This document shows positions 1 through 64,000 of a stretch of 64,000 nt of DNA, one piece after another. This DNA is from Micromonospora sp. Llam0 (GTDB lineage Bacteria; Actinomycetota; Actinomycetes; Mycobacteriales; Micromonosporaceae): positions 5,022,001-5,086,000 of the forward strand of contig NZ_RJJY01000001.1 in NCBI RefSeq assembly GCF_003751085.1. The letters run 5' to 3'. The position numbers and the translations under genes are program-made. Numbering within the stretch: position 1 is the first letter of the stretch; each line of letters opens with the position of its first letter. Under the pieces are notes generated by a model. The model made no database searches and had not been told where the DNA came from. It was given only the letters and a program-made list of their open reading frames with translations.

Positions 1-287
1 GCCTGCTGGTCCAGTTGTCGGTAGCTGATCCGCTGGTCGAGGTGTTCGACGGCGACCGTGTCGGGAGTGCGGACGGCCCACTGTTCGATCGCGTGCTGGA
101 TGTGCGTGGAGACGATCGGCTCAGCAGGGCCGTAGCCGAATCGGCGGAACAATTGTCTGTCCTGATCGGACAGGTTGACCAACGGTCCGGTGCCGACCGT
201 GGCGGCGGCGATACCGGGAATGCCGCGTTGCCGCACGGCGCTGGCCCGGGAGCGGGTCGCCGGGAGGGCGGAACCTCGCTGTGGCAT
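1..287 (-). CDS. Non-ribosomal peptide synthetase, N-terminal fragment (cut by window edge)
   Basis: Only the first 95 codons lie in the window. The ATG at 287 follows a Shine-Dalgarno-like AAAGGGG (292-299 on the complement). The translation begins MPQRGSALPATRSR. Residues 50-95 contain FGYGPAEPIVSTHIQ, AVRTPDTVAVEH and ISYRQLD. This is the typical entry to an NRPS adenylation domain (FN..G.G......HR.FE..A...PDA.AV......TY.EL). The roughly 40 residues before it could be a short linker following a docking or starter segment. The gene would therefore be an A-domain-first (loading or stand-alone) synthetase. Substrate cannot be inferred because the specificity residues lie outside the window. 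It is divergent from cobF. Confidence 0.75.
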   Translation of the reverse strand, partial: MPQRGSALPATRSRASAVRQRGIPGIAAATVGTGPLVNLSDQDRQLFRRFGYGPAEPIVSTHIQHAIEQWAVRTPDTVAVEHLDQRISYRQLDQQ

Positions 288-525
288 GACTGCCCCTTTC
301 TCGATGGTGGGCACCGACCAAGGAGGACGGCGCGCTTCCCCTCCATCGAACCGGACAAGTGGCCATTAGCCCACAGACAGTGACGATCGGTAATAAATAC
401 GTAAGAGGCGTAAGAAAACGGTTAAGACGGGCGGATCTTGGCGGCAGTCCCGCCGGCACGCGTTCCTCAGCTCGCCGCGGCCCGCGACTACCGCCGCCCG
501 ATCGAAGTGCGGCACACTCCCCCGG
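288..525. promoter_or_regulatory. Divergent intergenic region between the NRPS gene and cobF
   Basis: There is no gene in this 238-base gap. Bases 365-430 are clearly A+T-richer than anything around them (contain aataaatacg and taagaaaacgg). That is the most likely site for promoters, especially for the leftward NRPS gene. No clear -35/-10 pair or known operator could be fixed. Confidence 0.3.
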
Positions 526-1353
526 GTGCGAGAGATACTGATCATCGGGATCGGGGCCGGCGATCCCGACCACCTGACCGGGCAGGCGATCGAGGCGCTG
601 CGTCGGGTCGACGTGTTCTTCCTGCTCGACAAGGGCGCGGTCAAACAGGACCTGGCGGCGTTGCGGCAGGAGATCCTGCGCCGGCACACCACCGGGGCGT
701 ACCGGGCGGTCGAGATCGCCGACCCGGAGCGGGACCGGACCGCGGCGGACTACCGGGCCGCGGTCGAGGACTGGCGCCGCCGCCGCGCCGACCGCTTCGC
801 CGAGCTGATCCGCGACGAACTGCCCGACGGCGGCTGCGGCGCCTTCCTGGTCTGGGGCGACCCAGCGCTGTACGACAGCACCCTCGCCATCCTCGACGAC
901 CTGCGGGAACGCGACGTCGTCGAGTTCGACCACCAGGTGATCCCGGGGATCAGCAGCGTCGCCGCGCTGACCGCCCGGCACCGGATCGCGCTGAACCGGA
1001 TCGGACGCCCGGTGCAGATCACCACCGGCCGTCGGCTCGCCGACGAGGGTTTCCCGGCCGGCGTGGACGACCTGGTGGTGATGCTCGACGCGCAGTGCGC
1101 CTTCACCCTGTTCACCGCCGCCGACAGCATCGACATCTACTGGGGGGCGTACCTCGGCACCGGAGACGAAATCCTGATCGCCGGCCCGGTGCACCAGGTC
1201 GCCGACCGGATCGTCACCGCACGCACCGAGGCCCGCCGCCGCAAGGGCTGGATCATGGACACGTACCTGTTACGGCGTAGGCTTGTCCAGACAACCGGAC
1301 AGCACCAGAAGACCGGACAGCAGACGCGAGACGATCGGGCAGATGATGACTGA
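526..1353 (+). CDS. cobF: Precorrin-6A synthase (deacetylating), CobF
   Basis: A 275-residue SAM-dependent tetrapyrrole methylase. The N-terminus has the nucleotide-fold motif IGIGAGDPDHLTGQA (residues 6-20). It is followed by LVWGDPALYDSTL (around 108) and PGISS (around 146), in the order expected of CobF/CbiF-class methylases. In the aerobic cobalamin pathway CobF methylates C1 of precorrin-5 and removes the acetyl group. Its start is a GTG. The family usually ends near residue 250; the last ~25 residues here (Q/T/R/D-rich) look like a non-conserved tail that overlaps the next gene by 8 bases. No other cobalamin gene is in the window, so it is an outlying pathway member. Confidence 0.85.
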   Translation: MREILIIGIGAGDPDHLTGQAIEALRRVDVFFLLDKGAVKQDLAALRQEILRRHTTGAYRAVEIADPERDRTAADYRAAVEDWRRRRADRFAELIRDELPDGGCGAFLVWGDPALYDSTLAILDDLRERDVVEFDHQVIPGISSVAALTARHRIALNRIGRPVQITTGRRLADEGFPAGVDDLVVMLDAQCAFTLFTAADSIDIYWGAYLGTGDEILIAGPVHQVADRIVTARTEARRRKGWIMDTYLLRRRLVQTTGQHQKTGQQTRDDRADDD

Positions 1354-2134
1354 CCAGGCCCGGCCGGTCGACCGGGACAGCCCGATGCCGCTGTGGGCCC
1401 AGCTGCACGACGACCTGGTCCGCCGGTTGACCGCCGGCGGGTTCGCCGCCGGCTTCCCCGGCGAGCACGAGCTGGTCGACGAGTACGGCGTCAGCCGACA
1501 CACGGTACGGGAGGCGTTGCGCCGGCTGCGCCAGGCCGGCGTGCTGGACTCGGCCCGGGGCCGGCGTACCGCCGTCCATCAACAGCGGATCGAGCAGCCG
1601 CTCGGCGCCCTCTACTCGCTCTTCGACGAGGTGCAGGCGCGGGGAATGCGCCAGCGCAGCGAGGTGCTCACCCGCGAGCTGCGGGTCGACGTCGCCGTCG
1701 CGGCCCGGCTCGGGCTGGACCCGGACACCCGCTTCGTGCATCTGGAGCGGCTCCGGTTCGCCGACGACGAACCGTTGGCCACCGACCGGGTCTGGCTGCT
1801 GGCCGAGCTGGCCCGGCCGTTGCTCACCACCGACCTGACCGGTACCGGCATCTACAGTGAGCTGGCCCGACATGGGGTCCGAGTCACCGACGGCGAGGAG
1901 CGCATCCACGCCATCGTGCCCACCGCCGAGCAGCGCCGGCGGTTGGGCATCGGCCGGGGCGTCGGTCTACTCGCCGTCGAACGGATCGGCCGGGCCGACG
2001 GGCGGCCCGTCGAATGGCGGGAGACCTTCGTCCGCGGCGACCGGTTCAGCCTGGTCGCCGGCTGGGCGCCACACCGGGCGTACCAGTTGCGGGTGGCCGA
2101 CGGATCCCCGCTGCGCTCACCCGCCGGGCGCTGA
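1346..2134 (+). CDS. GntR-family transcriptional regulator (HutC/UTRA type)
   Basis: From the ATG at 1346 (a second ATG sits at 1343) the protein has 262 residues. Residues ~12-80 form a GntR winged helix, with the recognition segment EYGVSRHTVREALRRLRQAG. Residues ~95-255 fit a UTRA effector-binding domain (alternating beta strands, FVHLERLRFADDEPL, VEWRETFVRGDRFSL). UTRA domains bind small metabolites. The gene overlaps the cobF stop by 8 bases and is followed 2 bases later by the WYL regulator, so the three are co-transcribed. Autoregulation or control of cobF is possible but not shown. Confidence 0.85.
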   Translation: MTDQARPVDRDSPMPLWAQLHDDLVRRLTAGGFAAGFPGEHELVDEYGVSRHTVREALRRLRQAGVLDSARGRRTAVHQQRIEQPLGALYSLFDEVQARGMRQRSEVLTRELRVDVAVAARLGLDPDTRFVHLERLRFADDEPLATDRVWLLAELARPLLTTDLTGTGIYSELARHGVRVTDGEERIHAIVPTAEQRRRLGIGRGVGLLAVERIGRADGRPVEWRETFVRGDRFSLVAGWAPHRAYQLRVADGSPLRSPAGR

Positions 2135-2136
2135 CC

Positions 2137-3138
2137 GTGCGGGTCGCCCGGTTGATCTCCCTGGTCCTGTTGCTGCAGTCCCGGGAGACGATGACCGCCG
2201 CGGAGCTGGCCCGCGAGCTGGAGGTCTCCGAGCGCACCATCTACCGCGACGTGCTGGCGCTGTCCGCCGCCGGGGTGCCGGTCTACGCCGACCAGGGCCG
2301 GGCCGGCGGGTACCGGCTGCTGGACGGTTACCGGACCCGGCTGACCGGGCTGAGCCGGGCCGAGGCGGAGACGCTGTTCCTGTCCGGGCTGCCCGGACCG
2401 GCCGACGAGATGGGCCTCGCCGACGTGCTCGGGGTCGCCCAGCTCAAGGTGACCGCCGCGCTGCCGGTCGGGCTACGCGACGCCGCCGGCCGGGCCCGGC
2501 AGCGGTTCCATCTGGACGCGCCCGGCTGGTTCCGGCAGGCCGACCCGCCGCCGGCGCTGGCCCACCTCGCCCGCGCCACCTGGCAGGACCAGGTGGTCCG
2601 GCTCGACTACCGGCGGAGCGGCACCGAGGTGGCCAGAACGGTGCAGCCGTACGGTCTGGTGCTCAAGAACGGCACCTGGTACCTGGTTGGCCGGGTCCCC
2701 GACATCGGCCGGGGCAACGACGGACACCGGATCTACCGGGTGGACCGGATCGCTGCTGTCGAACCCGCCGGCGACGTCTTCGACCGCGACCGCCGGTTCG
2801 ACCTGGCCGAGGTGTGGGCCGCCGGCACCGCCGACTTCGTCCGCAGCATCCTGGTCGACGAGGTCACCGTACGGCTGAGTCCGGCCGGGCTGCGGGCGCT
2901 GCGCTGGGCGGTGGAGGCGCCGGCCGCCCAGGCGGCGCGCGAGGCGGCCGGGCCGCCCGACGGGCAGGGCTGGGTGCACACCCGACTGCCGGTCGAGTCG
3001 CCCGACGTGGCGTACAGCCAGCTGCAGGCGCTCGGTCCGGAGGTGGAGGTGCTCGCCCCGGCCGTGCTGCGGGACCGGATGTGCGACGCCGCCCGCCGGC
3101 TCGCCGCGCTGTACGGCGACGCCGTCAGTCAGCGGTAG
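2137..3138 (+). CDS. WYL-domain HTH transcriptional regulator (YafY type)
   Basis: The GTG at 2137 lies 2 bases after the GntR stop; starting there puts the HTH directly at the N-terminus as usual for the family (333 residues). Residues ~4-55 are an HTH_11 domain (TAAELARELEVSERTIYRDV). The middle contains a WYL domain (VQPYGLVLKNGTWYLVG and the following RIYRVDRI), and a WCX-like C-terminus follows. WYL domains sense ligands such as nucleic acid or nucleotides and are common in DNA-damage and defence regulation. The target is unknown. The 3' end overlaps the convergent SDR gene by 10 bases. Confidence 0.85.
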   Translation: MRVARLISLVLLLQSRETMTAAELARELEVSERTIYRDVLALSAAGVPVYADQGRAGGYRLLDGYRTRLTGLSRAEAETLFLSGLPGPADEMGLADVLGVAQLKVTAALPVGLRDAAGRARQRFHLDAPGWFRQADPPPALAHLARATWQDQVVRLDYRRSGTEVARTVQPYGLVLKNGTWYLVGRVPDIGRGNDGHRIYRVDRIAAVEPAGDVFDRDRRFDLAEVWAAGTADFVRSILVDEVTVRLSPAGLRALRWAVEAPAAQAAREAAGPPDGQGWVHTRLPVESPDVAYSQLQALGPEVEVLAPAVLRDRMCDAARRLAALYGDAVSQR

Positions 3139-4043
3139 CCGGTGGTGTCCGCCGGCCGGCCGGTCTCCACCACGTCGACGATGTAGCGGTACGCGTCCGG
3201 TCGGCTGCCGTCGACATCGGTGAAGCCGTACTCGCGGGCCAGCTGCCCGCTGGACAGTGACCGGCCGGTGAACCGGGACACCTGCGGATCAGCGGCGAGC
3301 GCGACCACCGCCCGGCCGACCAGCGCCGGTGTCTCGGAGATGGCGAAGTGCGGGTCCTTGGCGGTGCCGTCGCGCCAGTTCGCCTCGGTCACCCCGAAGT
3401 GGTCGAGCATCGCCTCGGAGCGGATCCAGCCGGGGCTGAGCGCGACCGCCGTCGCACCGTACGGCCGCAGCTCCTCGGCCTGGGCGAAGGCCAGCCGGAT
3501 GACGGCGTTCTTGGCCGTGTCGTAGAAGACCGACTCGCGGTAGTGGGTGCCGTTGTAGTCGGCGGTGCCGTCGGTCATCTCCACCACCAGCCCGCCCGGC
3601 TGGCGGATCAGCAGCGGCAGCGCGTAGTGGCTGGTGATCAGGTGGGTGTCGATGGCAAGCCGCAGCGTCCGTAGGCCGCGGTCCAGCGGCTGCTGCCAGA
3701 TCGGCGACTCGAAGTCGGTCAGATGGTCGGCCCCCCAGATGTCGTTGACCAGCAGGTCGAGCCGGCCCTGCTCGCGGTCGATCCGCTGCACCAGGGCACG
3801 GACCTGGTCGGGTTCCAGGTGGTCGGTGGGCACCGCGACGCCGGTGCCGCCGGCGGCGTCGACCAGCTCGGCGGTCTCCTCGATAATTTCCGGGCGGTCC
3901 ATCTCGGAACGTTGCCGTCGGGTGCTGCGCCCGGTGACGTAGACGGTGGCGCCGGCGGCACCGAGTTCGATGGCGATCCGCCGGCCGGCGCCCCGGGTCG
4001 CCCCGGCGACCAGCGCTGTCCTGCCGTTCAGTGGTGTGGTCAT
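3129..4043 (-). CDS. SDR-family NAD(P)-dependent oxidoreductase
   Basis: A 304-residue Rossmann-fold enzyme. The cofactor loop is ALVAGATRGAGRRIA (near residue 10) and the active-site motif is YDTAK (YxxxK). An ARG-rich stretch, TGRSTRRQRS, follows beta-2 and suggests NADPH. The usual NNAG is replaced by NDIWG. The ATG at 4043 was preferred over an in-frame upstream ATG at 4073 because the Rossmann fold begins a few residues in. The gene is convergent with the WYL regulator. Members of this subgroup are uncharacterised reductases; the substrate is not predictable. Confidence 0.85.
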   Translation of the reverse strand: MTTPLNGRTALVAGATRGAGRRIAIELGAAGATVYVTGRSTRRQRSEMDRPEIIEETAELVDAAGGTGVAVPTDHLEPDQVRALVQRIDREQGRLDLLVNDIWGADHLTDFESPIWQQPLDRGLRTLRLAIDTHLITSHYALPLLIRQPGGLVVEMTDGTADYNGTHYRESVFYDTAKNAVIRLAFAQAEELRPYGATAVALSPGWIRSEAMLDHFGVTEANWRDGTAKDPHFAISETPALVGRAVVALAADPQVSRFTGRSLSSGQLAREYGFTDVDGSRPDAYRYIVDVVETGRPADTTGYR

Positions 4044-4067
4044 GCCGCTGACGGTGCCAGCAAAACC

Positions 4068-4082
4068 TGACATCCGACGTCA
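4068..4082. promoter_or_regulatory. Candidate operator palindrome upstream of the SDR gene
   Basis: TGACATCCGACGTCA is a 15-base near-palindrome (TGAC.TC.GA.GTCA), 25-40 bases upstream of the SDR start codon. The position suits a repressor site, but no cognate regulator is identified. Confidence 0.3.
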
Positions 4083-4133
4083 GCTTTTCCAGATCATCTC
4101 GGCAGAACCCCTCGGCAGATCCTCCCGGCGGGC

Positions 4134-4170
4134 CCCGTCGACGAGCCCTTCCGGCGGGCTCATCGACGGG
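4134..4170. other. Strong hairpin in a divergent intergenic region
   Basis: Fifteen-base arms (4134-4148 and 4156-4170) pair with a single G-T wobble around a 7-base loop. It lies between two divergent genes, so it is not an obvious terminator for either. It may be an operator, an insulator, or a terminator for a transcript running left from the lectin promoter. Confidence 0.5.
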
Positions 4171-4211
4171 TCACGGAGCGACTTGCCGTGACGCGGGAAA
4201 TATCGACGTTG

Positions 4212-4240
4212 TTGACTCTATTGAATGCGATCGATACATT
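4212..4240 (+). promoter_or_regulatory. Predicted housekeeping-type promoter of the RICIN/beta-helix gene
   Basis: TTGACT at 4212-4217 and TACATT at 4235-4240 are separated by 17 bases, matching a sigma-70/HrdB-type promoter well. It lies in a locally A+T-rich patch about 85 bases upstream of the start codon at 4326. Confidence 0.5.
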
Positions 4241-4325
4241 GCCGTGACAATGGGAAACCCCTTTCCCCGCGTCGCCGTGGGGGCGCGACCAGGCAGAAGC
4301 AGTATCCGACAACCCAGGAGGTTCC

Positions 4326-5948
4326 ATGACAGCCACCAGATGGCGGCGCTGGCGTACCGGCGTCGTGGCGCTCGCCACGACCGCCATGGTCGCCACCGGC
4401 GCAGCGGTCGGCATCCAGCACGCGGCAGCTGCCACCGTCGACACCAACGCCTGGTACGTGCTGGTCAACCGGCACAGCGGCAAGGCGATCGACCTGTACA
4501 ACTGGGCGACCAACGACGGCGCGCCGATCGTCCAGTGGGCGCGCAACGACCAGACCGTTCAGCAGTGGCAGTTCGTCGCGGCGGGCAACGGCTACTACAA
4601 GATCCGGTCCCGGCACAGCGGCAAGTACCTGGAACTGCCCAACGCCAACGACGGCACCCAACTCGTCCAGAACTCCGACAACGGCAGCACCCGCCAGCAT
4701 TTCGGGGTGCTGGACTCGGACAGCGGCTACGTCCGGTTCGTCAACCGGCACACCAGCAAGGTGCTGGACGTGTGGGAGTGGTCCACCGCAGACGGCGGGA
4801 TCATCTCGCAGTACCAGGACCTCAACGGCTGGAACCAGCAGTGGCAGATGGTCCGGGTCGACAGCGGCGGCCCGCCGCCGACCACCCCGCCGCCGTCCGG
4901 CGACTGCGGGTCCGGCTCGTTCAACGCCGAGGCCGTACAGAACGGGTCGACCTGGACGGCGCGCAACGGCGGCAGCACCGTCTACACCGGCTCCAGCATG
5001 CTGTCAGCCATGCAGGCGGCGGTGAACAGCCTGTCGGCCGGGCGCAACAGCAAGCAGAAGGTGATCGTCCGCGGCTCCGGGTCGATCAGCGCCGGCTCCC
5101 GGCTGTCGCTGCCGTCGTACACCGTCCTGGAGGTCTGCGGCACGGTCAACGTGACCGGTTCCGGCTCCGGTGACCAGGCGGTGGTGTACGCCCGTGGCGT
5201 CACCGACGTCGAGGTGACCCGGCTCAACATCACCGGCAACCCGCTGTACGGAATCTTCATCCGCAACGGCAACAACATCACCCTCGGCCAGATCGACATC
5301 CGGGTCACCGCCGGCCTGGGCATCCGGATCGACAACCACGGCGACCGCAGCCAACGGTCCCGCAACGTGCGGATCGACAACGTGTACGTGCAGGGCACCA
5401 GCGCGCACGGCGTCGAGACGTACGGGGTCGACGGGCTGACGGTCGGCACCGTCACCGCCCGCAACACCGGCTACTCCGGCCTGATCCTCAACGACACCGT
5501 CAACGCGACCGTCGGCACCGTCGACGCGCAGGGCGCCGGCACCGGCACCGGGTACGCCGGGTTCCGGATGGCCAACCGCAACGGCCGGGTCGGCAACAGC
5601 TACCCGACGAACATCCGGGTCGGCACGGTCATCGCCCGGGGCGGCGGCCGGGGCATCTTCTGCGTGTCGGAGTCCGGCGGCGCGGTCATCGACCGGATCG
5701 ACATCTCCGGCACCGGCAGCAACTCGATCCTGCTGGAGAACTGCTACAACGTGAACATCGCGGCGGTCTCCGGTTCGGTCAACGGCTCGGACGTGCGGAT
5801 CGCCTCGCGCACCGAGTTCCCGGTGTCGCGCGACATCACCCTGCAGAACCTGACGCTGACCAATTCGCAGATCAACGAGAACCCGTGCGGGCAGAACATC
5901 GTGATCCGCAACATCGCGCTGAACAACTCGACCATCAACCGCTGCTGA
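4326..5948 (+). CDS. Secreted RICIN-type lectin / right-handed beta-helix protein
   Basis: A 540-residue exported protein with a strong AGGAGG site (4317-4322). Residues 1-36 form a signal peptide (RRWR then a hydrophobic run ending QHAAAA). Residues ~40-178 are a beta-trefoil carbohydrate-binding domain with three similar repeats (NRHSGKAIDL, SRHSGKYLEL, NRHTSKVLDV, each followed by a Q.W/QHF-type motif). Residues ~179-192 are a Pro/Thr linker. Residues ~195-540 form a parallel beta-helix with many N-x-T and V-x-I rungs and repeated VGTV motifs, like polysaccharide lyases/hydrolases. It probably binds and acts on an extracellular polysaccharide. No catalytic residues of a named lyase family could be assigned. 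Confidence 0.8.
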   Translation: MTATRWRRWRTGVVALATTAMVATGAAVGIQHAAAATVDTNAWYVLVNRHSGKAIDLYNWATNDGAPIVQWARNDQTVQQWQFVAAGNGYYKIRSRHSGKYLELPNANDGTQLVQNSDNGSTRQHFGVLDSDSGYVRFVNRHTSKVLDVWEWSTADGGIISQYQDLNGWNQQWQMVRVDSGGPPPTTPPPSGDCGSGSFNAEAVQNGSTWTARNGGSTVYTGSSMLSAMQAAVNSLSAGRNSKQKVIVRGSGSISAGSRLSLPSYTVLEVCGTVNVTGSGSGDQAVVYARGVTDVEVTRLNITGNPLYGIFIRNGNNITLGQIDIRVTAGLGIRIDNHGDRSQRSRNVRIDNVYVQGTSAHGVETYGVDGLTVGTVTARNTGYSGLILNDTVNATVGTVDAQGAGTGTGYAGFRMANRNGRVGNSYPTNIRVGTVIARGGGRGIFCVSESGGAVIDRIDISGTGSNSILLENCYNVNIAAVSGSVNGSDVRIASRTEFPVSRDITLQNLTLTNSQINENPCGQNIVIRNIALNNSTINRC

Positions 5949-5967
5949 CCACTCCCCGTCCACCGAA

Positions 5968-6004
5968 CGCCGGGCACCGGGCACCTACCGCTCGGTGCCC
6001 GGCG
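5968..6004. terminator. Bidirectional hairpin terminator
   Basis: Twelve-base perfect arms (5968-5979 and 5993-6004), CGCCGGGCACCG and its complement, enclose a 13-base loop. It lies between the convergent beta-helix gene and the minus-strand surface protein gene, whose stop codon (5985-5987) is inside the loop. Confidence 0.65.
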
Positions 6005-6887
6005 GCGACCGGCCGATCCGACGCAGGTCGATGACCTGGCGTAGCAGCAGGACCAGCACGAGTACCGCCGCGACCGCCGGCCAGCCCCACGGATAGCGTT
6101 CGGTCTCGACGACGAACGCTACCGCGCCGTCACCGCCGGCACCGGTGCCGAGTTGGCCGTGGACCGCGTACCGGCCGTAGACGGGAAAGTCGACCGGCGC
6201 GGTGACCACGATGGCTCGGCTCTCACCGGCGGCCAACGGCGCGGACGCCGGCCCGGGCGGTTCGACGATCACCGTCGGCCGCCCGGGCCGGCCGGACAGC
6301 AGTGACAGGCGTAGTTCGTCGGCGTCGACCGGGCCGTCGTTACGAACGTCGACATCCAGCCGGATCTCACTGGGCAGACCGAACAGCGCCGGCCAGTCCC
6401 AACCGGTCGGCACGACGGTCACGTCGGTGATGTGGAGTCGGGCGGGGCCGGAGACCGTCGGCGCTGGCGGGGCGGCCGACCCAACGATGTCGATCGGGGC
6501 GCTGCCGGTGACCGGCGGCACCGGCCCGGTGCCGGACCCACCGACGTCGACGGACCCGGCCCGGACCACGCAGGGGCAGGCCACCGGCGGCTCCACCAGG
6601 ACGATCCGGCTGGTCACCGGATCGGCACCGGGCACATGCAGTTGGCTGGCGTCGCTGGCGGCGCAGTCGACCGACCCGCGCGCGGCACGGTTGCCGCAGA
6701 TCTCCAGCTGAACGTTTCCGGCCGGCCAGCCGGTGAGGGTGACGGTCAGCCACTCGCCGACCGCCGCGCTGGTCACGTCGACGCTGACCTGCGGCGGGGC
6801 GGCGACCGCCGGGGCCGACGGCAGACCGCCGGCCCCGGCGATCAGGACCAGCGCGAGGGCACCCGCCGAGGTCCGGCGACCGGTCAT
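5985..6887 (-). CDS. Membrane-anchored surface protein of the heme island
   Basis: A 300-residue protein starting at the ATG at 6887, which overlaps the stop of the upstream gene (ATGA). A signal peptide (~1-30, ending PAVAA) precedes a first Ig-like domain with a C..........C pair (LEICGN...GSVDCA), resembling the neocarzinostatin-type domains of neighbouring proteins. Residues ~150-250 look like a CARDB/NEW3-type beta-sandwich (DVDVRNDGPVDADELRLSL). A C-terminal transmembrane helix (~270-290, VAAVLVLVLLL) and a short basic tail follow. It is the third gene of the IdeR-box operon and may be a structural or heme-relay component. No enzymatic motif is visible. Confidence 0.6.
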   Translation of the reverse strand: MTGRRTSAGALALVLIAGAGGLPSAPAVAAPPQVSVDVTSAAVGEWLTVTLTGWPAGNVQLEICGNRAARGSVDCAASDASQLHVPGADPVTSRIVLVEPPVACPCVVRAGSVDVGGSGTGPVPPVTGSAPIDIVGSAAPPAPTVSGPARLHITDVTVVPTGWDWPALFGLPSEIRLDVDVRNDGPVDADELRLSLLSGRPGRPTVIVEPPGPASAPLAAGESRAIVVTAPVDFPVYGRYAVHGQLGTGAGGDGAVAFVVETERYPWGWPAVAAVLVLVLLLRQVIDLRRIGRSPPGTER

Positions 6888-8008
6888 CGCGCAGGCGACG
6901 AGGCGGCACCGTCGTCGGCGGGCTCGACATCCGGTGCACCGTTCGAAGCGGGGGTGGCCGCAGGCGAAGCGGGGGTGGCCGCAGGCGCGACCGCGCGGCG
7001 GGCACGCCAGCGGCGTACCCCGAACCACCCGGCGAGGGCGACGATCGCGGCGAGCAGCAACCACGGCGGGGCCCAGACACCGGCGGTACGGGTGACCGGC
7101 GGCAACGCCTCGTCCACCGTGGTCGGGGCCAGATCGACGGTGGCGGTCAGCCGCAGCGCCGGCGGTACGCCGGTGATCCGCTCGGTCACCGTGAAGGTGC
7201 TGCCGGGCAGCAGTTCGGGTAGGTCGACCGGATCGGTACGGGCCAGGTCCCAGCCCAGCGGGCCGTCCAGCAGCACGGCACCCGTACCACCGACGCGGAT
7301 GTTTCCGGTGTTGCGCACCTGGTAGGTGACCTCCACGTCACCGTCGCCCAGCGGGTTGACCGGATCGTCGTAGCTGATGCTCATCGACTCGACGCTGACC
7401 GCCGGCCGGACCGGGCCGTCGACCCGCAGGTAGACCCGGGCGGCGACCCGCTGGTCTACGTTGACCTGCTGGCCACTGGCGTCGGTACGGAGCTGGGCGA
7501 TCGAGCCGATCACCCCACCGGCGTGGTCGCCGGGTGTGGCGTTGGCCGGCACCGTCAGGCGGAACGGGATGTCCAGCCGTTCCCCGGCCGGCACCTCGTA
7601 CTCCCGCTGGTCGAAGTGGATCCAGGTGCCGACGTCGGTGGCCGGTTCGTCGGCCGGGAGCAGGGCGAACGCGCCGTCGTCGGTGAGGAACCCGTCGGTG
7701 CCGTACACGGTGAACGTCCGGTCCTGGTCGCCGAGGTTGCGCACCGCGACGTGGTCGGTGATCTCCGCACCTGGGGCGAGGTCGTAGACGAAGTAGTTGC
7801 GTCCGGTCGGCCCGTCCGGGCTGGACGGCTGCACCGCCCAGGTGACCGCGTCGGCCGGGGCCGGACCGGCCGGCTGCGCGGCGGCCGGAGCGGTGCCGGG
7901 CAACGCGACCAGGCCGGTCACGAGCAGGCCGGTCACCAGCAGGCCGGTCACCAGCAGGCCGATGGCGGCGCGGCGACGGTGCGGGCGACGGGTGGGCGGG
8001 GCGGACAT
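6884..8008 (-). CDS. DUF916-type (WxL-interacting) surface protein
   Basis: A 374-residue protein with a signal peptide (~1-45), one large extracellular region, one C-terminal transmembrane helix (~320-340, WLLLAAIVALAGWFG) and an Ala/Pro-rich cytoplasmic tail. Residues ~55-185 match DUF916 (YFVYDLAPGAEITDHVAVRNLGD, WIHFDQREYEVPAGE, PGDHAGGVIGSI). In firmicutes DUF916 proteins bind peptidoglycan and partner WxL proteins. Here the upstream co-transcribed gene encodes an HtaA protein with a WxL-like C-terminus, which fits that pairing. The signal peptide carries a threefold exact VTGLL repeat. The 3' end is coupled to the next gene by ATGA. Confidence 0.75.
   Translation of the reverse strand: MSAPPTRRPHRRRAAIGLLVTGLLVTGLLVTGLVALPGTAPAAAQPAGPAPADAVTWAVQPSSPDGPTGRNYFVYDLAPGAEITDHVAVRNLGDQDRTFTVYGTDGFLTDDGAFALLPADEPATDVGTWIHFDQREYEVPAGERLDIPFRLTVPANATPGDHAGGVIGSIAQLRTDASGQQVNVDQRVAARVYLRVDGPVRPAVSVESMSISYDDPVNPLGDGDVEVTYQVRNTGNIRVGGTGAVLLDGPLGWDLARTDPVDLPELLPGSTFTVTERITGVPPALRLTATVDLAPTTVDEALPPVTRTAGVWAPPWLLLAAIVALAGWFGVRRWRARRAVAPAATPASPAATPASNGAPDVEPADDGAASSPAR
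7911..7955. repeat. Three 15-bp tandem repeats in the DUF916 signal peptide
   Basis: Three in-frame copies of AGGCCGGTCACCAGC (the first with one mismatch) encode LVTGL units in the hydrophobic core of the signal peptide. Copy-number change would keep the frame and alter only core length. Confidence 0.8.
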
Positions 8009-8031
8009 CGGGCACTCCAGTTCGGGCCGGT

Positions 8032-8066
8032 GGCCGGTGCGGGGCCGTCGCGGCCCCGCACCGGCC
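8032..8066 (-). terminator. Intra-operon hairpin between the HtaA and DUF916 genes
   Basis: Sixteen-base perfect arms (8032-8047 and 8051-8066) enclose a 3-base loop, 14 bases after the HtaA gene stop and about 24 bases before the DUF916 start. It may partially terminate or stabilise the upstream message, so that the abundant heme-binding protein is made in excess over the membrane partners. Confidence 0.6.
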
Positions 8067-8080
8067 GGTGGGGCTGATCC

Positions 8081-9589
8081 TCAGGACAGGGTCAGCGTCA
8101 GGGTCGCGGTGTAGTCGCCCGGCGCCGCCGCGGCGGGTACGCCGAGGTTGAGCTGCGCGCCGCAGGTGAAGCTGCCGGCGCTGGCGCCGGCCGCCGAGGT
8201 GCACAACGCCCGGGCGGTGCCGAGTCCGGCACCCGGGTCGGCCACCGCGCCCGGGGTGACCGCGCCGCTCTGCCCGACCAGCGGGTCGTCCACCACGGAT
8301 GCGGTGGGCGCCCAGCCGAGGTTGTCCGCCGCGATGACCGCGCCGCCGGCGGCGACGAAGTCACCCACCTGGCCGACCAGACTCCAGCCGGCGTTGGTGC
8401 CGCGCAGGTCGGACACGCTGGCGGTGTTCAGCTCGCCGCTGGTGACGGCGCCGTTGCCGGTCGGCGGCAGGGTGACCGACGAACCGGCCACGCTGAGCGT
8501 GAGCGGACCGCCGCCCAGCACGGTCGCGGCGATCTGCTGGCTGGCGTCGCCGCCGCCGGCCGGGGCCGCGAAGCTGATCGGAGTGAAGGTGTCCTGGCTG
8601 CGGTCGGCGGAGCCGCGTGCCGCGAAGGTGATCACATAGCACTGGGTGACGGTGCAGTCGACCGCGTTGCCGTTGCGGTCGGTGTACTGGGCACTGATCG
8701 GCAGCGTGGTGCTGAACGAGCCGTCCGGGTTCATCGTGTCCCGGGCGTCGGTCGGCTCGTTGGTGCTGCTCACCCACTTGGTGACCTGCAGGACGCTGGC
8801 GTTGGTCCAGTGCTCGTCGACCTTCGGGCCGAACGACACGTAGATCCCGGCGGCGTCGTTGGCCTGCGGGTCGAAGCCGCTGCCGGCGACGGTGACGGTG
8901 GCGCCGGCCGGGTCGACGCCGGTGTCCGGGGTGACGTCGACGGACGGAGCGGCCGGTCCACCGCCGCCGGAGGTGACCGCCTCGAACGACAGCGGGTCGA
9001 GGACCTGGCCGGCCGGGTAGAAGCCGGCGAAGGCGGTGGCGCCCTCAGCGGTCAGGGTGGCGGCCAGGTCGGTGCCGGTGATGCCGTCCGCACCGGCCAC
9101 CAGGTTGGCGTCGGTGGTGGTGAGCTCGGCGATGACCGCCTGGGTGACGTCGACCGACGGGAACGCGGTGCTCACCAGTTCGACGTCGGCCTTGAGGACG
9201 GCGGTGCCGCCGGAGATGGCCACCGTCGGGTTGGCGAGGGTGATGGTGAACGTGTGCGCCGGGAACGAGAAGACGACCGTGCCGCCGTACGTGGCGTTCG
9301 TCTCACCGGTCTCGGCGTCGTAGCTGCCGCCGGTGGACGGGAAGGCGAACGTCCCGTCGGCGTTGATCGACGCACCGTCACTCGCCGCGATCGGCGGGTT
9401 GCCGTCGCCGGACGACACGTAGTTGCGGAACGACTCCTTGAAGCCCCAGTTCAGGCTTCCCTCGGTGATGTCGGCAGGGGCAGCCACTGCGGGTGCGGCG
9501 CCGACGAGTGCGGTCGCGGCGCCGAGTACGGCCGCAGCCGCCCAGGTCGCCGACCGTCGCCCCAGAGCACCAGCTCTGGATGTGATCAT
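8081..9589 (-). CDS. HtaA-domain heme-binding surface protein with neocarzinostatin-like and WxL-like domains
   Basis: A 502-residue exported protein; start ATG at 9589 with AAAGGA 7 bases upstream. Signal peptide ~1-37 (ending PAVAAPA). Residues ~40-205 are an HtaA domain (LNWGFKESFRNYV near the start, then YGGTVVFSFPAHTFTITLANP and a late FAGFYPAGQVLDPLSFE), the heme-capturing domain known from corynebacterial HtaA/HtaB. Residues ~215-345 form a neocarzinostatin-like Ig domain with a C.....C pair (VDCTVTQC). Residues ~350-502 resemble a WxL cell-wall domain (LRGTNAGWSL containing W-x-L, and the terminal TATLTLTLS). It is the first gene of the leftward operon downstream of an IdeR box and probably presents heme at the cell surface. 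Confidence 0.8.
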   Translation of the reverse strand: MITSRAGALGRRSATWAAAAVLGAATALVGAAPAVAAPADITEGSLNWGFKESFRNYVSSGDGNPPIAASDGASINADGTFAFPSTGGSYDAETGETNATYGGTVVFSFPAHTFTITLANPTVAISGGTAVLKADVELVSTAFPSVDVTQAVIAELTTTDANLVAGADGITGTDLAATLTAEGATAFAGFYPAGQVLDPLSFEAVTSGGGGPAAPSVDVTPDTGVDPAGATVTVAGSGFDPQANDAAGIYVSFGPKVDEHWTNASVLQVTKWVSSTNEPTDARDTMNPDGSFSTTLPISAQYTDRNGNAVDCTVTQCYVITFAARGSADRSQDTFTPISFAAPAGGGDASQQIAATVLGGGPLTLSVAGSSVTLPPTGNGAVTSGELNTASVSDLRGTNAGWSLVGQVGDFVAAGGAVIAADNLGWAPTASVVDDPLVGQSGAVTPGAVADPGAGLGTARALCTSAAGASAGSFTCGAQLNLGVPAAAAPGDYTATLTLTLS

Positions 9590-9658
9590 CGACTGGTCCT
9601 TTCCGGATAGTTACTCACCGTGTTCCACTTCTGCTGTGGACACGGCATGCGATCGAGA

Positions 9659-9677
9659 TTAGGTTAGCCATACCTAA
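9659..9677 (-). promoter_or_regulatory. IdeR/DmdR-type iron box for the leftward heme-surface operon
   Basis: TTAGGTTAGCCATACCTAA closely matches the 19-base actinobacterial iron box consensus (TTAGGTTAGGCTAACCTAA). It is 70-90 bases upstream of the HtaA gene. It should be bound by Fe-loaded IdeR/DtxR and repress when iron is plentiful. Confidence 0.85.
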
Positions 9678-9749
9678 TAAATGATGGCTCCGGCAGGGGT
9701 ACCTGATCTTCGAACCGGTCGGACCCTTGTCCTGATCTGCGGCGATGAC

Positions 9750-9768
9750 TTAGGTTAGGCAAACCTTC
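9750..9768 (+). promoter_or_regulatory. IdeR/DmdR-type iron box for the rightward heme-uptake operon
   Basis: TTAGGTTAGGCAAACCTTC matches the left half of the iron box perfectly and the right half partly. It is about 40 bases upstream of the plus-strand operon start at 9807, a position overlapping the expected promoter. Confidence 0.8.
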
Positions 9769-9806
9769 ATTCAGAACTCAACCGACGATCGTCGGAGGGA
9801 TCACCC

Positions 9807-10745
9807 ATGCCAACGCCGCTGCTCAGCGGCCGGGTCACCGCGACCTTGGCGGTCGTGACCGCCACCGCCGCGACCGCCGCCGTCGCGACCGCCGCCGTAC
9901 TCGCCGCACCACCGTTGGCGTCGCCGGCCCACGCGGACACCTCCGCCACCGGATCCGGCGGCCAGCGACTCACCGTCTCCGACTCCACCGGTATCAGTCG
10001 TTCCGGCGCGACCGTCACGGTGACCGGCACCGGGTACGACACCAACAAGGGCATCTACGTCGGATTCTGCGTGGACAACGGCGACGGGGCGCTGCCGACA
10101 CCGTGCGGCGGCGGGGTGGACACCTCCGGCGGCAGCGGCAGCTCGCACTGGATCTCCAGCAACCCCCCGTCGTACGGCGAAGGACTCGCCGTGCCGTACG
10201 GCCAAGGCGGCTCGTTCCAGGTCCGAATCCCGCTGACCACGAAAATCGGCGACGTCGACTGCACCGTACGCACCTGCGCGGTGGTCACCCGCGCCGACCA
10301 CACCCGGACCAGCGACCGCAGTCAGGACGTACGCGTCCCGATCAGCTTCGCGGCCGCCGCCGCGCCCGCCCGCACCAGCGCCGCCCCGGCGGCCGGCAAC
10401 CCGGACCGGACCACCGCGCCGCCAGGCCCGGCCAACGGCGACGCCGCAGACCCGTCCGGCACCGTCGGCGACTCCCCAGGCTCATCCGGCGAGGCGGGCG
10501 AGGCGGGCCAGCCCAGCGGCTCCGCACCAGCTGCCGGCGCCGCCACCGGCCAACCGACCGACGGCACCGACGGCCCGACCGCCGTCGCCGGCACCGACCC
10601 GACCGGGTTGGCGGTCACCCGGGTCAGCACCGTCGGCCCGGCCGGTCGGTGGTGGAGCAGCACGCTGATCCTGCTGGCGCTCGGCGTACTGGCGCTGGCC
10701 GGGCTGTCCGCTGGCCGCCGCCGGCACCGCCGGAGCCGGTCGTGA
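9807..10745 (+). CDS. Exported, membrane-anchored surface protein with a neocarzinostatin-like domain
   Basis: A 312-residue protein; ATG preceded by GGAGGG. Signal peptide ~1-44 (ending SPAHA). Residues ~52-185 form one Ig-like domain (TGISRSGATVTVTGTGYD, VDCTVRTC, DRSQDVRVPISFA) clearly related to the middle domain of the HtaA protein, with the same VDCTV..C and DRSQD....ISFA signatures. Residues ~186-275 are a low-complexity Pro/Ala/Gly/Ser/Asp stalk. A transmembrane helix (~285-303) and Arg-rich tail (RRRHRRSRS) anchor it. It opens the iron-regulated heme operon and overlaps hmuT by GTGA, so it probably passes heme toward the transporter. It lacks an HtaA domain. Confidence 0.7.
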   Translation: MPTPLLSGRVTATLAVVTATAATAAVATAAVLAAPPLASPAHADTSATGSGGQRLTVSDSTGISRSGATVTVTGTGYDTNKGIYVGFCVDNGDGALPTPCGGGVDTSGGSGSSHWISSNPPSYGEGLAVPYGQGGSFQVRIPLTTKIGDVDCTVRTCAVVTRADHTRTSDRSQDVRVPISFAAAAAPARTSAAPAAGNPDRTTAPPGPANGDAADPSGTVGDSPGSSGEAGEAGQPSGSAPAAGAATGQPTDGTDGPTAVAGTDPTGLAVTRVSTVGPAGRWWSSTLILLALGVLALAGLSAGRRRHRRSRS

Positions 10746-11764
10746 ACCGCCCGACGCTGGTCGGGCTGGTCGCCGCCGTGCTGCTTGCCGGCCCGGTGGC
10801 CGCCTGCGCCGACAGCGCCGCCAACCCCGGCGCGGCACCGGATCCGGCGACCTGCGGCCCGGTCACCGCCGTCGTCGGCGACGACGCGGTGACGCCGCTG
10901 GACCCGGCACCACAACCGGCGTTGCCGGTCACCGTCACCGACGCCGCCGGCGACCGGGTCACGGTGACCGACGCCGACCGCATCCTCGCGGTCAATCTGT
11001 ACGGCTCCATCGCCGAGATCGTCTTCAGCCTCGGCCTCGGTGACCGGGTCGTCGGGCGGGACACCTCCACCGACTTCCCGGCCGCCGCCGACCTGCCGCT
11101 GGTCACCCCCGGCGGGCACGACCTGTCCACCGAGGCGGTCATGGCGCTGGACCCCAGCGTGGTGCTGCTCGACGACAGCATCGGCCCACCCGAGGTGCTC
11201 GACCAGCTCCGCGCCGCCGACATCCCGGTGGTACGGATCGGCGACGAGCAGAGCCTGGCCGCCGTACCGGTGCACATCCGTGAGGTGGCCGCCGCGCTCG
11301 GCGTCGCCGACGCCGGCGAGGCACTCGTCGCCCGGGTCGAGGGCGAGATCGCCACCGCCCGCGACGGCATCGCGGACGACGCCGAGCGGCCCCGGGTCGC
11401 CTTCCTCTACCTGCGCGGCACCGCCGGCGTCTACCTGATGGGCGGCAAGGGCGCCGGCTCGGACGCGATGATCGCCGCGGCCGGCGGCGAGGACGCCGGC
11501 ACCGCCATCGGACTGGAACGGTTCCGGCCGCTGACCAGCGAGGGTCTGATCAACGCCGCGCCGGACGTCATCCTGGTGATGACCAAGGGCCTGGAATCGG
11601 TCGGCGGGGTGGACGGACTGGTCGCCATGCCCGGCGTCGCCCAGACCCCGGCCGGCCAGCAGCGGCGGATCATCGACATGGACGACACCGTGCTGCTCAA
11701 CTTCGGCACCCGTACCGGCAAGGCGATCCAGGCTCTCGCCCGCGCCATCCACGAATGCCGGTGA
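10742..11764 (+). CDS. hmuT: Hemin ABC transporter substrate-binding lipoprotein
   Basis: A 340-residue lipoprotein from the GTG at 10742, overlapping the previous stop. The N-terminus has a lipobox ending VAAC (Cys ~22). A TroA/BtuF-like two-lobe fold follows: DRILAVNLYGSIAEIVFSLGLGDRVVGRDTSTDFP, then VMALDPSVVLLDDSIGPPEVL, then VAFLYLRGTAG with AAAGGEDAG. This motif order is typical of HmuT. It binds heme outside the membrane and delivers it to HmuUV encoded immediately downstream. Confidence 0.9.
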   Translation: MNRPTLVGLVAAVLLAGPVAACADSAANPGAAPDPATCGPVTAVVGDDAVTPLDPAPQPALPVTVTDAAGDRVTVTDADRILAVNLYGSIAEIVFSLGLGDRVVGRDTSTDFPAAADLPLVTPGGHDLSTEAVMALDPSVVLLDDSIGPPEVLDQLRAADIPVVRIGDEQSLAAVPVHIREVAAALGVADAGEALVARVEGEIATARDGIADDAERPRVAFLYLRGTAGVYLMGGKGAGSDAMIAAAGGEDAGTAIGLERFRPLTSEGLINAAPDVILVMTKGLESVGGVDGLVAMPGVAQTPAGQQRRIIDMDDTVLLNFGTRTGKAIQALARAIHECR

Positions 11765-11768
11765 CGGC

Positions 11769-12818
11769 GTGACCGCCCCGGTACTCGCCGTCCGCCGGCC
11801 GCTGCTGCTCACCGGCCTCGCCGGCACGCTGCTCGTCGTCGGCGTGGTCGCCGCCGGCTCCGGACAGGTGCAGATCGCCCCGGCCGAGGTGGTCGCCTCG
11901 GTGCTGCACCGGCTCGGCCTGGAGATCGGCGCGCTGCCGACCGCCCCGCACGGCGAGAACGCGCTGTGGATCGTCCGGTTCCCCCGGGTCGTCCTGGCCG
12001 CGATCGTCGGCGCGGCGCTCGGCTGCGCTGGCGCCGTCATGCAGGGCATCTTCGGCAACCCGCTGGCCGAACCCGGGGTCATCGGGGTCTCCTCCGGCGC
12101 GGCGGTCGGCGCCGCCCTGGCCATCGTCACCGGGATCTCCGCGCTGGGCGGCTGGACGCTGGCCGCCGCCGCGTTCGCCGGCGGGCTGGCCACCACCTAC
12201 CTGGTGTACGCGCTGTCCCGCGCCGACGGACGTACCGAGGTGGTCACCCTGGTACTCACCGGCATCGCGGTCAACGCCGTAGCCGGTGCCGCGATCGGGC
12301 TGCTGATGTTCGTCACCGACGCGGCCGGGGTGCAGGCGATCGCCTTCTGGAACCTCGGCAGCCTGGCCCAGGCCAACTGGAACGCGGTGGCGGTCGCCCT
12401 GCCCTGCCTGGCCGTCGGGTTGGCCGCCGCACTCGCCTCGGCCGGCAAGCTGGATTTGCTCGCCCTCGGCGAACGCTCCGCACGTCACCTCGGGGTGGAC
12501 GTGGAACGGCTGCGGGTACGCATGATCGTCGTCACCGCGCTGCTCGGCGCCGCCGCGGTGGCCTTCACCGGCGTGATCAGCTTCATCGGTCTGGTGGTAC
12601 CGCACCTGGTCCGGATGGTCGCCGGACCCGGGCATCGGGTGCTGCTGCCGGCCAGCGCGCTCGGCGGGGCGGTGGTGGTGATCGCCGCCGACCTGGCCGC
12701 CCGGACCCTGGTCGAGTACCAGGAACTGCCGCTCGGGGTGCTCACCGCGGTGGTCGGTGGACCGGCCTTCTTCTGGCTGCTGCGCCGTACCCGGCGGCGG
12801 GCCGGAGGTTGGGGATGA
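11769..12818 (+). CDS. hmuU: Hemin ABC transporter permease
   Basis: A 349-residue FecCD-family membrane protein with about 9-10 helices. Signature stretches are IVRFPRVVLAAIVGAALGCAGAVMQGIFGNPLAEPGVIGVSSGAA and, near the end, GVISFIGLVVPHLVRMVAGPGHRVLLPASAL (each quoted stretch is a family hallmark: the Q-G-x-x-x-N-P-L motif and the G-L-x-x-P-H coupling region). It forms the channel for heme import with HmuV. GTG start 4 bases after the hmuT stop; its own stop overlaps hmuV (ATGA). Confidence 0.9.
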   Translation: MTAPVLAVRRPLLLTGLAGTLLVVGVVAAGSGQVQIAPAEVVASVLHRLGLEIGALPTAPHGENALWIVRFPRVVLAAIVGAALGCAGAVMQGIFGNPLAEPGVIGVSSGAAVGAALAIVTGISALGGWTLAAAAFAGGLATTYLVYALSRADGRTEVVTLVLTGIAVNAVAGAAIGLLMFVTDAAGVQAIAFWNLGSLAQANWNAVAVALPCLAVGLAAALASAGKLDLLALGERSARHLGVDVERLRVRMIVVTALLGAAAVAFTGVISFIGLVVPHLVRMVAGPGHRVLLPASALGGAVVVIAADLAARTLVEYQELPLGVLTAVVGGPAFFWLLRRTRRRAGGWG

Positions 12819-13735
12819 GCCCGGCACCGGGCCGGCTGCTCGGCCGGCGTCCGGGCCGGCTGCTCGGCCGGCGCACGCCCGTCCGGGTGCCGGCCACCCG
12901 GCCGGCCGGCACCGCGCTGATCGAGATCGACCGGCTACGGGTCGAACTTGGCGGGCGGGCGGTGCTCGACCAGGTCGACCTGGTGGTTCACACTGGCGAG
13001 GTGGTCGCCCTGGTCGGTCCCAACGGTGCCGGCAAGTCGACTCTGCTCGCTGCCATCGGCGGTGACGTCGCGGCGGCCGCCGGCGTGATCCGGATCGACG
13101 GCGCGCCGCAGTCCGACTGGACCTCGACCGAGCTGGCGCTACGCCGGGCGGTGCTGACCCAGCGCAGTGTGCTGTCCTTCCCGTTCACCGTCGCCGAGGT
13201 GGTCCGGATGGGCCGGGCGCCGTGGGCCGGGCTGCCCGCCGAGGAGTCCGACGACCCGATCGTCGAGGAGTGTCTGGCCGCCACCGACGTGGCGCAGTTC
13301 GCGGACCGTACCTTCACCGCGCTGTCCGGCGGCGAGCAGGCCCGCGCCGCGCTGGCCCGGGTGCTCGCCCAGCGGGCCGCCGCGCTGCTGCTCGACGAAC
13401 CGACCGCCGCGCTCGACCTGCACCACCAGGAGCTGGTGCTGCGGCTCGCCCGGCAGCGGGCCGCCGCCGGTGACGCCGTCGTGGTGGTGCTGCACGACCT
13501 CGGCCTGGCCGGCGCGTACGCGGACCGGATCGCGTTGCTGTCGGCCGGCCGGCTGCGGGCCGTCGGACCACCCGACCAGGTCCTCACCGGTGCGCTGCTC
13601 AGCGAGGTGTACCGGCACGACATCGAGGTGTTGCCGCACCCCGAGACCGGACTTCCGCTGGTCGTTCCGCGACGGCAGCACCCGACACCGGCAGGGGCCC
13701 GACACGGCAAGGAAAGGAACCCCCCAGATGAGTGA
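12815..13735 (+). CDS. hmuV: Hemin ABC transporter ATP-binding protein
   Basis: A 306-residue ABC ATPase. Walker A GPNGAGKST (~residue 68), Q-loop LTQRSVLSF, signature LSGGE, Walker B LLLDEPTAALD and H-loop VVLHD are all intact. It energises heme import with HmuU. The first ~30 residues before the ABC fold are a low-complexity extension containing a duplicated GRLLGRR unit; a later start cannot be excluded. The 3' end overlaps the heme oxygenase gene by 8 bases. Confidence 0.9.
   Translation: MSPAPGRLLGRRPGRLLGRRTPVRVPATRPAGTALIEIDRLRVELGGRAVLDQVDLVVHTGEVVALVGPNGAGKSTLLAAIGGDVAAAAGVIRIDGAPQSDWTSTELALRRAVLTQRSVLSFPFTVAEVVRMGRAPWAGLPAEESDDPIVEECLAATDVAQFADRTFTALSGGEQARAALARVLAQRAAALLLDEPTAALDLHHQELVLRLARQRAAAGDAVVVVLHDLGLAGAYADRIALLSAGRLRAVGPPDQVLTGALLSEVYRHDIEVLPHPETGLPLVVPRRQHPTPAGARHGKERNPPDE
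12827..12873. repeat. 24-bp period direct duplication at the start of hmuV
   Basis: Two identical 23-base units (12827-12849 and 12851-12873) encode repeated GRLLGRR. The repeat keeps frame and lies in the non-conserved N-terminal extension. Confidence 0.8.
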
Positions 13736-14405
13736 CACCTTCTCCGCCCGGCTACGGGCGGCAAGCTGGCAGGACCACCAGGCGGCCGAGTCCCAGCGGT
13801 ACGTCTCCGCGCTGGTCGCCGGGGAGCTGCCCCGGCAGCGGTACGCCGACCTGGTCGCCCAGCACTATTTCATCTACCAGGTGCTGGAGGAGGCGGCCGA
13901 CGCGATGCGCGACGATCCGCTGGCCGGCGGCTTCGTCGACGACCGGTTGACCCGGTTGCCGGCGTTGGAGGCCGACCTGGCGTACCTGCTCGGCCCGGAC
14001 TGGGCCGGCCGAATCGCCCCGAACCTGGCGACTCGCCGCTACGTCGCTCGGATGCAGGAGGTCTGCTTCACCTTCGCGCCGGCGTTCATCGCCCACCACT
14101 ACACCCGGTACCTCGGTGACCTGTCCGGCGGGTTGTTCATCGGCCGTCAGGTGGCGCAGACGTACGAGCTGACCGAGGAGGGCGGCGTGGCGTTCTACCA
14201 CTTCGCCGGCATCGACGATCCGCGCGGATACAAGAACGCGTACCGGGCCCGGCTGGACGCCCTGCCGCTGGACGTCACCGCCGAGGCGGCTCTGGTCGGC
14301 GAGGTGGCGGTGGCCTACCGGCACAACTCCGCGGTCCTCGCCGAGCTGGGCCAGGAGCAGGAGCCGAAGCCGGTGGCACCGGAGTCGATGGAGTCGGCGG
14401 CGTGA
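13728..14405 (+). CDS. hmuO: Biliverdin-producing heme oxygenase
   Basis: A 225-residue HemO/HmuO-family protein. His17 in SWQDHQAAE is the expected proximal heme ligand, and GDLSGG (130-135) is the flexible distal-helix motif. YFIYQVLEEAAD and FAPAFIAHHYTRYLGDLSGG are typical of the family. It opens heme to biliverdin, CO and iron after import. The site GGAAAGGAAC precedes the ATG, which lies inside the end of hmuV. Placement in the hmuTUV operon gives a complete uptake-and-degradation route. Confidence 0.92.
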   Translation: MSDTFSARLRAASWQDHQAAESQRYVSALVAGELPRQRYADLVAQHYFIYQVLEEAADAMRDDPLAGGFVDDRLTRLPALEADLAYLLGPDWAGRIAPNLATRRYVARMQEVCFTFAPAFIAHHYTRYLGDLSGGLFIGRQVAQTYELTEEGGVAFYHFAGIDDPRGYKNAYRARLDALPLDVTAEAALVGEVAVAYRHNSAVLAELGQEQEPKPVAPESMESAA

Positions 14406-14713
14406 CCGACCCATTCACCGCCGAGGTGGTCGCCCAGGTGGCCCGGCACATGAACGACGACCACGCCGCCGACTCGTTGCTGATCTGCCGGTCGCTGGGT
14501 GGCACCCCGCAGGCTACGACGGCCCGGATGACCGGACTGGACGCCGACGGCATCGAGTTCTCCGCCACCGTGGCCGGCGTCGAGGTGCCGGTCCGGGTGC
14601 CGTTCGCGTACCGACTCACCGAACGGGTCCAGGTCCGCCATGAAGTGGTCCGGATGTACCAGGAGGCCTGCGCCCAACTGGGCGTCACGCCCCGGCCGGC
14701 GGAGTCCGGGTAA
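14402..14713 (+). CDS. DUF2470 (HugZ-C-like) protein
   Basis: A 103-residue protein starting at a GTG that overlaps the heme oxygenase stop. It contains HMNDDHAADSLLICR, the DUF2470 motif that in HugZ/HutZ proteins forms the C-terminal heme-proximal region. The accompanying PPOX split-barrel domain of those proteins is absent, so it is a stand-alone DUF2470. Being the last gene of the iron-regulated operon, it probably helps heme handling or oxygenase function. Confidence 0.85.
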   Translation: MTDPFTAEVVAQVARHMNDDHAADSLLICRSLGGTPQATTARMTGLDADGIEFSATVAGVEVPVRVPFAYRLTERVQVRHEVVRMYQEACAQLGVTPRPAESG

Positions 14714-14801
14714 GCGAATCAACGGCAAGGGACGGCCTCGGCCGGCGGGCGGCTGACTGGCATGGCGAGCGGGGCCCGCTGGCGTGTGCAACGATCACGA
14801 A

Positions 14802-15275
14802 ATGGTTGCCAAAGGGCATCACGGGCACATCTCGCAAAGCGGTGTCGCGGTGCGGCTCGCCGCCTGGCTGGCGACGGCCGTCGCCGTGCTGTCGATCGCC
14901 GGGTGCACCGGGATCGGGATCGGCGAAGCACCCGAGTCCGGCAGCGCGACGTACGCGGCGTGGGGGCTGAACGAGGCGTCCAGTGCGCTGACCGGCTCCG
15001 ACCGGATGATCGTCCTCAACGGCGACGTGCAGCGCAGCGAGCAGGAGTTCTTCCAGGTACGTGGGGTGTGGGGGCCGGACGGCTTCACCCTCGACGAGAC
15101 GTCCGCGACCAAGGTACGGGCGTTGGCCGGCCAGCTGCCGGACCGCACCGGTGACCCGGACTGTCACCGGCTGGTCCTGGTCAACCACGGCTTCCTCGGC
15201 GGCGGGGCGATCGCCGTGGTCGACCCGGAGGAGTTCCCGCCCGGCGAGCCGGTGGTCGCTCGGCCACTGAACTGA
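14802..15275 (+). CDS. Predicted lipoprotein of unknown function
   Basis: From the ATG at 14802 it has 157 residues; an in-frame ATG at 14784 would add six. A basic/hydrophobic N-terminus ends in a lipobox LSIAGC. The mature part (~125 residues) has no recognised domain; it contains CH near DPDCHRLVLVNHGF. No clear ribosome site precedes either start. It lies downstream of the heme operon and could be read through from it. Confidence 0.55.
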   Translation: MVAKGHHGHISQSGVAVRLAAWLATAVAVLSIAGCTGIGIGEAPESGSATYAAWGLNEASSALTGSDRMIVLNGDVQRSEQEFFQVRGVWGPDGFTLDETSATKVRALAGQLPDRTGDPDCHRLVLVNHGFLGGGAIAVVDPEEFPPGEPVVARPLN

Positions 15276-15291
15276 CCTCACCTGCCAGGTC

Positions 15292-15329
15292 TGATGCCGC
15301 AGGTGCATCAGGATGCACCTGCGGCATCA
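15292..15329. terminator. Bidirectional terminator
   Basis: Eighteen-base perfect arms (15292-15309 and 15312-15329) with only 2 bases between them. They lie between the convergent lipoprotein gene and the sugar dehydrogenase gene. Confidence 0.8.
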
Positions 15330-15409
15330 AGCTCGACCGGTACCCCCACCCCGGGACGGTGTTGGTCTCCAATCGGCTCCGACCGGTTACGACCGGCAGT
15401 CAGTCAGCT

Positions 15410-17047
15410 CTAGCCGGTGGTCACGGCCGGTGCCGGGTCGCAGGGCAGTCCGTTGAGGGTGAACCCCGCCGGAACCGGTCCGGCGCCTGCGCCGCCGCTG
15501 CCGAGGAAGCCGAACTCGACCCGGCCGCCGGCGGGCAGTGCCGCGTTCCAGGCGGCGTTGGTGGCGGTCACCGCCGCCGCGTCCTGGGTGATCACCGCGT
15601 TCCAGGCGACCGAAACCTGTTGTGCGCCGGCGAACGACCAACCGAGCGACCAGCCGTCGATCGGCTCGTCACCGGTGTTGGTGACGCCGACCGTCACGGT
15701 GAAGCCCGACCCCCAGTCGCTGTCCACTCGGTAGTCGACCAGGCACTCGGCGACCGGCTCCGGTTCGTCGGCCTCGAAGGTGATCCGGTGCAGCTGGCCG
15801 GGCAGGTCGTTGGCGAGGTAGAACTCGCCGTCCGCGGCCACCGCGAGGGTGGTCGGCTGGATCGGCAGCTCACCGATGACCGCCGTGTCGTACCCACCGT
15901 CCGTGTCGGGCCGGATCACGTACGCGGTCGCCGAGCAGTAGTCGGTGGCCAGGTAGGTACCGGTAGCGGCGGATTCGCTGCCCCGGTAGACGTGGCCGCC
16001 GATCACCGCGCAGCCGCCGACCGAGGTCTGGTAGTGGAACACCGGGTCGACGTACTCGGCGGCCGGGTCGCACCGCTGCGGGTCGAACTCGACCGGACCT
16101 TCCCGGCAGGACCAGCCGAGGTTGGCCCCGGCCACCCCGCGCAGATGGTTGACCTCCTCGTAGCTGCCCTGTCCGACGTCGGCGATCCACAGCGAGCCGT
16201 CCGCCGGGTCGAACGAGAACCGCCACGGGTTGCGCAGGCCGTACGCCCAGATCTCGGCGCGGGCGCCGGCTTCGTCGACGAACGGGTTGTCCGCCGGTAC
16301 GCAGTACGCGAGGTCGCCGCAGGCGGCCGAGACGTCCAGCCGGAGGATCTTGCCGAGCAGGGTGCCGAGGTCCTGACCGGTGCCGAGCACGTCGTCGGCG
16401 CCGCCGCCGTCGCCGATGCTCCAGTAGAGGTGGCCGTCCGGGCCGAAGGCGAGCTGCCCGCCGTTGTGGTTGGCGTACTCGGCGTGCGGCTGGCTCAGCA
16501 GGATCTCCTCCCGGTCGGCCGGCACCGGCTGCTGGTCGGCGGCGTCCAGCGGCAGCCGGGACAGGGTGACCGCGCCGTCGGGCAGCGCGGTGTACGCCAG
16601 GTAGATCGCCGGGTCGGCGGCGAATCCGGGGGTCGTGGCGATGCCCAGCAGGCCGCGTTCGTTGCCGGAGGTGTCGACCCGGTCGCTGATGTCCAGCAAC
16701 GCTGCCTCGGCCAGTCCGGAGGCCGGGTGGTAGACACGTACCCGGCCGGCCTTCTCAGTGATGAACAGCCGGCCGCTGCCGTCGTCCGGAGCCACCATCG
16801 CGGTCGGTCGTTGCAGCCCGAAAGCGACCTGGGTGCTGGTGACGGAGAGTTGGTCGAGCGGCACCGCGGCGGCTGCTGAGCCCACGGAGCCCGCCGCGCC
16901 GTCGAGGTTGGCGGGCTCGGCGTGCGGGTCGGTGTACGGCGTGGCATGGGCTGCGGTGGAGGAGAGCACCAGCGCGGTCGTGGCGAGTGTCGTCGCGGCG
17001 ACCCGCCAACCAGCCAACGCCAAAGATCGAGAATCTCTCATATTCAT
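15410..17047 (-). CDS. Secreted PQQ-type sugar dehydrogenase with C-terminal CBM2
   Basis: From the ATG at 17047 (another in frame at 17041) the protein has 545 residues. Signal peptide to about 35. Residues ~70-430 form a glucose/sorbosone-dehydrogenase beta-propeller: ERGLLGIATTPGFA, NHNGGQLAFGPDGHLYWSIGDGG, GKILRLDV, YGLRNPWRFSFDP and WIADVGQ are hallmark motifs. Residues ~440-545 form a type-2 cellulose-binding module bracketed by cysteines (CLVDYRVDSDWGSGFTV ... NGLPC) with conserved Trp. It probably oxidises sugars at the surface of cellulose or chitin, using PQQ. No PQQ biosynthesis gene is in the window. Confidence 0.85.
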   Translation of the reverse strand: MNMRDSRSLALAGWRVAATTLATTALVLSSTAAHATPYTDPHAEPANLDGAAGSVGSAAAAVPLDQLSVTSTQVAFGLQRPTAMVAPDDGSGRLFITEKAGRVRVYHPASGLAEAALLDISDRVDTSGNERGLLGIATTPGFAADPAIYLAYTALPDGAVTLSRLPLDAADQQPVPADREEILLSQPHAEYANHNGGQLAFGPDGHLYWSIGDGGGADDVLGTGQDLGTLLGKILRLDVSAACGDLAYCVPADNPFVDEAGARAEIWAYGLRNPWRFSFDPADGSLWIADVGQGSYEEVNHLRGVAGANLGWSCREGPVEFDPQRCDPAAEYVDPVFHYQTSVGGCAVIGGHVYRGSESAATGTYLATDYCSATAYVIRPDTDGGYDTAVIGELPIQPTTLAVAADGEFYLANDLPGQLHRITFEADEPEPVAECLVDYRVDSDWGSGFTVTVGVTNTGDEPIDGWSLGWSFAGAQQVSVAWNAVITQDAAAVTATNAAWNAALPAGGRVEFGFLGSGGAGAGPVPAGFTLNGLPCDPAPAVTTG

Positions 17048-17161
17048 GATGATCAGCTTATGGCCGGGGTGAACCGATCGCCATGCCTCTGCCACCCGGC
17101 GGACACAGATTCAGCCACTCAGGGTAGTCAAACAGGCGCGCAAAGTGGTTACTCTGGGTAC

Positions 17162-18319
17162 ATGGAGCCGGACTCCCCCGACCCGATCCAGATCGCCGAA
17201 CTGGTGATCGCCTGGTCCGGTGGGATAATCGCGGCTTTTGCCCTTTTGGTCACTGCGTTGACGGTGGTCTTCGTCTTCGCGGGTTTCGTCGGTGTCCGTG
17301 AACTGCGCACCATCCGGCGCACCGGCGCCCGCGCCCGACTGGAGCTCGACCGCCAACGGGTGGTCGCCGAGGAGATCGTCGCGCAGGCCGACCGGGCCAT
17401 CGACCAGGCGGAGACCCTCTCCGAGCAGGCCGACACGCTGGTCGGCCGGGTGGAGACGGCGGTCGGCCGGGCCGAACGCCAGTCCGAGCAGGTACACCTG
17501 CTGATCGAGGACATGCGGTCCAGGCTCAGCGACTTCGATCACCGGTTGACCACCCAGGTTGAGGTCTCCTATCTGTTCAACCAGGGAGAGGCCGCGTACT
17601 GGGAGGGCTACTACGAGAAGGCGGTGGAATGCCTGCGCCGGGCGGTCGAACTCGATCCGCGTAACCCCCGGGTGCGCTACCGGTTGGGCCGGTCGCTGAC
17701 CAACCTCGGCGAGGACGCCGCCGCCGAGGAGGAGCTGACCACCGCCATGGCGCACCGGCTGCCGACCGACGCCGCCGATCGGGCGCTGGCCCTGCTGCAC
17801 CGCTACGCGCGACCGGACCGGGCACTGGCCTACGCCCGCAACGCCACCAAACACGGCCCGCACGACGCGCAGAACTGGAACTGTCTCGGGCTGCTGCTGC
17901 GCGACAACGGTGACTTCACCGCCGCCCGGGACGCCCACCAGCAGGCCAACCGGTTGGACCAGGAACTCGTCTCCACCCCGTTCTTCCTGGCGCTGCTCGC
18001 CGCCCACGGCCAGGCGCTGCCACATGCCCGGGACCGCTCCGCCGAAGCGATCAGCCGGCTCGACTCCAGCGAACGCCGGGCCAAGATCAAGCCCATGTGG
18101 GCATCGTTGATCCGGTGGACCGACGAGGTGCTGCGCGGCAACTACGCCGAGGCCGACCTGCACGCCGCGGTGCTCTACCAGACCTGCCAGTCGAGTCGGC
18201 GGGCCCGGGAGATCTGCGACCACATGGACTTCCTGTTGCGGTCACTGGCCCGCGAGGAGCACCGGGACCGCTACCTCGGGGCCATCGAACGCACCTGGCT
18301 GACCGGTCGGCCCTGCTGA
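17162..18319 (+). CDS. Membrane-anchored TPR protein
   Basis: A 385-residue protein. One transmembrane segment (~18-42), then a long coiled coil (~60-130, AEEIVAQADRAIDQAETLSEQADT), then TPR-like repeats (YWEGYYEKAVECLRRAVELDPRNPRVRYRLG at ~145-175 and further helices to ~350). A TACTCT hexamer (17150-17155) ends only 6 bases before the ATG, so the message may be leaderless. It is a probable scaffold at the membrane; no partner is indicated by the context. Confidence 0.7.
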   Translation: MEPDSPDPIQIAELVIAWSGGIIAAFALLVTALTVVFVFAGFVGVRELRTIRRTGARARLELDRQRVVAEEIVAQADRAIDQAETLSEQADTLVGRVETAVGRAERQSEQVHLLIEDMRSRLSDFDHRLTTQVEVSYLFNQGEAAYWEGYYEKAVECLRRAVELDPRNPRVRYRLGRSLTNLGEDAAAEEELTTAMAHRLPTDAADRALALLHRYARPDRALAYARNATKHGPHDAQNWNCLGLLLRDNGDFTAARDAHQQANRLDQELVSTPFFLALLAAHGQALPHARDRSAEAISRLDSSERRAKIKPMWASLIRWTDEVLRGNYAEADLHAAVLYQTCQSSRRAREICDHMDFLLRSLAREEHRDRYLGAIERTWLTGRPC

Positions 18320-18338
18320 CTTCCTACCCTGCCGACTC

Positions 18339-18605
18339 TCAGCCCTTCTTTCCGGCCGCTCCGGAGATGGCCGCCACGCCGACTGCGGCGAGCGCCACCT
18401 GCAACGCGAGCTCGATCCAGTCGACGCCCCGGGTCTCGGCCACCCCGAACAGGCTGGCGACCAGGGTGCCGAGCAACGCCGCCACCACACCGATCAGCAA
18501 GGTGACCCAGATCTTCAGCTTCTGCTTGCCCGGGACGACCAGCCGCCCGAGCGCTCCGACGACGAGACCGATGATCAGTGCCGAGAAGATTCCGTCGATT
18601 TCCAC
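18339..18605 (-). CDS. GlsB/YeaQ/YmgE-family small membrane protein
   Basis: An 88-residue protein from the GTG at 18605, chosen because AGGGGG lies 6 bases upstream. Three hydrophobic helices and the family motif GALGRLVVPGKQK are present. These transglycosylase-associated membrane proteins are stress-linked in many bacteria but have no proven activity. Confidence 0.8.
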   Translation of the reverse strand: MEIDGIFSALIIGLVVGALGRLVVPGKQKLKIWVTLLIGVVAALLGTLVASLFGVAETRGVDWIELALQVALAAVGVAAISGAAGKKG

Positions 18606-18842
18606 CGTATGCCCCCTGTAGCCGTCGGCTGGCCGACCACCACACTGTCGGCCCTCTCCTACCACCATGCCAGAACCGGGCAACGACGCCCATCGCGTCA
18701 GGCACCGGACAGCCATCGACAAGTCATAGTGGATAGTCGCTGCTGAGCTGGATCTTCTCAGCAGATTCGCAGCATGACGCGATAACGTCTCGGGTAAGAC
18801 AGAGCTGTCCTCCCTTCGTCATCCCTCGACTGGAGCATCGGC
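18606..18842. promoter_or_regulatory. Divergent intergenic region
   Basis: A 237-base gap between the GlsB-like and LCP genes. It holds a small hairpin TGCTGAG...CTCAGCA (18741-18747/18757-18763) and A+T-richer sequence at 18720-18800 suited to promoters. No known operator was recognised. Confidence 0.3.
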
Positions 18843-19979
18843 ATGTCGGCACCGGACGCACCAGCCACTACGACCCCCGGACCGCGCCGCCGCACCCCGA
18901 TCTGGGCGGTGCTGACCATCGCCCTCGGCGCGCTGCTGATGGCGACCAGCGCGACCGCGGTCGTCGGCGGCAAGCTGCTGATCGACCGGTACACGGGTCG
19001 AATCCAGCAGCAGGACCTGTTGGCGGGTGCCGCGAAGGTCTCTCAGGAGCAGAAGCAGGAGGGCGAGGCGCTGGACGGCCCGATCACCATGCTGCTGCTC
19101 GGCGTGGACGAGCGGGGCAGCCGGCCCGGCGAGATGGGCTCCGACACGATCATCATCCTGCACGTGCCGGCCACCCACGACCAGGCGTACCTGGTGTCGG
19201 TCCCCCGGGACACCTGGGTCGAGGCACCGGCGTTCGAGCCGAGCGGGTACCCCGGCGGCGAGTCGAAGATCACCGACGTGTTCCGGGCCGGCTCGCGCAA
19301 CGGAGTCGGCCGGGCCGGCGGAGCGCAACTCGTCGCGCTCACCCTCAACGACCTGACCGGCATCGAGTTCGACGGCGCGGCGATCATCGACTTCGGCGGC
19401 TTCCGGGACATCATCGACGCGCTCGGCGGGGTCCGGATGTGCGTCGACCAGCGGGTGAAGTCGCAGCACATGCGGCTGGTCGACGGCGAGCCCACCTGGC
19501 TGGCCGAGGCCCGCGAGCTCGGCGGCGGCGAGGAGCTGTGGCACGAGGAGGGCTGCAAGCGGATGGCCGGGTGGGAGGCGCTGGACTACTCCCGCCAGCG
19601 CTACGGCCTGCCGAACGGGGACTACGACCGGCAGCGTCACCAGCGGCAGCTGCTGAAGGCCATGGTGCAGGAGGCGAGCAGCACCGGCGTACTGACCAAC
19701 CCGGCGAAGATCGACCGGGTGATCACCGCGGCCGGCAAGGCCTTTGTACTGGACACCGGGGGCGTCCCGATCGCCGATTTCGTATTCACCCTGCGCGGGA
19801 TCACCGCGAACGACCTCATCATGGTGAAGACCAACGGCGGCGAGTTCAATCCGGCCGGATTCAGCAGTACGGCGGCCGAGCGGCTCACGCCGGAGAGCAT
19901 GGCGATGTTCGACGCGGTACGGACCGGCACACTGGACGACTACCTGCTGGCCAACCCGGACGCCGTCCAGCGGGAGTGA
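18843..19979 (+). CDS. LytR-CpsA-Psr (LCP) family cell-wall glycopolymer ligase
   Basis: A 378-residue protein with a short cytoplasmic N-terminus, one transmembrane helix (~19-45) and an extracellular LCP domain (~78-245). Conserved elements include GVDERG, GSDTIIILHV, the arginine-containing SVPRD and the late SRQRYGLPNGDYDRQRHQR. LCP proteins attach teichoic-acid-like or arabinogalactan-like polymers to peptidoglycan from lipid-linked donors. TGGAG lies 8 bases upstream of the ATG. No polymer biosynthesis genes adjoin it. Confidence 0.9.
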   Translation: MSAPDAPATTTPGPRRRTPIWAVLTIALGALLMATSATAVVGGKLLIDRYTGRIQQQDLLAGAAKVSQEQKQEGEALDGPITMLLLGVDERGSRPGEMGSDTIIILHVPATHDQAYLVSVPRDTWVEAPAFEPSGYPGGESKITDVFRAGSRNGVGRAGGAQLVALTLNDLTGIEFDGAAIIDFGGFRDIIDALGGVRMCVDQRVKSQHMRLVDGEPTWLAEARELGGGEELWHEEGCKRMAGWEALDYSRQRYGLPNGDYDRQRHQRQLLKAMVQEASSTGVLTNPAKIDRVITAAGKAFVLDTGGVPIADFVFTLRGITANDLIMVKTNGGEFNPAGFSSTAAERLTPESMAMFDAVRTGTLDDYLLANPDAVQRE

Positions 19980-20048
19980 CCGTCCGGCGTATCGGGACAT
20001 CCGTCACCGTGATTCCCGCCGCACGGTCCACATCGGTACGGTGTCCCC

Positions 20049-20753
20049 ATGACCGCCCCATACCCGGTCCGGGTCAGCTTCACCAATCACGTTACCGCCG
20101 AAGACTGGCAGGCACTGCAACAGGCCGGGCAGCCGGTCCAGCTAGGCCGCAAACATGGGCTCTTCCTGCAGGACGAGCAGAGCCGCGACGTATTCCTGCT
20201 GCTCGGCGGGGCGGTCAAGGTGTACCGGACCGAGGCCAACGGCAGCGAGACGATGCTGACCGTACGATCCACTGGGGATCTGCTCGGTGACATCGCGGCG
20301 CTGGACGGCACGCCCCGGTCGGCCAGCATCTCGGTGCTGCGCCCGGTCACCGCCCGGAAGCTGACCACCGAACAGTTCCTCGCCGTGGTCGACGACCGCG
20401 ACCTGCACCCAGCGCTGCGCCGCTACACCAACGCCCGGCTGCGCGAATCCGACGAGCAGCGGGTGGAGATCGCCTCGCTGCCGGTGCCACAACGGCTCGC
20501 CCGGGCGCTGCTCCGGCTCGCCAAGGCCACACCGGACGGCCCGAACCACGCCTCGCTCGACCTCGGACTCTCCCAGGACGGCCTGGCCCAGCTGATCGGG
20601 GCGTCCCGCAACGCGGTGGTGACCGCGATCGGCAGGTTCCGCGACGACCGGTTGATCGCGACCGCACCCCGCCGGTTCATGCTGCTCGACCTCGGCCGGC
20701 TCGCCCGGATCGGATACAGCGGACCCCGCTCCGGCGGCCACTCGTCGACCTGA
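20049..20753 (+). CDS. Crp/Fnr-family transcriptional regulator
   Basis: A 234-residue protein. Residues ~20-115 form a cyclic-nucleotide-binding-type beta-barrel (GLFLQDEQSRDVFLLLGGAVKVY, GDLLGDIAALDGTPRSAS). Residues ~150-225 form a winged helix with recognition part LSQDGLAQLIGASRNAVVTAIGRFR. The canonical cAMP-contact GE...L..R.S.. pocket is only partly kept (GDIAALDGTPRSASI). It precedes, on the same strand, an operon opening with a cyclase-like gene, so it might read that protein's nucleotide product; this link is inference. Confidence 0.85.
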   Translation: MTAPYPVRVSFTNHVTAEDWQALQQAGQPVQLGRKHGLFLQDEQSRDVFLLLGGAVKVYRTEANGSETMLTVRSTGDLLGDIAALDGTPRSASISVLRPVTARKLTTEQFLAVVDDRDLHPALRRYTNARLRESDEQRVEIASLPVPQRLARALLRLAKATPDGPNHASLDLGLSQDGLAQLIGASRNAVVTAIGRFRDDRLIATAPRRFMLLDLGRLARIGYSGPRSGGHSST

Positions 20754-20970
20754 GTGTCCGCCGATCTGAATGCCCGCCGACCGAACAGCAGACGGCGGGA
20801 AACCGATTGTCGGGCCGGGACCGCGATCAGTTCGGTACGCGTCGCGGACCGGCCACCCGGTGACCATCTTGGTCCATTGATGCCCGTGTTGCCCACTGGT
20901 TGGCAGAAAACGCCGGGCAACCCGGGCACGATGCGGAGCCGACGAAACTCGACCTTCGACAGGAGCACCG
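20754..20970. promoter_or_regulatory. Leader region of the cyclase-like/P-loop operon
   Basis: A 217-base gap with no gene. It contains a widely spaced inverted repeat GTTGCCC...GGGCAAC near 20887-20922 and an AGGAG ribosome site at 20961-20965. No definite promoter was recognised. Confidence 0.3.
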
Positions 20971-21840
20971 GTGGTCGTTACACCTCCGCCATTCACCGTG
21001 ACCCGGGAGTTGCCGCCGTACACCGGCATCCTCGCCGTCGACGCCAAAGGTTTCACCGCCGAGCCCGGCGGCACCCATCAGGACATCAACCAGCTCATTC
21101 CCCAATTGGTCCGGCAGGCCTTCGAGGCGGCGGCGATCGGCGAAGCCTGGCAGAACCCGCTGTTCTACGGCGACACCGGCGACGGGCTCGCGATCGGCGT
21201 ACCGACCCGGCTGCTCCCCGCGCTGGTGCACCCGTTCCTGGCGGTGCTGCAGAACGTGCTGGCCGAACACAACGCCGGTGTCCCGCGCGGCCAGCCCGTC
21301 ATCCGGCTGCGCGCCAGCCTGCACGTCGGGCCGCTGCCGGTCGACCCGGACCGACCGGAGCGGTCCGGCAACGGCACCGCCCGCAACGAGACGCACCGGC
21401 TGCTCGACTCCGACGCGGTCCGGATCATGCTCGACTCGGCCCAGCCGACGATCACCCACGTCGCGGCGATCCTGTCCGACCGGGTCTTCACCGACGTCGT
21501 CCAGGCCGGCTACACCAGCCGGCGTCCGGACCACTTCATCGAGGTCGCGGCGACCGTGCCGGGCAAGAGCTTCAGCCAGCAGGCCTGGCTGTACGTGCCG
21601 GAGCCGTCCGGCAGCCTGCTGGCGGTGCCACGGTTCGCCCCGCAGCCGACCGCGGCCGAACCAGCCGCCGAGTCAGCGGCCAGCCCGGCGGCACCGGACA
21701 GCGGGCGCGCGCCCACCGGCAACGCCGGCGGTCGACAGCCCGCGCAGACCGGCGAGCTGCGGATCCGCAGCAACTCCGGGCAGGCGGCCAACCAGGTCAA
21801 CGGTGGGATGTGGCAGTCCCGGGGCGGACGTCACGGATGA
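20971..21840 (+). CDS. Class III nucleotide-cyclase-like protein with C-terminal interaction motif
   Basis: A 289-residue protein from a GTG with AGGAG 5 bases upstream. Residues ~18-210 look like a class III adenylate/guanylate cyclase fold: VDAKGFT (Asp24, metal site), FYGDTGDGLAIGVP (Asp68/Asp71), RLRASLHVGPL, and GTARNETHRLLDS with Asn139 and Arg143 in the N-x3-R spacing of the transition-state pair. Catalysis is thus plausible. Residues ~211-265 are an Ala/Pro linker. The C-terminal 25 residues carry NSGQAANQVNGGMWQ (268-282 region), similar to a segment in the next protein. Its stop overlaps the next start (ATGA). Such short motifs occur in prokaryotic conflict proteins, where they mediate self- or partner assembly; that role here is inferred. 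Confidence 0.65.
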   Translation: MVVTPPPFTVTRELPPYTGILAVDAKGFTAEPGGTHQDINQLIPQLVRQAFEAAAIGEAWQNPLFYGDTGDGLAIGVPTRLLPALVHPFLAVLQNVLAEHNAGVPRGQPVIRLRASLHVGPLPVDPDRPERSGNGTARNETHRLLDSDAVRIMLDSAQPTITHVAAILSDRVFTDVVQAGYTSRRPDHFIEVAATVPGKSFSQQAWLYVPEPSGSLLAVPRFAPQPTAAEPAAESAASPAAPDSGRAPTGNAGGRQPAQTGELRIRSNSGQAANQVNGGMWQSRGGRHG

Positions 21841-22694
21841 TCCGTACCGACCGGGACCCGCCGGAAATCGCCGACCCCGACCGGTCGGAGCCGGCCGACC
21901 CCGACGAACTCGACGCGCTGGACGCGCTGGACGATCTGGATGAGCTCGACGGCGGCGGCCCCGACCTGCCGGCCGGCGGCACCGGTGCCGCCGTGACCGT
22001 CGACCACAACGACGGGCAGGTCGCCAACGTCGTCTACGGCGGTCTGCACCAGTACGTCCAGCGGGTACGGGACTACCACGAGCTCAGTGCCGAGTACGTG
22101 CGGGACCGGCTGGCCGGATTCGTCGACCCCGGCTACCGCACCGTCGCCGGCGACCGGCTGACCGCCGAGACCGCGGTCGCCCGGATGCGCCGGGACGGCG
22201 GAGTGATCCTGGTCGGCGGCCCCGGGACCGGGCGGTACACGGCCGCGCTGCGGCTGCTGCACGGCACCGGGCTACGGCTGCGGGAGATCCGGCCGACCTT
22301 CGATCCGGCCCGCGGCGAACAGCTGACCATCGCGGAGCTGCCGGTCGCGCCGGGCTACGCGTACCTGCTCGAACTGCCCGAACACGCGCCGCACATCCAG
22401 TACGGCTTCGCCCGTGACATCGGTGCCTACTGCGACAGCCTGGCCCGGCGGGGTTCGGCCATCGCGGTCACCGTCACCGGGACGACCTGGGAGCAACTCG
22501 GCGCGGTACGCGACGGCCCGGTGCTGCAGGTGGCGGCGCCACCCGCCGATCTGGTCCTCGGCCGGCGGCTACGTCAGCTCCGGCCGGATCTGGCGCTCGA
22601 CTGGCTGACCGGTCAGCGCAGATCGCCGAGCTGCTGGTCGACGCGTCACCCGCCGAAGCGGTCCGGCTGGCCCAGCTCGGCGCCGACGTGCTGA
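21837..22694 (+). CDS. Degenerate P-loop protein, N-terminal part (probably frameshifted)
   Basis: The frame opens at an ATG overlapping the cyclase-like gene. Residues ~21-40 are very acidic (Asp/Leu repeats). NDGQVANVVYGGLHQ (58-72) matches the C-terminal motif of the previous protein at 9 of 15 positions. LVGGPGTGRYTAALRLL (~125-141) is a P-loop with Arg in place of Lys, and YLLELPEH may be the Walker B strand. After about nucleotide 22610 the translation turns into Ser/Arg/Trp/Cys-rich shadow sequence and stops at 22694, while the +2 frame becomes coherent and runs into the next ORF. The real product is probably one ~710-residue protein. Confidence 0.6.
   Translation: MIRTDRDPPEIADPDRSEPADPDELDALDALDDLDELDGGGPDLPAGGTGAAVTVDHNDGQVANVVYGGLHQYVQRVRDYHELSAEYVRDRLAGFVDPGYRTVAGDRLTAETAVARMRRDGGVILVGGPGTGRYTAALRLLHGTGLRLREIRPTFDPARGEQLTIAELPVAPGYAYLLELPEHAPHIQYGFARDIGAYCDSLARRGSAIAVTVTGTTWEQLGAVRDGPVLQVAAPPADLVLGRRLRQLRPDLALDWLTGQRRSPSCWSTRHPPKRSGWPSSAPTC
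22600..22690 (+). other. Apparent frameshift joining two ORFs
   Basis: The first frame reads ...LALDWLTGQRRSPSCW and uses the rare AGA codon, then shadow-like residues to a TGA at 22692-22694. The second frame reads ADRSAQIAELLVDASPAEA directly upstream of its nominal GTG start at 22688, with normal codon bias. A loss of one GGCT unit near 22605 (reading DWL-ADRSAQIAELL when restored) would explain it. It could be a real mutation, a sequence error or programmed slippage. Confidence 0.6.
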
Positions 22695-23968
22695 CCACCC
22701 AGCCCGGGCCGGCCGGTCCAGCGGTCACCGCCGAATCCGACGCCGGACGGCAGCTGGTCGAGGCGCTGGTCTCGGCGTACCGCAACTGGGAGGTGGAGCT
22801 GACCGCCTGGTTCCACCACCATCCCGACCCGCGCCACCGGGCGTTCCTGGTCGCCGCCGCGGCGTTGGAGGGTGCCCCGGCGGGACGGGTGCTCGGTGCC
22901 GCCGAGGCGCTCGACGCCCGGCTCGCCGGCGCCGACGCGCCACCGGCCGGCCTCGGACACGCCGGCGTCCGGACCCTCGTCGAGGCCGTCGACGCGTACC
23001 TCGACGACGATCACGCGGTCCGCTACCGCCGGGCCCGGTACGCCGAGGCGGTGCTCGACTTCGTCATCACCGACCGGGCCGACACGTTCCAGCGCGAACT
23101 GTGGCGGTGGGTGTCCGAGCTGCCGCTGCGAGGCGGCCAGCGGGGCGGTCCCGTCGACCGTGGGTTGGCCACTCGCAGCGCCGAGCTGGTGCTGCACACC
23201 GCGCTCCGGCGGCGTACCCCCGAGATTCTCGGTCTGGTGGCACCGGCCTGGAGCCGGCGCGCCGGGCTGCGCGGCGCGCTGGTACACGTGCTGGGCATCG
23301 CCGCGCTCAGCCCGGAAATCGGTGCCGCGGTCCGCCAGCAGCTCTACCGCTGGGCGCAGGGCAGCAGCAGCCCGGCCGTGCTGATCGCGGTGGCCGAGGT
23401 CTGTGGTGGCGAGTTCGCCGACTTCTACGTCGAGCAGGCGATGGTCCGGCTGGGCCACCTGGCCCGGCACGACGTCGCCGAGGTCGACGAGGCGGTGCTC
23501 ACCGCGCTGGCGGCGCTGTGGCGGCGACCGGCGCTGCGCCAGCAGGTGCTGCTGCGGTTGGCGTACTGGCTGGCCGACGACCAGCCCCGGCGGGCCGCGC
23601 TCGCCGCCGTCGCGCTGGATCTGCTCGGCCGTCCGGAGCAGCAGTCTCGGGTCGCCGACGACCCGGCTCACGACCCGGCTCCCAGCCCGGCCGACCAGCT
23701 CGCCGGGCCGCAGACGCTGGTCCGGCAACCCGACGCGCTCACCCACGTCCTCGGCCGCACCGTCACCGCCGGTCCCGCCGCCGCCCGGCGGGTGGCCCGG
23801 CTGCGCGCGCTGCTGGCCGCCTGGCCGGCCACCGGCGACCCGGCGCGTCAGGCGGAACTCCGCCGGCACCTCGTCGACCAGCTGCGCCGCGCGGACCCGA
23901 TCGCGGCCCGCTCACGGTCCGCACCACTGCTGTCTTCTCTGCTCTCCAGCGCCGCCGAGGAGTTGTGA
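22688..23968 (+). CDS. C-terminal helical part of the P-loop protein
   Basis: If it starts independently at the GTG at 22688 it has 426 residues. Almost entirely alpha-helical, with tandem Ala/Leu/Arg helices (AALSPEIGAAVRQQLYRWAQG, VDEAVLTALAALWRRPALRQQVLLRLAYW) suggesting a HEAT/ARM-like or TPR-like solenoid after the degenerate P-loop domain. Coherent coding sequence extends upstream of the GTG in the same frame to at least 22612, so it is more likely the continuation of the preceding gene. Stop overlaps the next start (TGATG). Confidence 0.6.
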   Translation: MLTTQPGPAGPAVTAESDAGRQLVEALVSAYRNWEVELTAWFHHHPDPRHRAFLVAAAALEGAPAGRVLGAAEALDARLAGADAPPAGLGHAGVRTLVEAVDAYLDDDHAVRYRRARYAEAVLDFVITDRADTFQRELWRWVSELPLRGGQRGGPVDRGLATRSAELVLHTALRRRTPEILGLVAPAWSRRAGLRGALVHVLGIAALSPEIGAAVRQQLYRWAQGSSSPAVLIAVAEVCGGEFADFYVEQAMVRLGHLARHDVAEVDEAVLTALAALWRRPALRQQVLLRLAYWLADDQPRRAALAAVALDLLGRPEQQSRVADDPAHDPAPSPADQLAGPQTLVRQPDALTHVLGRTVTAGPAAARRVARLRALLAAWPATGDPARQAELRRHLVDQLRRADPIAARSRSAPLLSSLLSSAAEEL

Positions 23969-24681
23969 TGCCCGGTTTCTTCGACATGTTCCGTAGCAAC
24001 CCCGTACCGGTGCTGCCCGGTCCGGACCAGGACGTGTTCACCGATCGGCTGCCGGCCGCGCTGCCCGGCACCGAGTTCGTCGCCACGTTCGCCACGGCGT
24101 GGCAGCCGCTGCGCCAGCACGACCGGGCCGCCGCCACGGTCCGCTGGTGCATGCTGGACGCGGCCCGCCGGATCGCCGCCCCGCGCAAGGTCACCGAGCG
24201 GACCATGCTGGAGGCCGAACTGAACACCCGGCTGCCGCAGATGGATCTGGCCGCCTCGCACCTGCGGCTGCTGAGCTGCACGGTCAGCCTGGCGGTGGAC
24301 GCCCAGGCCGAGCAGGACACGAAGACGGTCGACAAGCTCACCCGGGAGCTGCGGATGCAGCGGCTGCGTCAGCAGTTGGAACAGGAGCAGATGGGCTACC
24401 TGCGGGACAAGGTGCTCACCGACCCGGCGACCGCCCGGTCCTACTGGTTCATGCACCACCCGGACGCGTTGACGTCACTGCTCGACGACACCTTCGAGCA
24501 GGTCGCCGCGAAGCTGACCGGTGGCGGCGACGACCGGCAGACCGCAGTGGTCGCCGAGACGGTGCAGGACTTCGTCGGTGGTCTCACCGCCGACGAACGG
24601 CGTTACCTGCTGGACCGGCTCGGCGACGTGTTCGTCTCCTTCGACCGGGGTGACCTCGCCGGCCGGGTCCTCGACGCCTGA
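23968..24681 (+). CDS. Coiled-coil protein of unknown function, last gene of the cyclase/P-loop operon
   Basis: A 237-residue soluble helical protein (ATG at 23968). Residues ~105-150 are predicted to be coiled coil (AEQDTKTVDKLTREL, LRMQRLRQQLEQEQMG). WFMHHPD follows at ~160. No known domain was recognised. Tight overlap with the preceding gene means it should act with the cyclase-like and P-loop proteins, possibly as the output or a scaffold. Confidence 0.6.
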   Translation: MPGFFDMFRSNPVPVLPGPDQDVFTDRLPAALPGTEFVATFATAWQPLRQHDRAAATVRWCMLDAARRIAAPRKVTERTMLEAELNTRLPQMDLAASHLRLLSCTVSLAVDAQAEQDTKTVDKLTRELRMQRLRQQLEQEQMGYLRDKVLTDPATARSYWFMHHPDALTSLLDDTFEQVAAKLTGGGDDRQTAVVAETVQDFVGGLTADERRYLLDRLGDVFVSFDRGDLAGRVLDA

Positions 24682-24696
24682 CCGCCGGGCCCGTAC

Positions 24697-25401
24697 TCAG
24701 GTCAGGTCGGCGTCGTGCACCAGAACGGCGATCTGCACCCGGTTGTTCAGCTCAAGCCGGGACAGCAGCCGCGACACGTACGCCTTGACGGTGGCGACGC
24801 TCATGAACAGCTCGGCGGCGATCTCCGCGTTCGACCGTCCCTGGCCGACCGCGACGGCGACGTCGCGTTCCCGTGGGCTCAGCCCGTCGAGGACCCGGCG
24901 GGCGCGCTCCCGGCGCCTGACCTGGTCCGCCGCCGGTCCCGGCCGCACGTCGGTCGGGGCGGGCGGCTGGCCCGCCACGTGGGTGATCAACCGTCGGATG
25001 ACCGCCGGAGAGAGGATCGGCTCACCGGCGTTCACCCGACGGACCGCGGTGACGATCTCCACCGGCGGGGTGTCCTTGAGCAGGAAGCCGCTGGCCCCGG
25101 CCCGCAGCGCGCGCAGCACGTACTCGTCGGCGTCGAACGTGGTCAGCACGACCACGTGCGGCGGGTCGGGCCGGGCGCGCAGCGCCTCGGTGGCGGTCAG
25201 CCCGTCGACCCGCGGCATCCGGATGTCCATCAGCACCACGTGCGGCGTGTACGCGGCGACCGCCGCCGGCACCTCACCGCCGTCGCCGGCCTCGCCGACC
25301 ACCCGCAGGTCGGCCGCACCGCCGAGGATCATCGACAGGCCGGCCCGGACCAGCGGGTCGTCGTCCACGATCAGGACCCGCACCGAGGTCACGTCGGCCA
25401 C
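24697..25401 (-). CDS. NarL/FixJ-family response regulator
   Basis: A 234-residue protein: receiver domain (DDD near residue 13-15, phospho-acceptor Asp in VVLMDIRMP, Lys in FLLKD) and a LuxR-type HTH (LSPRERDVAVAVGQGRSNAEIAAELFMSVATVKAYVSRLL). It is co-transcribed with the histidine kinase upstream (13-base overlap) and probably controls the divergent ABC transporter. Confidence 0.93.
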   Translation of the reverse strand: MADVTSVRVLIVDDDPLVRAGLSMILGGAADLRVVGEAGDGGEVPAAVAAYTPHVVLMDIRMPRVDGLTATEALRARPDPPHVVVLTTFDADEYVLRALRAGASGFLLKDTPPVEIVTAVRRVNAGEPILSPAVIRRLITHVAGQPPAPTDVRPGPAADQVRRRERARRVLDGLSPRERDVAVAVGQGRSNAEIAAELFMSVATVKAYVSRLLSRLELNNRVQIAVLVHDADLT

Positions 25402-26660
25402 GGCAGCCAGGCGGCGAGCCGGTAGTCGCCGGACTCGGTCGGGCCGTGGCTCAACCGCCCACCGGCCAGGCTGGCACGTTCGGCCAGTCCGACCAGGCCG
25501 GTCCCCGCTCCCGGGATCGCCGCAGCAGGGGCCACCGGTCGGCGGTTGACGACCTCGACGGTCAGCCCGTCACCCGGTCGGCCGGTGACCGCGACGGTCG
25601 CCGCCGCGCCCGGCGCATGCTTGCGGGCGTTCGTCAGACCCTCCTGCACGATCCGGTACGCGGCGCGGCCGAGCCCGGCCGGCAGCGCCTGCGCGTGGTC
25701 GATCCGACTGACCAGGCTCACCCGGGCACCGGCCTGGCGGGATTCGTCGACCAGCCCAGGCAGGTCGGCCAGGGTCGGCTGGGGCGGTTCGGCGGCGCGG
25801 TCACCCGGCCCCGGGCCGGTGTCGACGACGCCGGAGGTCGGCTGCCCGGCCCGCAGCACGCCGATCACCTCACGCAACTCCTGCAACGCCTGATGTGCGG
25901 TCACCCGGATCACCCCGGCGGCCCGGGCGGTCTCTTCGCGGGAAGCGTCCGGGCGGAACTCCAACGCCCCGGCGTGCAGGCTGAGCAGCGACATCCGGTG
26001 GGCCAGCACATCGTGCATCTCCCGGGCGATCCGGGTGCGTTCCAGCTGCCGGGCCTGGCCGACCCGCAGCTGCTGCTCCGCCTCCGCCCGGTGGGCCCGG
26101 TCCCGCAGCGACACGATCAGCTGCCGGCGGGCCCGGACGAACATCCCCCAGGCCAGCACCGTGCCGAGGATGATCCCGGTGAACAGCACCGAGCCCGGCA
26201 GGTTCAGGTCCGGATCCGGGTAGAGCAGGTAGTACCCGGGCGCGACAGCGACGTGCGCGGCGTTCACCGCCGCCGCGACCGGGAACGGGCGGTGCACCGC
26301 GACGGTGAACAGCAGGATCACGATGGCGATCCCGGCGCTCACCGACAGCACCCCGGCGGGCAGCGCGACCAGGGCGACGGCGACCGGCCACCGGCGACGC
26401 AGCCAGACCAGCGCGCAGCAGACCAGCCCGAGCAGCAGATCCAGCCGGAACAGCCAGGGGTCACCCGAACCGGTTGCCGTCAGGTAGGGCTGCGGCTGGC
26501 GCAGATCCCAGGCCGCGAAGAGCAGATAGCTGACCGCCAACCCGAACGCGACACCATCGACGATCCAGTCGCGGGTGCTGCGCCGACCGGTCCCCGGCGA
26601 CTCGGCGACCAGCGCGCCGGGCAGCAGCCAGGGATTGTCGGGAGCCGGCACCGCACTCAT
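25389..26660 (-). CDS. Sensor histidine kinase (HisKA_3 type)
   Basis: A 423-residue membrane kinase. About five hydrophobic helices occupy ~30-175. The dimerisation/phospho-acceptor motif is RIAREMHDVLAHRMSLL (His near 215). A HATPase region follows (YRIVQEGLTNARKHAPGA as N box; GAGTGLVGLAERASLAGG as G box). There is no large extracellular sensor, so it may sense membrane or envelope state, as in LiaS/DesK-like kinases. Partner: the response regulator immediately downstream. Confidence 0.92.
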   Translation of the reverse strand: MSAVPAPDNPWLLPGALVAESPGTGRRSTRDWIVDGVAFGLAVSYLLFAAWDLRQPQPYLTATGSGDPWLFRLDLLLGLVCCALVWLRRRWPVAVALVALPAGVLSVSAGIAIVILLFTVAVHRPFPVAAAVNAAHVAVAPGYYLLYPDPDLNLPGSVLFTGIILGTVLAWGMFVRARRQLIVSLRDRAHRAEAEQQLRVGQARQLERTRIAREMHDVLAHRMSLLSLHAGALEFRPDASREETARAAGVIRVTAHQALQELREVIGVLRAGQPTSGVVDTGPGPGDRAAEPPQPTLADLPGLVDESRQAGARVSLVSRIDHAQALPAGLGRAAYRIVQEGLTNARKHAPGAAATVAVTGRPGDGLTVEVVNRRPVAPAAAIPGAGTGLVGLAERASLAGGRLSHGPTESGDYRLAAWLPWPT

Positions 26661-26714
26661 CCGGCCAGCGTACGGAAGGATTCGCGGTCGCGGACAGCTA
26701 CCAAAGTCGGTACT

Positions 26715-26747
26715 GACGATCGACCAAGGATCATTCGACGATCGACC
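26715..26747. promoter_or_regulatory. Two GACGATCGACC direct repeats, candidate response-regulator site
   Basis: Copies at 26715-26725 and 26737-26747 are exactly 22 bases apart, two helical turns. They sit in the 152-base gap between the kinase gene and the divergent ABC transporter, where an autoregulating two-component system would bind. Confidence 0.45.
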
Positions 26748-26812
26748 GGAGTCCGGCCGGCACCGACCGACGGCCGCTGCGCCGCCGGTCGCCGGGGCAC
26801 GACGCTGAAGCG

Positions 26813-27712
26813 GTGATCGAGGTACGCAATCTCACCAAACGGTACAGACGACAGGTCGCCGTCGACGACGTGTCGTTCAGCTGCGCCGCCGGCACCGTCA
26901 CCGGTTTCCTCGGGCCCAACGGGGCCGGCAAGTCGACGACGCTGCGGATGATCTGTGGCCTGGCCACCGCCTCGGCCGGCACCGCGACCGTCGGTGGGCT
27001 GCCGTACCGGCGGCTGCGTGACCCGGGGCGGGTGGTCGGCGTACTGCTGGACGCGGCCGCGATGCACCCGGGCCGCACCGGCCGGGAGACGCTGACCGTC
27101 GCGGCGCTCGCCATGGGGGCGCCCCCGGCCCGCGTCGGTGAGCTGCTCGACCTGGTCGGGCTGAACCGGGCGGCGGCCGGCCGGCGGGTGCGGGCCTACT
27201 CGCTCGGCATGCGCCAGCGGCTGGGGTTGGCGCACGCGCTGCTCGGCGAGCCGCGGGTGCTGATCCTCGACGAGCCGGCGAACGGGCTGGACCCGGAGGG
27301 CATCTTCTGGATGCGCGGACTGCTGCGTGACTTCGCCGACCGGGGCGGCACGGTGCTGCTCTCGTCGCATCTGCTGCGCGAGGTGGAGGCGGTGGCGGAC
27401 CGGCTGGTGGTGATCGGGGGTGGCCGGGTCGTCGCCGCCGGCGACAAGGACGAACTGCTGGCCGGCGACGGCGGCACCCTGGTCCGGGCCCGGGACCAGC
27501 AGGCGCTGCGGGCGGCGCTGGACCGGGCCGGCCACCAGGTCGGCACGGTCGACGGCCGGCTGCTGGTGTCGGCCCCGCCCGAGACGGTCGGCGAGGTCGC
27601 GGCGGCGGCGGGCGCCGTCCTGCTGGAGCTGCGGGCGGCCGACACCGGCGGCCTGGAGCAGATGTTCCTCGCCCTGACGGCGGGCGAGTCGGTACGGGAG
27701 GCGGTCAAGTGA
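26813..27712 (+). CDS. ABC transporter ATP-binding protein
   Basis: A 299-residue ABC ATPase from a GTG. Walker A GPNGAGKST (~residue 39), signature YSLGMRQRLGLA (LGM instead of LSGG, usual in CcmA/DrrA-like transporters), Walker B VLILDEPANGLD and H-loop SSH are present. A ~75-residue C-terminal extension resembles the DrrA-type accessory region. With the following permease it forms an exporter for a drug, peptide or lipid. Overlaps the permease by 4 bases (GTGA). Confidence 0.92.
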   Translation: MIEVRNLTKRYRRQVAVDDVSFSCAAGTVTGFLGPNGAGKSTTLRMICGLATASAGTATVGGLPYRRLRDPGRVVGVLLDAAAMHPGRTGRETLTVAALAMGAPPARVGELLDLVGLNRAAAGRRVRAYSLGMRQRLGLAHALLGEPRVLILDEPANGLDPEGIFWMRGLLRDFADRGGTVLLSSHLLREVEAVADRLVVIGGGRVVAAGDKDELLAGDGGTLVRARDQQALRAALDRAGHQVGTVDGRLLVSAPPETVGEVAAAAGAVLLELRAADTGGLEQMFLALTAGESVREAVK

Positions 27713-28443
27713 ACATTCGATGGTGGCGGCTGATCCTGGTCGAGCTGCGCAAGATGCTGGACACCCGGGCCGGCGCCTGGCTGCTGGGGGCGATCGGGTT
27801 GTCGACGGCGGCGATCGTCGCCGTACTGGTGCTGTTCGCCGACCCGGCCGAGCAGACGTTCGGGACGTTTTTCGTGCTGGCGTCGCTGCCGGTCGCGTTC
27901 CTGCTGCCGGTGCTGGGGGTAATGCTGGTGACCACCGAGTGGTCGCAGCGGACCGCGCTGACCACCTTCGCGCTGGAACCGGTGCGACGTCGGGTGCTGG
28001 CGGCGAAGCTGGTCGCGGCGCTGGTCGCCGCGGTCGCCTCGGTGCCGGCCAGCCTGGCTGCGGCTGCGGCCGGCACGGCCGTCGCGGCGGTCACCGGCGG
28101 GACCGGCGGCTGGCGGATCGAAGCGACGCTGATCGGCTACGCGGCGCTCTTCCAGGTGATCAACGTGGTGATGGGGTTGGCCTTCGGCATGTTGCTGCTG
28201 AACACGCCGGTCGCGATCGTGCTGCTCCTGCTGCTGCCGACGGCCTGGACGGTCCTCGGCGGCGTCGTCGAGCGGCTGCGACCGGTGGCGCAGTGGCTGG
28301 ACCTGTCGTTGACCACCGAGCCGTTGCTCTCCCCCGAGGTCACCGCCGGGCAGTGGGCGCGGCTGGCCACGTCGGTGGCGGTCTGGGTGCTGCTGCCGCT
28401 GGTCGCCGGGATGCTGCGGATCGAGCGCCGTGACATCGCCTGA
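27709..28443 (+). CDS. ABC-2 type transporter permease
   Basis: A 244-residue membrane protein with about six hydrophobic helices (for example AWLLGAIGLSTAAIVAVLVLF and VAIVLLLLLPTAWTVLGG). The element TTEWSQRTALTTF is typical of ABC-2 permeases. It is the membrane half of the exporter whose ATPase is encoded upstream, possibly under control of the divergent two-component system. Confidence 0.88.
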   Translation: MNIRWWRLILVELRKMLDTRAGAWLLGAIGLSTAAIVAVLVLFADPAEQTFGTFFVLASLPVAFLLPVLGVMLVTTEWSQRTALTTFALEPVRRRVLAAKLVAALVAAVASVPASLAAAAAGTAVAAVTGGTGGWRIEATLIGYAALFQVINVVMGLAFGMLLLNTPVAIVLLLLLPTAWTVLGGVVERLRPVAQWLDLSLTTEPLLSPEVTAGQWARLATSVAVWVLLPLVAGMLRIERRDIA

Positions 28444-29146
28444 TCCGATCGGTGGTGGCCGGGTGGTCGTCGGTCCGGGCGCGATCGAGCGGTACGGGGT
28501 GCCGGTCCTGTTCGTCGCGGCCGGTGCCGGGCTCGGCGCGGCGCTGAAGCCGTTCGCCGGTTGGGCGTTGAGTCTGGCCTGGGTGCCGCTGGCCGGCCCG
28601 CTGCGGCTGATCGACGCGGTGCCGTGGCTGCCGGCCCTGATCGGTGGTACGGCGGTCGGCCTGCTCGCCGGGCTGGTGCTGGCCGGGATGGCCGCCGACG
28701 AACAACTGTTCGTCACGGTCGACCGCGACGAGTTGACCGTACGGCAGGAGCAGCGCCGGGTGGCCATGTCGCGTACCGCCGTCGGCGCGGTCTTCCTGGA
28801 CGGCGCCCGCCTGGTGGTGCTTGGTCACCGCGGTGAGGAACTCTGCTCCCGGTCCGGCGACCTGCCGGCCGGGCGGCTCGGCACGGCGCTGCGCCGGCAC
28901 GGCTACCCGTGGCGGTCCGACGGCGACCCGTACCGGGCGGCGTACCGGCTGTGGGTGCCGGGCCTGCCCGACCTGCCGGACGGCGCGGATCCGCTGTTGT
29001 CGGCCCGGCAGCGGGCGGTCGAGCGCGGTGACCGGGCAGAGGCCGAGCTGCTCCGCGCCGAACTGGGCAGACTCGACGTCGTGGTCCGCGACGAGCGGGT
29101 GCCGCAGGCCGGGCGCCGGCAGTTCTGGCGCCGGGCCGGGCCGTGA
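28430..29146 (+). CDS. YqeB-like PH-domain membrane protein
   Basis: A 238-residue protein overlapping the permease by 14 bases. Two N-terminal transmembrane helices (~22-44 and ~60-85), then a YqeB PH-like domain (LFVTVDRDELTVRQEQRRVAMSRTAVGAVFLDG) and a helical C-terminus with ADPLLSARQRAVERGDRAEAELLRAEL. The family is widespread in actinobacteria with no defined function; co-transcription hints at an envelope-stress role. Confidence 0.7.
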   Translation: MTSPDPIGGGRVVVGPGAIERYGVPVLFVAAGAGLGAALKPFAGWALSLAWVPLAGPLRLIDAVPWLPALIGGTAVGLLAGLVLAGMAADEQLFVTVDRDELTVRQEQRRVAMSRTAVGAVFLDGARLVVLGHRGEELCSRSGDLPAGRLGTALRRHGYPWRSDGDPYRAAYRLWVPGLPDLPDGADPLLSARQRAVERGDRAEAELLRAELGRLDVVVRDERVPQAGRRQFWRRAGP

Positions 29147-29260
29147 GGACGGTTACCTCGGCGACGTCACTGGGTACCTGGTTGCCCATCCGCCGACCGG
29201 ATCCCGCCGCCAGCAGGTGCGGCGGGGCCGGTACGGCGTCGACGAGTTGAGGAGGCAGTG

Positions 29261-29467
29261 ATGCGTGGCGGTTCGATATCCGGCGTGATCGTGCTCGTCT
29301 GGCTGGTGATCGGGGTGGTCGCGGCGGTGCAACGCGGCTACTTCGAGCGCGACGACACCAACTGTGCCCACGCCGGCACCACGATCGTGACGGTGATCGC
29401 CGGACCGTTGAACTACATCGGCGTCAACCCGAAGATCGACTGCGACCTCCCCGAGCCGTCCGAGTGA
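29261..29467 (+). CDS. Small single-helix membrane protein
   Basis: A 68-residue protein. GAGGAGG (29249-29255) is 5 bases from this ATG, preferred over the adjacent GTG at 29258. One transmembrane helix (~7-25) is followed by a conserved-looking segment YFERDDTNCAHAGTTIVTV and INPKIDC-like end with two cysteines. Proteins of this size and pattern are common in actinomycetes; function unknown. Confidence 0.65.
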   Translation: MRGGSISGVIVLVWLVIGVVAAVQRGYFERDDTNCAHAGTTIVTVIAGPLNYIGVNPKIDCDLPEPSE

Positions 29468-29509
29468 CCGGGCCGTCCGGGCCGTCGGAGTAACCGGCGC
29501 GGTGCGCTG

Positions 29510-29977
29510 TCAGTCGTCGGCGAGGTGTGGCGGGAAGCCGCCGGTGGCGATCGGCCCCCAGCGGTCCACGACCATCCGGATCAACGACTTGTCCTGCCGG
29601 CGCATCGCCGCGCGGTACTCGTCCCAGTCCGGGTGCTCGCCGGCGACGCAGCGGTAGTAGTCGACGAGCCCGTCCAGCGCGTCCGGCATGTCGATCACCG
29701 CCGCCACCCCGTCGAGCTGCACCCACGGGCCGTTCCATTCGTCGGAGACGATACAGGCGGACACCGTCGGGTCACGGCGGATGTTGACCGCTTTCGCCCG
29801 GTCCGGGTAGGTGGCGACCAGCAGCCGGCCGTCGGTGTCGACCCCGCAGGTGACCGGGGACGCCTGCGGGCGGCCGTCGGCGCGGGTGGTGATCAGGACC
29901 GCCCGGTGCCGGGTACGCAGGAAGTCGACCAGGCCGGCCCGGTCGACGCGGGTGTTCGTCGCGATGGCACGTGCCAT
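29510..29977 (-). CDS. PPOX-class F420-dependent oxidoreductase
   Basis: A 155-residue split-barrel flavin/deazaflavin protein (FLRTRHRAVLITTRADGRPQASPV near residue 20, then RRDPTVSACIVSDEWNGPWVQLDG). This group uses F420 with diverse substrates, including quinones and biliverdin. Alone on its strand. A role in biliverdin reduction after heme degradation is possible but the gene is 15 kb from the heme operon. Confidence 0.85.
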   Translation of the reverse strand: MARAIATNTRVDRAGLVDFLRTRHRAVLITTRADGRPQASPVTCGVDTDGRLLVATYPDRAKAVNIRRDPTVSACIVSDEWNGPWVQLDGVAAVIDMPDALDGLVDYYRCVAGEHPDWDEYRAAMRRQDKSLIRMVVDRWGPIATGGFPPHLADD

Positions 29978-30049
29978 GTGTACGGCTCCTCAGGTTCGCC
30001 GCAGGCGGCTGCGGACACGGGTGGTGTGCAGGGCTGTCACGATGATCGT

Positions 30050-30859
30050 ATGAGCCGTACCGAGATGCCGCCGCCGGAGCCGGTCACCGTCACCGCGCCG
30101 CGCCCGATCCGCCGGCCGGTCCTGGTGCAGGGCTGGCACGACCTGGCGTTCCTGCACTGGCCGGTGGACCCGGCGGTGGTCGCCCCGCTGCTGCCGCCGG
30201 GCACCCGGCCGGACACCTTCGACGGCACCAGCTACGTCGGGCTGATCGGGTTCCGGATGGTCGGCGTCGGCCTGGGCCCCGGGCCGGGCATCCCGTACCT
30301 GGGCACCTTCTGCGAAACCAACGTACGGCTCTACTCGGTCGACGACGCCGGCCGGCGCGGGGTGGTGTTCCGGTCCCTGGACGCGGCCCGGCTGCTGCCG
30401 GTGCTGGTGGCGATGGCCAGCCTGCGGCTGCCGTACCTGTGGTCGCGGATGCGGCTGGACCGTGACGGTGACACGGTGACGTACCACAGCCGGCGGCGCT
30501 GGCCGGGGCCGCGCGGCGCGCACAACCGGATGGTGGTCCGGGTCGGCGCGCCGATCGCCGAGCCGACCCCGTTGGAGCACTTTCTCACCGCCCGGTGGGG
30601 GCTGCACGAACGGGTCCACGGCGCGACCCGCTACCTGCCCAACGAGCATCCCCAGTGGCCTTTGCACCGGGCCGAGCTGGTCGAGCTGGCCGACGAGCTG
30701 GTCGCCGCCGGCGGGCTGCCGGCACCGGACGGCCCACCGGTGAGTGTGCTCTACTCTCCCGGCGTGCCGGTCCGGTTCGGACGGCCGGTCACCGTCGCAG
30801 GTCACGCAACGCGCGGTGCAGCACGTCCCGGGTCCGGTCCGGCGGGTCGGCCTCGATGA
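30050..30859 (+). CDS. DUF2071/YqjF-family protein
   Basis: A 269-residue protein. VLVQGWHDLAFLHWPVDPAVVAPLLPPGTRPDTFDGTSYVGLIGF and YLGTFCETNVRLYSVD are the family hallmarks (short quotes of those conserved segments). The last ~25 residues overlap the convergent XRE gene by 71 bases and are non-conserved, suggesting stop-codon erosion. Function of the family is unknown. Confidence 0.82.
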   Translation: MSRTEMPPPEPVTVTAPRPIRRPVLVQGWHDLAFLHWPVDPAVVAPLLPPGTRPDTFDGTSYVGLIGFRMVGVGLGPGPGIPYLGTFCETNVRLYSVDDAGRRGVVFRSLDAARLLPVLVAMASLRLPYLWSRMRLDRDGDTVTYHSRRRWPGPRGAHNRMVVRVGAPIAEPTPLEHFLTARWGLHERVHGATRYLPNEHPQWPLHRAELVELADELVAAGGLPAPDGPPVSVLYSPGVPVRFGRPVTVAGHATRGAARPGSGPAGRPR

Positions 30860-31673
30860 ACAGCCGGCCGACGGCGGCCGCGTACCGGTCGACCTCTTCC
30901 CGCTTGTCCAGGTAGAGCGCGCTGGTCAGATGCTCCAGGTAGACCACGTCGGGTAGTTCCTGCTCCGGGAAGCGCAGGATGCTGAAGGCCCCGCCGGCGG
31001 CGGCGTGCCCGCCGCTGCGGAACCGGACCACCTGCAGCCGTACGCCCGGCTGCTCGCTCACCTCGGCGAGCGCCTCGATCTGCCCGCGCAGCACCCGTGC
31101 CCCGCCGATCGGCCGGCACAGCACCGCCTCGTCGATCACCGCCCAGACGCGGGGTGCGCCGGCCCGGTCCAGCACCCGCTTGCGGGCCATCCGCAGCTCG
31201 ACCCGGCGGTCCACCTCACGGAGACCGGACTCGCTGAACCCGATGTCGATGACCGCGCGGGCGTACTCCTCGGTCTGCAGCAGCCCAGGCACGAACTGGA
31301 TCTCGTAGGTGCGGATCAGGCTGGCCGCCGACTCCAGGTCCAGGTAGTACTGAAACCAGGTGGGCAGCAGGTCGCCGTACGGATGCCACCAGCCCGGCTG
31401 GTTGGTCTCCCGGGCGAGGGTGATCAGCTCGCCGCGTTCCATGTGGTCGGCGACGCCGTAGAGGGTGAGCAGGTCGTCCACGTCGCGTTCCTTGAACCCG
31501 ACCCGGCCCAGCTCCATCCGGCTGATCTTCGACTCGGAGGCCCGGATGGTCCAGCCGGCGTCCTCCCGGCTGATCCCCTTGGCCTCGCGCAGCCGGCGCA
31601 ACCGGGCACCGAGCTGCATCCGGCGGACCGTCGGTCCGCCGGCGGCGTACTCCTGGTGCCCGACGACGCTCAT
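30789..31673 (-). CDS. XRE-family regulator with DUF5753 (Scr1 type)
   Basis: A 294-residue protein from the ATG at 31673. N-terminal HTH_31/XRE domain (LGARLRRLREAKGISREDAGWTIRASESKISRME). Residues ~95-275 are DUF5753 (FVPGLLQTEEYARAVI, ELRMARKRVLDRAG, FRSGGHAAAGGAFSILRFPE). The gene starts 4 bases after the methyltransferase stop. Such pairs, usually with a small DUF397 protein, affect development in Streptomyces; no DUF397 gene is present here. Confidence 0.88.
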   Translation of the reverse strand: MSVVGHQEYAAGGPTVRRMQLGARLRRLREAKGISREDAGWTIRASESKISRMELGRVGFKERDVDDLLTLYGVADHMERGELITLARETNQPGWWHPYGDLLPTWFQYYLDLESAASLIRTYEIQFVPGLLQTEEYARAVIDIGFSESGLREVDRRVELRMARKRVLDRAGAPRVWAVIDEAVLCRPIGGARVLRGQIEALAEVSEQPGVRLQVVRFRSGGHAAAGGAFSILRFPEQELPDVVYLEHLTSALYLDKREEVDRYAAAVGRLFIEADPPDRTRDVLHRALRDLRR

Positions 31674-31677
31674 CGGC

Positions 31678-32487
31678 TCACGGCTTACGGCCGACGCCGC
31701 AGTACTGGTCGATGACGGGCACATGTGCCTGCTCCGGCTCCGGCCGCCACCGGGTCACCGACACCACCCCCGGCTCCACCAGAGTGAGCCCGTCGAAGAA
31801 CCGTTCGATCCGGTCCGGGCTGCGCAGATGGTACTGCGGGTTCGCGGACTGGTTCCAGATCCGGGCGGCCTCGACCACCCCGGGGCTGGTGTCGCCGCCG
31901 TCGTAGAGCGCGAGGTGGCTGCCGGACGGCAGGACGTCGAGCAGGTTGCGGACGATGTCGCGGGCCTCGTCGTCGGAGGCGATGTGGCCGAGGACGCCCA
32001 TCAGCATCAGGCCGATCGGCTGGCTGAAATCGAGGGTACGGCCGGCTTCGCGCAGGATCGACGCGGGGTCGCGCAGGTCGGCGTCGACGTAGTCGGTGGC
32101 GCCCTGCGGCGTGCTGGTCAGCAACGCCCGGGCGTGCACCAGGACCAGCGGGTCGTTGTCGACGTAGACGATCCGGGTCTCCGGAGCCACCGCCTGGGCC
32201 ACCTCGTGGGTGTTGTCGGCGGTCGGCAGGCCGGTACCGATGTCGAGGAACTGCCGGATCCCGACCTGCCCGGTCAGGTAGCGCACCGACCGGACCAGGA
32301 AGCCCCGGGAGAGCCGGGCACTTTCCACGATCTGCGGGAACGCCGCCTTGATCTGGTCGCCGACCTCACGGTCGACGGCGTAGTTGTCCTTGCCGCCCAG
32401 CCAGTGATTCCAGATCCGGGCGGTCTGCGGCACCGTGGTGTCCAGCCTGGGCACCGGGTGCGAGCCGCCAGCGGATTCATCGACCAT
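31678..32487 (-). CDS. SAM-dependent methyltransferase (DUF574 family)
   Basis: A 269-residue protein with DTTVPQTARIWNHWLGGKDNYAVD at the N-terminus (hallmark), FLDIGTGLPTADN as the SAM-binding glycine loop and YVDNDPLVLVHARALL as the acidic strand. Actinomycete-specific family often next to XRE-DUF5753 genes, as here. Substrate unknown. Confidence 0.9.
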   Translation of the reverse strand: MVDESAGGSHPVPRLDTTVPQTARIWNHWLGGKDNYAVDREVGDQIKAAFPQIVESARLSRGFLVRSVRYLTGQVGIRQFLDIGTGLPTADNTHEVAQAVAPETRIVYVDNDPLVLVHARALLTSTPQGATDYVDADLRDPASILREAGRTLDFSQPIGLMLMGVLGHIASDDEARDIVRNLLDVLPSGSHLALYDGGDTSPGVVEAARIWNQSANPQYHLRSPDRIERFFDGLTLVEPGVVSVTRWRPEPEQAHVPVIDQYCGVGRKP

Positions 32488-32581
32488 CTGTCATATCCCT
32501 CACGGATCGGGCGCATTCGACGGTGTGCCAGCATAACCACGGCAGATCAACATGACCATGCTCGCATGTGGAAAACCCGGG

Positions 32582-34807
32582 TCATCGCGCGGCGATCAAC
32601 TGGCGGAGCTGGGCCACCGGCTGCGGCCGGCCGTACCGGTAGCCCTGCGCCCGTGGGCAGCCGATCGCCGCGACCGCGCCGTGCTGCACCTCGGTCTCCA
32701 CCCCCTCGGCGACCACCACCAGCCCGAACGCATCGGCGAGCCGGGTGACCATCTCGACCGTGGCGTAGGCCTTCGGGTCGGGCGAGTCGAGCCGGTCCAC
32801 GAAGGACCGGTCGATCTTCAGGTCGGTGGCTGGCAGCCGGTGCAGGTAACTCAACGACGAATATCCGGTGCCGAAGTCGTCGATCGAGATCCGTACGTCG
32901 AGTTCCCGCAGCTGGGCGAGTCGGGACAGCACCTCGTCGGTGCTGTCGATCAGCGCCGTCTCGGTCAGCTCCAGGGTCAGCCGGGGGGCGGCCAGCCCGG
33001 CCACCGCCACCGCCCCGTCCACCATGGCGATCAGATCCGGGCGGCGCAGCTGGGCCGGCGCCAGGTTGACCGCCACCGTGGTGCCGGGCGCCAGCTGCTG
33101 CCAGGCGGCCGCGTCGTGACAGGCGGTGGCGAGCACCCAGCGGTCCAGCGGCAGCACCAGGCCGGTCTCCTCGGCCAGCGGCAGGAACCGGCCGGGGCTG
33201 AGTAGCCCGAGCCGGGGGTGCCGCCACCGCACCAGCGCCTCGGCGCCGCGGATCCGACCGGTGCCGACGTCGACGATCGGCTGGTACGCCAGCTCGAACT
33301 GGCCGCCGTCGTCGACCGCCCGGCGCAGCTCGGCGATCAGTTCGGCCCGGTCCACCGCCGCCTCGCGTAGCCCGGGGGTGCAGAACCGGTACGCGGACTT
33401 GCCGGCCGCCTTCGCCGCGTACATCGCGATGTCGGCGTCGCGCAGCAGATCGGCGTCGCCGCAGTGGTGCGGCCCGTACTCGGCGATGCCGATGCTCGCC
33501 GAGGTGACCGTGCCGTCGGCGAGCATCGCGAGCAGCCGGTCGGCCAGCCGGGCCGGGTCCCGGGCCGGGTCGAGCAGGACGGCGAACTCGTCGCCACCGA
33601 GCCGGGCGATCAGCCCCGCGTCGCCGACGGCGGACCGCATCCGGGCCGCCACCTCGCTGAGCATCGCGTCTCCGGTGGCGTGGCCGAACCGGTCGTTGAC
33701 CTGTTTGAACCCGTCGAGATCGAGCAGCAGGACGGCGACGCGGCCCGGTTCGGTCAGCGCCGCGATCGACTGACGCAGCCGGCGGGTGAACAGCAGCCGG
33801 TTCGGCAGCCCGGTCAACTGGTCGGTGTAGGCGAGCCGGCGTAGCCGGGCGGCCAGCCGGCGGTTCTCGTTCGCGGCCAGGGCCTGCCGGCCAGCCAGCG
33901 CGGCGAGCAGCGCGACACCGCTGGCGTAGATCACCGGCGACGGTTCGCCGGCGGCGAGCACCGCTGCGATCGCCGCGCCGACGGTCAGGTACGGCAGCGC
34001 GACCCGCCACCACGGCAGCGGCGGCGGCTCGGCGGTCTCGTCGATCTGGTCGAGATCGGCCGGGGGCGGGTGCCGGCTGGCCATCGCCACCAGCAGGTAG
34101 CTCAGCGGCCAGCAGACGTCGACCGGGTGACCGGGTTGGTAGGTGGCCTGGGCGATCATCGACACGTAGACAGCGTCGGCCCCGGCCCGCACCGCCAGGC
34201 TGGCCCCGAGCAGGGTCAGCGCCGGCCACAGTGGTCGGGCCGGGCCGGCGACCGAGATCAGGACGACAAGCTGGATCAGGTCCAGCATCGGGTAGAGCAT
34301 GCCGAGCGCGGTGGCCGTACCGTCCATTTCGGCGTTGGCCATGTCGCGGTACACCACCAACCAGGCGACCGGGAGCAGCGCCAGCCCGACGATCACCCCG
34401 TCCAGCAGCACTCGGGCCCGGCCGACCGCGCTGCGCGGTGCCGAGACCGCGCTGAGCAGCGCGGCGGTTCCGGTGACGAGGCTGGCGAAGAAGATCAGGC
34501 CGATCAGTGGGGTGTGTGGCAGCGCGGCGACGGTGAGCCGGCCAACGGTCCAGATGACCCGGCCGCCGGCGGCGAGGGCCATGGTCGCCGCCAGCAGCAC
34601 CCAGAATCGGCGCAGCTGCGGCGGGTGGCGTCTCGCGGTTATCCCGCAGGTGGTGGCGGCGCAGCCGGCGACGATGATCGCGCCGAGGTCGCTGACCAGT
34701 GCGGCGGCCGGGCCGCCGGCCAGCAGCCACCCCGCCTCGACGGTGATTGTCAGGACCCCGGCGACGACGGCCCATCGACGCGCCCCGCCCGGTCTGTCTG
34801 CTGCCAC
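32582..34807 (-). CDS. Membrane-bound GGDEF-EAL cyclic-di-GMP protein
   Basis: A 741-residue protein. About nine N-terminal transmembrane helices (MASE-like, ~10-315) replace a PAS domain. GGDEF domain ~335-490 with intact RLGGDEF and TDQLTGLPNRLLF. EAL domain ~505-735 with GAEALVRW, NLAPAQL, ELTETALI, DDFGTGYSS and AEGVE motifs, all expected metal/catalytic residues present. It could both make and degrade c-di-GMP, which blocks development in actinomycetes through BldD. The GTG start at 34807 begins just before the first helix. Confidence 0.92.
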   Translation of the reverse strand: MAADRPGGARRWAVVAGVLTITVEAGWLLAGGPAAALVSDLGAIIVAGCAATTCGITARRHPPQLRRFWVLLAATMALAAGGRVIWTVGRLTVAALPHTPLIGLIFFASLVTGTAALLSAVSAPRSAVGRARVLLDGVIVGLALLPVAWLVVYRDMANAEMDGTATALGMLYPMLDLIQLVVLISVAGPARPLWPALTLLGASLAVRAGADAVYVSMIAQATYQPGHPVDVCWPLSYLLVAMASRHPPPADLDQIDETAEPPPLPWWRVALPYLTVGAAIAAVLAAGEPSPVIYASGVALLAALAGRQALAANENRRLAARLRRLAYTDQLTGLPNRLLFTRRLRQSIAALTEPGRVAVLLLDLDGFKQVNDRFGHATGDAMLSEVAARMRSAVGDAGLIARLGGDEFAVLLDPARDPARLADRLLAMLADGTVTSASIGIAEYGPHHCGDADLLRDADIAMYAAKAAGKSAYRFCTPGLREAAVDRAELIAELRRAVDDGGQFELAYQPIVDVGTGRIRGAEALVRWRHPRLGLLSPGRFLPLAEETGLVLPLDRWVLATACHDAAAWQQLAPGTTVAVNLAPAQLRRPDLIAMVDGAVAVAGLAAPRLTLELTETALIDSTDEVLSRLAQLRELDVRISIDDFGTGYSSLSYLHRLPATDLKIDRSFVDRLDSPDPKAYATVEMVTRLADAFGLVVVAEGVETEVQHGAVAAIGCPRAQGYRYGRPQPVAQLRQLIAAR

Positions 34808-34963
34808 CGGCGGAATCTATCGTCCGTGACGGATACCGCAAGGCAGGCTGTCGGCGAGTTTACAAGGGACCTGACCGGGTGGACCTGCCACGACGGCTGG
34901 TCAGCCGTTGGCGGACACCCGTCGGTACGGTGCCCGCCAACGGCTGTGCGACGTCCTGGTCGC

Positions 34964-35251
34964 TCAGCCGGCCGGCTGCTCGGCGATGCCGAAACGCACG
35001 CCGCCGTCGTCGTCCACAGCGGCGTCGAGCGACTTGTCCTGCAGCAGGTTGGCTGCCTCGGCGTCGAGGAAGACGCGGGCACCGGACGAATCCACCACCT
35101 GGTCGCCCGCGATCGGCTGCTCGGCGACGGTCAGGGTGAGCGACCCGGCGGTCGGGTCGGCCGAGATCCGCAGGCCGGCGCTCTCCGGTGCCTGCTGCTG
35201 AGTGGTGATCTCGCGAATCACGAAGACCGCGTTGTCGGTCATGGTCAGCAT
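34964..35251 (-). CDS. HesB/IscA-like protein lacking all cysteines
   Basis: A 95-residue protein; AAGGAG lies 5 bases from the ATG at 35251. The segment APESAGLRISADPTAGSLTLTV and VVDSSGARVFLDAEAANLL follows the IscA/HesB fold, but none of the three Fe-S ligating cysteines is present; indeed there is no Cys at all. It therefore cannot carry a cluster in the standard way. Cys-less actinobacterial homologues have been annotated as adhesin or HesB-like; their function is unknown. Confidence 0.7.
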   Translation of the reverse strand: MLTMTDNAVFVIREITTQQQAPESAGLRISADPTAGSLTLTVAEQPIAGDQVVDSSGARVFLDAEAANLLQDKSLDAAVDDDGGVRFGIAEQPAG

Positions 35252-35452
35252 GACAACTCCTTGATCGGATATCTGGAACTACCGGAAACAGGTGATGGCT
35301 GACGCGGCGAGGCGGCTCAGCGGCGATGTCGGGTTTGGGGCTGACGGCGCGGCGAACAGTGCGCGGCGGGCGGTCAGGGCGGGCGGCGGAAGCTCCAGGG
35401 ACTGGGTCGGTCAGCGGCCGTCTACCGTCCCACCGTGCCGGACATCCACCAA

Positions 35453-35938
35453 TCAGTCAAATCTCCACGTTACCCGACCGTCGCCGATGCGGCTGCCGAT
35501 TGCGTCGTCGGCGCCGGCCAGCCGGGCGACGGTGACCGGTAAAGCACCGTCCAGGCGGTATCCCACTCCGTGGACGGTCCGCACCACCGGGAGGTCGTCG
35601 CCGAGCTTGGCCCGCAACCGGCGGATGTGCACGTCGATGCTGCGCGGCCCGGACCGGCGGTGCCCACAGACCCGGTCGAGCAGCTGGGCCCGGGTGAACA
35701 CCTGCCGAGGGTGGCTGGCGAAGCAGTGCAGCAGGTCGAACTCGCGACGGGTCAGTTGGATCTCGTCGGCTCCGAGCAGCACCATCCTGGCCTCCGGGTA
35801 GATCCGTAGTGCGGGGTGCCCGACGGGGTGGCCGGCCGGCGGCCCCGCGACCGGGCGGCGGTCGGCACCGGTCAGCGCCTGCTCGCCGGCCAGGTGCTCC
35901 AGCAGGTCCATGAGGTGGGCTCGAAGGGTGGCGTCCAT
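35453..35938 (-). CDS. Orphan winged-helix (OmpR/PhoB-type) DNA-binding protein
   Basis: A 161-residue protein. Residues ~45-135 form a Trans_reg_C winged helix (LTRREFDLLHCFASHPRQVFTRAQLLDRV, RSIDVHIRRLRAKLGDD, TVHGVGYRLDG). There is no receiver domain; the first 45 residues contain no phospho-acceptor Asp motif. Divergent from the MRF gene across a Zur-like box, so it may also be zinc-responsive. Confidence 0.82.
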   Translation of the reverse strand: MDATLRAHLMDLLEHLAGEQALTGADRRPVAGPPAGHPVGHPALRIYPEARMVLLGADEIQLTRREFDLLHCFASHPRQVFTRAQLLDRVCGHRRSGPRSIDVHIRRLRAKLGDDLPVVRTVHGVGYRLDGALPVTVARLAGADDAIGSRIGDGRVTWRFD

Positions 35939-35943
35939 TCGGC

Positions 35944-35963
35944 TATAATGACAACCGTTTTCA
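35944..35963 (+). promoter_or_regulatory. Zur-like box overlapping a TATAAT -10 element of the MRF gene
   Basis: TATAAT (35944-35949) is a perfect -10 hexamer. TGACAACCGTTTTCA (35949-35963) resembles actinobacterial Zur boxes (TGAAAA...TTTTCA, one arm mismatch). A bound repressor would cover the transcription start, consistent with zinc-starvation induction. Confidence 0.65.
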
Positions 35964-35983
35964 TTTCAGTCGAGGGGGCGTGC

Positions 35984-37240
35984 ATGCCGTCACCGTCAGC
36001 TCCGGCCGGCCGTACCACCCACCGGGCCGCCACCACCCGCCCGGCGGTCACCGTACTGTCCGGTTTCTGGCCCGCCGCCACGATGGCCGTCGCCCGGACC
36101 CTGCTCGCCGCCGACCCGGCCCTGCTCGTCGTCCGCTACGACGTCGGCCCGGCGCACGACGGTGCCCCGCACCGGGTGCTCCGCGACGGCACCGGCCCGG
36201 TCGAGGACGTCCGTCTCGACCTCGTCGACGGCTGTGTCTGCTGCACCCTGCGGGCGGACGCACCGGCCACGTTGGCCCAACTCGCCGCCGCCCGACCCGG
36301 CCGGGACATCGTGCTGGTCCTGCCCGAAGTGGTCGAACCGGAGACGCTCGCCACCGCCTGCTCGCACGGTCGGGTGGCCGGGCGACCGGTCGGCGACCTG
36401 GTCCGGTTCGACTCGTACGTCACGGTCGTCGCCGCCGACCACCTGCTCGACGGCCTGGCCAGCACCGACGACCTGAGCCAACTGGGCATCGCCGCCGCCC
36501 CTGGCGACCGCCGTCGGCTCGCCGACGTGATCGCCCGGCAGATCGAGTACGCCGACACGGTCGTGCTGTGGGGCGGGTCGACCGACCAGGCCTTCGAGAC
36601 GCACCGGCTCGGTGTGCTGCTGTCCCGGATGGCCCCGTGGGCGGTGCACCTGCGGGCCGGCGACCAGCCGACGATCGACGCCACCCGGCTCGCCGGCCAA
36701 CTGCGGCACACCGACCGGCACCGGCCGGAGACGCCAGCGGTGCTGGACCGCGGCGTCGAGGGTCACCTGATCGGGGTACACGAGCCGGTCGCCGACTGCG
36801 GCGTCGTCTCCGCGGTGTTCCGCGCCCGCCGCCCGCTGCACCCCGCCCGGCTGTTCGCCGCGTTGGCCGACGTCACGGCGGGTCCGCTGCGGTCCCGTGG
36901 GCACCTCTGGCTGGCCAGCCGGCCGGAGACGGTGATCGGCTGGGAGTGCGCCGGCGGCGGCCTCACCCTGCACACCCTCGGCCGGTGGCTGGTCGACCTG
37001 CCGGACGAGCAGTGGGAGCAGGCCAGCCCGCAGCGCCGGCTGGCCGCCGCGCTGGACTGGGACCCGTACTACGGCGACCGGCACAGCAACCTGGTCTTCG
37101 TCGGCGTCGACTTCGATCCGGTCGACCTGCATCGCCGGCTGGCGGCCTGCCTGCTCACCGACGCCGAACTCGCTGACGGCGAGGCCGGCTGGCGTAACCT
37201 GCCGGATCCGTTCGCCGGTGGTGGGGTCGACCCCGGCTGA
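35984..37240 (+). CDS. mrf: Ribosome hibernation factor-recruiting MRF protein (COG0523/CobW relative)
   Basis: A 418-residue protein; GAGGGGG precedes the ATG. It keeps the COG0523 CxCC motif in DGCVCCTLR (~residue 82-90) and the C-terminal half typical of MRF (FRARRPLHPARLFAALAD, RGHLWLASRPETV, GDRHSNLVFVG). The Walker A position (VTVLSGFWPAATMAVARTLL) lacks the G-x4-GK[ST] loop, so GTP hydrolysis is doubtful. In mycobacteria Mrf, made under zinc starvation, brings the hibernation factor Mpy to zinc-free ribosomes. The upstream Zur-like box fits that role. Confidence 0.8.
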   Translation: MPSPSAPAGRTTHRAATTRPAVTVLSGFWPAATMAVARTLLAADPALLVVRYDVGPAHDGAPHRVLRDGTGPVEDVRLDLVDGCVCCTLRADAPATLAQLAAARPGRDIVLVLPEVVEPETLATACSHGRVAGRPVGDLVRFDSYVTVVAADHLLDGLASTDDLSQLGIAAAPGDRRRLADVIARQIEYADTVVLWGGSTDQAFETHRLGVLLSRMAPWAVHLRAGDQPTIDATRLAGQLRHTDRHRPETPAVLDRGVEGHLIGVHEPVADCGVVSAVFRARRPLHPARLFAALADVTAGPLRSRGHLWLASRPETVIGWECAGGGLTLHTLGRWLVDLPDEQWEQASPQRRLAAALDWDPYYGDRHSNLVFVGVDFDPVDLHRRLAACLLTDAELADGEAGWRNLPDPFAGGGVDPG

Positions 37241-37261
37241 CCTGGCCGGGGCATGCGTCGA

Positions 37262-37291
37262 GGGCCGGACCCCGGGTACGGGGTCCGGCCC
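37262..37291. terminator. Bidirectional hairpin terminator
   Basis: Thirteen-base perfect arms (37262-37274 and 37279-37291) with a GGTA loop, between the convergent MRF and hydrolase genes. Confidence 0.75.
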
Positions 37292-37317
37292 TTCGACTTG
37301 GGCTTCTGGTGTTCGGG

Positions 37318-37929
37318 TCAGCTGTTCCAGTGCTGGGCGACGAGTTCGGCGGCCTGGGTCTCCCACTGGGCGTAGTGGTCCGGGTACGCCGACACCTGCA
37401 CCGCCTGGGCGGCCTCGGTCAGCGGCATGTCCTGCCAGCCGTCCACCTGCTTGAGCCCGTCGAGGAACGCGGTGGTGGAGTACTCCACGTCGGTGATCTG
37501 CTCGACCGTGCCCCAGCCGGAGGAGGGGCGCTGCTGGAACAGGCCCTGCGAGTCGTGGTCGTTGCGGTCCCCGAGGTGGCCGAGGTTCTCCAGCTTGGAC
37601 TCCTGCAGGGCGGTGGCGATGGCGACCACGGCGGCCCGCTCGTCCATGCCGGCCTTCTTCGTGGCGGCGATGATGCCCTTGACGTTGTCGGTCTGCTCAC
37701 CGGACAGGGTGATCCGGGACTGCTCGCCCCGCACACCGTGCGGGGTCAGCTTGCCGGTGTCGACGCCGCTGGCGGCGGCGGCGGACACGGGTGCGGCCAG
37801 GGCGGTGGGGGCGTGGTCGGCGGCCAGGGCGGGGGCGGCGATCGCGCCGCCGGCCAGGGTCAGACCGGCGATGCCCAGGGCGGTGTTGCGCAGGCTGGTG
37901 CGCAGGGTGCGGGTGATGATCGTGGTCAT
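37318..37929 (-). CDS. Secreted lysozyme-like/transglycosylase-like cell-wall protein
   Basis: A 203-residue protein from the ATG at 37929 with AAGG 10-14 bases upstream. Signal peptide ~1-37 (ending APALAA). The mature part contains AVVAIATALQESKLENLGHLGDRNDHDSQGLFQQRPSSGWGT, a Glu-containing lysozyme-superfamily segment (E in ALQESKL is the likely catalytic acid). Homologues are frequently misnamed heavy-metal transporters. It probably cleaves or remodels peptidoglycan. Confidence 0.7.
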   Translation of the reverse strand: MTTIITRTLRTSLRNTALGIAGLTLAGGAIAAPALAADHAPTALAAPVSAAAASGVDTGKLTPHGVRGEQSRITLSGEQTDNVKGIIAATKKAGMDERAAVVAIATALQESKLENLGHLGDRNDHDSQGLFQQRPSSGWGTVEQITDVEYSTTAFLDGLKQVDGWQDMPLTEAAQAVQVSAYPDHYAQWETQAAELVAQHWNS

Positions 37930-38305
37930 GGGGGGTCCACCTTCCGTTTTCCGAGGGGGCACACCCGTCACGGGCGGGTGGGTGCGCGGTAAACGGTCAT
38001 CCGGGTGGTACGGAGTCGGGCGCGGGCGCGGGTGCGCTGCCGCGCGCCGTGACCATGTACAACCACGCCGGCCCGTCGACGATTCCCGACCGGGTCCACC
38101 CGCCGGGCTGGCCGCCATCGCGGCCGTGCTCGTTGGGGACCGGGCCCGGCGGCCGGCCGTGGTGCCGGAGTGGGCCGGACTTGGGTGGCGCGACCATGCA
38201 CAACGACCCCGCCCGCCGGATCATTCCGCCCCGGCCCGGGCCTCAGGACCGCGCACCCATCGGGTCACGTGGCATGCTGCTGGCCATGTGTGTGCGGAGC
38301 GTCCG
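37930..38305. other. 376-base intergenic region without a recognised gene
   Basis: Divergent spacer between the hydrolase and ParA-like genes. Short ORFs occur on both strands but with no ribosome sites or recognisable products. Secreted actinomycete wall hydrolases are often controlled by c-di-AMP (ydaO) riboswitches, but I could not match that consensus here. Nothing else could be supported. Confidence 0.4.
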
Positions 38306-39217
38306 ATGACCGTGGTGTCCGTCATCAACTACAAGGGTGGCGTCGGCAAGACCACCGTCACCGCCAACATCGGGGCTGAACTCGCGTACCGAGGGCACCG
38401 GGTGCTGCTGATCGACCTGGACCCGCAGGCGAGCCTGACCTTCTCCTTCGTCGAACCGACCATGTGGGAGCGGGAGCTGGCCGACGAGCGGACCATCCTG
38501 CAGTGGTTCGGTGACGTGCTGGACCGTGGCGGTGCCGCACCACTGGACCGCTACCTGCTCACCCCGCCCACCGTCAACGAGGTGATCGGCCAGCACAGCG
38601 AAGGTCGGCTCGACCTGGTGCCGTCCCATCTGATGCTCACCGACGCCGACCTCGACTTCGCGGCCAGCCTGGGCGGATCGCGGTTCCAGCACGGCAGCCC
38701 GCGTTTCCTGTCCCTGCACCGGGCGCTCGCCGAGGCGCTCGCCGCGCCCGCGTTCACCGACTACCAGGTCGTCCTGGTCGACTGCCCACCGAACTTCACC
38801 ATGGTCACCCGCACCGGGGTGGTCGCCAGCGACCACATCCTGATCCCGGCCCGGCCGGACTACCTGTCCACGCTCGGCATCGACTACCTGCGGAAAAAGG
38901 TCTCCGAGCTGGTGACCGACTACAACCGGGTCGCGGCGGGCCGGGCCGACCAGATCAGCCCGGAGATCCTCGGCATCGTCTTCACGATGGTCCAGTACAC
39001 CGGGCACGGGCCGCTGCTGGCGCTGCGCAACTTCATCGGCCATCCTGCGACCATCGAGATCCCGCGCTTCCAGCAGATGATCCGCGACAACAAGACGGTG
39101 TTCGCCTCCGCCGGTGAGCACGGCCTGCCCGCGGTGCTGATGCCGGACGCGAACGTCAACGTCCAGTACGAGTTGCAGCAGCTCGCCAGCGAGTTCCTCG
39201 CCAAGATCCGCCCGTAG
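38306..39217 (+). CDS. ParA/MinD-like ATPase
   Basis: A 303-residue P-loop ATPase with deviant Walker A YKGGVGKTT (~residue 9-17), DLDPQASLTF (A' motif) and VVLVDCPPNF (Walker B). Unlike chromosomal ParA it is not next to parB; a small partner gene follows after 9 bases. Such actinomycete ParA-like proteins can position a cargo or act in other NTP-driven processes. Preceded by GGAGCG. Confidence 0.85.
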   Translation: MTVVSVINYKGGVGKTTVTANIGAELAYRGHRVLLIDLDPQASLTFSFVEPTMWERELADERTILQWFGDVLDRGGAAPLDRYLLTPPTVNEVIGQHSEGRLDLVPSHLMLTDADLDFAASLGGSRFQHGSPRFLSLHRALAEALAAPAFTDYQVVLVDCPPNFTMVTRTGVVASDHILIPARPDYLSTLGIDYLRKKVSELVTDYNRVAAGRADQISPEILGIVFTMVQYTGHGPLLALRNFIGHPATIEIPRFQQMIRDNKTVFASAGEHGLPAVLMPDANVNVQYELQQLASEFLAKIRP

Positions 39218-39226
39218 GAGAGTCAC

Positions 39227-39682
39227 GTGACCAGCGCCGCCGACCTGTCCCACGCCGTCCTGATCCGGGTCGCGGACTTCCTCCGTACCCTGCCGCCGGA
39301 GCAACTGGCCGCGCTCGCCGACGGCACCGCGCAGCTGACGGTCGCCACCGCCACGTCCGGGCCGCAGCAGCCTGCGGCACCGGCACCGGCACCGACACCG
39401 GCCCGCCGGAGCCGGGCCGTCAAGGCGGCGAAGCCGGCGGTCGACATCGACACCGACCGGATCCGCGCCGATCTGGCGGCGATCGACGACCGGGTGGCCG
39501 CCGGACGCTACCTCGACGATCTCGGGCTGAAGGTCGCCGAGCTACGGACCCTGGCCGCCGAACTCGGGGTGGCGCTGCCGAGCCGGGCCACCAAGGCCGT
39601 CATCCAGAAGAACATCGTCCAGGCGACCGTCGGCCGACGGCTCACCTCGGCGGTACTCAGCCGCCCCGCCAGCAGCTCCTGA
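39227..39682 (+). CDS. Small partner of the ParA-like ATPase
   Basis: A 151-residue protein from a GTG with a weak AGGAG upstream (39213-39217 in the previous stop region). N-terminal helical segment (AVLIRVADFLRTLPPEQLAALADG), Ala/Pro-rich basic linker, then a C-terminal segment LKVAELRTLAAELGVALPSRATKAVIQKNIVQATVG. That last part resembles a Rho-N/SAP-like helix-extended-helix and could bind nucleic acid. Likely functional partner or cargo adaptor for the upstream ATPase. Confidence 0.6.
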   Translation: MTSAADLSHAVLIRVADFLRTLPPEQLAALADGTAQLTVATATSGPQQPAAPAPAPTPARRSRAVKAAKPAVDIDTDRIRADLAAIDDRVAAGRYLDDLGLKVAELRTLAAELGVALPSRATKAVIQKNIVQATVGRRLTSAVLSRPASSS

Positions 39683-39807
39683 CAGCAGCCCCCGACAGCG
39701 GTCACCACCACCGGTCGTGATGGAACTCCTTCGATACCTTGCAGGAGAGCGCGGCAGTTCGCCCGCGCGCCTCGCGGGGTGGCGTGACAGAAGACGCTGG
39801 GGAGACG

Positions 39808-40410
39808 ATGTCCAGGAGACGGCCGGCACCCGACGACGACTTGTTCGATCGCATCTTCATGCCCACGATGCCTATCTGGGCGATGGTCCTGATGGGTCTC
39901 AACGGGAGCCTCTGCATGTTTGCCTGGAGCATCCTGTTCCGACTTCCCGATGACGACTCGGCGTACCTCACAGCGGCAACGTGGGTGGCGGTGGCCGTAC
40001 CCGTGCTCACGTTGCTGGCGATGGTGTTCCTCACCATCGTCGCCAGGATCATCGACGATGACCTTACGGGAGCGTTCGATGTGGTGGTCGCACGCCTGCC
40101 GGGATCACTGTTCGTCCTGAGTCCCGTGGGCCTGGTGTTCGGTTGGCTGGTGGCCGTTCCGCTGGGTTGGGCAGCGATGGGGCTGGGTGTGGCGGAGAGC
40201 GTCGCCTGGCGATGGATCATCTTTCCGGTGGCCGGGCTGGCCTGCCTCTGGATTGCGTCCCTGCCCTACCTCCGGTTCAACGGACGCAGCCTGATCCCGC
40301 CCTGGACGCGGGCACCGGGTGGCACTACCGGAGCCCCCCTCGCGGGCGACACGGGTCAGGACGTCGGGGAAGGCTCCAGCGTGGGCTTTGACGGAGATTC
40401 CGGCGACTGA
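39808..40410 (+). CDS. Four-helix membrane protein of unknown function
   Basis: A 200-residue protein; GGGGAG lies upstream of the ATG at 39808, favouring it over an in-frame ATG at 39739. About four transmembrane helices (around residues 20-40, 52-75, 90-115, 125-145) are flanked by acidic ends. Codon use is slightly less biased than that of its neighbours. The 3' end overlaps the convergent helicase gene by 55 bases. No family recognised. Confidence 0.6.
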   Translation: MSRRRPAPDDDLFDRIFMPTMPIWAMVLMGLNGSLCMFAWSILFRLPDDDSAYLTAATWVAVAVPVLTLLAMVFLTIVARIIDDDLTGAFDVVVARLPGSLFVLSPVGLVFGWLVAVPLGWAAMGLGVAESVAWRWIIFPVAGLACLWIASLPYLRFNGRSLIPPWTRAPGGTTGAPLAGDTGQDVGEGSSVGFDGDSGD

Positions 40411-42578
40411 TTCCCTTTCGGGGATCGGTTGTCAAGCTGGCGACGTACCTCGTCGAGGACTTCCGCCCAGTGTGCGGCCGGCGCGCCGGCGCGGAGCTGA
40501 CCGGCAAGGTGCTCGGCGAGCAGGCGGGCGGACCGTTCGGTGAAGTCGGGCTGGTCGTCGGCCGAGCCCGGTTCCGGGCGGTACGGCGTGGTCAGCGGCA
40601 GCGGGTCGCCAACACAGACCACGTCCAGGTGGCCGGTGGTGCGGGTCAACGCGACGTACAGCATCCGGTGGCCGCGTTCGTCGTCGGCGACGATCTGTTC
40701 CGGCTCGACGACCACCACGGCGTCGAACTCCAGGCCTTTCGCCTCGGCCGGGCTGACCAGGTTGATCGCCGCGCCGAGGTCGCCCTGCTGGGCGCTGCTC
40801 CAGGCGAGCCCGTTGTCGGCGAGCGCCGCCTCGACCTCGCGGCGGCAGCGCGGCGGGCAGACGACGCCGACGAACGCACCCCGCGCGGCGTGCTCACCGG
40901 CCACCGCGACGACCCGCCCGGCCCGCTCGGTGAGCCCGACCCGGTGCACGCCGGGTTCGGCCGGACCGTCCCGGACCACCTCCGGTGGTGTCACCCCGGG
41001 CGCGGCGACCGGCAGCAGCCGGGCGGCGAACTGGTACGCCTGGCGGGGCACCCGGTAGCCGTACCGCAGCGGCGCGACCCGCACCGGGCAGGTCGTCGGC
41101 AGGTGCCGGGTCACCTCGTCCCAGCTGTCCCGGGCCCAACCGCCGGTCGACTGGGCCAGGTCGCCGATGACCGTGCACGAGCCGGTACGGCTGCGTCGGG
41201 CCACCGCCCGCAACTGCATCGGTGACAGGTCCTGCGCCTCGTCGACCACCACGTGCCCGTACCGGCGCGACGGCCCGCCGTCGATCAACTGGTCCAGCTC
41301 GTCGAGCAGCGGCAGGTCGGCGGCGGACCAGATCTCCTCGGAGATCCGGTCGGCGCCGCGCCGGTGCAGCAGCTCCAGCTCGTCGGCGGTCAGGCCGGCG
41401 GCGGCGGCGCGCAGCCGGGGCCGGGATGCCAGCAGGCCGCGTAGGAACGCCGCCGGGCTCTGCTGCGGCCAGAGCCGCTCGACCAGGTTGGCCAGCGCCG
41501 GTTCACCGCGCGGGTCGACGCCGGCCCGGTCGTGGACCGGGTCGGCGAGCCGGTCACGGAACAGCTGACGGCGACCGCCGTACGGCAGGTCGGCCCCGGC
41601 GGCGGCGTCGAGTGCCTGCTGCACCTGCTCGCCGGGCAGGGTGACGAACCGGTTGCCGAGCAGCAGCCGCTCCGCTGGGTCCGGGGTGCCGATCCGGTTG
41701 CGTAGCGCCCGGTCGAGCAGGCCGGCCATCCGGGCGTCGCCCTTGAGCCGGGCCACCGCCGCCGGCTCGGCCCGGCCACGCCGTACGGTCGGGGCGAGCC
41801 GGCTGATGTCGCGCAGCTCGACCTCGGCGTCGCCGAGCCCGGGCAGCACCTGGCCGATGTAGCGCATGAACGTCGGGTGCGGGCCGACCACGAGTACGTC
41901 GTCGGCGGTCAGCTCGGGATGCTGGAACAGCAGCCAGGAGACCCGGTGCAGGGCGATGGCGGTCTTGCCGGTGCCCGGGCCGCCCTCGATCACCAGAACC
42001 TGCTGCAGTGGGGCGCGGATCAGTTCGTACTGGGCGGCCTGGATGGTGGCGACGATGTCGCGCAGGGTGCCGGTCCGGCCCCGGGCCAGCTCGGTGAGCA
42101 GGTGCGCGTCGACGCCGGCCGGGCCCGACCCGTCGGCTGACCCGCCCGCGATACCGGCGGCGATCTCGGCGAACAGGACGTCGTCGAGGTGGTCGATGAC
42201 GTTGCCGGTGCACTGGAATCCGCGTCTGCGCACCAGGCCCTGGGGGTCGTCCGGGCTGGCGGTGAAGTAGCGGGCCGCGGCCGGCGACTGCCAGTTGATC
42301 ACCAGCGGGTCGCCGCTGTCGGACGAGCCGATCAGGTGCCGCCCGAGGTAGTACGCCTCGCCGGACTCGTCGTCGATACGGCCGAACGCGACCGCGTCGG
42401 TGGCGCCGCCGAGGGCCCGGGTGACGGCTTCGGCGTGGTGGCGCAGCCGGGCGGCGGTGGCCCGGTCCGCCCCGCTCTGGGCCAGCGAGCCGAGTGCGGC
42501 AACCCGCCGGTCGCGTTCCCCGGCGGCGGCGTCGAAGTACGCCTGTTCGGCGGCGATCTCCGCTGACATGTCGGCCAT
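40356..42578 (-). CDS. helD: HelD-like UvrD/Rep-family helicase (RNA polymerase recycling)
   Basis: A 740-residue superfamily-1 ATPase starting at the ATG at 42578 (GGGGAG 7 bases upstream). An N-terminal coiled coil (EIAAEQAYFDAAAGERDRRVAAL), then Walker A VIEGGPGTGKTAIALHR, Walker B VVVDEAQDLSPMQL, motif III VIGDLAQST, and late motifs EAKGLEFDAVVVVEP and MLYVALTRTTGHL. HelD proteins remove stalled RNA polymerase from DNA and can confer rifamycin tolerance. It is the class found in actinobacteria. Confidence 0.88.
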   Translation of the reverse strand: MADMSAEIAAEQAYFDAAAGERDRRVAALGSLAQSGADRATAARLRHHAEAVTRALGGATDAVAFGRIDDESGEAYYLGRHLIGSSDSGDPLVINWQSPAAARYFTASPDDPQGLVRRRGFQCTGNVIDHLDDVLFAEIAAGIAGGSADGSGPAGVDAHLLTELARGRTGTLRDIVATIQAAQYELIRAPLQQVLVIEGGPGTGKTAIALHRVSWLLFQHPELTADDVLVVGPHPTFMRYIGQVLPGLGDAEVELRDISRLAPTVRRGRAEPAAVARLKGDARMAGLLDRALRNRIGTPDPAERLLLGNRFVTLPGEQVQQALDAAAGADLPYGGRRQLFRDRLADPVHDRAGVDPRGEPALANLVERLWPQQSPAAFLRGLLASRPRLRAAAAGLTADELELLHRRGADRISEEIWSAADLPLLDELDQLIDGGPSRRYGHVVVDEAQDLSPMQLRAVARRSRTGSCTVIGDLAQSTGGWARDSWDEVTRHLPTTCPVRVAPLRYGYRVPRQAYQFAARLLPVAAPGVTPPEVVRDGPAEPGVHRVGLTERAGRVVAVAGEHAARGAFVGVVCPPRCRREVEAALADNGLAWSSAQQGDLGAAINLVSPAEAKGLEFDAVVVVEPEQIVADDERGHRMLYVALTRTTGHLDVVCVGDPLPLTTPYRPEPGSADDQPDFTERSARLLAEHLAGQLRAGAPAAHWAEVLDEVRRQLDNRSPKGNQSPESPSKPTLEPSPTS

Positions 42579-42658
42579 GTGCACGCTCCCCGGGTCGGCA
42601 GACCCGGCACACCGTACCGGTGTGGGCGCGGGCCGGACAGCCCCCGAGTGTGCAGGAC

Positions 42659-42691
42659 CGCCGGCCCGGGACGGGATGTCCCGGGCCGGCG
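42659..42691 (-). terminator. Hairpin terminator of the AA10 gene
   Basis: Thirteen-base perfect arms (42659-42671 and 42679-42691) with a 7-base loop, 35 bases after the AA10 stop. Confidence 0.7.
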
Positions 42692-42725
42692 GGCGTGCCG
42701 TGCCGTCGTTCGTCGGCCCTGCCGA

Positions 42726-43406
42726 TCAGACGAAGTTCACGTCACTGCACCACATGTAGGCCTGGTCGAGGTGGGACGCCTGCCAGATCACGAAGACGAT
42801 GTGGTGTCCGGTGTAACCGGAGGTCGAAACGTTGAAGCTGATGTTCTGTGCCGGCGCGTACCGGCCGGTCTGGGTGATGAAGTCGAGGTTTCCCCACCCG
42901 AGCCGCTGGGTAGCGGGGTTGAACCCGTTCTTGCTCACGTAGACCCGGAAGTAGTCGGCGCCGTGGCTGGCCTGGTCGTACAACTGGACCGTGAAGTTGC
43001 GACCGACGTTGGTCTTCTTCCACTGTCCGGGCTGGTTCAGGCTGTTGTTTCGGGAGAGGGCGTTGCTGCACAGCTGCCCGTCGGGGGTACGGCCCTGGAA
43101 GTTGCCGCCGAGTCCGTCGCGCAGCGCGCTCATCCAGTTCCACATGGTGTCCGGGTTGGCCTGGAAGGCCTGCCAGCACATCGGGTCCTGCTGCTGCATG
43201 GCCGGGTTCATGTGCTGGTGTCCCCAGTCCTGCCAGCACTGGTAGGCACGGCTCGCCGGGTTGACGATGGTGCCGTGAGCCTGCGCCGCGCCGGTGAACG
43301 GCAGCATGCCGGCCATCAGGGCGAGCAGCAGAACAAGCGCTCGAACAGGCTGGCGGGCGGCCGGTCGGGATCGCCGACCGGGTTGATCGAGGTTGCGTGA
43401 ACGCAC
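42726..43406 (-). CDS. Lytic polysaccharide monooxygenase, AA10 family
   Basis: A 226-residue secreted protein; GGAGGA precedes the GTG at 43406. Signal peptide ~1-43 ends AQA, leaving His44 (HGTIVNPASR) as the mature N-terminus; His44 and His148 (ASHGADYFRVYVS) form the copper histidine brace. Four or more cysteines could form disulfides. No extra binding module. It oxidatively cleaves chitin or cellulose; the CebR-like box upstream suggests cello-oligosaccharide control. Confidence 0.9.
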   Translation of the reverse strand: MRSRNLDQPGRRSRPAARQPVRALVLLLALMAGMLPFTGAAQAHGTIVNPASRAYQCWQDWGHQHMNPAMQQQDPMCWQAFQANPDTMWNWMSALRDGLGGNFQGRTPDGQLCSNALSRNNSLNQPGQWKKTNVGRNFTVQLYDQASHGADYFRVYVSKNGFNPATQRLGWGNLDFITQTGRYAPAQNISFNVSTSGYTGHHIVFVIWQASHLDQAYMWCSDVNFV

Positions 43407-43441
43407 GGTACATCCTCCGTTCCTGGGCGCTCATACGGGTG

Positions 43442-43455
43442 CGGGAGCGCTTCCA
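43442..43455 (-). promoter_or_regulatory. CebR-like operator upstream of the AA10 gene
   Basis: CGGGAGCGCTTCCA matches the CebR consensus TGGGAGCGCTCCCA at 12 of 14 positions. It is 36-50 bases upstream of the start codon, where a repressor would block transcription in the absence of cellobiose-type inducer. Confidence 0.6.
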
Positions 43456-43520
43456 CCCGACTATCGCACCCATTGGTCCGGATATCAATGATCGTCTATA
43501 GATATCTGTTTTTGTCGGGC

Positions 43521-43553
43521 TGCCCGGAGTCGCCCCCGCAGCGACTCCGGGCA
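43521..43553 (-). terminator. Hairpin terminator of the FtsX-ABC operon
   Basis: Thirteen-base perfect arms (43521-43533 and 43541-43553) with a 7-base loop, 55 bases after the permease stop; also in position to insulate the AA10 promoter. Confidence 0.65.
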
Positions 43554-43607
43554 GTTACCGATCCAGGAAAGCGTTGATCTGGCAATCAGCGATCAACAGT
43601 TGCCGAC

Positions 43608-46220
43608 TTAGTCGGCCGCCAGCGACTCCACGACCGGCTGGCGCAGCGCCCGGCGGGCCGGCAACACCGAGGCGACCAGCGCGGCGACCGCCGCCACCGC
43701 GACGACGACCCCGAGCTGTGTCCAGGGCAGGTCCAGCCGGAAGATGTCGTCCTCGGCATGGTTGAGCACGGCGAGCGCGCTCGCCGCCCCGGCCACCCCG
43801 ATCGCGATGCCACACGCCGTACCGCTGACCGCCGTCAGCACCGCCTCGGTGGCGAGCATCCGGCGCAGCTGGCCCCGGGTCAGGCCGACGGCCCGCAGCA
43901 GGGCGTTCTCCCGGGTCCGTTCGACCACCGACAGGGTCAGGGTGTTGGCCAGCCCGAGCAGCGAGATGAGGATCGCCAGGGCCAGCAGCGCCAGCACGAA
44001 CCGCAGCACCGTGTCGACGGTGCCGGTACGCGCCTCGGCGTACGCCGCCCGGTCGACGAAGGTCACGAACGGGTAGCTGACGACGATCGACTCCACCGCC
44101 TCGCGGGCGGCCTCGGCGCCAACGCCGGCTGCCGGGTCGAGCTGCACCAGCCAGGTGTCGATGTCGGGGTAGACGGCGGTCACGTCCTCCTCGACGGCCA
44201 ACACCCTGCCGGTGGCCGGCTGGTCGCCGCCGCTCGGGTCGGCGAGGACTGCGGCGACGACAACGTCGCGCGCCTGCCCGACCGCGCCGCCGACGGAATC
44301 GGCAGACCCGGCCGGGCCGGCGGGATCGACGGGATCGGCCGAGTCGACGGGTTCGACCGAGTCGACCGGAACGGGTTCCAGGCGAAACCGGTCGCCGACG
44401 GCGAATCCGGTCGCCTCGTTGACGATCACCCGGCCCGGCCCGAAGTCCCGCACGTCACCGTCGGCCACCGCCAGCTTCGCCTTGGCCAGCAGGTCGGGGT
44501 GGCCGGCGGCCACGTCGAACCCGCCCGGAGCGCCGTACACCTCGGCGCCGCCGAGCACCACGCCGAGTTCCGGCAGGTCACGAAGCCGGTTGACCAGCTC
44601 CGGCGGCACCGGGTCCAGGTCGGACTCAACCAGGAAGGCGGCTCCGATCCGGGCGTCGACCTCCCGCTCCACGGCCCGTTTGACGCTGTGCGCGCCGACC
44701 GAGAACGACGTCACCAGCCCGATGCCGATCACCAGCGCCATGGCGGTGGCAGCGGCGCGGCGCGGGTTGCGTACCGCGTTGGCGACCGCGAGCCGGGCGG
44801 TCGGACCGGCGACCCAACCGGTCAGTCGGCCGAGCAGCCGGGTGACCGCCGGCACGATCAACGGGCTGGCCAGCACCAGACCGACAAAGGCCAGGATCCC
44901 ACCGGCGACCACCACCAGCAGGTCCTCGAGCCGGCCGGCGGCGACCAGCCCGAGCACGCCGACGACGATCAGCAACAGGCCGGCGCCGAGCCGCAACCGG
45001 TTGACCGGTCGGGCGACGGTCAGCGCCGCGTCGGTCAGCGCCGCGACCGGCGGTACGGCGGTGCCGCGCCAGGCCGGCAGCAGCGCCGCGCCGACGGTGA
45101 CCCCGACGCCGCAGACCAGGGCGACGACGACGGTACGCGGGCTGACCACCGTGCCGCTCGGCATACCGCTGCCCAGCTCGGCGTAGAGCTGGCGCAGCCC
45201 GGCGGCGGCCACCACCCCGAGCAGCAGTCCCCAGACCGCGCCGATCAACCCGACGGCGGCGGCCTCGACGACGCCGGCCCGGAACAGCTGCGCACGGGTG
45301 GCCCCGACGAGGCGCAGCAGCGCCGTCTCCCGGGTGCGTTGGGCGAGCAGGATCGTGAACGTGTTGGCGATGACGAACGCGGCGACGAAGACCGCGATCG
45401 CGGCGAACGCCAGCAGCAGCCGGGTGAACTGCTCGCCGTTGCCGACCGAGAAGTCCAGCGCGGCGGCCCGCAGCTGCTCGCCGGTGCGGGTGGCGACGTA
45501 CCCGCCGGCGGCCGAGCGCAGGCGTTCGGCCAGCTCGGCCTGGCCGACGCCCGGTGCGGCGACGACCAGCACCCGGTCCAGGTCGGTACGGCCGGTGAGT
45601 TGGCGGGCGTCGGCGTCGACCAGGCCGAGCAGCGCGCCACCGGAGTCGACGCCGGTGCCGGCGACGTCGACCAGGCCGACCACCTGGTACGGCTGCGGCT
45701 GCCGGTCGGTGACGGCGGCCTGCACCTGGTCGCCGATGGTGATGTCCCGCCGGTCGGCGGTCCGGGCGTCGAGCACCGCCTCCCCGGGCCGCTGCGGCAG
45801 CCGGCCGGCGGCCAGCGGCAGGCCGGCCAACTGGGGATCCGCCGGGACGGTGACCAGGTTGTTCAGGCCCGGGATGGACTGGTTGTCCGGGCCGAGCAGC
45901 CCGACGCCGTACCAGCTGAAGGTGCCCTCGGCGGCGGCGACCCCGTCGACCTGACGGACGGCGTCGACGAGCGTGGCCGGCAGCACCTCGCCGTCGACGT
46001 CCGGCGCGCCGGCCTCGCCGGCCGGTACGTCGAAGTCGCGGGTCAGTTCGACGTCGACGAAGCGGTCGAGCAGCCCGGCGCGTTGCTCGGTGGCGGCGGT
46101 CAGCCCGTCGGAGAAGATCAGGGTGCCGGTGACGAAGCCGACGCCGAGGACGATCGCCAGCGAGGAGAGCAGCAACCGGCTGGCGTGGGCGCGCAGCGAA
46201 CGCAGGGTGAGCCGCAGCAC
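43608..46220 (-). CDS. FtsX-like ABC transporter permease (MacB type)
   Basis: An 870-residue protein with two FtsX-type core regions (TMs near 250-400 and 740-860), each preceded by a large extracellular MacB_PCD-like domain. The N-terminal helix follows RAHASRLLLSSLAIVLGVGFVTGTLIF. Motifs RTRETALLRLVGATRAQL and RTRENALLRAVGLTRGQL are the paired cytoplasmic coupling helices. Such transporters act in lipoprotein release, envelope stress or peptide/antibiotic efflux. Its ATPase is encoded 6 bases upstream. Confidence 0.9.
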   Translation of the reverse strand: MLRLTLRSLRAHASRLLLSSLAIVLGVGFVTGTLIFSDGLTAATEQRAGLLDRFVDVELTRDFDVPAGEAGAPDVDGEVLPATLVDAVRQVDGVAAAEGTFSWYGVGLLGPDNQSIPGLNNLVTVPADPQLAGLPLAAGRLPQRPGEAVLDARTADRRDITIGDQVQAAVTDRQPQPYQVVGLVDVAGTGVDSGGALLGLVDADARQLTGRTDLDRVLVVAAPGVGQAELAERLRSAAGGYVATRTGEQLRAAALDFSVGNGEQFTRLLLAFAAIAVFVAAFVIANTFTILLAQRTRETALLRLVGATRAQLFRAGVVEAAAVGLIGAVWGLLLGVVAAAGLRQLYAELGSGMPSGTVVSPRTVVVALVCGVGVTVGAALLPAWRGTAVPPVAALTDAALTVARPVNRLRLGAGLLLIVVGVLGLVAAGRLEDLLVVVAGGILAFVGLVLASPLIVPAVTRLLGRLTGWVAGPTARLAVANAVRNPRRAAATAMALVIGIGLVTSFSVGAHSVKRAVEREVDARIGAAFLVESDLDPVPPELVNRLRDLPELGVVLGGAEVYGAPGGFDVAAGHPDLLAKAKLAVADGDVRDFGPGRVIVNEATGFAVGDRFRLEPVPVDSVEPVDSADPVDPAGPAGSADSVGGAVGQARDVVVAAVLADPSGGDQPATGRVLAVEEDVTAVYPDIDTWLVQLDPAAGVGAEAAREAVESIVVSYPFVTFVDRAAYAEARTGTVDTVLRFVLALLALAILISLLGLANTLTLSVVERTRENALLRAVGLTRGQLRRMLATEAVLTAVSGTACGIAIGVAGAASALAVLNHAEDDIFRLDLPWTQLGVVVAVAAVAALVASVLPARRALRQPVVESLAAD

Positions 46221-46226
46221 TTGACC

Positions 46227-46988
46227 TCACCCACCCACGCGGGTGCCGTCGAGGCGGGACATCACGTCGAGGATGGCGTCGGCGTCGGGCCGGTCCAGGT
46301 CGGTGACCCGACGTCCGTCGGCGAGGAAGGTGACCCGGTCGGCGCGGGTGGCGGCGAGCGGGTCGTGGGTCACCATCACCACGGTCTGCCCGAGCTGGTC
46401 GACGGCGTCGCGCAGCAGGCGCAGCACCTCGGCGCCGGTACGGGAGTCCAGGTTGCCGGTCGGCTCGTCGGCGAAGATCACCGACGGTCGGGTGATCAAC
46501 GCGCGGGCGACGGCCACCCGCTGCTGCTGCCCGCCGGAGAGTTCGGCCGGCCGGTGCCCGAGCCGGTCGGTGAGCCCGACGGCGGCGACCACCCGGTTCA
46601 GCCAGCCACCGTCGACCCGGCGGCCGGCGATCGCCAGCGGCAGGGTGACGTTCTCCACCGCGGTGAGCGTCGGCAGCAGGTTGTAGCGCTGGAAGACGAA
46701 CCCGATCCGGTCGCGGCGCAGCATCGTCAGCCGCCGGTCGTCGAGCCGGGTGATGTCGGCGTCGCCGACGCGTACCGAGCCGGTGGTGGGCCGGTCCAGG
46801 CCGGCGAGGCAGTGCATCAGGGTCGACTTGCCGGACCCGGAGGCGCCCATGATCGCGTGGAACCGGCCGGCGTCGAAGGCGACGTCGACGCCGTCCAGCG
46901 CGGTGACGGCCGCCTCGCCGGTGCCGTACACCTTGGTCAGGCCGGTGGCGGTGACCGCCGCGGCCGTGGTCGTAGTGGTCGAAGACAT
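46227..46988 (-). CDS. ABC transporter ATP-binding protein (MacB/LolD type)
   Basis: A 253-residue ATPase with Walker A GASGSGKST, Q-loop FVFQRYNLLPTLT, signature LSGGQQQR, Walker B VIFADEPTGNLD and H-loop VTH all intact. It drives the FtsX permease encoded immediately downstream. The gene is 96 bases after the response regulator, probably part of the same regulon. Confidence 0.93.
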   Translation of the reverse strand: MSSTTTTTAAAVTATGLTKVYGTGEAAVTALDGVDVAFDAGRFHAIMGASGSGKSTLMHCLAGLDRPTTGSVRVGDADITRLDDRRLTMLRRDRIGFVFQRYNLLPTLTAVENVTLPLAIAGRRVDGGWLNRVVAAVGLTDRLGHRPAELSGGQQQRVAVARALITRPSVIFADEPTGNLDSRTGAEVLRLLRDAVDQLGQTVVMVTHDPLAATRADRVTFLADGRRVTDLDRPDADAILDVMSRLDGTRVGG

Positions 46989-47084
46989 GCCGGAAACGCT
47001 AGGGACGCGGGCGCCGCGCGGCGTCCACCGTCGTGCGTCACTTGCGGGTCCGCCGCTGGTCGCAGCCGCCGGCCGGGGTACGCC

Positions 47085-47819
47085 TCAGGTCGTAGTGCCG
47101 GGGCGGATCAGACCGGTCTCGTACGCCAGGACGACGGCCTGGACCCGGTCGCGCAGCCCCAGTTTGGCCAGGATCCGCCCGACATGGGTCTTCACGGTGG
47201 CCTCGGCGACGGTGAGCCGGCCGGCGATCTCGGCGTTGGACAGCCCCTGGCCGACCAGCAGCAGCACCTCGCGTTCCCGGTCGGTGAGCCCGTCCACGGC
47301 CGGGGCCGCCGGCCCGGCTGCGACGAGTTGGCCGGCGAACCGGTCCAGCAGCCGGCGGGTGATCCGCGGCGCGACCACCGAGTCGCCGGCGGCGATCACC
47401 CGGATCGCGGCGAGCAGGTCCTCCGGCGGGACGCTCTTGAGCAGGAATCCGCTGGCACCGGCCTGCAGCGCGGCGAACGCGTCGGCCTCGGTGTCGAAGG
47501 TGGTCAGCACCAGCACCCGGGGGGTGGGGCCGGCGGCGCAGATCCGGCGGGTCGCTTCGACGCCGTCGAGGACCGGCATCCGCACGTCCATCACCACCAC
47601 GTCGGTTTCGACGGTACGCAGCAGCCGCAGCGCCTCGGCGCCGTCACCGGCCTCACCGACCACGGTCATGTCGCCGGAGTAGTCGAGCACCATCCGGAAG
47701 CCGGCCCGGACCAGGGCCTGATCGTCGACGAGGACCACCCGGATGGCGGCGTCGCCGGTCACGGCCGCGCCGGCACCCGGGTCGCCGGTCATGCCGCCGC
47801 TGCCCGGGTCGCCGGTCAT
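47085..47819 (-). CDS. NarL/FixJ-family response regulator
   Basis: Receiver domain (VVLVDDQALVRAG, phospho-Asp in VVVMDVRMPVLDG, Lys in FLLKS) and LuxR HTH (LTDREREVLLLVGQGLSNAEIAGRLTVAEATVKTHVGRIL). The ATG at 47819 overlaps the kinase stop. The first ~25 residues contain a repeated MTGDPG unit, so the true start may be the second copy (47792). Likely regulator of the downstream ABC genes. Confidence 0.92.
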   Translation of the reverse strand: MTGDPGSGGMTGDPGAGAAVTGDAAIRVVLVDDQALVRAGFRMVLDYSGDMTVVGEAGDGAEALRLLRTVETDVVVMDVRMPVLDGVEATRRICAAGPTPRVLVLTTFDTEADAFAALQAGASGFLLKSVPPEDLLAAIRVIAAGDSVVAPRITRRLLDRFAGQLVAAGPAAPAVDGLTDREREVLLLVGQGLSNAEIAGRLTVAEATVKTHVGRILAKLGLRDRVQAVVLAYETGLIRPGTTT

Positions 47820-49183
47820 GCCGCCGCCGCCAAGGTCAGCGGGATCGACGCCCGCACCTGCCAGCCGCCGTCGAGCCGGGCCCCGGCGCTGAACTCGCCG
47901 CCGTACAGCCCGACCCGCTCGCGCATGCCGATCAGCCCGTGCCCGCCGGCGGGCAGCGCGGCGGCCGGCACCGGCAGCGGGGTGACGTTGCTCAGCGCCG
48001 GCACCGGAACCGCGTCGCCCCGGGCCGGTGCGGCGGCGGTCCGGGTCGGTGCGGCGGCGGTCCGGGTCGGTGCGGCGGCGGTCCGGGTCGGTGCGGCGGC
48101 CGGCGGCGGGATCGCGGCCCGGCGGCCGCCGTCGTCGACGACCTCGATCGTGATGGCCTGCCGGGTGTACGTGATCGCCACCCGCGCCCGGGCCCGCTCC
48201 CCCGCGTGCCGCAGGGTGTTGGTCAGCGACTCCTGCACGATCCGGTAGACGGCGAGCGCCATCCCGTCGGGCACCTCGGGCACGGTGCCGGTCACGGTGT
48301 ACTCGACGACCAGCCCGGCGGTCCGGGCCTTGGCCACCGCCTCGCCCACCTGGTTGAGGCTGCCGCGCGGGCGGTCCACCACCGCTTCGGCGGAGCGCTG
48401 CGGATGCCGCAGTACGTCGATTAGCTGGCGCATCTCGCCGAGCGCCTCCCGGCCGGTGGCCCCGATCGTGGTCAGCGCGCTGCGGGTGCGGTCCGGGTCG
48501 CGGTCCAGGGCGAACCGGCCCCCGTCGGCGTGCACGATCATGACCGACAGTGAGTGGGCGATGATGTCGTGCAGTTCGCGGGCGATCCGGGCGCGCTCCT
48601 CGACGACGGCGATCCGGGCCAGGTGGTCCCGTTCCCGTTCGGCGGTGGCGGCCCGCTCCTCCAGGCTGCGCACGTACAGGTGGCGGATCCGTACGGTCAG
48701 GCCGAGCAGCCAGACCCCGATGGTGACCGAGCTGGCCAGCAGGAAGATGTACCGGTCGAGCCATGTCCCGCTGCCGTCGTCCCACTGCACCGCCGGGCTG
48801 AGCAGGACGGCGGCGGTGAAGCCGCCGAACAGGGTGGTGGCCAGTGCGGCGAACCCGATCCAGGCCTGCCGGGCGTACTTGACCATCGAGTAGAGCGCGA
48901 TCAGGATCGCCACGTCGTGCGGCAGCAGGGTGAAGGTGTCCCCGGCGAGCAGTTGGGCGGCGCCGAGCAGGGCGACGACGGCGTAGGTGGCGGCCGGGAA
49001 CCGGCGGCGGGCGAGCAGCGGGGCGGCCATCAGCAGCCCGTGGCCGATGCCGATCAGGCCGTACGGCCCCTCGGCGATCACCGACGTGGTACCGACGACC
49101 GTGACGATGGCGAGGTCGAACAGCAGCTCACGGCCGCAGATCATCCAGCTCGGCGGAGTCGGGGGCGGGGGCGGCACCGGCAT
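47816..49183 (-). CDS. Sensor histidine kinase (HisKA_3/LiaS-DesK type)
   Basis: A 455-residue kinase with about five N-terminal helices (~15-150). Phospho-acceptor motif ARIARELHDIIAHSLSVMIVHA (His ~200). N box YRIVQESLTNTLRHAG and G box GLIGMRERVGLYGG flank an inserted APTRTAA repeat region. Membrane-sensing type without a large outer domain. Coupled by ATGA to the response regulator. Confidence 0.92.
   Translation of the reverse strand: MPVPPPPPTPPSWMICGRELLFDLAIVTVVGTTSVIAEGPYGLIGIGHGLLMAAPLLARRRFPAATYAVVALLGAAQLLAGDTFTLLPHDVAILIALYSMVKYARQAWIGFAALATTLFGGFTAAVLLSPAVQWDDGSGTWLDRYIFLLASSVTIGVWLLGLTVRIRHLYVRSLEERAATAERERDHLARIAVVEERARIARELHDIIAHSLSVMIVHADGGRFALDRDPDRTRSALTTIGATGREALGEMRQLIDVLRHPQRSAEAVVDRPRGSLNQVGEAVAKARTAGLVVEYTVTGTVPEVPDGMALAVYRIVQESLTNTLRHAGERARARVAITYTRQAITIEVVDDGGRRAAIPPPAAAPTRTAAAPTRTAAAPTRTAAAPARGDAVPVPALSNVTPLPVPAAALPAGGHGLIGMRERVGLYGGEFSAGARLDGGWQVRASIPLTLAAAA
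48026..48100. repeat. 21-bp tandem repeats inside the kinase ATPase domain
   Basis: Three exact 21-base units (48026-48046, 48047-48067, 48068-48088) plus a 12-base partial copy encode TAAAPTR repeats between the N and G boxes, in the ATP-lid region. The unit keeps reading frame. Confidence 0.85.
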
Positions 49184-49266
49184 GCTGCGAGCGTACCCAG
49201 GCCAGCTGCCGGATCGGGCGACCGTGGCCAGGGGTCAGGTGCGGGACCGGCGGCCGTTGCCGCGGG

Positions 49267-50448
49267 TCAGGTGCTGGACTTGCCGACCATCGCGCCGGCG
49301 ATGACCCGGTCCATGCCGGGCAGCCCGGCGGCGGCCAACGCGGCCCGCCGCACGTGCAGCCACCAGCGGTGCTCCGGCACGAACCAGCGGACCCCACGCC
49401 GGGCCACCTGCTGTTTTTCGGTGACGACCGGTCGCATCGCGGTCTCGTAGCGGCGCAGCGCTATCGCCAGTACGCCAGGGTCGGCACCGGCGGTGGGGTC
49501 GAGTGCCCGGGTCAGCTCGGCGGCCAGGGTCTCCGCCCCGGCGACGGCCAGCGAAGCACCCTGCCCGGCGAGCAGGGAGACCGCCTGGCAGGCGTCGCCG
49601 ACCAGGACCACCCGGCCCTGGCTCCAGGCCGGCATCTCGATCTGGGCGACCTGGTCGTAGTAGATGTCGTCGGCGGGCGGGCAGGCGGCGAGCGCCTGCG
49701 GCGCGATCCAGCCGAGGCCGGCGTACTCCTCGCGCAGGGCCGACCGGGGATCGGCCGGCAGCTGCGGGTCGGTGGTGCGGTGCACGGCGAAGACGGCGAT
49801 CCGCCCGTCGCGCAGCACGTAGCAGCCGAGCTGGCGCCGGGTGCTGTCGGTGAGGGCGAACTCGTCGCCGACGGCGTCGCGGGCCGCCGGGTCGTCGAAC
49901 ACCCAGGCGGCGGTGTGGAAGCCGAGGTGGCGCAGGAAGTGCCGTTCGTCGCCGAAGGCGAGCCGGCGGACGGTGGAGTGGATGCCGTCGGCGCCGACCA
50001 GCAGGTCGGCCCGGTGGACGGTGCCGTCGACGGTGGTGGCGTCGACCCGGTCGGCGCGGTGGTCGATGCGGGCCAGCCGGCTGCCGAAGCGCAGCGCGAC
50101 CCGGCCGGGCAGCGCTTCGCGCAGGATCCGTTCCAGGTCGGGACGCATGATGCTGACCAGCCGACCGTCGACGATGTCGGCGAACCGGGAGTAGCTGAGG
50201 CTGGCCCGCCGACGGCCCTGGTCGTCCCGGTAGGTCAGCGCGGTGACCTGGTAGCCGTACTCGTACAGTTGTGGCAACAGCCGCATCCGTTCGATGGCGT
50301 CGTAGCCCGGCCCGAAGAAGTCGATCATGTAGCCCTCGGTACGCGGTGCCGGCGCCTGTTCGAGGACGGTAACCGCCCAGCCGGCGGTGTCCAGCCGGTG
50401 GGCCAGGGCCAGCCCGGCGATCCCGGCGCCGCAGATGACCGCCTTCAC
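49267..50448 (-). CDS. FAD-dependent aromatic-type monooxygenase
   Basis: A 393-residue flavoprotein of the PHBH class. GxGxxG dinucleotide motif ICGAGIAGLALAHRL (~5-19), DG motif LLVGADGIHSTVR (~150) and GD motif VVLVGDACQAVSLLAGQGASLAVAG (~285). Such enzymes hydroxylate aromatic rings, or inactivate tetracyclines/rifamycins. TetR regulator gene lies immediately upstream on the same strand, suggesting substrate-induced expression. Confidence 0.9.
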   Translation of the reverse strand: MKAVICGAGIAGLALAHRLDTAGWAVTVLEQAPAPRTEGYMIDFFGPGYDAIERMRLLPQLYEYGYQVTALTYRDDQGRRRASLSYSRFADIVDGRLVSIMRPDLERILREALPGRVALRFGSRLARIDHRADRVDATTVDGTVHRADLLVGADGIHSTVRRLAFGDERHFLRHLGFHTAAWVFDDPAARDAVGDEFALTDSTRRQLGCYVLRDGRIAVFAVHRTTDPQLPADPRSALREEYAGLGWIAPQALAACPPADDIYYDQVAQIEMPAWSQGRVVLVGDACQAVSLLAGQGASLAVAGAETLAAELTRALDPTAGADPGVLAIALRRYETAMRPVVTEKQQVARRGVRWFVPEHRWWLHVRRAALAAAGLPGMDRVIAGAMVGKSST

Positions 50449-50508
50449 TGTCGGTCCCCTTCCGTCGTGGCGTTGTCGGTGGTGCTCATGCTGATCCGAC
50501 CGCGGTGC

Positions 50509-51084
50509 TCATGCTGAGGTGTCGGTGGCGACCAGGCGGATCAGCGGTCCGGCGACCGCGTCCGAGGTGAGGCCGGATGACAGTGGACGGTGCAGCATGA
50601 GGCCGTCGAGGGCGGCGGTCAGCACGGCGGCGCTGCCCGCTGGGTCGGCGACGCCGTGGCCGGCCAGCCAGTCGGCGATCCGGCTGCGCAGCCCGTCGAG
50701 GATGCCGGCCAGCACCTGGCGCAACTCGGCGTCGCGGGCGGCGGCCAGGTACGCCTCGGCGAACAGCAGCGAGGTCGGGTCGGTGCCGGAGTAGCCGTCG
50801 AGGGCGGTGAGCAGGGCCCGTACCCCGGCCTCGGGGCTCGCCGCTCCGGTGAGCAGGGTGTCGAGCTCGCTGGCGAGGTCGGTCATCGTGCCGGTGGCGG
50901 CCTCGATCAGCAGTGCCCGCACCGAGGCGTAGTGGTAGTGGACCAGCCCGGGGGCGACCCCGGCCCGGTCGGCGACGAGCCGGGTGCTGACGGCGGCCCA
51001 GCCGCGCTCGGCGATCAACGCGACGGCGGCGGCGCGCAGCCGGGCCCGCACCTGCCGGCCGCGTTCGGCGGCGGTCTGCGTCAT
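50509..51084 (-). CDS. TetR-family transcriptional repressor
   Basis: A 191-residue protein. HTH: IAERGWAAVSTRLVADRAGVAPGLVHYHYASVRALL (~23-58). The C-terminal all-helical domain should bind an inducer. Co-directional with, and 60 bases upstream of, the monooxygenase gene; a perfect palindrome lies in its own promoter region. Confidence 0.9.
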   Translation of the reverse strand: MTQTAAERGRQVRARLRAAAVALIAERGWAAVSTRLVADRAGVAPGLVHYHYASVRALLIEAATGTMTDLASELDTLLTGAASPEAGVRALLTALDGYSGTDPTSLLFAEAYLAAARDAELRQVLAGILDGLRSRIADWLAGHGVADPAGSAAVLTAALDGLMLHRPLSSGLTSDAVAGPLIRLVATDTSA

Positions 51085-51134
51085 TTCTCACCTCCGTGGC
51101 GACAGCTGTTGGGCGCTCGCCCTGGACGTTCGCA

Positions 51135-51150
51135 TTGGGCAATTGCCCAA
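51135..51150. promoter_or_regulatory. Palindromic operator, likely for the TetR regulator
   Basis: TTGGGCAATTGCCCAA is a perfect 16-base palindrome, about 50 bases upstream of the TetR start codon and 125 bases upstream of the divergent gene. Confidence 0.75.
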
Positions 51151-51273
51151 GAGCCTACCACGCCGATCCGGTCCGCGAAATCGGCTCTGGATTCCGAGCC
51201 GTCACCCGTGCGACCCTGTTCGCAATAAGTAGTCGCCCGATCACCAATGGCTACCCCTCAGCCGGAGGCGTGC

Positions 51274-52104
51274 GTGAGCGAGCTGTACCGGACGCCGCAC
51301 TACGAACCACCACCGGGCAAGGACACCGGTGCGACCCCGATGCAGGTGCTGGTCACCGGCGTCACCCCGCCGGTGCCGTCCGCGACACACGGCGCGATGA
51401 CCACCCTCGTCGGCCTACGCCTCGACGGCCCCCGGCACTGGATCCGGTTCGACGAGATCCCCGCCCACCCGCTCAGCCAGACCGCGCCCGTACGGCGCTA
51501 CGACATCGTCTCGGCCATCGCCGAGCCGGACCCGGCCGACCCCCGCCCGGAGAGCTGGCGAGTCCACGACGCAACCCTGCGGGTCCGTCACGAAGCCCGG
51601 CGGTGGCCCGGACGCGCCGCCATCCTGCACCGGCACGCCGAATGGTCCATGTGCGACCTGGAAGACTCGGCCGCACGGCGTCCCGACGCCCAGTCCCTGG
51701 CCCTGATCCGGGTCGCCGAGCTGCGCTACGTGCGGGTCAACCGGACCCCGGTGGCAGCGCCCGCCGAACGCTGGTCCGCCGCCACCTGGCGCCGCACCGA
51801 GCCCGACCTGTTCCGCCCGGTGGTGCACGACCTGCTGCGCCGGCCACCGTTCACCGTCGCCTACCGCTACCACTGCCACCATCCGGTCTGCCGCAGTCAC
51901 GTACAGGAACTGCGCGACCGGGACGTGGTGGCCTTTCAGCAGCGTCGCCGCAGATACTGCGGGCTGCCGCTGCGGCGCGCGCTGGTCGGCGAGTTCTGGT
52001 GGCCGCTGCGCCAGCCCGGCCGCGAGGTGGCGTTCCTGGTCGGCAGCCGCCGCGACGCACCGGCCCGCTTCGACATCCTGGACACTGTCATCCTCCGCCG
52101 CTAG
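51274..52104 (+). CDS. Protein of unknown function with a Cys/His cluster
   Basis: Starts at the GTG at 51274, where GGAGG (51264-51268) has ideal spacing; an upstream ATG at 51247 has none. The 276-residue product has LRVRHEARRWPGRAAIL and, near its C-terminus, YRYHCHHPVCRSHVQEL, whose C-x4-C...H pattern suggests a metal-binding knuckle, followed by R-rich sequence QQRRRRYCGLPLRRAL. It is mainly polar and soluble. No family was recognised. It sits between the TetR/monooxygenase pair and the AfsR-like regulator. Confidence 0.6.
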   Translation: MSELYRTPHYEPPPGKDTGATPMQVLVTGVTPPVPSATHGAMTTLVGLRLDGPRHWIRFDEIPAHPLSQTAPVRRYDIVSAIAEPDPADPRPESWRVHDATLRVRHEARRWPGRAAILHRHAEWSMCDLEDSAARRPDAQSLALIRVAELRYVRVNRTPVAAPAERWSAATWRRTEPDLFRPVVHDLLRRPPFTVAYRYHCHHPVCRSHVQELRDRDVVAFQQRRRRYCGLPLRRALVGEFWWPLRQPGREVAFLVGSRRDAPARFDILDTVILRR

Positions 52105-52154
52105 CCCAATCACTTGCGGGCTGGTCACATGCAGGCTGGCCAGTTGCGGGCCGG

Positions 52155-55100
52155 TCAGGGAGGCCGGGCGAGTTGCCGTCCGGTCTCGGTGGCCTCCGGC
52201 AGGCCGAGCACGGTGAACAGGTCGTGGGCCAGGATCAGCTGTTCGCGGGATTCGTGGTCGGCGCCGAGCGCGTGCAGCACCCGCGAAAGCACCGCGTAGG
52301 CGTAGGCCTGATCTCGCTGGTCACTGAGCCGCTCGCAGTGACCGGCCGCCTGCCGGGCATGCCGGAGAGCGAGCTCCAGCTCGCCGGTCTCTCGCAAGGC
52401 GTCCGCCAGCCGGTAGCGCGCCCTCGCCTCCCGCACGTGCAGACCGGCCGACACACACAGGTTGAGGCACCGGACGAACCATGACACGGCGTCCTCGTAC
52501 CGCTGCTGGTCGAACGCCGCAAGCCCGATGACATACCACGCGTACGCGGTCGCGCCGTCGTCCGACAGATCATCGAACGAGTCCAGGGCTTCCCGGCAGG
52601 CGGCCTCCGCCTCGGCGGGCTCTCCACGGTAGACCTCGGCCAGTGCCGCGTTGACGATCGACATGAACTCGCCGACGCGGTGGCGAAGCCGCCGGGCCAG
52701 CCCGATCGCCTTCTCGAAATGGGTGACGGCACTGTCGTAGTCGCCGCGACGCAGCGCCAGCAGACCCAGGGTGTCCAGCGCCCGCCGCAAGATGGGGGCG
52801 TCGTCGTGCTCGGCGCACAGCTCGGCGGCGATCCTGGTCTCCCGCTCGGACTCCTGGAGGCGTACCGCCGCGATCGCCAGCTTGCCGCGCAGGAAGTGCG
52901 CGCGCCCGGCCATCTTCCCGTCGCCGGCGCGGTCCGCCGCCGCGCACAGCACGGACACCAACTCGATCGTCGGTTCCGCGCGTGGGTCTGGCCCGAACGG
53001 CGAAATCGCGATCATCAGATCTACCGAACGACGAAGGAGGTTCCCTCCGCCGGCCGTCATCTGCCCGACCAGTGCCACGATGTTCGGCAACTCTGCGGCT
53101 GCCCAGCGCCGGGCGCTCGCGAGGCTGTCCAACGGCTGCCCGGCGGCCCCGTCCGCGGCCAGGGTCACGGCGACCGGATCGCCCGGAGCAGCCCGCTGGA
53201 ACGCGTTGACCGCAGTGGCGAGAAGGGCGTCGAGCAGCCGCCCCTGGGAGGCGGCGATCTCCCCGGCCGATCCTGCCGATCCGGCCACTCGGGCTGCTCC
53301 GGCCGCCCTGGCCGCCCCGGCTGCTCCGGCGATGTCCTGGGCGAGGGCGAACGACCGCACGAGGGGATGCAGGTGGTACCGCCCGGCGGTGTCCGACTCG
53401 AGCAACGCCAGGTCGACCAGTTCCTCCAGCAGGTCTTCGCTGTCCGGCTCGGGCCGGTCCAGCATCCGGGCCGCGATGGGCAGCGCGAAGTCCGGCATGT
53501 CGGTGACGGCCAGCAGGACCAGTGCACGCTGCTGTTCCGGGGTGAGCTGCCGCCAACTGGCCAGGAAGGTCGCGCTCACGTCGAGATCACCGGCCCGCAA
53601 CGTGCCCAGCCGGCACCCGCCGGTGAACCGGTCGCGAAGCGTGAACCGGTCGCGAAGCGTGCCGATCGACCAGCCCGGCCGGGCGGCCAGCCGGGCCGCC
53701 ACGATGCGGACCGCCAGCGGCAGCAATCCGCAGGCCACCACGAGCTCCCGTGCCGTCTCGCGCTCGGCGGCCACCCGGTCGTGGCCGATCACCCGGCTCA
53801 GCAGCTCAATCGCCTCGGCCTCGTCGAACACCTCGAGGTCGGCGTGCACGGCGCCGTTCAGGCCGGCCAGCCGGGATCGGGAGGTGACCAGTACGCCGCA
53901 GGTCGCGGCTCCCGGCAGCAACGGGGTGATCTGGGCCAGGTTGTGCGCGTCGTCCAGCACCACGAGCAGCCGGCGGTCGTGCGTCACCGAACGGAACAGC
54001 GCCGACCTGCTGTCCAGGCAGTCCGGGACGGACTCCACCCCGAGTGCCGCGAGGAAACCATCCAGGACGTCCTGCGGCGATGCCGGCCTGGCGTCACCGC
54101 CCCTGAGCTCCGCGTACAGCTGACCGTCCGGGTAGTGCGCGCCGACCCGGTGAGCGACGTGTCGTGCCAGGGTGGTCTTGCCGAGACCGCCCATCCCGGC
54201 CACGGCGACAATCGGCAACGAGCCCCGGTCGGACCGGCTCAGGGCGTTGATGATCAGGCGGGCCACCGCCTCGCGCCCGGTAAAGTCCGCAGTGCTGGCC
54301 GGGACCTGGGCCGGCCGCGGCACCGGCACATCACTGCCCACCGGCTCATCGCTCCGCACCGGCTCCTTGGGGCGCGCAAGCTCCTTGGTGCGCGCCGGCT
54401 CCTCATTCCGCACCGGCAGGGCGGCGGGCCCTTCGCTGGCCAGGAGCCGCCGGTGGGCGTCGGCAAGCTCGGCGCCGGGTTCCAGCCCCAGCCGGTCCAC
54501 GATCCTGCGGCGAGCGGCCGGGAATACCGCAGCGGCCTCCCCCGTCCGGCCGCTGGCGTGCAGTGCCCGGATCAACAGCACGACGAGGCTTTCGCGCAGC
54601 GGGTTCTCGTCGATGAGCGCACGCAACTCGGGCACACACCAGGAGGCGCGGCCGAGGTCGATGTCCAACGCCAGACGCGCCTCCAGCAGGTCCAGGTGCA
54701 GCTCAGTCAGCCGGCGGCGATGCCGTTGCGCGAACGGGCCGGGCACCCCGGCCAGCGGCTCGCCGTTGAAGAGGGCAAGCGCCTCGGCCAGCATTGCGCG
54801 AGCACTCCTCGCGTCGCCGACCCGGCGGGCGCGACGGGCGCGACGGGCCAGCGCCTCGGCGTACCGCACATCGACGGCGTCCTCGGGCACCTCCAGGCGG
54901 TAGCCGTCACCGACGGTCGTCAGGAGCCGGGGCTCGGCAGCGTCGTTCTCCAGCACCTTGCGCCAGCGCCAAGCGTACGTACGGAGGCTCTTCGTCGCCG
55001 TGACCGGCGGGTCGTCGCCCCACAGCGCTTCCATCAGAACGGCCGCGCTCACCGCCTGACCCGGCCGCAGGAGAAGGACGACCAGCAGGGCCTGTTGCTG

Positions 55101-55178
55101 CGGACTTCCCATGTCGAGATCGGCAGAGCCCCGGCGGCCGCGCACCACGCCGAGCAGGTTGAAGCGAAGGGATTCCAT
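52155..55178 (-). CDS. AfsR/SARP-type transcriptional regulator with NB-ARC and TPR domains
   Basis: A 1007-residue protein. Residues ~1-97 form a winged helix of SARP type (SLRFNLLGVVRG, GDDPPVTATKSLRTYAWRWRKVL). Residues ~98-245 are a BTAD domain. A basic/acidic low-complexity hinge follows (~255-295). The NB-ARC ATPase has P-loop AVAGMGGLGKTTLA (~326-339), LLVVLDDAHN (Walker B) and GLLPLAVRIVAARLA (GLPL-like). TPR repeats fill ~790-1000. SARP regulators activate antibiotic clusters. It is divergent from the peptide/YcaO genes and is the obvious cluster-situated activator. Confidence 0.92.
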   Translation of the reverse strand: MESLRFNLLGVVRGRRGSADLDMGSPQQQALLVVLLLRPGQAVSAAVLMEALWGDDPPVTATKSLRTYAWRWRKVLENDAAEPRLLTTVGDGYRLEVPEDAVDVRYAEALARRARRARRVGDARSARAMLAEALALFNGEPLAGVPGPFAQRHRRRLTELHLDLLEARLALDIDLGRASWCVPELRALIDENPLRESLVVLLIRALHASGRTGEAAAVFPAARRRIVDRLGLEPGAELADAHRRLLASEGPAALPVRNEEPARTKELARPKEPVRSDEPVGSDVPVPRPAQVPASTADFTGREAVARLIINALSRSDRGSLPIVAVAGMGGLGKTTLARHVAHRVGAHYPDGQLYAELRGGDARPASPQDVLDGFLAALGVESVPDCLDSRSALFRSVTHDRRLLVVLDDAHNLAQITPLLPGAATCGVLVTSRSRLAGLNGAVHADLEVFDEAEAIELLSRVIGHDRVAAERETARELVVACGLLPLAVRIVAARLAARPGWSIGTLRDRFTLRDRFTGGCRLGTLRAGDLDVSATFLASWRQLTPEQQRALVLLAVTDMPDFALPIAARMLDRPEPDSEDLLEELVDLALLESDTAGRYHLHPLVRSFALAQDIAGAAGAARAAGAARVAGSAGSAGEIAASQGRLLDALLATAVNAFQRAAPGDPVAVTLAADGAAGQPLDSLASARRWAAAELPNIVALVGQMTAGGGNLLRRSVDLMIAISPFGPDPRAEPTIELVSVLCAAADRAGDGKMAGRAHFLRGKLAIAAVRLQESERETRIAAELCAEHDDAPILRRALDTLGLLALRRGDYDSAVTHFEKAIGLARRLRHRVGEFMSIVNAALAEVYRGEPAEAEAACREALDSFDDLSDDGATAYAWYVIGLAAFDQQRYEDAVSWFVRCLNLCVSAGLHVREARARYRLADALRETGELELALRHARQAAGHCERLSDQRDQAYAYAVLSRVLHALGADHESREQLILAHDLFTVLGLPEATETGRQLARPP
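53623..53658. repeat. 18-bp tandem duplication in the AfsR-like gene
   Basis: Two identical copies (53623-53640 and 53641-53658) encode a repeated TLRDRF in the NB-ARC region (around residue 510). Frame is kept. Confidence 0.8.
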
Positions 55179-55414
55179 GTCAATCGCAGACGACCGCGTC
55201 GGCGGCGTCCCGCAAGTCCACCCTCATCTCGCCATCCTGGCAAACCGGAGCGGCCAGCGGGCCCGGCTGTAGGTGAACCCATAGGCGTGGTGTGGATGAC
55301 TGCGACATTGATCGACAGCGGTACCTGACTGCGGATATATCAAATCGCGTATCCGGTGTCTATCGGCGTGTCCGAAGCTCGATCCAAGGCACCTCTCGAT
55401 GAAGGAGGAAGCAC
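55179..55414. promoter_or_regulatory. Divergent promoter region of the AfsR-like and peptide/YcaO genes
   Basis: A 236-base gap. Bases 55330-55380 are A+T-richer and contain two similar stretches, ATCGCGTATCC and ATCGGCGTGTCC, whose starts are 18 bases apart; they could be SARP-type direct repeats. The peptide's ribosome site AAGGAGG is at 55402-55408. Confidence 0.35.
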
Positions 55415-55549
55415 ATGGGACTGCACGACGCGATCTACCGGGCCCAGCAGGACAAGCCGGAACTCGCCGAGACCGAGCAACTGGTCCTCGACGAGCTGGC
55501 CGAGCGTGACCAGGACTCCGAGGTAGCGGCGGCCGAGTCCGCCGGCTGA
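55415..55549 (+). CDS. Putative RiPP precursor peptide (44 residues)
   Basis: ATG at 55415 with AAGGAGG 6 bases upstream, a much stronger site than most in the window. The translation begins MGLHDAIYRAQQDK and ends SEVAAAESAG. Residues 15-35 are Glu/Asp/Leu-rich and probably helical, as in many leader peptides; the last ~9 residues (AAAESAG region) would be the core. There is no cysteine; Ser37, Ser42 and Thr20 are the only hydroxyl side chains besides Tyr8. The YcaO gene follows after 94 bases on the same strand. No close precursor family was recognised, so the precursor assignment rests on size, ribosome site and context. Confidence 0.6.
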   Translation: MGLHDAIYRAQQDKPELAETEQLVLDELAERDQDSEVAAAESAG

Positions 55550-55615
55550 GTCGACGTCACAGGGGCCGGGCGGCTCGCCCGCCCGGCCCACCCGGTCCCG
55601 CAGTGCGTTCAGTCT

Positions 55616-55650
55616 GAGGTGGAGTGACGTCGGAGGTGGAGTGATGTCGG
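55616..55650. repeat. 17-bp tandem duplication over the YcaO ribosome-binding site
   Basis: The 18-base stretch GAGGTGGAGTGACGTCGG (55616-55633) is repeated at 55633-55650 with C changed to T. The second copy supplies the ribosome site and ATG (55644); the first copy has ACG in the same place, so it is a non-initiating duplicate. Confidence 0.75.
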
Positions 55651-56957
55651 GGACAGATCTTGCGGCCGGCTCGGTGGTCCAGGACGGTGAGCGGACGCTG
55701 AGCTTGTCCGAGGCCCACCTGCGGGGTCTGGCGGCAGCGGCCGAGCTCGATCTCCGGGTGGACTGCACGGCGGTGCTCGACGGTGATCCGGCAGTCTGGA
55801 CCGCGACGTTGTGGCGTGGCGACGACCCGGTGCCCAGCGGGCTGGGACTCGGCAAGGGAAACTCGGCGGCAGCGCAGGTCGGCGCGATCTTCGAGGCGCT
55901 GGAGCACCACCTCAGTGGGCTGCATGGCCTCGCTGACGACGGGACGACGCTGCGCCGCGCGGGTGAGATCTGCCGCGACGTGACGCTCAGCCAGGACGTG
56001 GCGCTCGGCCTGCTCGGGGAGTTGCCCGACGGGCCGATGGGGTGCCTGCCCTTCCGGGTGGTGACCAGCGGCGCCGAGATCGACGTGCCGCTGTTCCTGT
56101 CCGTGCCGGACTACCTCGACGAGGAGGCCGACCCGCTGCGGGACAGTCTGGGTGACCACTACGACTACACCGGGGTGAGCCGGTACTCCTGCAACAACGG
56201 CTGGGCGGCGGGCGCCGACCCGGTCGAGGCGGCGGTCCACGCGCTCAACGAGACCATCGAGCGGGATGCCTTCTCCCTCCTGCTGGTCGACCAGTTCCTG
56301 GGGCGGCGAAGGTCACCGCTGGTCCTCATCGAGGCGAGCACGTTGCCGGACGACCTCGCAGCCCTGGTGTCAGCGGCGGAGACCATCACCGGCCGGCGGC
56401 TGCATCTGATCGACATGACCAGCGACCTGGGCGTGCCGGCGATCTTCGCCTACCTTCCTACCCGCGACGGCGAACCGGCCCGGATCCGCGGCTGTGGCGC
56501 CTCGCTCTCCCGGCACTATGCGATCGCCCGTGCCGTGAGCGAGCTGGTCCAGGTCCACCTGGCGTCCTCGCTCGGGAACATCCACTCCGCGTTCGCCGCC
56601 ATGACGCCCGTCCGGCACGACTGGACGACGCCCTATCCCGCACTCCACGCCTGTTACCGAAGTGACTTCAGCAGCCGGCTGGCCGACGCCACCGTCGTGC
56701 CGTACCAGGAGACGGAAGCGCCGGACACTGCGGTTGGCCATTTCGACGCGCTCATCGATGCCCTCGTCAGACGCGGCTTCACGCCGCTGCAGCGTGACCA
56801 CTACGTCACCGGCAACCTGGCCGTGGTCAACATCTTCGTCCCCGGCCTGGAGCGGTTCATGCTCGTCACCGACGGACAGGTGGTGGTGCCGGGGAAGCGC
56901 GGCATGGCGGTCAAGAACAACGGAGTACGGCCTGAATCCGTGCTCGATGTCAGATAG
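55644..56957 (+). CDS. YcaO-family peptide-modifying cyclodehydratase-like enzyme
   Basis: A 437-residue protein; GGAGG lies 7 bases before the ATG at 55644. The YcaO ATP-binding signature is present: GLGKGNSAAAQVGAIFEALEHH (~65-86) with E-x2-E spacing, then HALNETIERDAFSLLLV (~200) with E-x2-ERD. The C-terminus ends PESVLDVR, not the PxPxP of azoline-forming enzymes. YcaO enzymes activate backbone amides with ATP to give azolines, thioamides (with TfuA) or amidines. No E1/ocin-ThiF partner, TfuA, dehydrogenase, protease or exporter adjoins it. Stand-alone YcaO proteins form amidines in, e.g., bottromycin- and streptamidine-like pathways, so an amidine or a new chemistry is plausible. Confidence 0.85.
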   Translation: MSGTDLAAGSVVQDGERTLSLSEAHLRGLAAAAELDLRVDCTAVLDGDPAVWTATLWRGDDPVPSGLGLGKGNSAAAQVGAIFEALEHHLSGLHGLADDGTTLRRAGEICRDVTLSQDVALGLLGELPDGPMGCLPFRVVTSGAEIDVPLFLSVPDYLDEEADPLRDSLGDHYDYTGVSRYSCNNGWAAGADPVEAAVHALNETIERDAFSLLLVDQFLGRRRSPLVLIEASTLPDDLAALVSAAETITGRRLHLIDMTSDLGVPAIFAYLPTRDGEPARIRGCGASLSRHYAIARAVSELVQVHLASSLGNIHSAFAAMTPVRHDWTTPYPALHACYRSDFSSRLADATVVPYQETEAPDTAVGHFDALIDALVRRGFTPLQRDHYVTGNLAVVNIFVPGLERFMLVTDGQVVVPGKRGMAVKNNGVRPESVLDVR

Positions 56958-57027
56958 CTGACGTTGATCATTGCGCTGGGCCGGCTGCCCTGGCGTGGCG
57001 GGCCCGGCAGCGCCGACAATCGGCAGC

Positions 57028-57663
57028 ATGGCGATGCTGTGGCTCGGCGGAGCGGTGCTGCTGACTCTCCTCAGCGGTTTCCTGATGGGCCAGGAACCGG
57101 GACTCACCTTCGTCGCGGCGGTCCTGGTGCTGTGGGCAGCTGCAGCCGCCTACGTGGTCGCCGCCATCTGGCCCGTTCGCGCAGCTTCCGGTAACCGGGC
57201 CAGCCGGTTGACGACGGTCGTCATCACCGGACGCACGCTGCTGGGGATCGCCGTCGGAGCGCTCAGTCTCGCCTTCGCCGGCGTCTACGGCGAAGGCGAC
57301 CTTTCGCCGTACGGCGAACAGGTAACCGCCGAGGTCACCGATGTCCGTGACGGGTGCGTGCCGGGCACCGAACTGTGCCGCCCCAGCTACCAGCTCACCG
57401 TCGGCGGCGACGATCTCGGCTGGGTTCCGTTCTGTGGGCCGGCCGAGCAGGTCGGCACCAAGGTCGAGGTCGACATCGACCCACTCGGTCAGCGGGAGCC
57501 GCTGACCACTTCCTGCATCCCCGGGCGGGACGCGGCACGAACGATCACCACAGTGTGGCTCGGTGGCGTCGGCACCATCGGCCTGGTGGCTGTCGTCGGC
57601 CCAGGGTGGCGCGCCGCCCGCTCCCGGGGCCTCCGGCTGCCCGAGGACACCGAGCCGGGCTGA
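57028..57663 (+). CDS. Membrane protein of unknown function
   Basis: A 211-residue protein (ATG at 57028; weak ribosome site). Two or three N-terminal helices (~3-22, 28-48, 65-85), then an extracellular domain with four cysteines (DGCVPGTELC and FC...TSC), and one C-terminal helix (~170-195). The layout resembles DUF3592-like proteins. It follows the YcaO gene closely (70 bases) on the same strand and could be part of that transcript, but shows no transporter or immunity signature. Confidence 0.5.
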   Translation: MAMLWLGGAVLLTLLSGFLMGQEPGLTFVAAVLVLWAAAAAYVVAAIWPVRAASGNRASRLTTVVITGRTLLGIAVGALSLAFAGVYGEGDLSPYGEQVTAEVTDVRDGCVPGTELCRPSYQLTVGGDDLGWVPFCGPAEQVGTKVEVDIDPLGQREPLTTSCIPGRDAARTITTVWLGGVGTIGLVAVVGPGWRAARSRGLRLPEDTEPG

Positions 57664-57686
57664 CCCCGGAGCCAGAGCCAGTCGAC

Positions 57687-57706
57687 CAGACTCAATCACG
57701 AGTCTG
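57687..57706. terminator. Weak hairpin between convergent genes
   Basis: CAGACTC and GAGTCTG pair around a 6-base loop, between the membrane protein gene and the convergent YbaB-like gene. Short stem, so low confidence. Confidence 0.35.
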
Positions 57707-57769
57707 ATACGACGTCTTGAAGACTGCCCGCAGTGACGAGACAGCGTCCTCGATCTCGCCTACCAGCGG

Positions 57770-58348
57770 CTACGCCTGGGCGCGGTTGTGGCTACGTAGA
57801 TGATTCAGCAGGGCGGTCCAGCGCTTCGGCACCCCCAGGTCGAGGAACTCGGCCTTCAACGCGGCGATCTTGCGCTCCCGGTCGGCCAGCATCGCCTGCA
57901 CGGCTGCGGTGAGCTGGGAGACGAACGTGCTTTCGCCCAGCCGGGTGACCGTGCCCTCGGCGAGCAGCACGGTCCAGGAGAGGGCACCGGTGGTGCGTAC
58001 CGTGATCGAACCGTCCGGCGAGCCGCCGGACGCGACCACCTCGTTGAGCGCCCGCGTGTACGCGGCCTGCCCCGGTGTCTGCTCGGGTCGGGCCGGCGGG
58101 TCGACGACGACCCGGAACGCCGCCGACCGTCGCTCGTGGAGCTCGTCCTGGGACCGCTGGAACGCGACCCACATCGCCTGCCCGAGCCGGCTCAGCTGGT
58201 GGGCCAGGGTGTCGTCGGTGTACCGGCCGTACGCCGCGTAGCTGAAGCTGATCCGCAGGTCCGTGCCGTCGGTGGTGTCCGCCCAGATCGCACCGTCCGG
58301 AGACGACGCGGAGATCGGCGGTCGCCGGTCAAGGTCGGGCTCGCTCAT
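57770..58348 (-). CDS. YbaB/EbfC-like protein of a type VII-associated cluster
   Basis: A 192-residue protein from the ATG at 58348 (GGGGGAGAG upstream). The C-terminal ~100 residues (PDGSITVRTTGALSWTVLLAEG...VSQLTAAVQAMLADRERKIAALKAEFL) resemble the YbaB/EbfC fold, often encoded next to WXG100 genes in actinobacteria. Divergent from the NHL protein gene. Confidence 0.5.
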   Translation of the reverse strand: MSEPDLDRRPPISASSPDGAIWADTTDGTDLRISFSYAAYGRYTDDTLAHQLSRLGQAMWVAFQRSQDELHERRSAAFRVVVDPPARPEQTPGQAAYTRALNEVVASGGSPDGSITVRTTGALSWTVLLAEGTVTRLGESTFVSQLTAAVQAMLADRERKIAALKAEFLDLGVPKRWTALLNHLRSHNRAQA

Positions 58349-58451
58349 CTCTCCCCCGTTCCGCAGGTCACCTGGCCACCGTTGAAATCCGCCCCGGACG
58401 GCGACGGCAACGAGACAACAGTCGATTGCCACACTGTGTTAAGACTAGGCG

Positions 58452-59645
58452 GTGAAACGAACTGCGCGGGGGTTCGCTGCGGCACTCGTCGCAACGGCGA
58501 CAGTCGGTATGCCGCTGCCGGCACGGGCAGCCGACGCGGTGTCTCCGGTCGAGCCGCTAGCGGCCGAGGCGGCTCCGGCCGACGGATCGACGGCGACGCT
58601 GTACGCCGGAACCGGTGAGGCCGGGTACTCCGGCGACGATGGTCCTGCCACGGCGGCGGCGCTGAACCAGCCCGGCGCGGTCGCCGTCACGCCGGACGGG
58701 GTCGTGTACGTCGCCGACACCGGCAACGGGGTCGTCCGGGCGGTATCCGCCGACGGCGTGATCCGCACCGTCCCTGTCGGCGAGGTCAGCCTGAGCTATC
58801 CGAGCAGTCTGGCGGTCGACGCGGCCGGGACCATCTACATCGGTGACAGTGGCAACGCCCGGATTCTCTCTCTGTCGCCCGGCGGTGACGTAGCCGTGGT
58901 GGCGGGCGACAACGGGGCCGGGTTCGCCGGTGACGGCGGGCCGGCCGTCGAGGCGCAACTGCGCGACGTCAGCGGCCTGACCGTCGACGCCGACGGCGGG
59001 TTGGTCTTCGGCGACCTGCGCAACTACCGGGTCCGGCGGATCAACGCCGACGGCGTCATCGACACCCTGATCGGCAGCGGCGACGTCGGGCTGGTGGCGG
59101 GCGGCGACGCGGCGACGTTCACTTTCCCGTACGCGCCGATCTCGACGGCGGACGACCCCGACGGCGGCCGCTGGGTGGCGAGCACCCTGCTGTACGGCCT
59201 GTCCGACAACGTGATGCGTGCGGTGGTCCGCGACGGCGACAGCCGGTGGACGTACTCCGAATCGCAGTCGGCGGAGATCCCGGACGGCGCCTGGCAGGGC
59301 ACCCTCTACCTGGCCGCCACCGCGAACGCCCGGTACCTGTCGACCGACGACGGCCTCTACCGCTTCCACCCAGACGGCCGGGTGGAGACCCTGCTGGCGG
59401 GTCCGTCGTTCGCCGGACCGTTGACCATGGTGGACGACCAGCTCGGCTACCTGGTCGACCCGCGCCAGCACAAGGTGTACCGGTTGGAGCTGCCGGCGAT
59501 CTCCGCCGCCGGTCCGGGCAACGGTGGCGACAGCGACGCGGATCCCGGCGGCGCGGTACGGCCGTGGTGGGTGCTGGCGGCTGCCGCAGCGGTCGCTGTG
59601 GCACTGCTGGTGGCGGTCGTCGCGGTACGCCGCCGTAAAGCATGA
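58452..59645 (+). CDS. Exported NHL/beta-propeller protein with C-terminal membrane anchor
   Basis: A 397-residue protein from a GTG. Signal peptide ~1-27 (ending ARAAD). NHL-type repeats run through ~50-340 (AGTGEAGYSGDDGPATAAALNQPGAVAV, VYVADTGNGVVRAVSADGVIRTV, IYIGDSGNARILSLSPGG, FAGDGGPAVEAQL). A TM helix (~370-390) and RRRKA tail anchor it with the propeller outside. A TAAGACT element just upstream suggests a leaderless or near-leaderless message. Probable protein- or ligand-binding scaffold. Confidence 0.75.
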   Translation: MKRTARGFAAALVATATVGMPLPARAADAVSPVEPLAAEAAPADGSTATLYAGTGEAGYSGDDGPATAAALNQPGAVAVTPDGVVYVADTGNGVVRAVSADGVIRTVPVGEVSLSYPSSLAVDAAGTIYIGDSGNARILSLSPGGDVAVVAGDNGAGFAGDGGPAVEAQLRDVSGLTVDADGGLVFGDLRNYRVRRINADGVIDTLIGSGDVGLVAGGDAATFTFPYAPISTADDPDGGRWVASTLLYGLSDNVMRAVVRDGDSRWTYSESQSAEIPDGAWQGTLYLAATANARYLSTDDGLYRFHPDGRVETLLAGPSFAGPLTMVDDQLGYLVDPRQHKVYRLELPAISAAGPGNGGDSDADPGGAVRPWWVLAAAAAVAVALLVAVVAVRRRKA

Positions 59646-59708
59646 ACGCACCACCGCTCGGCATACCGCCCGAGCAGTCCCACTGACCGTCAACCGGGGG
59701 TGATGGCG

Positions 59709-60113
59709 ATGCCGGAAGATGTCACCGGCGGTGACCTGTACGCGCTGTGGCGGGTGTCCGAGGCGCTGCTGCCACGCGTCGCGGACGTCTACTACGATGC
59801 GAACCGGCTGGTCGCCGGGGCGGACAGCGCATCCGGGCTGACCTTCGGCCTGACCATGTGGAACACGCTGCGCTACGAGCTGCAGGACATGTACGCCGAG
59901 ATCGGCGGTGTGGTGCTGGACGGTGCTACCGCTGTCCGGGACGCCCGCCTCGCATACGAGACGGACGACACGGAAGCGGCCAACGACCTGCAGGACATCC
60001 TGGCCGATCCGTTGCGCAACTCCACCGACCCCGATATCGCGCCGCCGGCACCCGGGTCCGAGGACGATCCAGGTACGCCGATCCCGGTCGAGCGCCCGTC
60101 CGGCGCTTCCTGA
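59709..60113 (+). CDS. Small helical protein, possibly WXG100/ESX-like
   Basis: A 134-residue protein; GGGGG at 59696-59700 favours the ATG at 59709, although in-frame starts exist at 59700 and 59703. Two amphipathic helices, GLTFGLTMWNTLRYELQDMYAEIG with a central W between them, and an acidic/proline-rich C-terminus. Size and helical-hairpin pattern fit an ESX-type partner protein, but no exact W-x-G occurs. Followed after 10 bases by the large helical protein. Confidence 0.5.
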   Translation: MPEDVTGGDLYALWRVSEALLPRVADVYYDANRLVAGADSASGLTFGLTMWNTLRYELQDMYAEIGGVVLDGATAVRDARLAYETDDTEAANDLQDILADPLRNSTDPDIAPPAPGSEDDPGTPIPVERPSGAS

Positions 60114-60123
60114 AAGGGCGAAC

Positions 60124-61200
60124 ATGGGCAACGCTGACACGCCGGCCGAATACACGAACCAGAACTTCGTACCGGCGCTGACCCAGAAGGCGGAGAAGCT
60201 GCGGGAGGAGTTCGTCCGCCAGACCCTGCAGGACCTGAGTTCCTACTACGACGCGCTGCTTGAGGAGTACAACAAGGCCAACCCGGACCGGCCGGCTAGC
60301 CGCATCAACGCCGAAGCGTTCTCCGTGACCATCAACAACGGCCCGGGTTTAGGGAGCGAGGAGGTGATCCTCACCGACGAGGAAATCAGGCAGTGGGAAT
60401 ATGCGATCCAGAACGAACATTACGCCTGGGTCGTTCCCACCTTCGAGAGCTACCTGACGCCAGATCCCGACGAGGCCAACCCGGCCATCGACAATCTCGG
60501 CACGATCGCCACGATGTTCGGCGGGCCGGTTGCCGAGGCCGGCGATATCGGCAACCGCGACATGGGGCTGACCGGGCTGCAGACCGTCCGCGACCAGATG
60601 GAGAACCACTGGGAGGGTTCGTTCCAGCAGACGTTCATCGGCAACTTCATCGCTCCGCTGGAGAACGGGCTGGCCTGTCAGGCCGCTGCCGCCCGCGTCG
60701 CCAAGGAGCTGCTGGAAGCCAACAAGATCAGCAAAGTCGCCCAGCGGAAAGCCATCCTCGACCTGCTCGACAAGGCGATCGCCGCCCTCGGTGACCTCGG
60801 CGCGGGCGGCAAGTCGGCCAAGAGCTACGCCTGGAGCACCCTGGTCGGCATCGCCGCCGGCACCCTGATCGCCGCCACCGGCGGCATGGCGGCCTGGGTC
60901 GGCGCGGTGATCATCACCACCAGCACTTTGGCGCAAGGGCTGGAGGTGGGCAGCGACGCGGAGCCCGTCGAGATCGGCGGCATCACCGCACAGGACGTCG
61001 CGGTCGCGGTGCAGGGCGCGCTGACCAAACAGAACGAGAAGTTCGTCGACGACGAGACCAAGGTGGCGGACGCCCTCACCCGACTGCACCAGGACGTCGC
61101 CGCCGCCCGCAATGTGGTCGGGCAGCTGGGCGTCAACCGGCCCGACCTGTACGGCGCCTCCTTCGCCGACATCCAGCGCGGCCTCACCCCGTCGGACTGA
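60124..61200 (+). CDS. Large helical protein of the type VII-associated-like cluster
   Basis: A 358-residue protein; AAAGGG upstream of the ATG. Long N-terminal helices (LTQKAEKLREEFVRQTLQDL...LLEEYNKAN), central helical region (MENHWEGSFQQTF, RVAKELLEANKISKVAQRKAILDLLDKAI) and a hydrophobic segment ~240-275 (LVGIAAGTLIAATGGMAAWVGAVIITTS), which may insert in a membrane. The design resembles EspB/PPE-like or pore-forming secreted substrates. No catalytic motif recognised. Confidence 0.5.
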   Translation: MGNADTPAEYTNQNFVPALTQKAEKLREEFVRQTLQDLSSYYDALLEEYNKANPDRPASRINAEAFSVTINNGPGLGSEEVILTDEEIRQWEYAIQNEHYAWVVPTFESYLTPDPDEANPAIDNLGTIATMFGGPVAEAGDIGNRDMGLTGLQTVRDQMENHWEGSFQQTFIGNFIAPLENGLACQAAAARVAKELLEANKISKVAQRKAILDLLDKAIAALGDLGAGGKSAKSYAWSTLVGIAAGTLIAATGGMAAWVGAVIITTSTLAQGLEVGSDAEPVEIGGITAQDVAVAVQGALTKQNEKFVDDETKVADALTRLHQDVAAARNVVGQLGVNRPDLYGASFADIQRGLTPSD

Positions 61201-61229
61201 CCTGACTCCGGCAGACTGACCTGACTCCG
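61195..61229. repeat. 16-bp direct repeat after the helical-protein gene
   Basis: GACTGACCTGACTCCG occurs at 61195-61210 and 61214-61229 (19-base period), starting over the stop codon. Confidence 0.7.
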
Positions 61230-61280
61230 TCGGGCTGAACGACGACGCCGGATGTCGGTGGGGCGTGGCAGTCTGACCGG

Positions 61281-61682
61281 GTGAACGTCGAGGAAGCCGT
61301 CCGGCTGCGCCGGGCCCGGGACCTGCTGGACCGGGAGTACGCCCGTCCCCTTGACGTGCCGGCGATGGCGCGAGCGGCGTACATGTCGCCGTCGCACTTC
61401 ACCCGGCTGTTCCGTGCCGCCTACGGCGAGAGCCCGTACGGCTACCTGTCGACCCGGCGGGTCGAGCGGGCCAAGGCGCTGCTGCGCCGTGGCGACCTGA
61501 GCGTCACCGACGTCTGCATGGCGGTCGGGTTCACCTCGCTCGGCTCGTTCAGCTCCCGCTTCACCGAGCTGGTCGGTGAGACGCCCAGCGCGTACCGGGC
61601 CCGGTCGCACACCGCCGGCGCGGCCATCCCGGCCTGCTACGTCAAAGCCGTCACCCGCCCGACCCGCCCGGCCGCCGTCTGA
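61281..61682 (+). CDS. AraC-family transcriptional regulator
   Basis: A 133-residue protein consisting mainly of the two HTHs of AraC/XylS proteins (LDVPAMARAAYMSPSHFTRLFRAAYGESPYGYL and LSVTDVCMAVGFTSLGSFSSRFTELVGETPSAYR). There is no separate effector domain. Such short regulators usually lie next to a VOC-family gene, which is found at 62219. Confidence 0.9.
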   Translation: MNVEEAVRLRRARDLLDREYARPLDVPAMARAAYMSPSHFTRLFRAAYGESPYGYLSTRRVERAKALLRRGDLSVTDVCMAVGFTSLGSFSSRFTELVGETPSAYRARSHTAGAAIPACYVKAVTRPTRPAAV

Positions 61683-61687
61683 GCCGG

Positions 61688-62074
61688 TCACGCCGCCGCC
61701 AGGTCGTGGACGGACAGGTACACCCCATGCTTGCGAAGGGCGGCTGGCGCCCACGCCAACGCATCTGCCCGGTGGACTGCCAATTCGGCAGGAAACCATG
61801 GTCGGCGCAGCACCCGCGCCTCAGCCCATTGCGGCGGGGCGACGTCCGCCTGAGCGAGCAGATGCTCTGCGAGTGCCGCGAGTAGCGCGTCCCACCGCTC
61901 GTCCCCGGTCTGCTCCGGTTCGTCCAGCAGCAGCGTCACCCTGGTGTCCGCCGGCTCCCAGCGGAACTCCTCCAGGAACTCCCACACCAACTTCCACCGG
62001 GTCTGGTCGACGTCTGTGGATGCCAGATGGCTGGCCAGCACTGCCAGACTCATCGGTTCGTAGCCGGTACCCAC
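61688..62074 (-). CDS. Hypothetical protein between the AraC and VOC genes
   Basis: A 128-residue acidic/aromatic protein; GTG at 62074 has GAGG 8 bases upstream (alternative ATG at 62053). Contains WKLVWEFLEEFRWEPADTRVTLLLDEP and GDERWDALLAALAEHLLAQ, repeated WE/EE helices. No family named; it lacks toxin motifs. It separates the normally adjacent AraC and VOC genes on the opposite strand. Confidence 0.6.
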   Translation of the reverse strand: MGTGYEPMSLAVLASHLASTDVDQTRWKLVWEFLEEFRWEPADTRVTLLLDEPEQTGDERWDALLAALAEHLLAQADVAPPQWAEARVLRRPWFPAELAVHRADALAWAPAALRKHGVYLSVHDLAAA

Positions 62075-62218
62075 AACGCGAACCTCACTTTCCGAACCTC
62101 GGCATCACTTCGGCACCATCAGCTTCAGGCTGCCGGGCGACGGCCTGTCCAGGACCGGCCGGAGCATCAAGCCGGTTTGGAGAAGCCCAGGTCAGCCGGC
62201 CGGCGTAGCGTCGCTGGC

Positions 62219-62626
62219 ATGACAATCAAGCTTTCCCACACGTTCCTGCTCGTCCGCGACCAGGACGAGGCGCTGAAGTTCTACCGCGACGTGCTCGGCC
62301 TGGAGGTCCGCACCGACGTGCCGTTCGAGGGCGTCCGCTGGCTGACTGTCGGCCCGCCCGGACAGCCGGACGTCGAGATCGTGCTCGAAGTCGCCGCGAT
62401 GGGTCGCGCCGCCGACCAGGAGACCCTGGAGCTGCTGCTCGCCAAGGGCTCGCTCAGCGGGCTGATCTTCCTGGTCGACGACGTGGACGCGACGTTCGAG
62501 CGGGTCCGGGCCGCCGGGGCGGAGGTCATGCAGGAGCCCATCGACCAGCCGTACGGGGTACGCGACTGCGGTGTCCGCGACCCGTCCGGCAACAACATTC
62601 GCTTCTCGCAGCGACTGCCGCAGTAG
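62219..62626 (+). CDS. VOC-family (glyoxalase/bleomycin-resistance-like) protein
   Basis: A 135-residue vicinal-oxygen-chelate fold: SHTFLLVRDQDEALKFYRDVLGLEV and GVRDPSGNNIRFSQ. Metal-binding candidates include His7 of the LSHTF segment and the Glu residues of the beta sheet. Possibly a ring-cleavage or glyoxalase-type enzyme under control of the AraC regulator. Confidence 0.9.
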   Translation: MTIKLSHTFLLVRDQDEALKFYRDVLGLEVRTDVPFEGVRWLTVGPPGQPDVEIVLEVAAMGRAADQETLELLLAKGSLSGLIFLVDDVDATFERVRAAGAEVMQEPIDQPYGVRDCGVRDPSGNNIRFSQRLPQ

Positions 62627-62652
62627 CCGCACCGCCGCCGCACCCCAGGGGG

Positions 62653-62700
62653 TGACGGTGCCTCCGGTCGGCTTGCCGGTCCCGGCCGGAGGCACCGTCA
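62653..62700. terminator. Bidirectional hairpin terminator
   Basis: Fifteen-base perfect arms (62653-62667 and 62686-62700) between the convergent VOC and 62703 genes. Confidence 0.75.
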
Positions 62701-62702
62701 GT

Positions 62703-62960
62703 TCATGGGCGGCGACGGGCCGGCCGGGTCACCGCGCCGGGGCGGCGCAGCGCGTCCGCCCGTACGACGATCGAGCGGAAGCGTTGGTCCTCGCCGCCGA
62801 CGACCTCGACTCCGACCAGGTGGACCCATTCGATCCCCGGATGCTGCGCTCCGTCGTCGACCCGGGTGACCCGCAGCACGAGTCGACCGAGCCCGTAGCA
62901 GTAGTCGCCGGTATTCAGCGAAACCGTGTCGCCGACTTTCACCAGCGGGTCATTTCTCAT
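62703..62960 (-). CDS. Small conserved-type hypothetical protein
   Basis: An 85-residue beta-rich protein (VKVGDTVSLNTGDYCYGLGRLVLRVTRVDD, IEWVHLVGVEVVG) with an Arg-rich tail. Its start overlaps the preceding gene's stop by 11 bases, so the pair is co-transcribed. It resembles small proteins that accompany XRE-DUF5753 regulators in actinomycetes, but no function is known. Confidence 0.65.
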   Translation of the reverse strand: MRNDPLVKVGDTVSLNTGDYCYGLGRLVLRVTRVDDGAQHPGIEWVHLVGVEVVGGEDQRFRSIVVRADALRRPGAVTRPARRRP

Positions 62961-63225
62961 TGTTGATCATTTCTACCGGCTTGCCGTCGCGCAGCAGCTC
63001 GGCGAACCGCTCGTACGCCCTGAAGTCTTCCACGCGTAGAAATTGCAGCGCCGTGTCCATCGGTCGGCATCCGTCGGTCAGGCAGACCGGGCAGCCGGCC
63101 CACTCCACCGAGGGCCAGTGGTCGGTGACGACGCACGTCGCGTACCGGATGGCGACGTCACGGGTCTGCTCCTCGCTCAACTCGGGGATGGCCGGCGGTT
63201 GGGAACCTGGCACCAGGACGCTCAT
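62950..63225 (-). CDS. Small hypothetical protein with paired cysteines
   Basis: A 91-residue protein; GGAGGG is 6 bases from the ATG at 63225, preferred to an upstream in-frame ATG at 63327. Contains AGCPVCLTDGC, a C-x2-C-x4-C pattern that could bind metal. Upstream partner of the 85-residue protein and divergent from the XRE gene. Confidence 0.65.
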   Translation of the reverse strand: MSVLVPGSQPPAIPELSEEQTRDVAIRYATCVVTDHWPSVEWAGCPVCLTDGCRPMDTALQFLRVEDFRAYERFAELLRDGKPVEMINNEK

Positions 63226-63344
63226 TTCTGCCCTCCGCTGATCCTCGGAAACTTCTCCTGCGAACACTCTGGACTCCGCCGGCACTCTCCCGTAAGGATG
63301 GATCGGCATACCCGTGAAATCACTCACGTACGGAGGGGTAAGCG

Positions 63345-64000
63345 GTGGACATGATCATGTGGATACGCGCGCTCAAAGCAGCGCGGGTCGCCGCCGGAGT
63401 AAGCCAGGACGGGCTCGCCGAGAAGATCAATTGGAGCGCGTCGACGATTGCCGCGATCGAGACCGGCCGACGCAAGCCGACCTTCAAATTCGCCGAAGAA
63501 GCCGATGAGGCGTTGTGCACCGGTGGCCTGCTGACCGAGCTGCTGGACCGCGCCGAACGCCAACGCACCCCCGCCTGGTTCATCGCCTGGCGCAAGATCG
63601 AGTCCGAGGCGAGGCGCCTCCGCACCTTCCAACCGACGGTCATCCCGGGCCTGTTACAAACCGAGGAGTACGCCCGAGCGATCATCACCGCCGGCAACCT
63701 GCACACGCCAGCAAAGGCCGAGGAGCTGGTGCGAATCCGGATGGATCGGCAGGAGTTGCTGACCCGCGACAATCCACCCGAGTGCATCTTCATCCTCGAC
63801 GAGACAACGCTGAGCCGGCCGGTGGGCGACCACGCCATCCTCGACCGGCAGCTCCAGCACCTCCAGGAGGTCATCGAGATGCCGAACGTGCGGATTCACA
63901 TTCTGCCGACCGAGGTCGGGGCGCACGTGGGTCTCGGCGGCGGCTTCGTCCTCGCCGATCTGCCCGACGTCGACCCAGCCGCATACTTGGAGAACGTCGC
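63345..64000 (+). CDS. XRE-family regulator with DUF5753, truncated by the window edge
   Basis: From the GTG at 63345 (GGAGGGG 6 bases upstream) 218 codons are present. HTH: IRALKAARVAAGVSQDGLAEKINWSASTIAAIETGRRKPT. DUF5753 begins near residue 75 (FQPTVIPGLLQTEEYARAIITAG, RIRMDRQELLTRDN) and is cut in the DLPDVDPAAYLENV region. Same family as the 30789-31673 regulator; DUF397 or SAM methyltransferase partner, if any, would lie beyond the edge. Confidence 0.9.
   Translation, partial: MDMIMWIRALKAARVAAGVSQDGLAEKINWSASTIAAIETGRRKPTFKFAEEADEALCTGGLLTELLDRAERQRTPAWFIAWRKIESEARRLRTFQPTVIPGLLQTEEYARAIITAGNLHTPAKAEELVRIRMDRQELLTRDNPPECIFILDETTLSRPVGDHAILDRQLQHLQEVIEMPNVRIHILPTEVGAHVGLGGGFVLADLPDVDPAAYLENV

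Follow-up and report, generated by a model that had tools for sequence, protein, structure and literature searches.

A 44-residue peptide and a stand-alone YcaO enzyme, encoded side by side in Micromonospora sp. Llam0, probably constitute a minimal RiPP system related to that of bottromycin, in which the YcaO would make an N-terminal macroamidine on a precursor that bears a C-terminal follower. The two genes lie in a window of 64,000 nucleotides, the whole stretch of DNA that was analysed, and comparison of sequences shows the pairing itself, its conservation, the core/follower layout of the peptide, the clade of the enzyme and a regulator that travels with both genes. An earlier note on this DNA had proposed a peptide-YcaO pair with a backbone amidine as a guess at the chemistry, and this much stands; the orientation it gave to the peptide and its view that the family was unfamiliar do not. 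The features of the locus are the following.

52155..55178, minus strand: AfsR-type SARP regulator (BTAD, NB-ARC and TPR by Pfam), divergent from the peptide gene and ycaO
55329..55341, plus strand: 13-bp element CTGCGGATATATC, putative promoter/operator (alignment of 8 loci and genome search)
55415..55549, plus strand: 44-aa precursor peptide MGLHDAIYRAQQDKPELAETEQLVLDELAERDQDSEVAAAESAG (ORF with Shine-Dalgarno sequence, conserved in 7 other genomes)
55563..55589, plus strand: GC-rich hairpin with an 11-bp stem, between the peptide gene and ycaO (alignment and folding)
55641..56957, plus strand: stand-alone YcaO of 438 aa, BtmF/BotCD clade (PF02624, profile comparison and trees)

The peptide frame is preceded by the Shine-Dalgarno sequence aaggagg, and the ycaO frame, with start candidates at GTG 55641 and ATG 55644, follows after a gap of 91 nt. 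The ORF with its AAGGAGG site, the YcaO behind it and the flanking AfsR-type gene were all confirmed where the earlier note had placed them. The YcaO domain (125.7 bits against a cut-off of 25.7) is the only domain that Pfam finds in the protein, and the YcaO profile was aligned to MJ1094, TruD, LynD and MusD. The hairpin between the two genes is kept in the alignment of all eight intact loci described below and folds at -30 kcal/mol; its z is only -1.26 against shuffles, so that this energy is unexceptional for the composition, and the hairpin was dropped as a strong RNA structure and remains a minor feature, through which ycaO expression may be lowered relative to that of the peptide. The genome has four further YcaO genes, all away from this locus. 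Two further YcaO genes are direct neighbours in the same genome (G000:C1:2607206-2609709; L003 and L004), on the opposite side of the YcaO tree.

The Pfam scan of the surroundings covered eighteen genes, called between 43608 and 63998. Annotated among them are the AfsR-type regulator, a two-component system, an FAD oxidoreductase, a glyoxalase and an NHL-repeat protein, together with further regulators of the TetR, AraC and DUF5753 types, and seven of the eighteen have no Pfam domain match. The MacB/FtsX-type ABC transporter pair at 43608-46988 lies more than 8 kb from the peptide gene. As had been claimed from the letters alone, none of the 18 neighbours is an E1-like, TfuA, azoline-type dehydrogenase or protease gene by Pfam, and an E1-like/Ocin-ThiF domain is absent both from them and from the YcaO protein itself. 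Nor do they include a second YcaO, a radical SAM methyltransferase, an amidohydrolase or a P450, and no Pfam match to a FecBCDE importer, a hydrolase or a dehydrogenase was obtained next to the pair. The peptide has no Cys, one Thr and two Ser in its 44 residues, which together with the lack of a partner domain upholds the earlier statement that azoline chemistry is unlikely.

When 300 genomes of the Micromonosporaceae were searched with the YcaO at 1e-30, 13 genomes matched: eight with an intact gene (85-100% identity, the own genome counted), two with a broken one and three with a distant relative (33-37%). The named relatives are Solwaraspora and Plantactinospora (89%) and Catenuloplanes (85-86%). 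Among 396 genomes of the phylum at 1e-40, the own genome was the sole match within the top 4 candidates per genome. The peptide lies upstream of the YcaO in all eight intact loci and is 81-100% identical in the seven other genomes; for the three distant YcaOs (L016-L018, 33-37% identity) tblastn with the peptide gave no credible match. Within the peptide, residues 1-9 (MGLHDAIYR) are invariant over the eight loci, as are ELAETEQ, DEL and ERD, and variation is greatest towards the C-terminus, where position 44 is occupied by five different residues. The earlier note had read an acidic leader followed by a modified Ala/Glu/Ser C-terminal core, EVAAAESAG, and had asked whether the C-terminus is conserved. 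N-terminal leaders are the rule in most YcaO RiPPs, which counts for such a layout, yet the conservation is the reverse of what was supposed: the C-terminus is the least conserved part in the eight loci while residues 1-9 do not vary, and across the wider family the N-terminal stretch is variable and a conserved block follows it. With this, a leader at the N-terminus has become very improbable, and the layout was rejected on conservation in the 8 loci and in 37 family peptides. The acidic part behaves instead as a C-terminal follower, ELAETEQLVLDEL, behind a proposed N-terminal core GLHDAIYR left after Met removal, a division that is likewise drawn from conservation.

The association extends to the regulator. 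An AfsR-type gene stands beside the pair in all eight intact Micromonosporaceae loci, and the 13-bp element, which occurs only once in the 8.9-Mb genome, is invariant in the divergent intergenic region of all eight. In a comparison of flanks covering about 19 kb per locus at an identity threshold of 45%, five other genomes of the same genus have flanking genes in common with the window; the three intact loci of a second genus (G047, G006 and G098) have no flanking gene in common with any other locus over that distance and at that threshold, and there the AfsR-type gene, the peptide and the YcaO alone stay together. G105 and G079 have an AfsR-type gene that aligns along all 1007 residues, and in five of the eight loci (G034, G060, G006, G047 and G098) the protein ends near residue 615, without the TPR part. 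These truncated genes (L145, L146 and L149-L151) occur in both genera. In the two loci with a broken YcaO (L152 in G093 and L153 in G067), the AfsR-type gene is fragmentary, with remnants of residues 847-1007 and 402-617, respectively, and the peptide was not found; judged from these remains, the whole unit appears to have been lost in two genera.

Comparable pairs, whose front ends keep changing, recur among other actinobacteria and in a few other bacteria. A profile built from 52 YcaO sequences picked out 126 related loci across the genome collection, and the 80 best were retained. An ATG ORF of 28-75 codons, preceded by a Shine-Dalgarno sequence, with Gly as second residue and starting within about 460 nt upstream, was found in 52 of the 80, and windows of equal size drawn at random from that DNA contained 1.2 +/- 1.0 such MG-ORFs, at most 5 in 200 trials. 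The peptide is thus conserved beside YcaO homologues, as the earlier note had proposed to check. The upstream ORFs mostly follow one pattern: MG, a hypervariable stretch, the block L[TS]xxExxxLxEL and a variable tail. In 37 non-redundant peptides the mean pairwise identity is 7% over residues 3-14, 31% in the follower block, a figure inflated because the block was placed by a score matrix, and 8% in the tail. Gly was present in 33 of the 37, a biased count, the set having been selected for Gly at residue 2 and then for acidity; seven peptides (L033, L037, L051, L058, L067, L068 and L072) were in addition included by hand for their MG start or motif.

Less biased than that count are the random windows and three further tests. 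In held-out scoring, for which the matrix was trained without the given peptide and its relatives, 53 of 59 peptides outrank at least 99% of 860 control ORFs, the six that fall short of this mark being L032, L055, L068, L076, L081 and L095; the window peptide scores 17.7 bits, above all 860 controls and all 200 of its own shuffles. With a threshold of 11 bits, the full matrix finds 59 ORFs, spread over 54 of the 80 loci, and 58 of these adjoin the YcaO on the same strand, the 59th lying 1.7 kb upstream in a mycobacterial locus. Out of sample, an MG-peptide was found upstream in all four new Streptomyces loci (L159, L160, L161 and L164; L160 has a TGA within the YcaO frame), and three of the four peptides exceed the best control score of 9.8. 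Both plasmid relatives that were examined, two of five matches, from Streptomyces and Pantoea, likewise encode MG-peptides, which carry the annotation hypothetical protein. The pairing, the eight intact loci, the random windows, the held-out scores and the new loci together support the earlier reading of a RiPP precursor with a stand-alone YcaO.

The family has several variants. Peptides begin MAC in thirteen Nocardiopsis/Glycomyces loci, for example MACAGYEWTVPLENADDIAPAVEELDEETAE. This branch (L077, L080, L083-L085, L087-L091, L093, L094 and L099) has peptides of 31 to 36 aa with a MAC[AS] start and a Cys-containing N-terminal core, and its loci carry a divergent gene of one family, which encodes a methyltransferase in L077, the single member that was scanned. 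Mycobacterial peptides, from three loci (L037, L038 and L058), begin MNPRR... or MIVTN... and contain an LT.AEQ-type block, and in seven of the 80 loci (L035, L052, L063, L086, L096, L097 and L098) no candidate peptide was found. At L082:8860-9660, in Actinomadura sp. J1-007, five tandem precursor-like genes, each preceded by a Shine-Dalgarno sequence, are followed by one YcaO, and their products differ at the N-termini and have near-identical followers. In L072 the peptide gene lies downstream of the YcaO. Such arrangements bear on the idea that the short ORF is no substrate at all and is instead a regulatory upstream ORF, a translation-coupled attenuator for ycaO, as its end 91 nt from ycaO and the hairpin in between might suggest: five tandem genes with different N-termini, a peptide gene placed after the YcaO, and cores that vary as the follower block is kept all speak against it, and we consider it highly improbable.

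The enzyme itself leads to bottromycin. A search with the precursor model found bottromycin clusters in 2 of 392 Streptomyces genomes, and BtmF/BotCD was assigned in these by gene order as the second YcaO after the precursor and BtmE as the first, following the btm naming order. Against the family profile, BtmF scores 209 and 205 bits and BtmE 35 and 43, compared with 64 and 60 for the thioamitide YcaOs, 28 for E. coli YcaO and 12-89 for 32 other actinobacterial YcaO domains, these 32 references having been scored as domain-only pieces and BtmF as a whole ORF, with L103, L104, L132 and L136 excluded. In 382 Streptomyces genomes searched at 1e-40, the matches within the top 4 candidates per genome were eight family members and the two BtmF and no other. 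A tree of 77 rows separates the 51 family sequences, together with the bottromycin YcaOs of either type, from 22 others (97*), and a careful tree of 60 rows, from which BtmE and the longest branches had been removed, gives the split at 100/100, with BtmF inside or beside the family in a weakly supported placement. The 17 rows omitted from the latter are E. coli YcaO, ref_L135, L068, L098 and two BtmE, all on long branches, and eleven removed for thinning. The thioamitide YcaOs fall with the other YcaOs in both trees, outside the side of the family and BtmF.

By its sequence, then, the window YcaO is a member of the clade of the bottromycin macroamidine enzyme BtmF/BotCD, which lends support to a backbone amidine as the best guess and places within known company a system that the earlier note had put outside the families it recognised. 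Two features of the trees temper this. BtmE, for which a role in thiazoline formation has been proposed, is likewise placed with the family in the 77-row tree, on a very long branch, so that the chemistry cannot be read from the clade alone; and the BtmF branch is itself long, about 2 changes per site in the 60-row tree, so that function may have diverged.

The steps that we infer beyond this, namely Met removal, the reaction and its ring size, follower cleavage and regulation, would proceed as follows. The N-terminus of the short-gene product would be the core, and the acidic C-terminal helix would be the follower recognised by the YcaO. Methionine aminopeptidase would remove the Met, as Gly follows it, and the stand-alone YcaO would activate, at the expense of ATP, a backbone amide a few residues from the N-terminus; the free amine of Gly1 would then attack the activated amide to give a cyclic N-terminal amidine with loss of 18 Da, and the reading accordingly predicts a -18 Da product. 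For the des-Met peptide the predicted monoisotopic mass is 4662.23 in place of 4680.24, and a dehydrated GLHDAIYR fragment, released if the follower were cut off behind Arg9, would have an [M+H]+ of 926.484. The follower would be removed by an unlinked protease, and the divergent AfsR-type regulator would turn the unit on, probably via the region that contains the 13-bp element. To our knowledge, macroamidine formation is known from very few peptides, and we know of a product or reaction for no member of the family except bottromycin. Bottromycin derives from the N-terminus of its precursor, and it has been proposed that Gly1 attacks the amide joining residues 4 and 5 (PMC5103208). Because the window pair has the same plan (Met-Gly, N-terminal core, acidic follower and a stand-alone BtmF-clade YcaO), the most likely product is an N-terminal macroamidine on GLHD.... 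Several observations count against it: seven of the 80 loci lack a candidate peptide, the BtmF branch is long and the follower similarity to bottromycin is weak. The MN or MI starts of the mycobacterial relatives also fit poorly with Met removal before Gly. Moreover, macrocyclisation of bottromycin in vivo needs BtmF together with a partner, the amidohydrolase BtmI (PMC5103208), and the absence of such a BtmI-type gene near the pair, among the 18 neighbours, is a further point against a macroamidine.

The same layout might instead serve another YcaO reaction, giving a small N-terminal amidine, an Asp-dependent heterocycle, a thioamide or an amidine formed from ammonia. The core is unrelated in sequence to GPVVVFDC, and Asp is enriched at residues 5-9 of the family peptides (24 of 37, against 14.3 +/- 2.7 in shuffled peptides, with 0 of 2000 as high), suggesting a role for Asp. 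Tailoring-type genes also occur near some relatives, in single loci a GNAT (L022), a methyltransferase (L086 and L077), a nitroreductase (L071) and a P450 (L041), and SagB with a methyltransferase, as annotated. With BtmF the closest YcaO of known reaction, however, and with TfuA, E1-like and dehydrogenase genes absent among the 18 neighbours, we regard a different chemistry as a real possibility, albeit an unlikely one.

What such pairs might do in the cell can be approached through their neighbours. Near the YcaO, 23 loci, mostly of Streptosporangiaceae, have a gene for a related protein of about 700 aa, and this gene is the next one on the same strand in 22 of the 23, with gaps of 81-323 nt in 21. 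The loci concerned are L036, L040, L043-L051, L053, L054, L056, L057, L060, L061, L064-L066, L070, L074 and L078. Pfam finds a NACHT (STAND) domain in both members scanned; PADLOC gave weak partial matches only, for two of these neighbours, and a defence system was rejected. AfsR-type genes also adjoin the YcaO, or sit one gene from it, in the three Kutzneria loci L035, L052 and L063, in which the peptide was not found. The STAND NTPases are AfsR-type in Micromonosporaceae and Kutzneria and membrane NACHT proteins in loci of the Streptosporangiaceae type. It is tempting to suppose that the macroamidine chemistry of bottromycin is a specialised branch of an older and wider system of MG-peptides and lone YcaOs in Actinomycetota and some Pseudomonadota, many of whose products would be intracellular cyclic-amidine ligands sensed by the adjacent STAND NTPases and not secreted antibiotics; we offer this tentatively and think it distinctly doubtful. 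An intracellular ligand is suggested by the recurrent STAND NTPases beside the pairs and by the family gene maps, in which no constant exporter was seen, and sensing by the NTPase is weakened by the loss of the TPR part from five of the eight AfsR-type proteins. Self-contained pairs with freely varying N-terminal cores would supply many enzymes for peptide macrocyclisation, the family would suggest an origin for the enzyme of bottromycin, and in genome mining the cores would here need to be sought at the N-terminus.

Among known systems, azoline-forming RiPPs differ from the window pair in their E1-like/Ocin-ThiF partner and their Cys/Ser/Thr-rich core. The TfuA-linked thioamitide YcaO is likewise an actinobacterial RiPP enzyme, but no TfuA occurs among the 18 neighbours and those YcaOs belong to another clade. 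The streptamidine/pyrimidone (ami) class comes closer, being widespread and likewise pairing a stand-alone actinobacterial YcaO with a peptide poor in Ser, Thr and Cys, and streptamidine has been reported as an amidine, the values quoted for the amidine carbon of streptamidine and of bottromycin lying near 157-158 ppm (PMC8442711). The ami precursors, however, have an ALV motif and a core between leader and follower, and streptamidine was lost when amiB, C, D, E or F1-F4 was deleted, AmiB being listed without a conserved domain (PMC8442711). The window peptide has no ALV motif, several partner genes essential to the ami class were not seen at its locus, and no gene of the AmiC/E or FecBCDE type, no hydrolase and no dehydrogenase is matched by Pfam beside the pair; membership of the class was rejected on the peptide and on Pfam-detectable gene content, and is in our view extremely improbable. 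In the consulted parts of the literature on YcaO RiPPs the peptide-YcaO family appears undescribed, although supplementary networks of PMC8442711 may list some of the peptides. PMC4603692 leaves out the other YcaOs that lack a C protein and gives their substrates as unknown, and stand-alone YcaOs are outside the scope of the review PMC7136475.

Bottromycin itself provides the nearest comparison, its two YcaOs acting without partner proteins on a precursor that has a follower and not a leader, as one review has it (PMC7136475). The precursor model NF033414 (bottro_RiPP) is unmatched by the window peptide at E up to 10 and by nine relatives at E up to 1, and the control, a bottromycin-like peptide in L069, matches at 2.5e-30; the bottromycin follower scores 0.98 bits against the family motif, a level also reached by 1781 of 20000 shuffles and by 31 of the 860 control ORFs; this similarity is not significant and is not taken as proof. 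The locus L069 (L069:1-12698), from Saccharopolyspora sp. NFXS83, has a family pair inside a bottromycin-like cluster, as a third YcaO (10043-11263) with its own MG-peptide MGVVILLVDHAESLELADQRLSQQEELLLTDSTVDAESE; the cluster has its own BtmE- and BtmF-like genes and its own precursor, a MGPAVVFDC... variant MGPAVVFDCMTADFLNDDPNNAELSELEMRELESWGSWSDENGSVE at 5510-5650 on the minus strand. Unlike the bottromycin cluster, the window pair has a single YcaO and a divergent AfsR-type regulator, and its core is Cys-free and unrelated to GPVVVFDC. As in bottromycin, the precursor has 44 aa, an MG start, an N-terminal core and an acidic C-terminal follower, and the YcaO lacks an E1-like domain and belongs to a common clade apart from the other YcaOs compared. 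With the bottromycin precursor model and tailoring genes absent, the window pair is best regarded as a relative of the bottromycin system and not as a bottromycin cluster.
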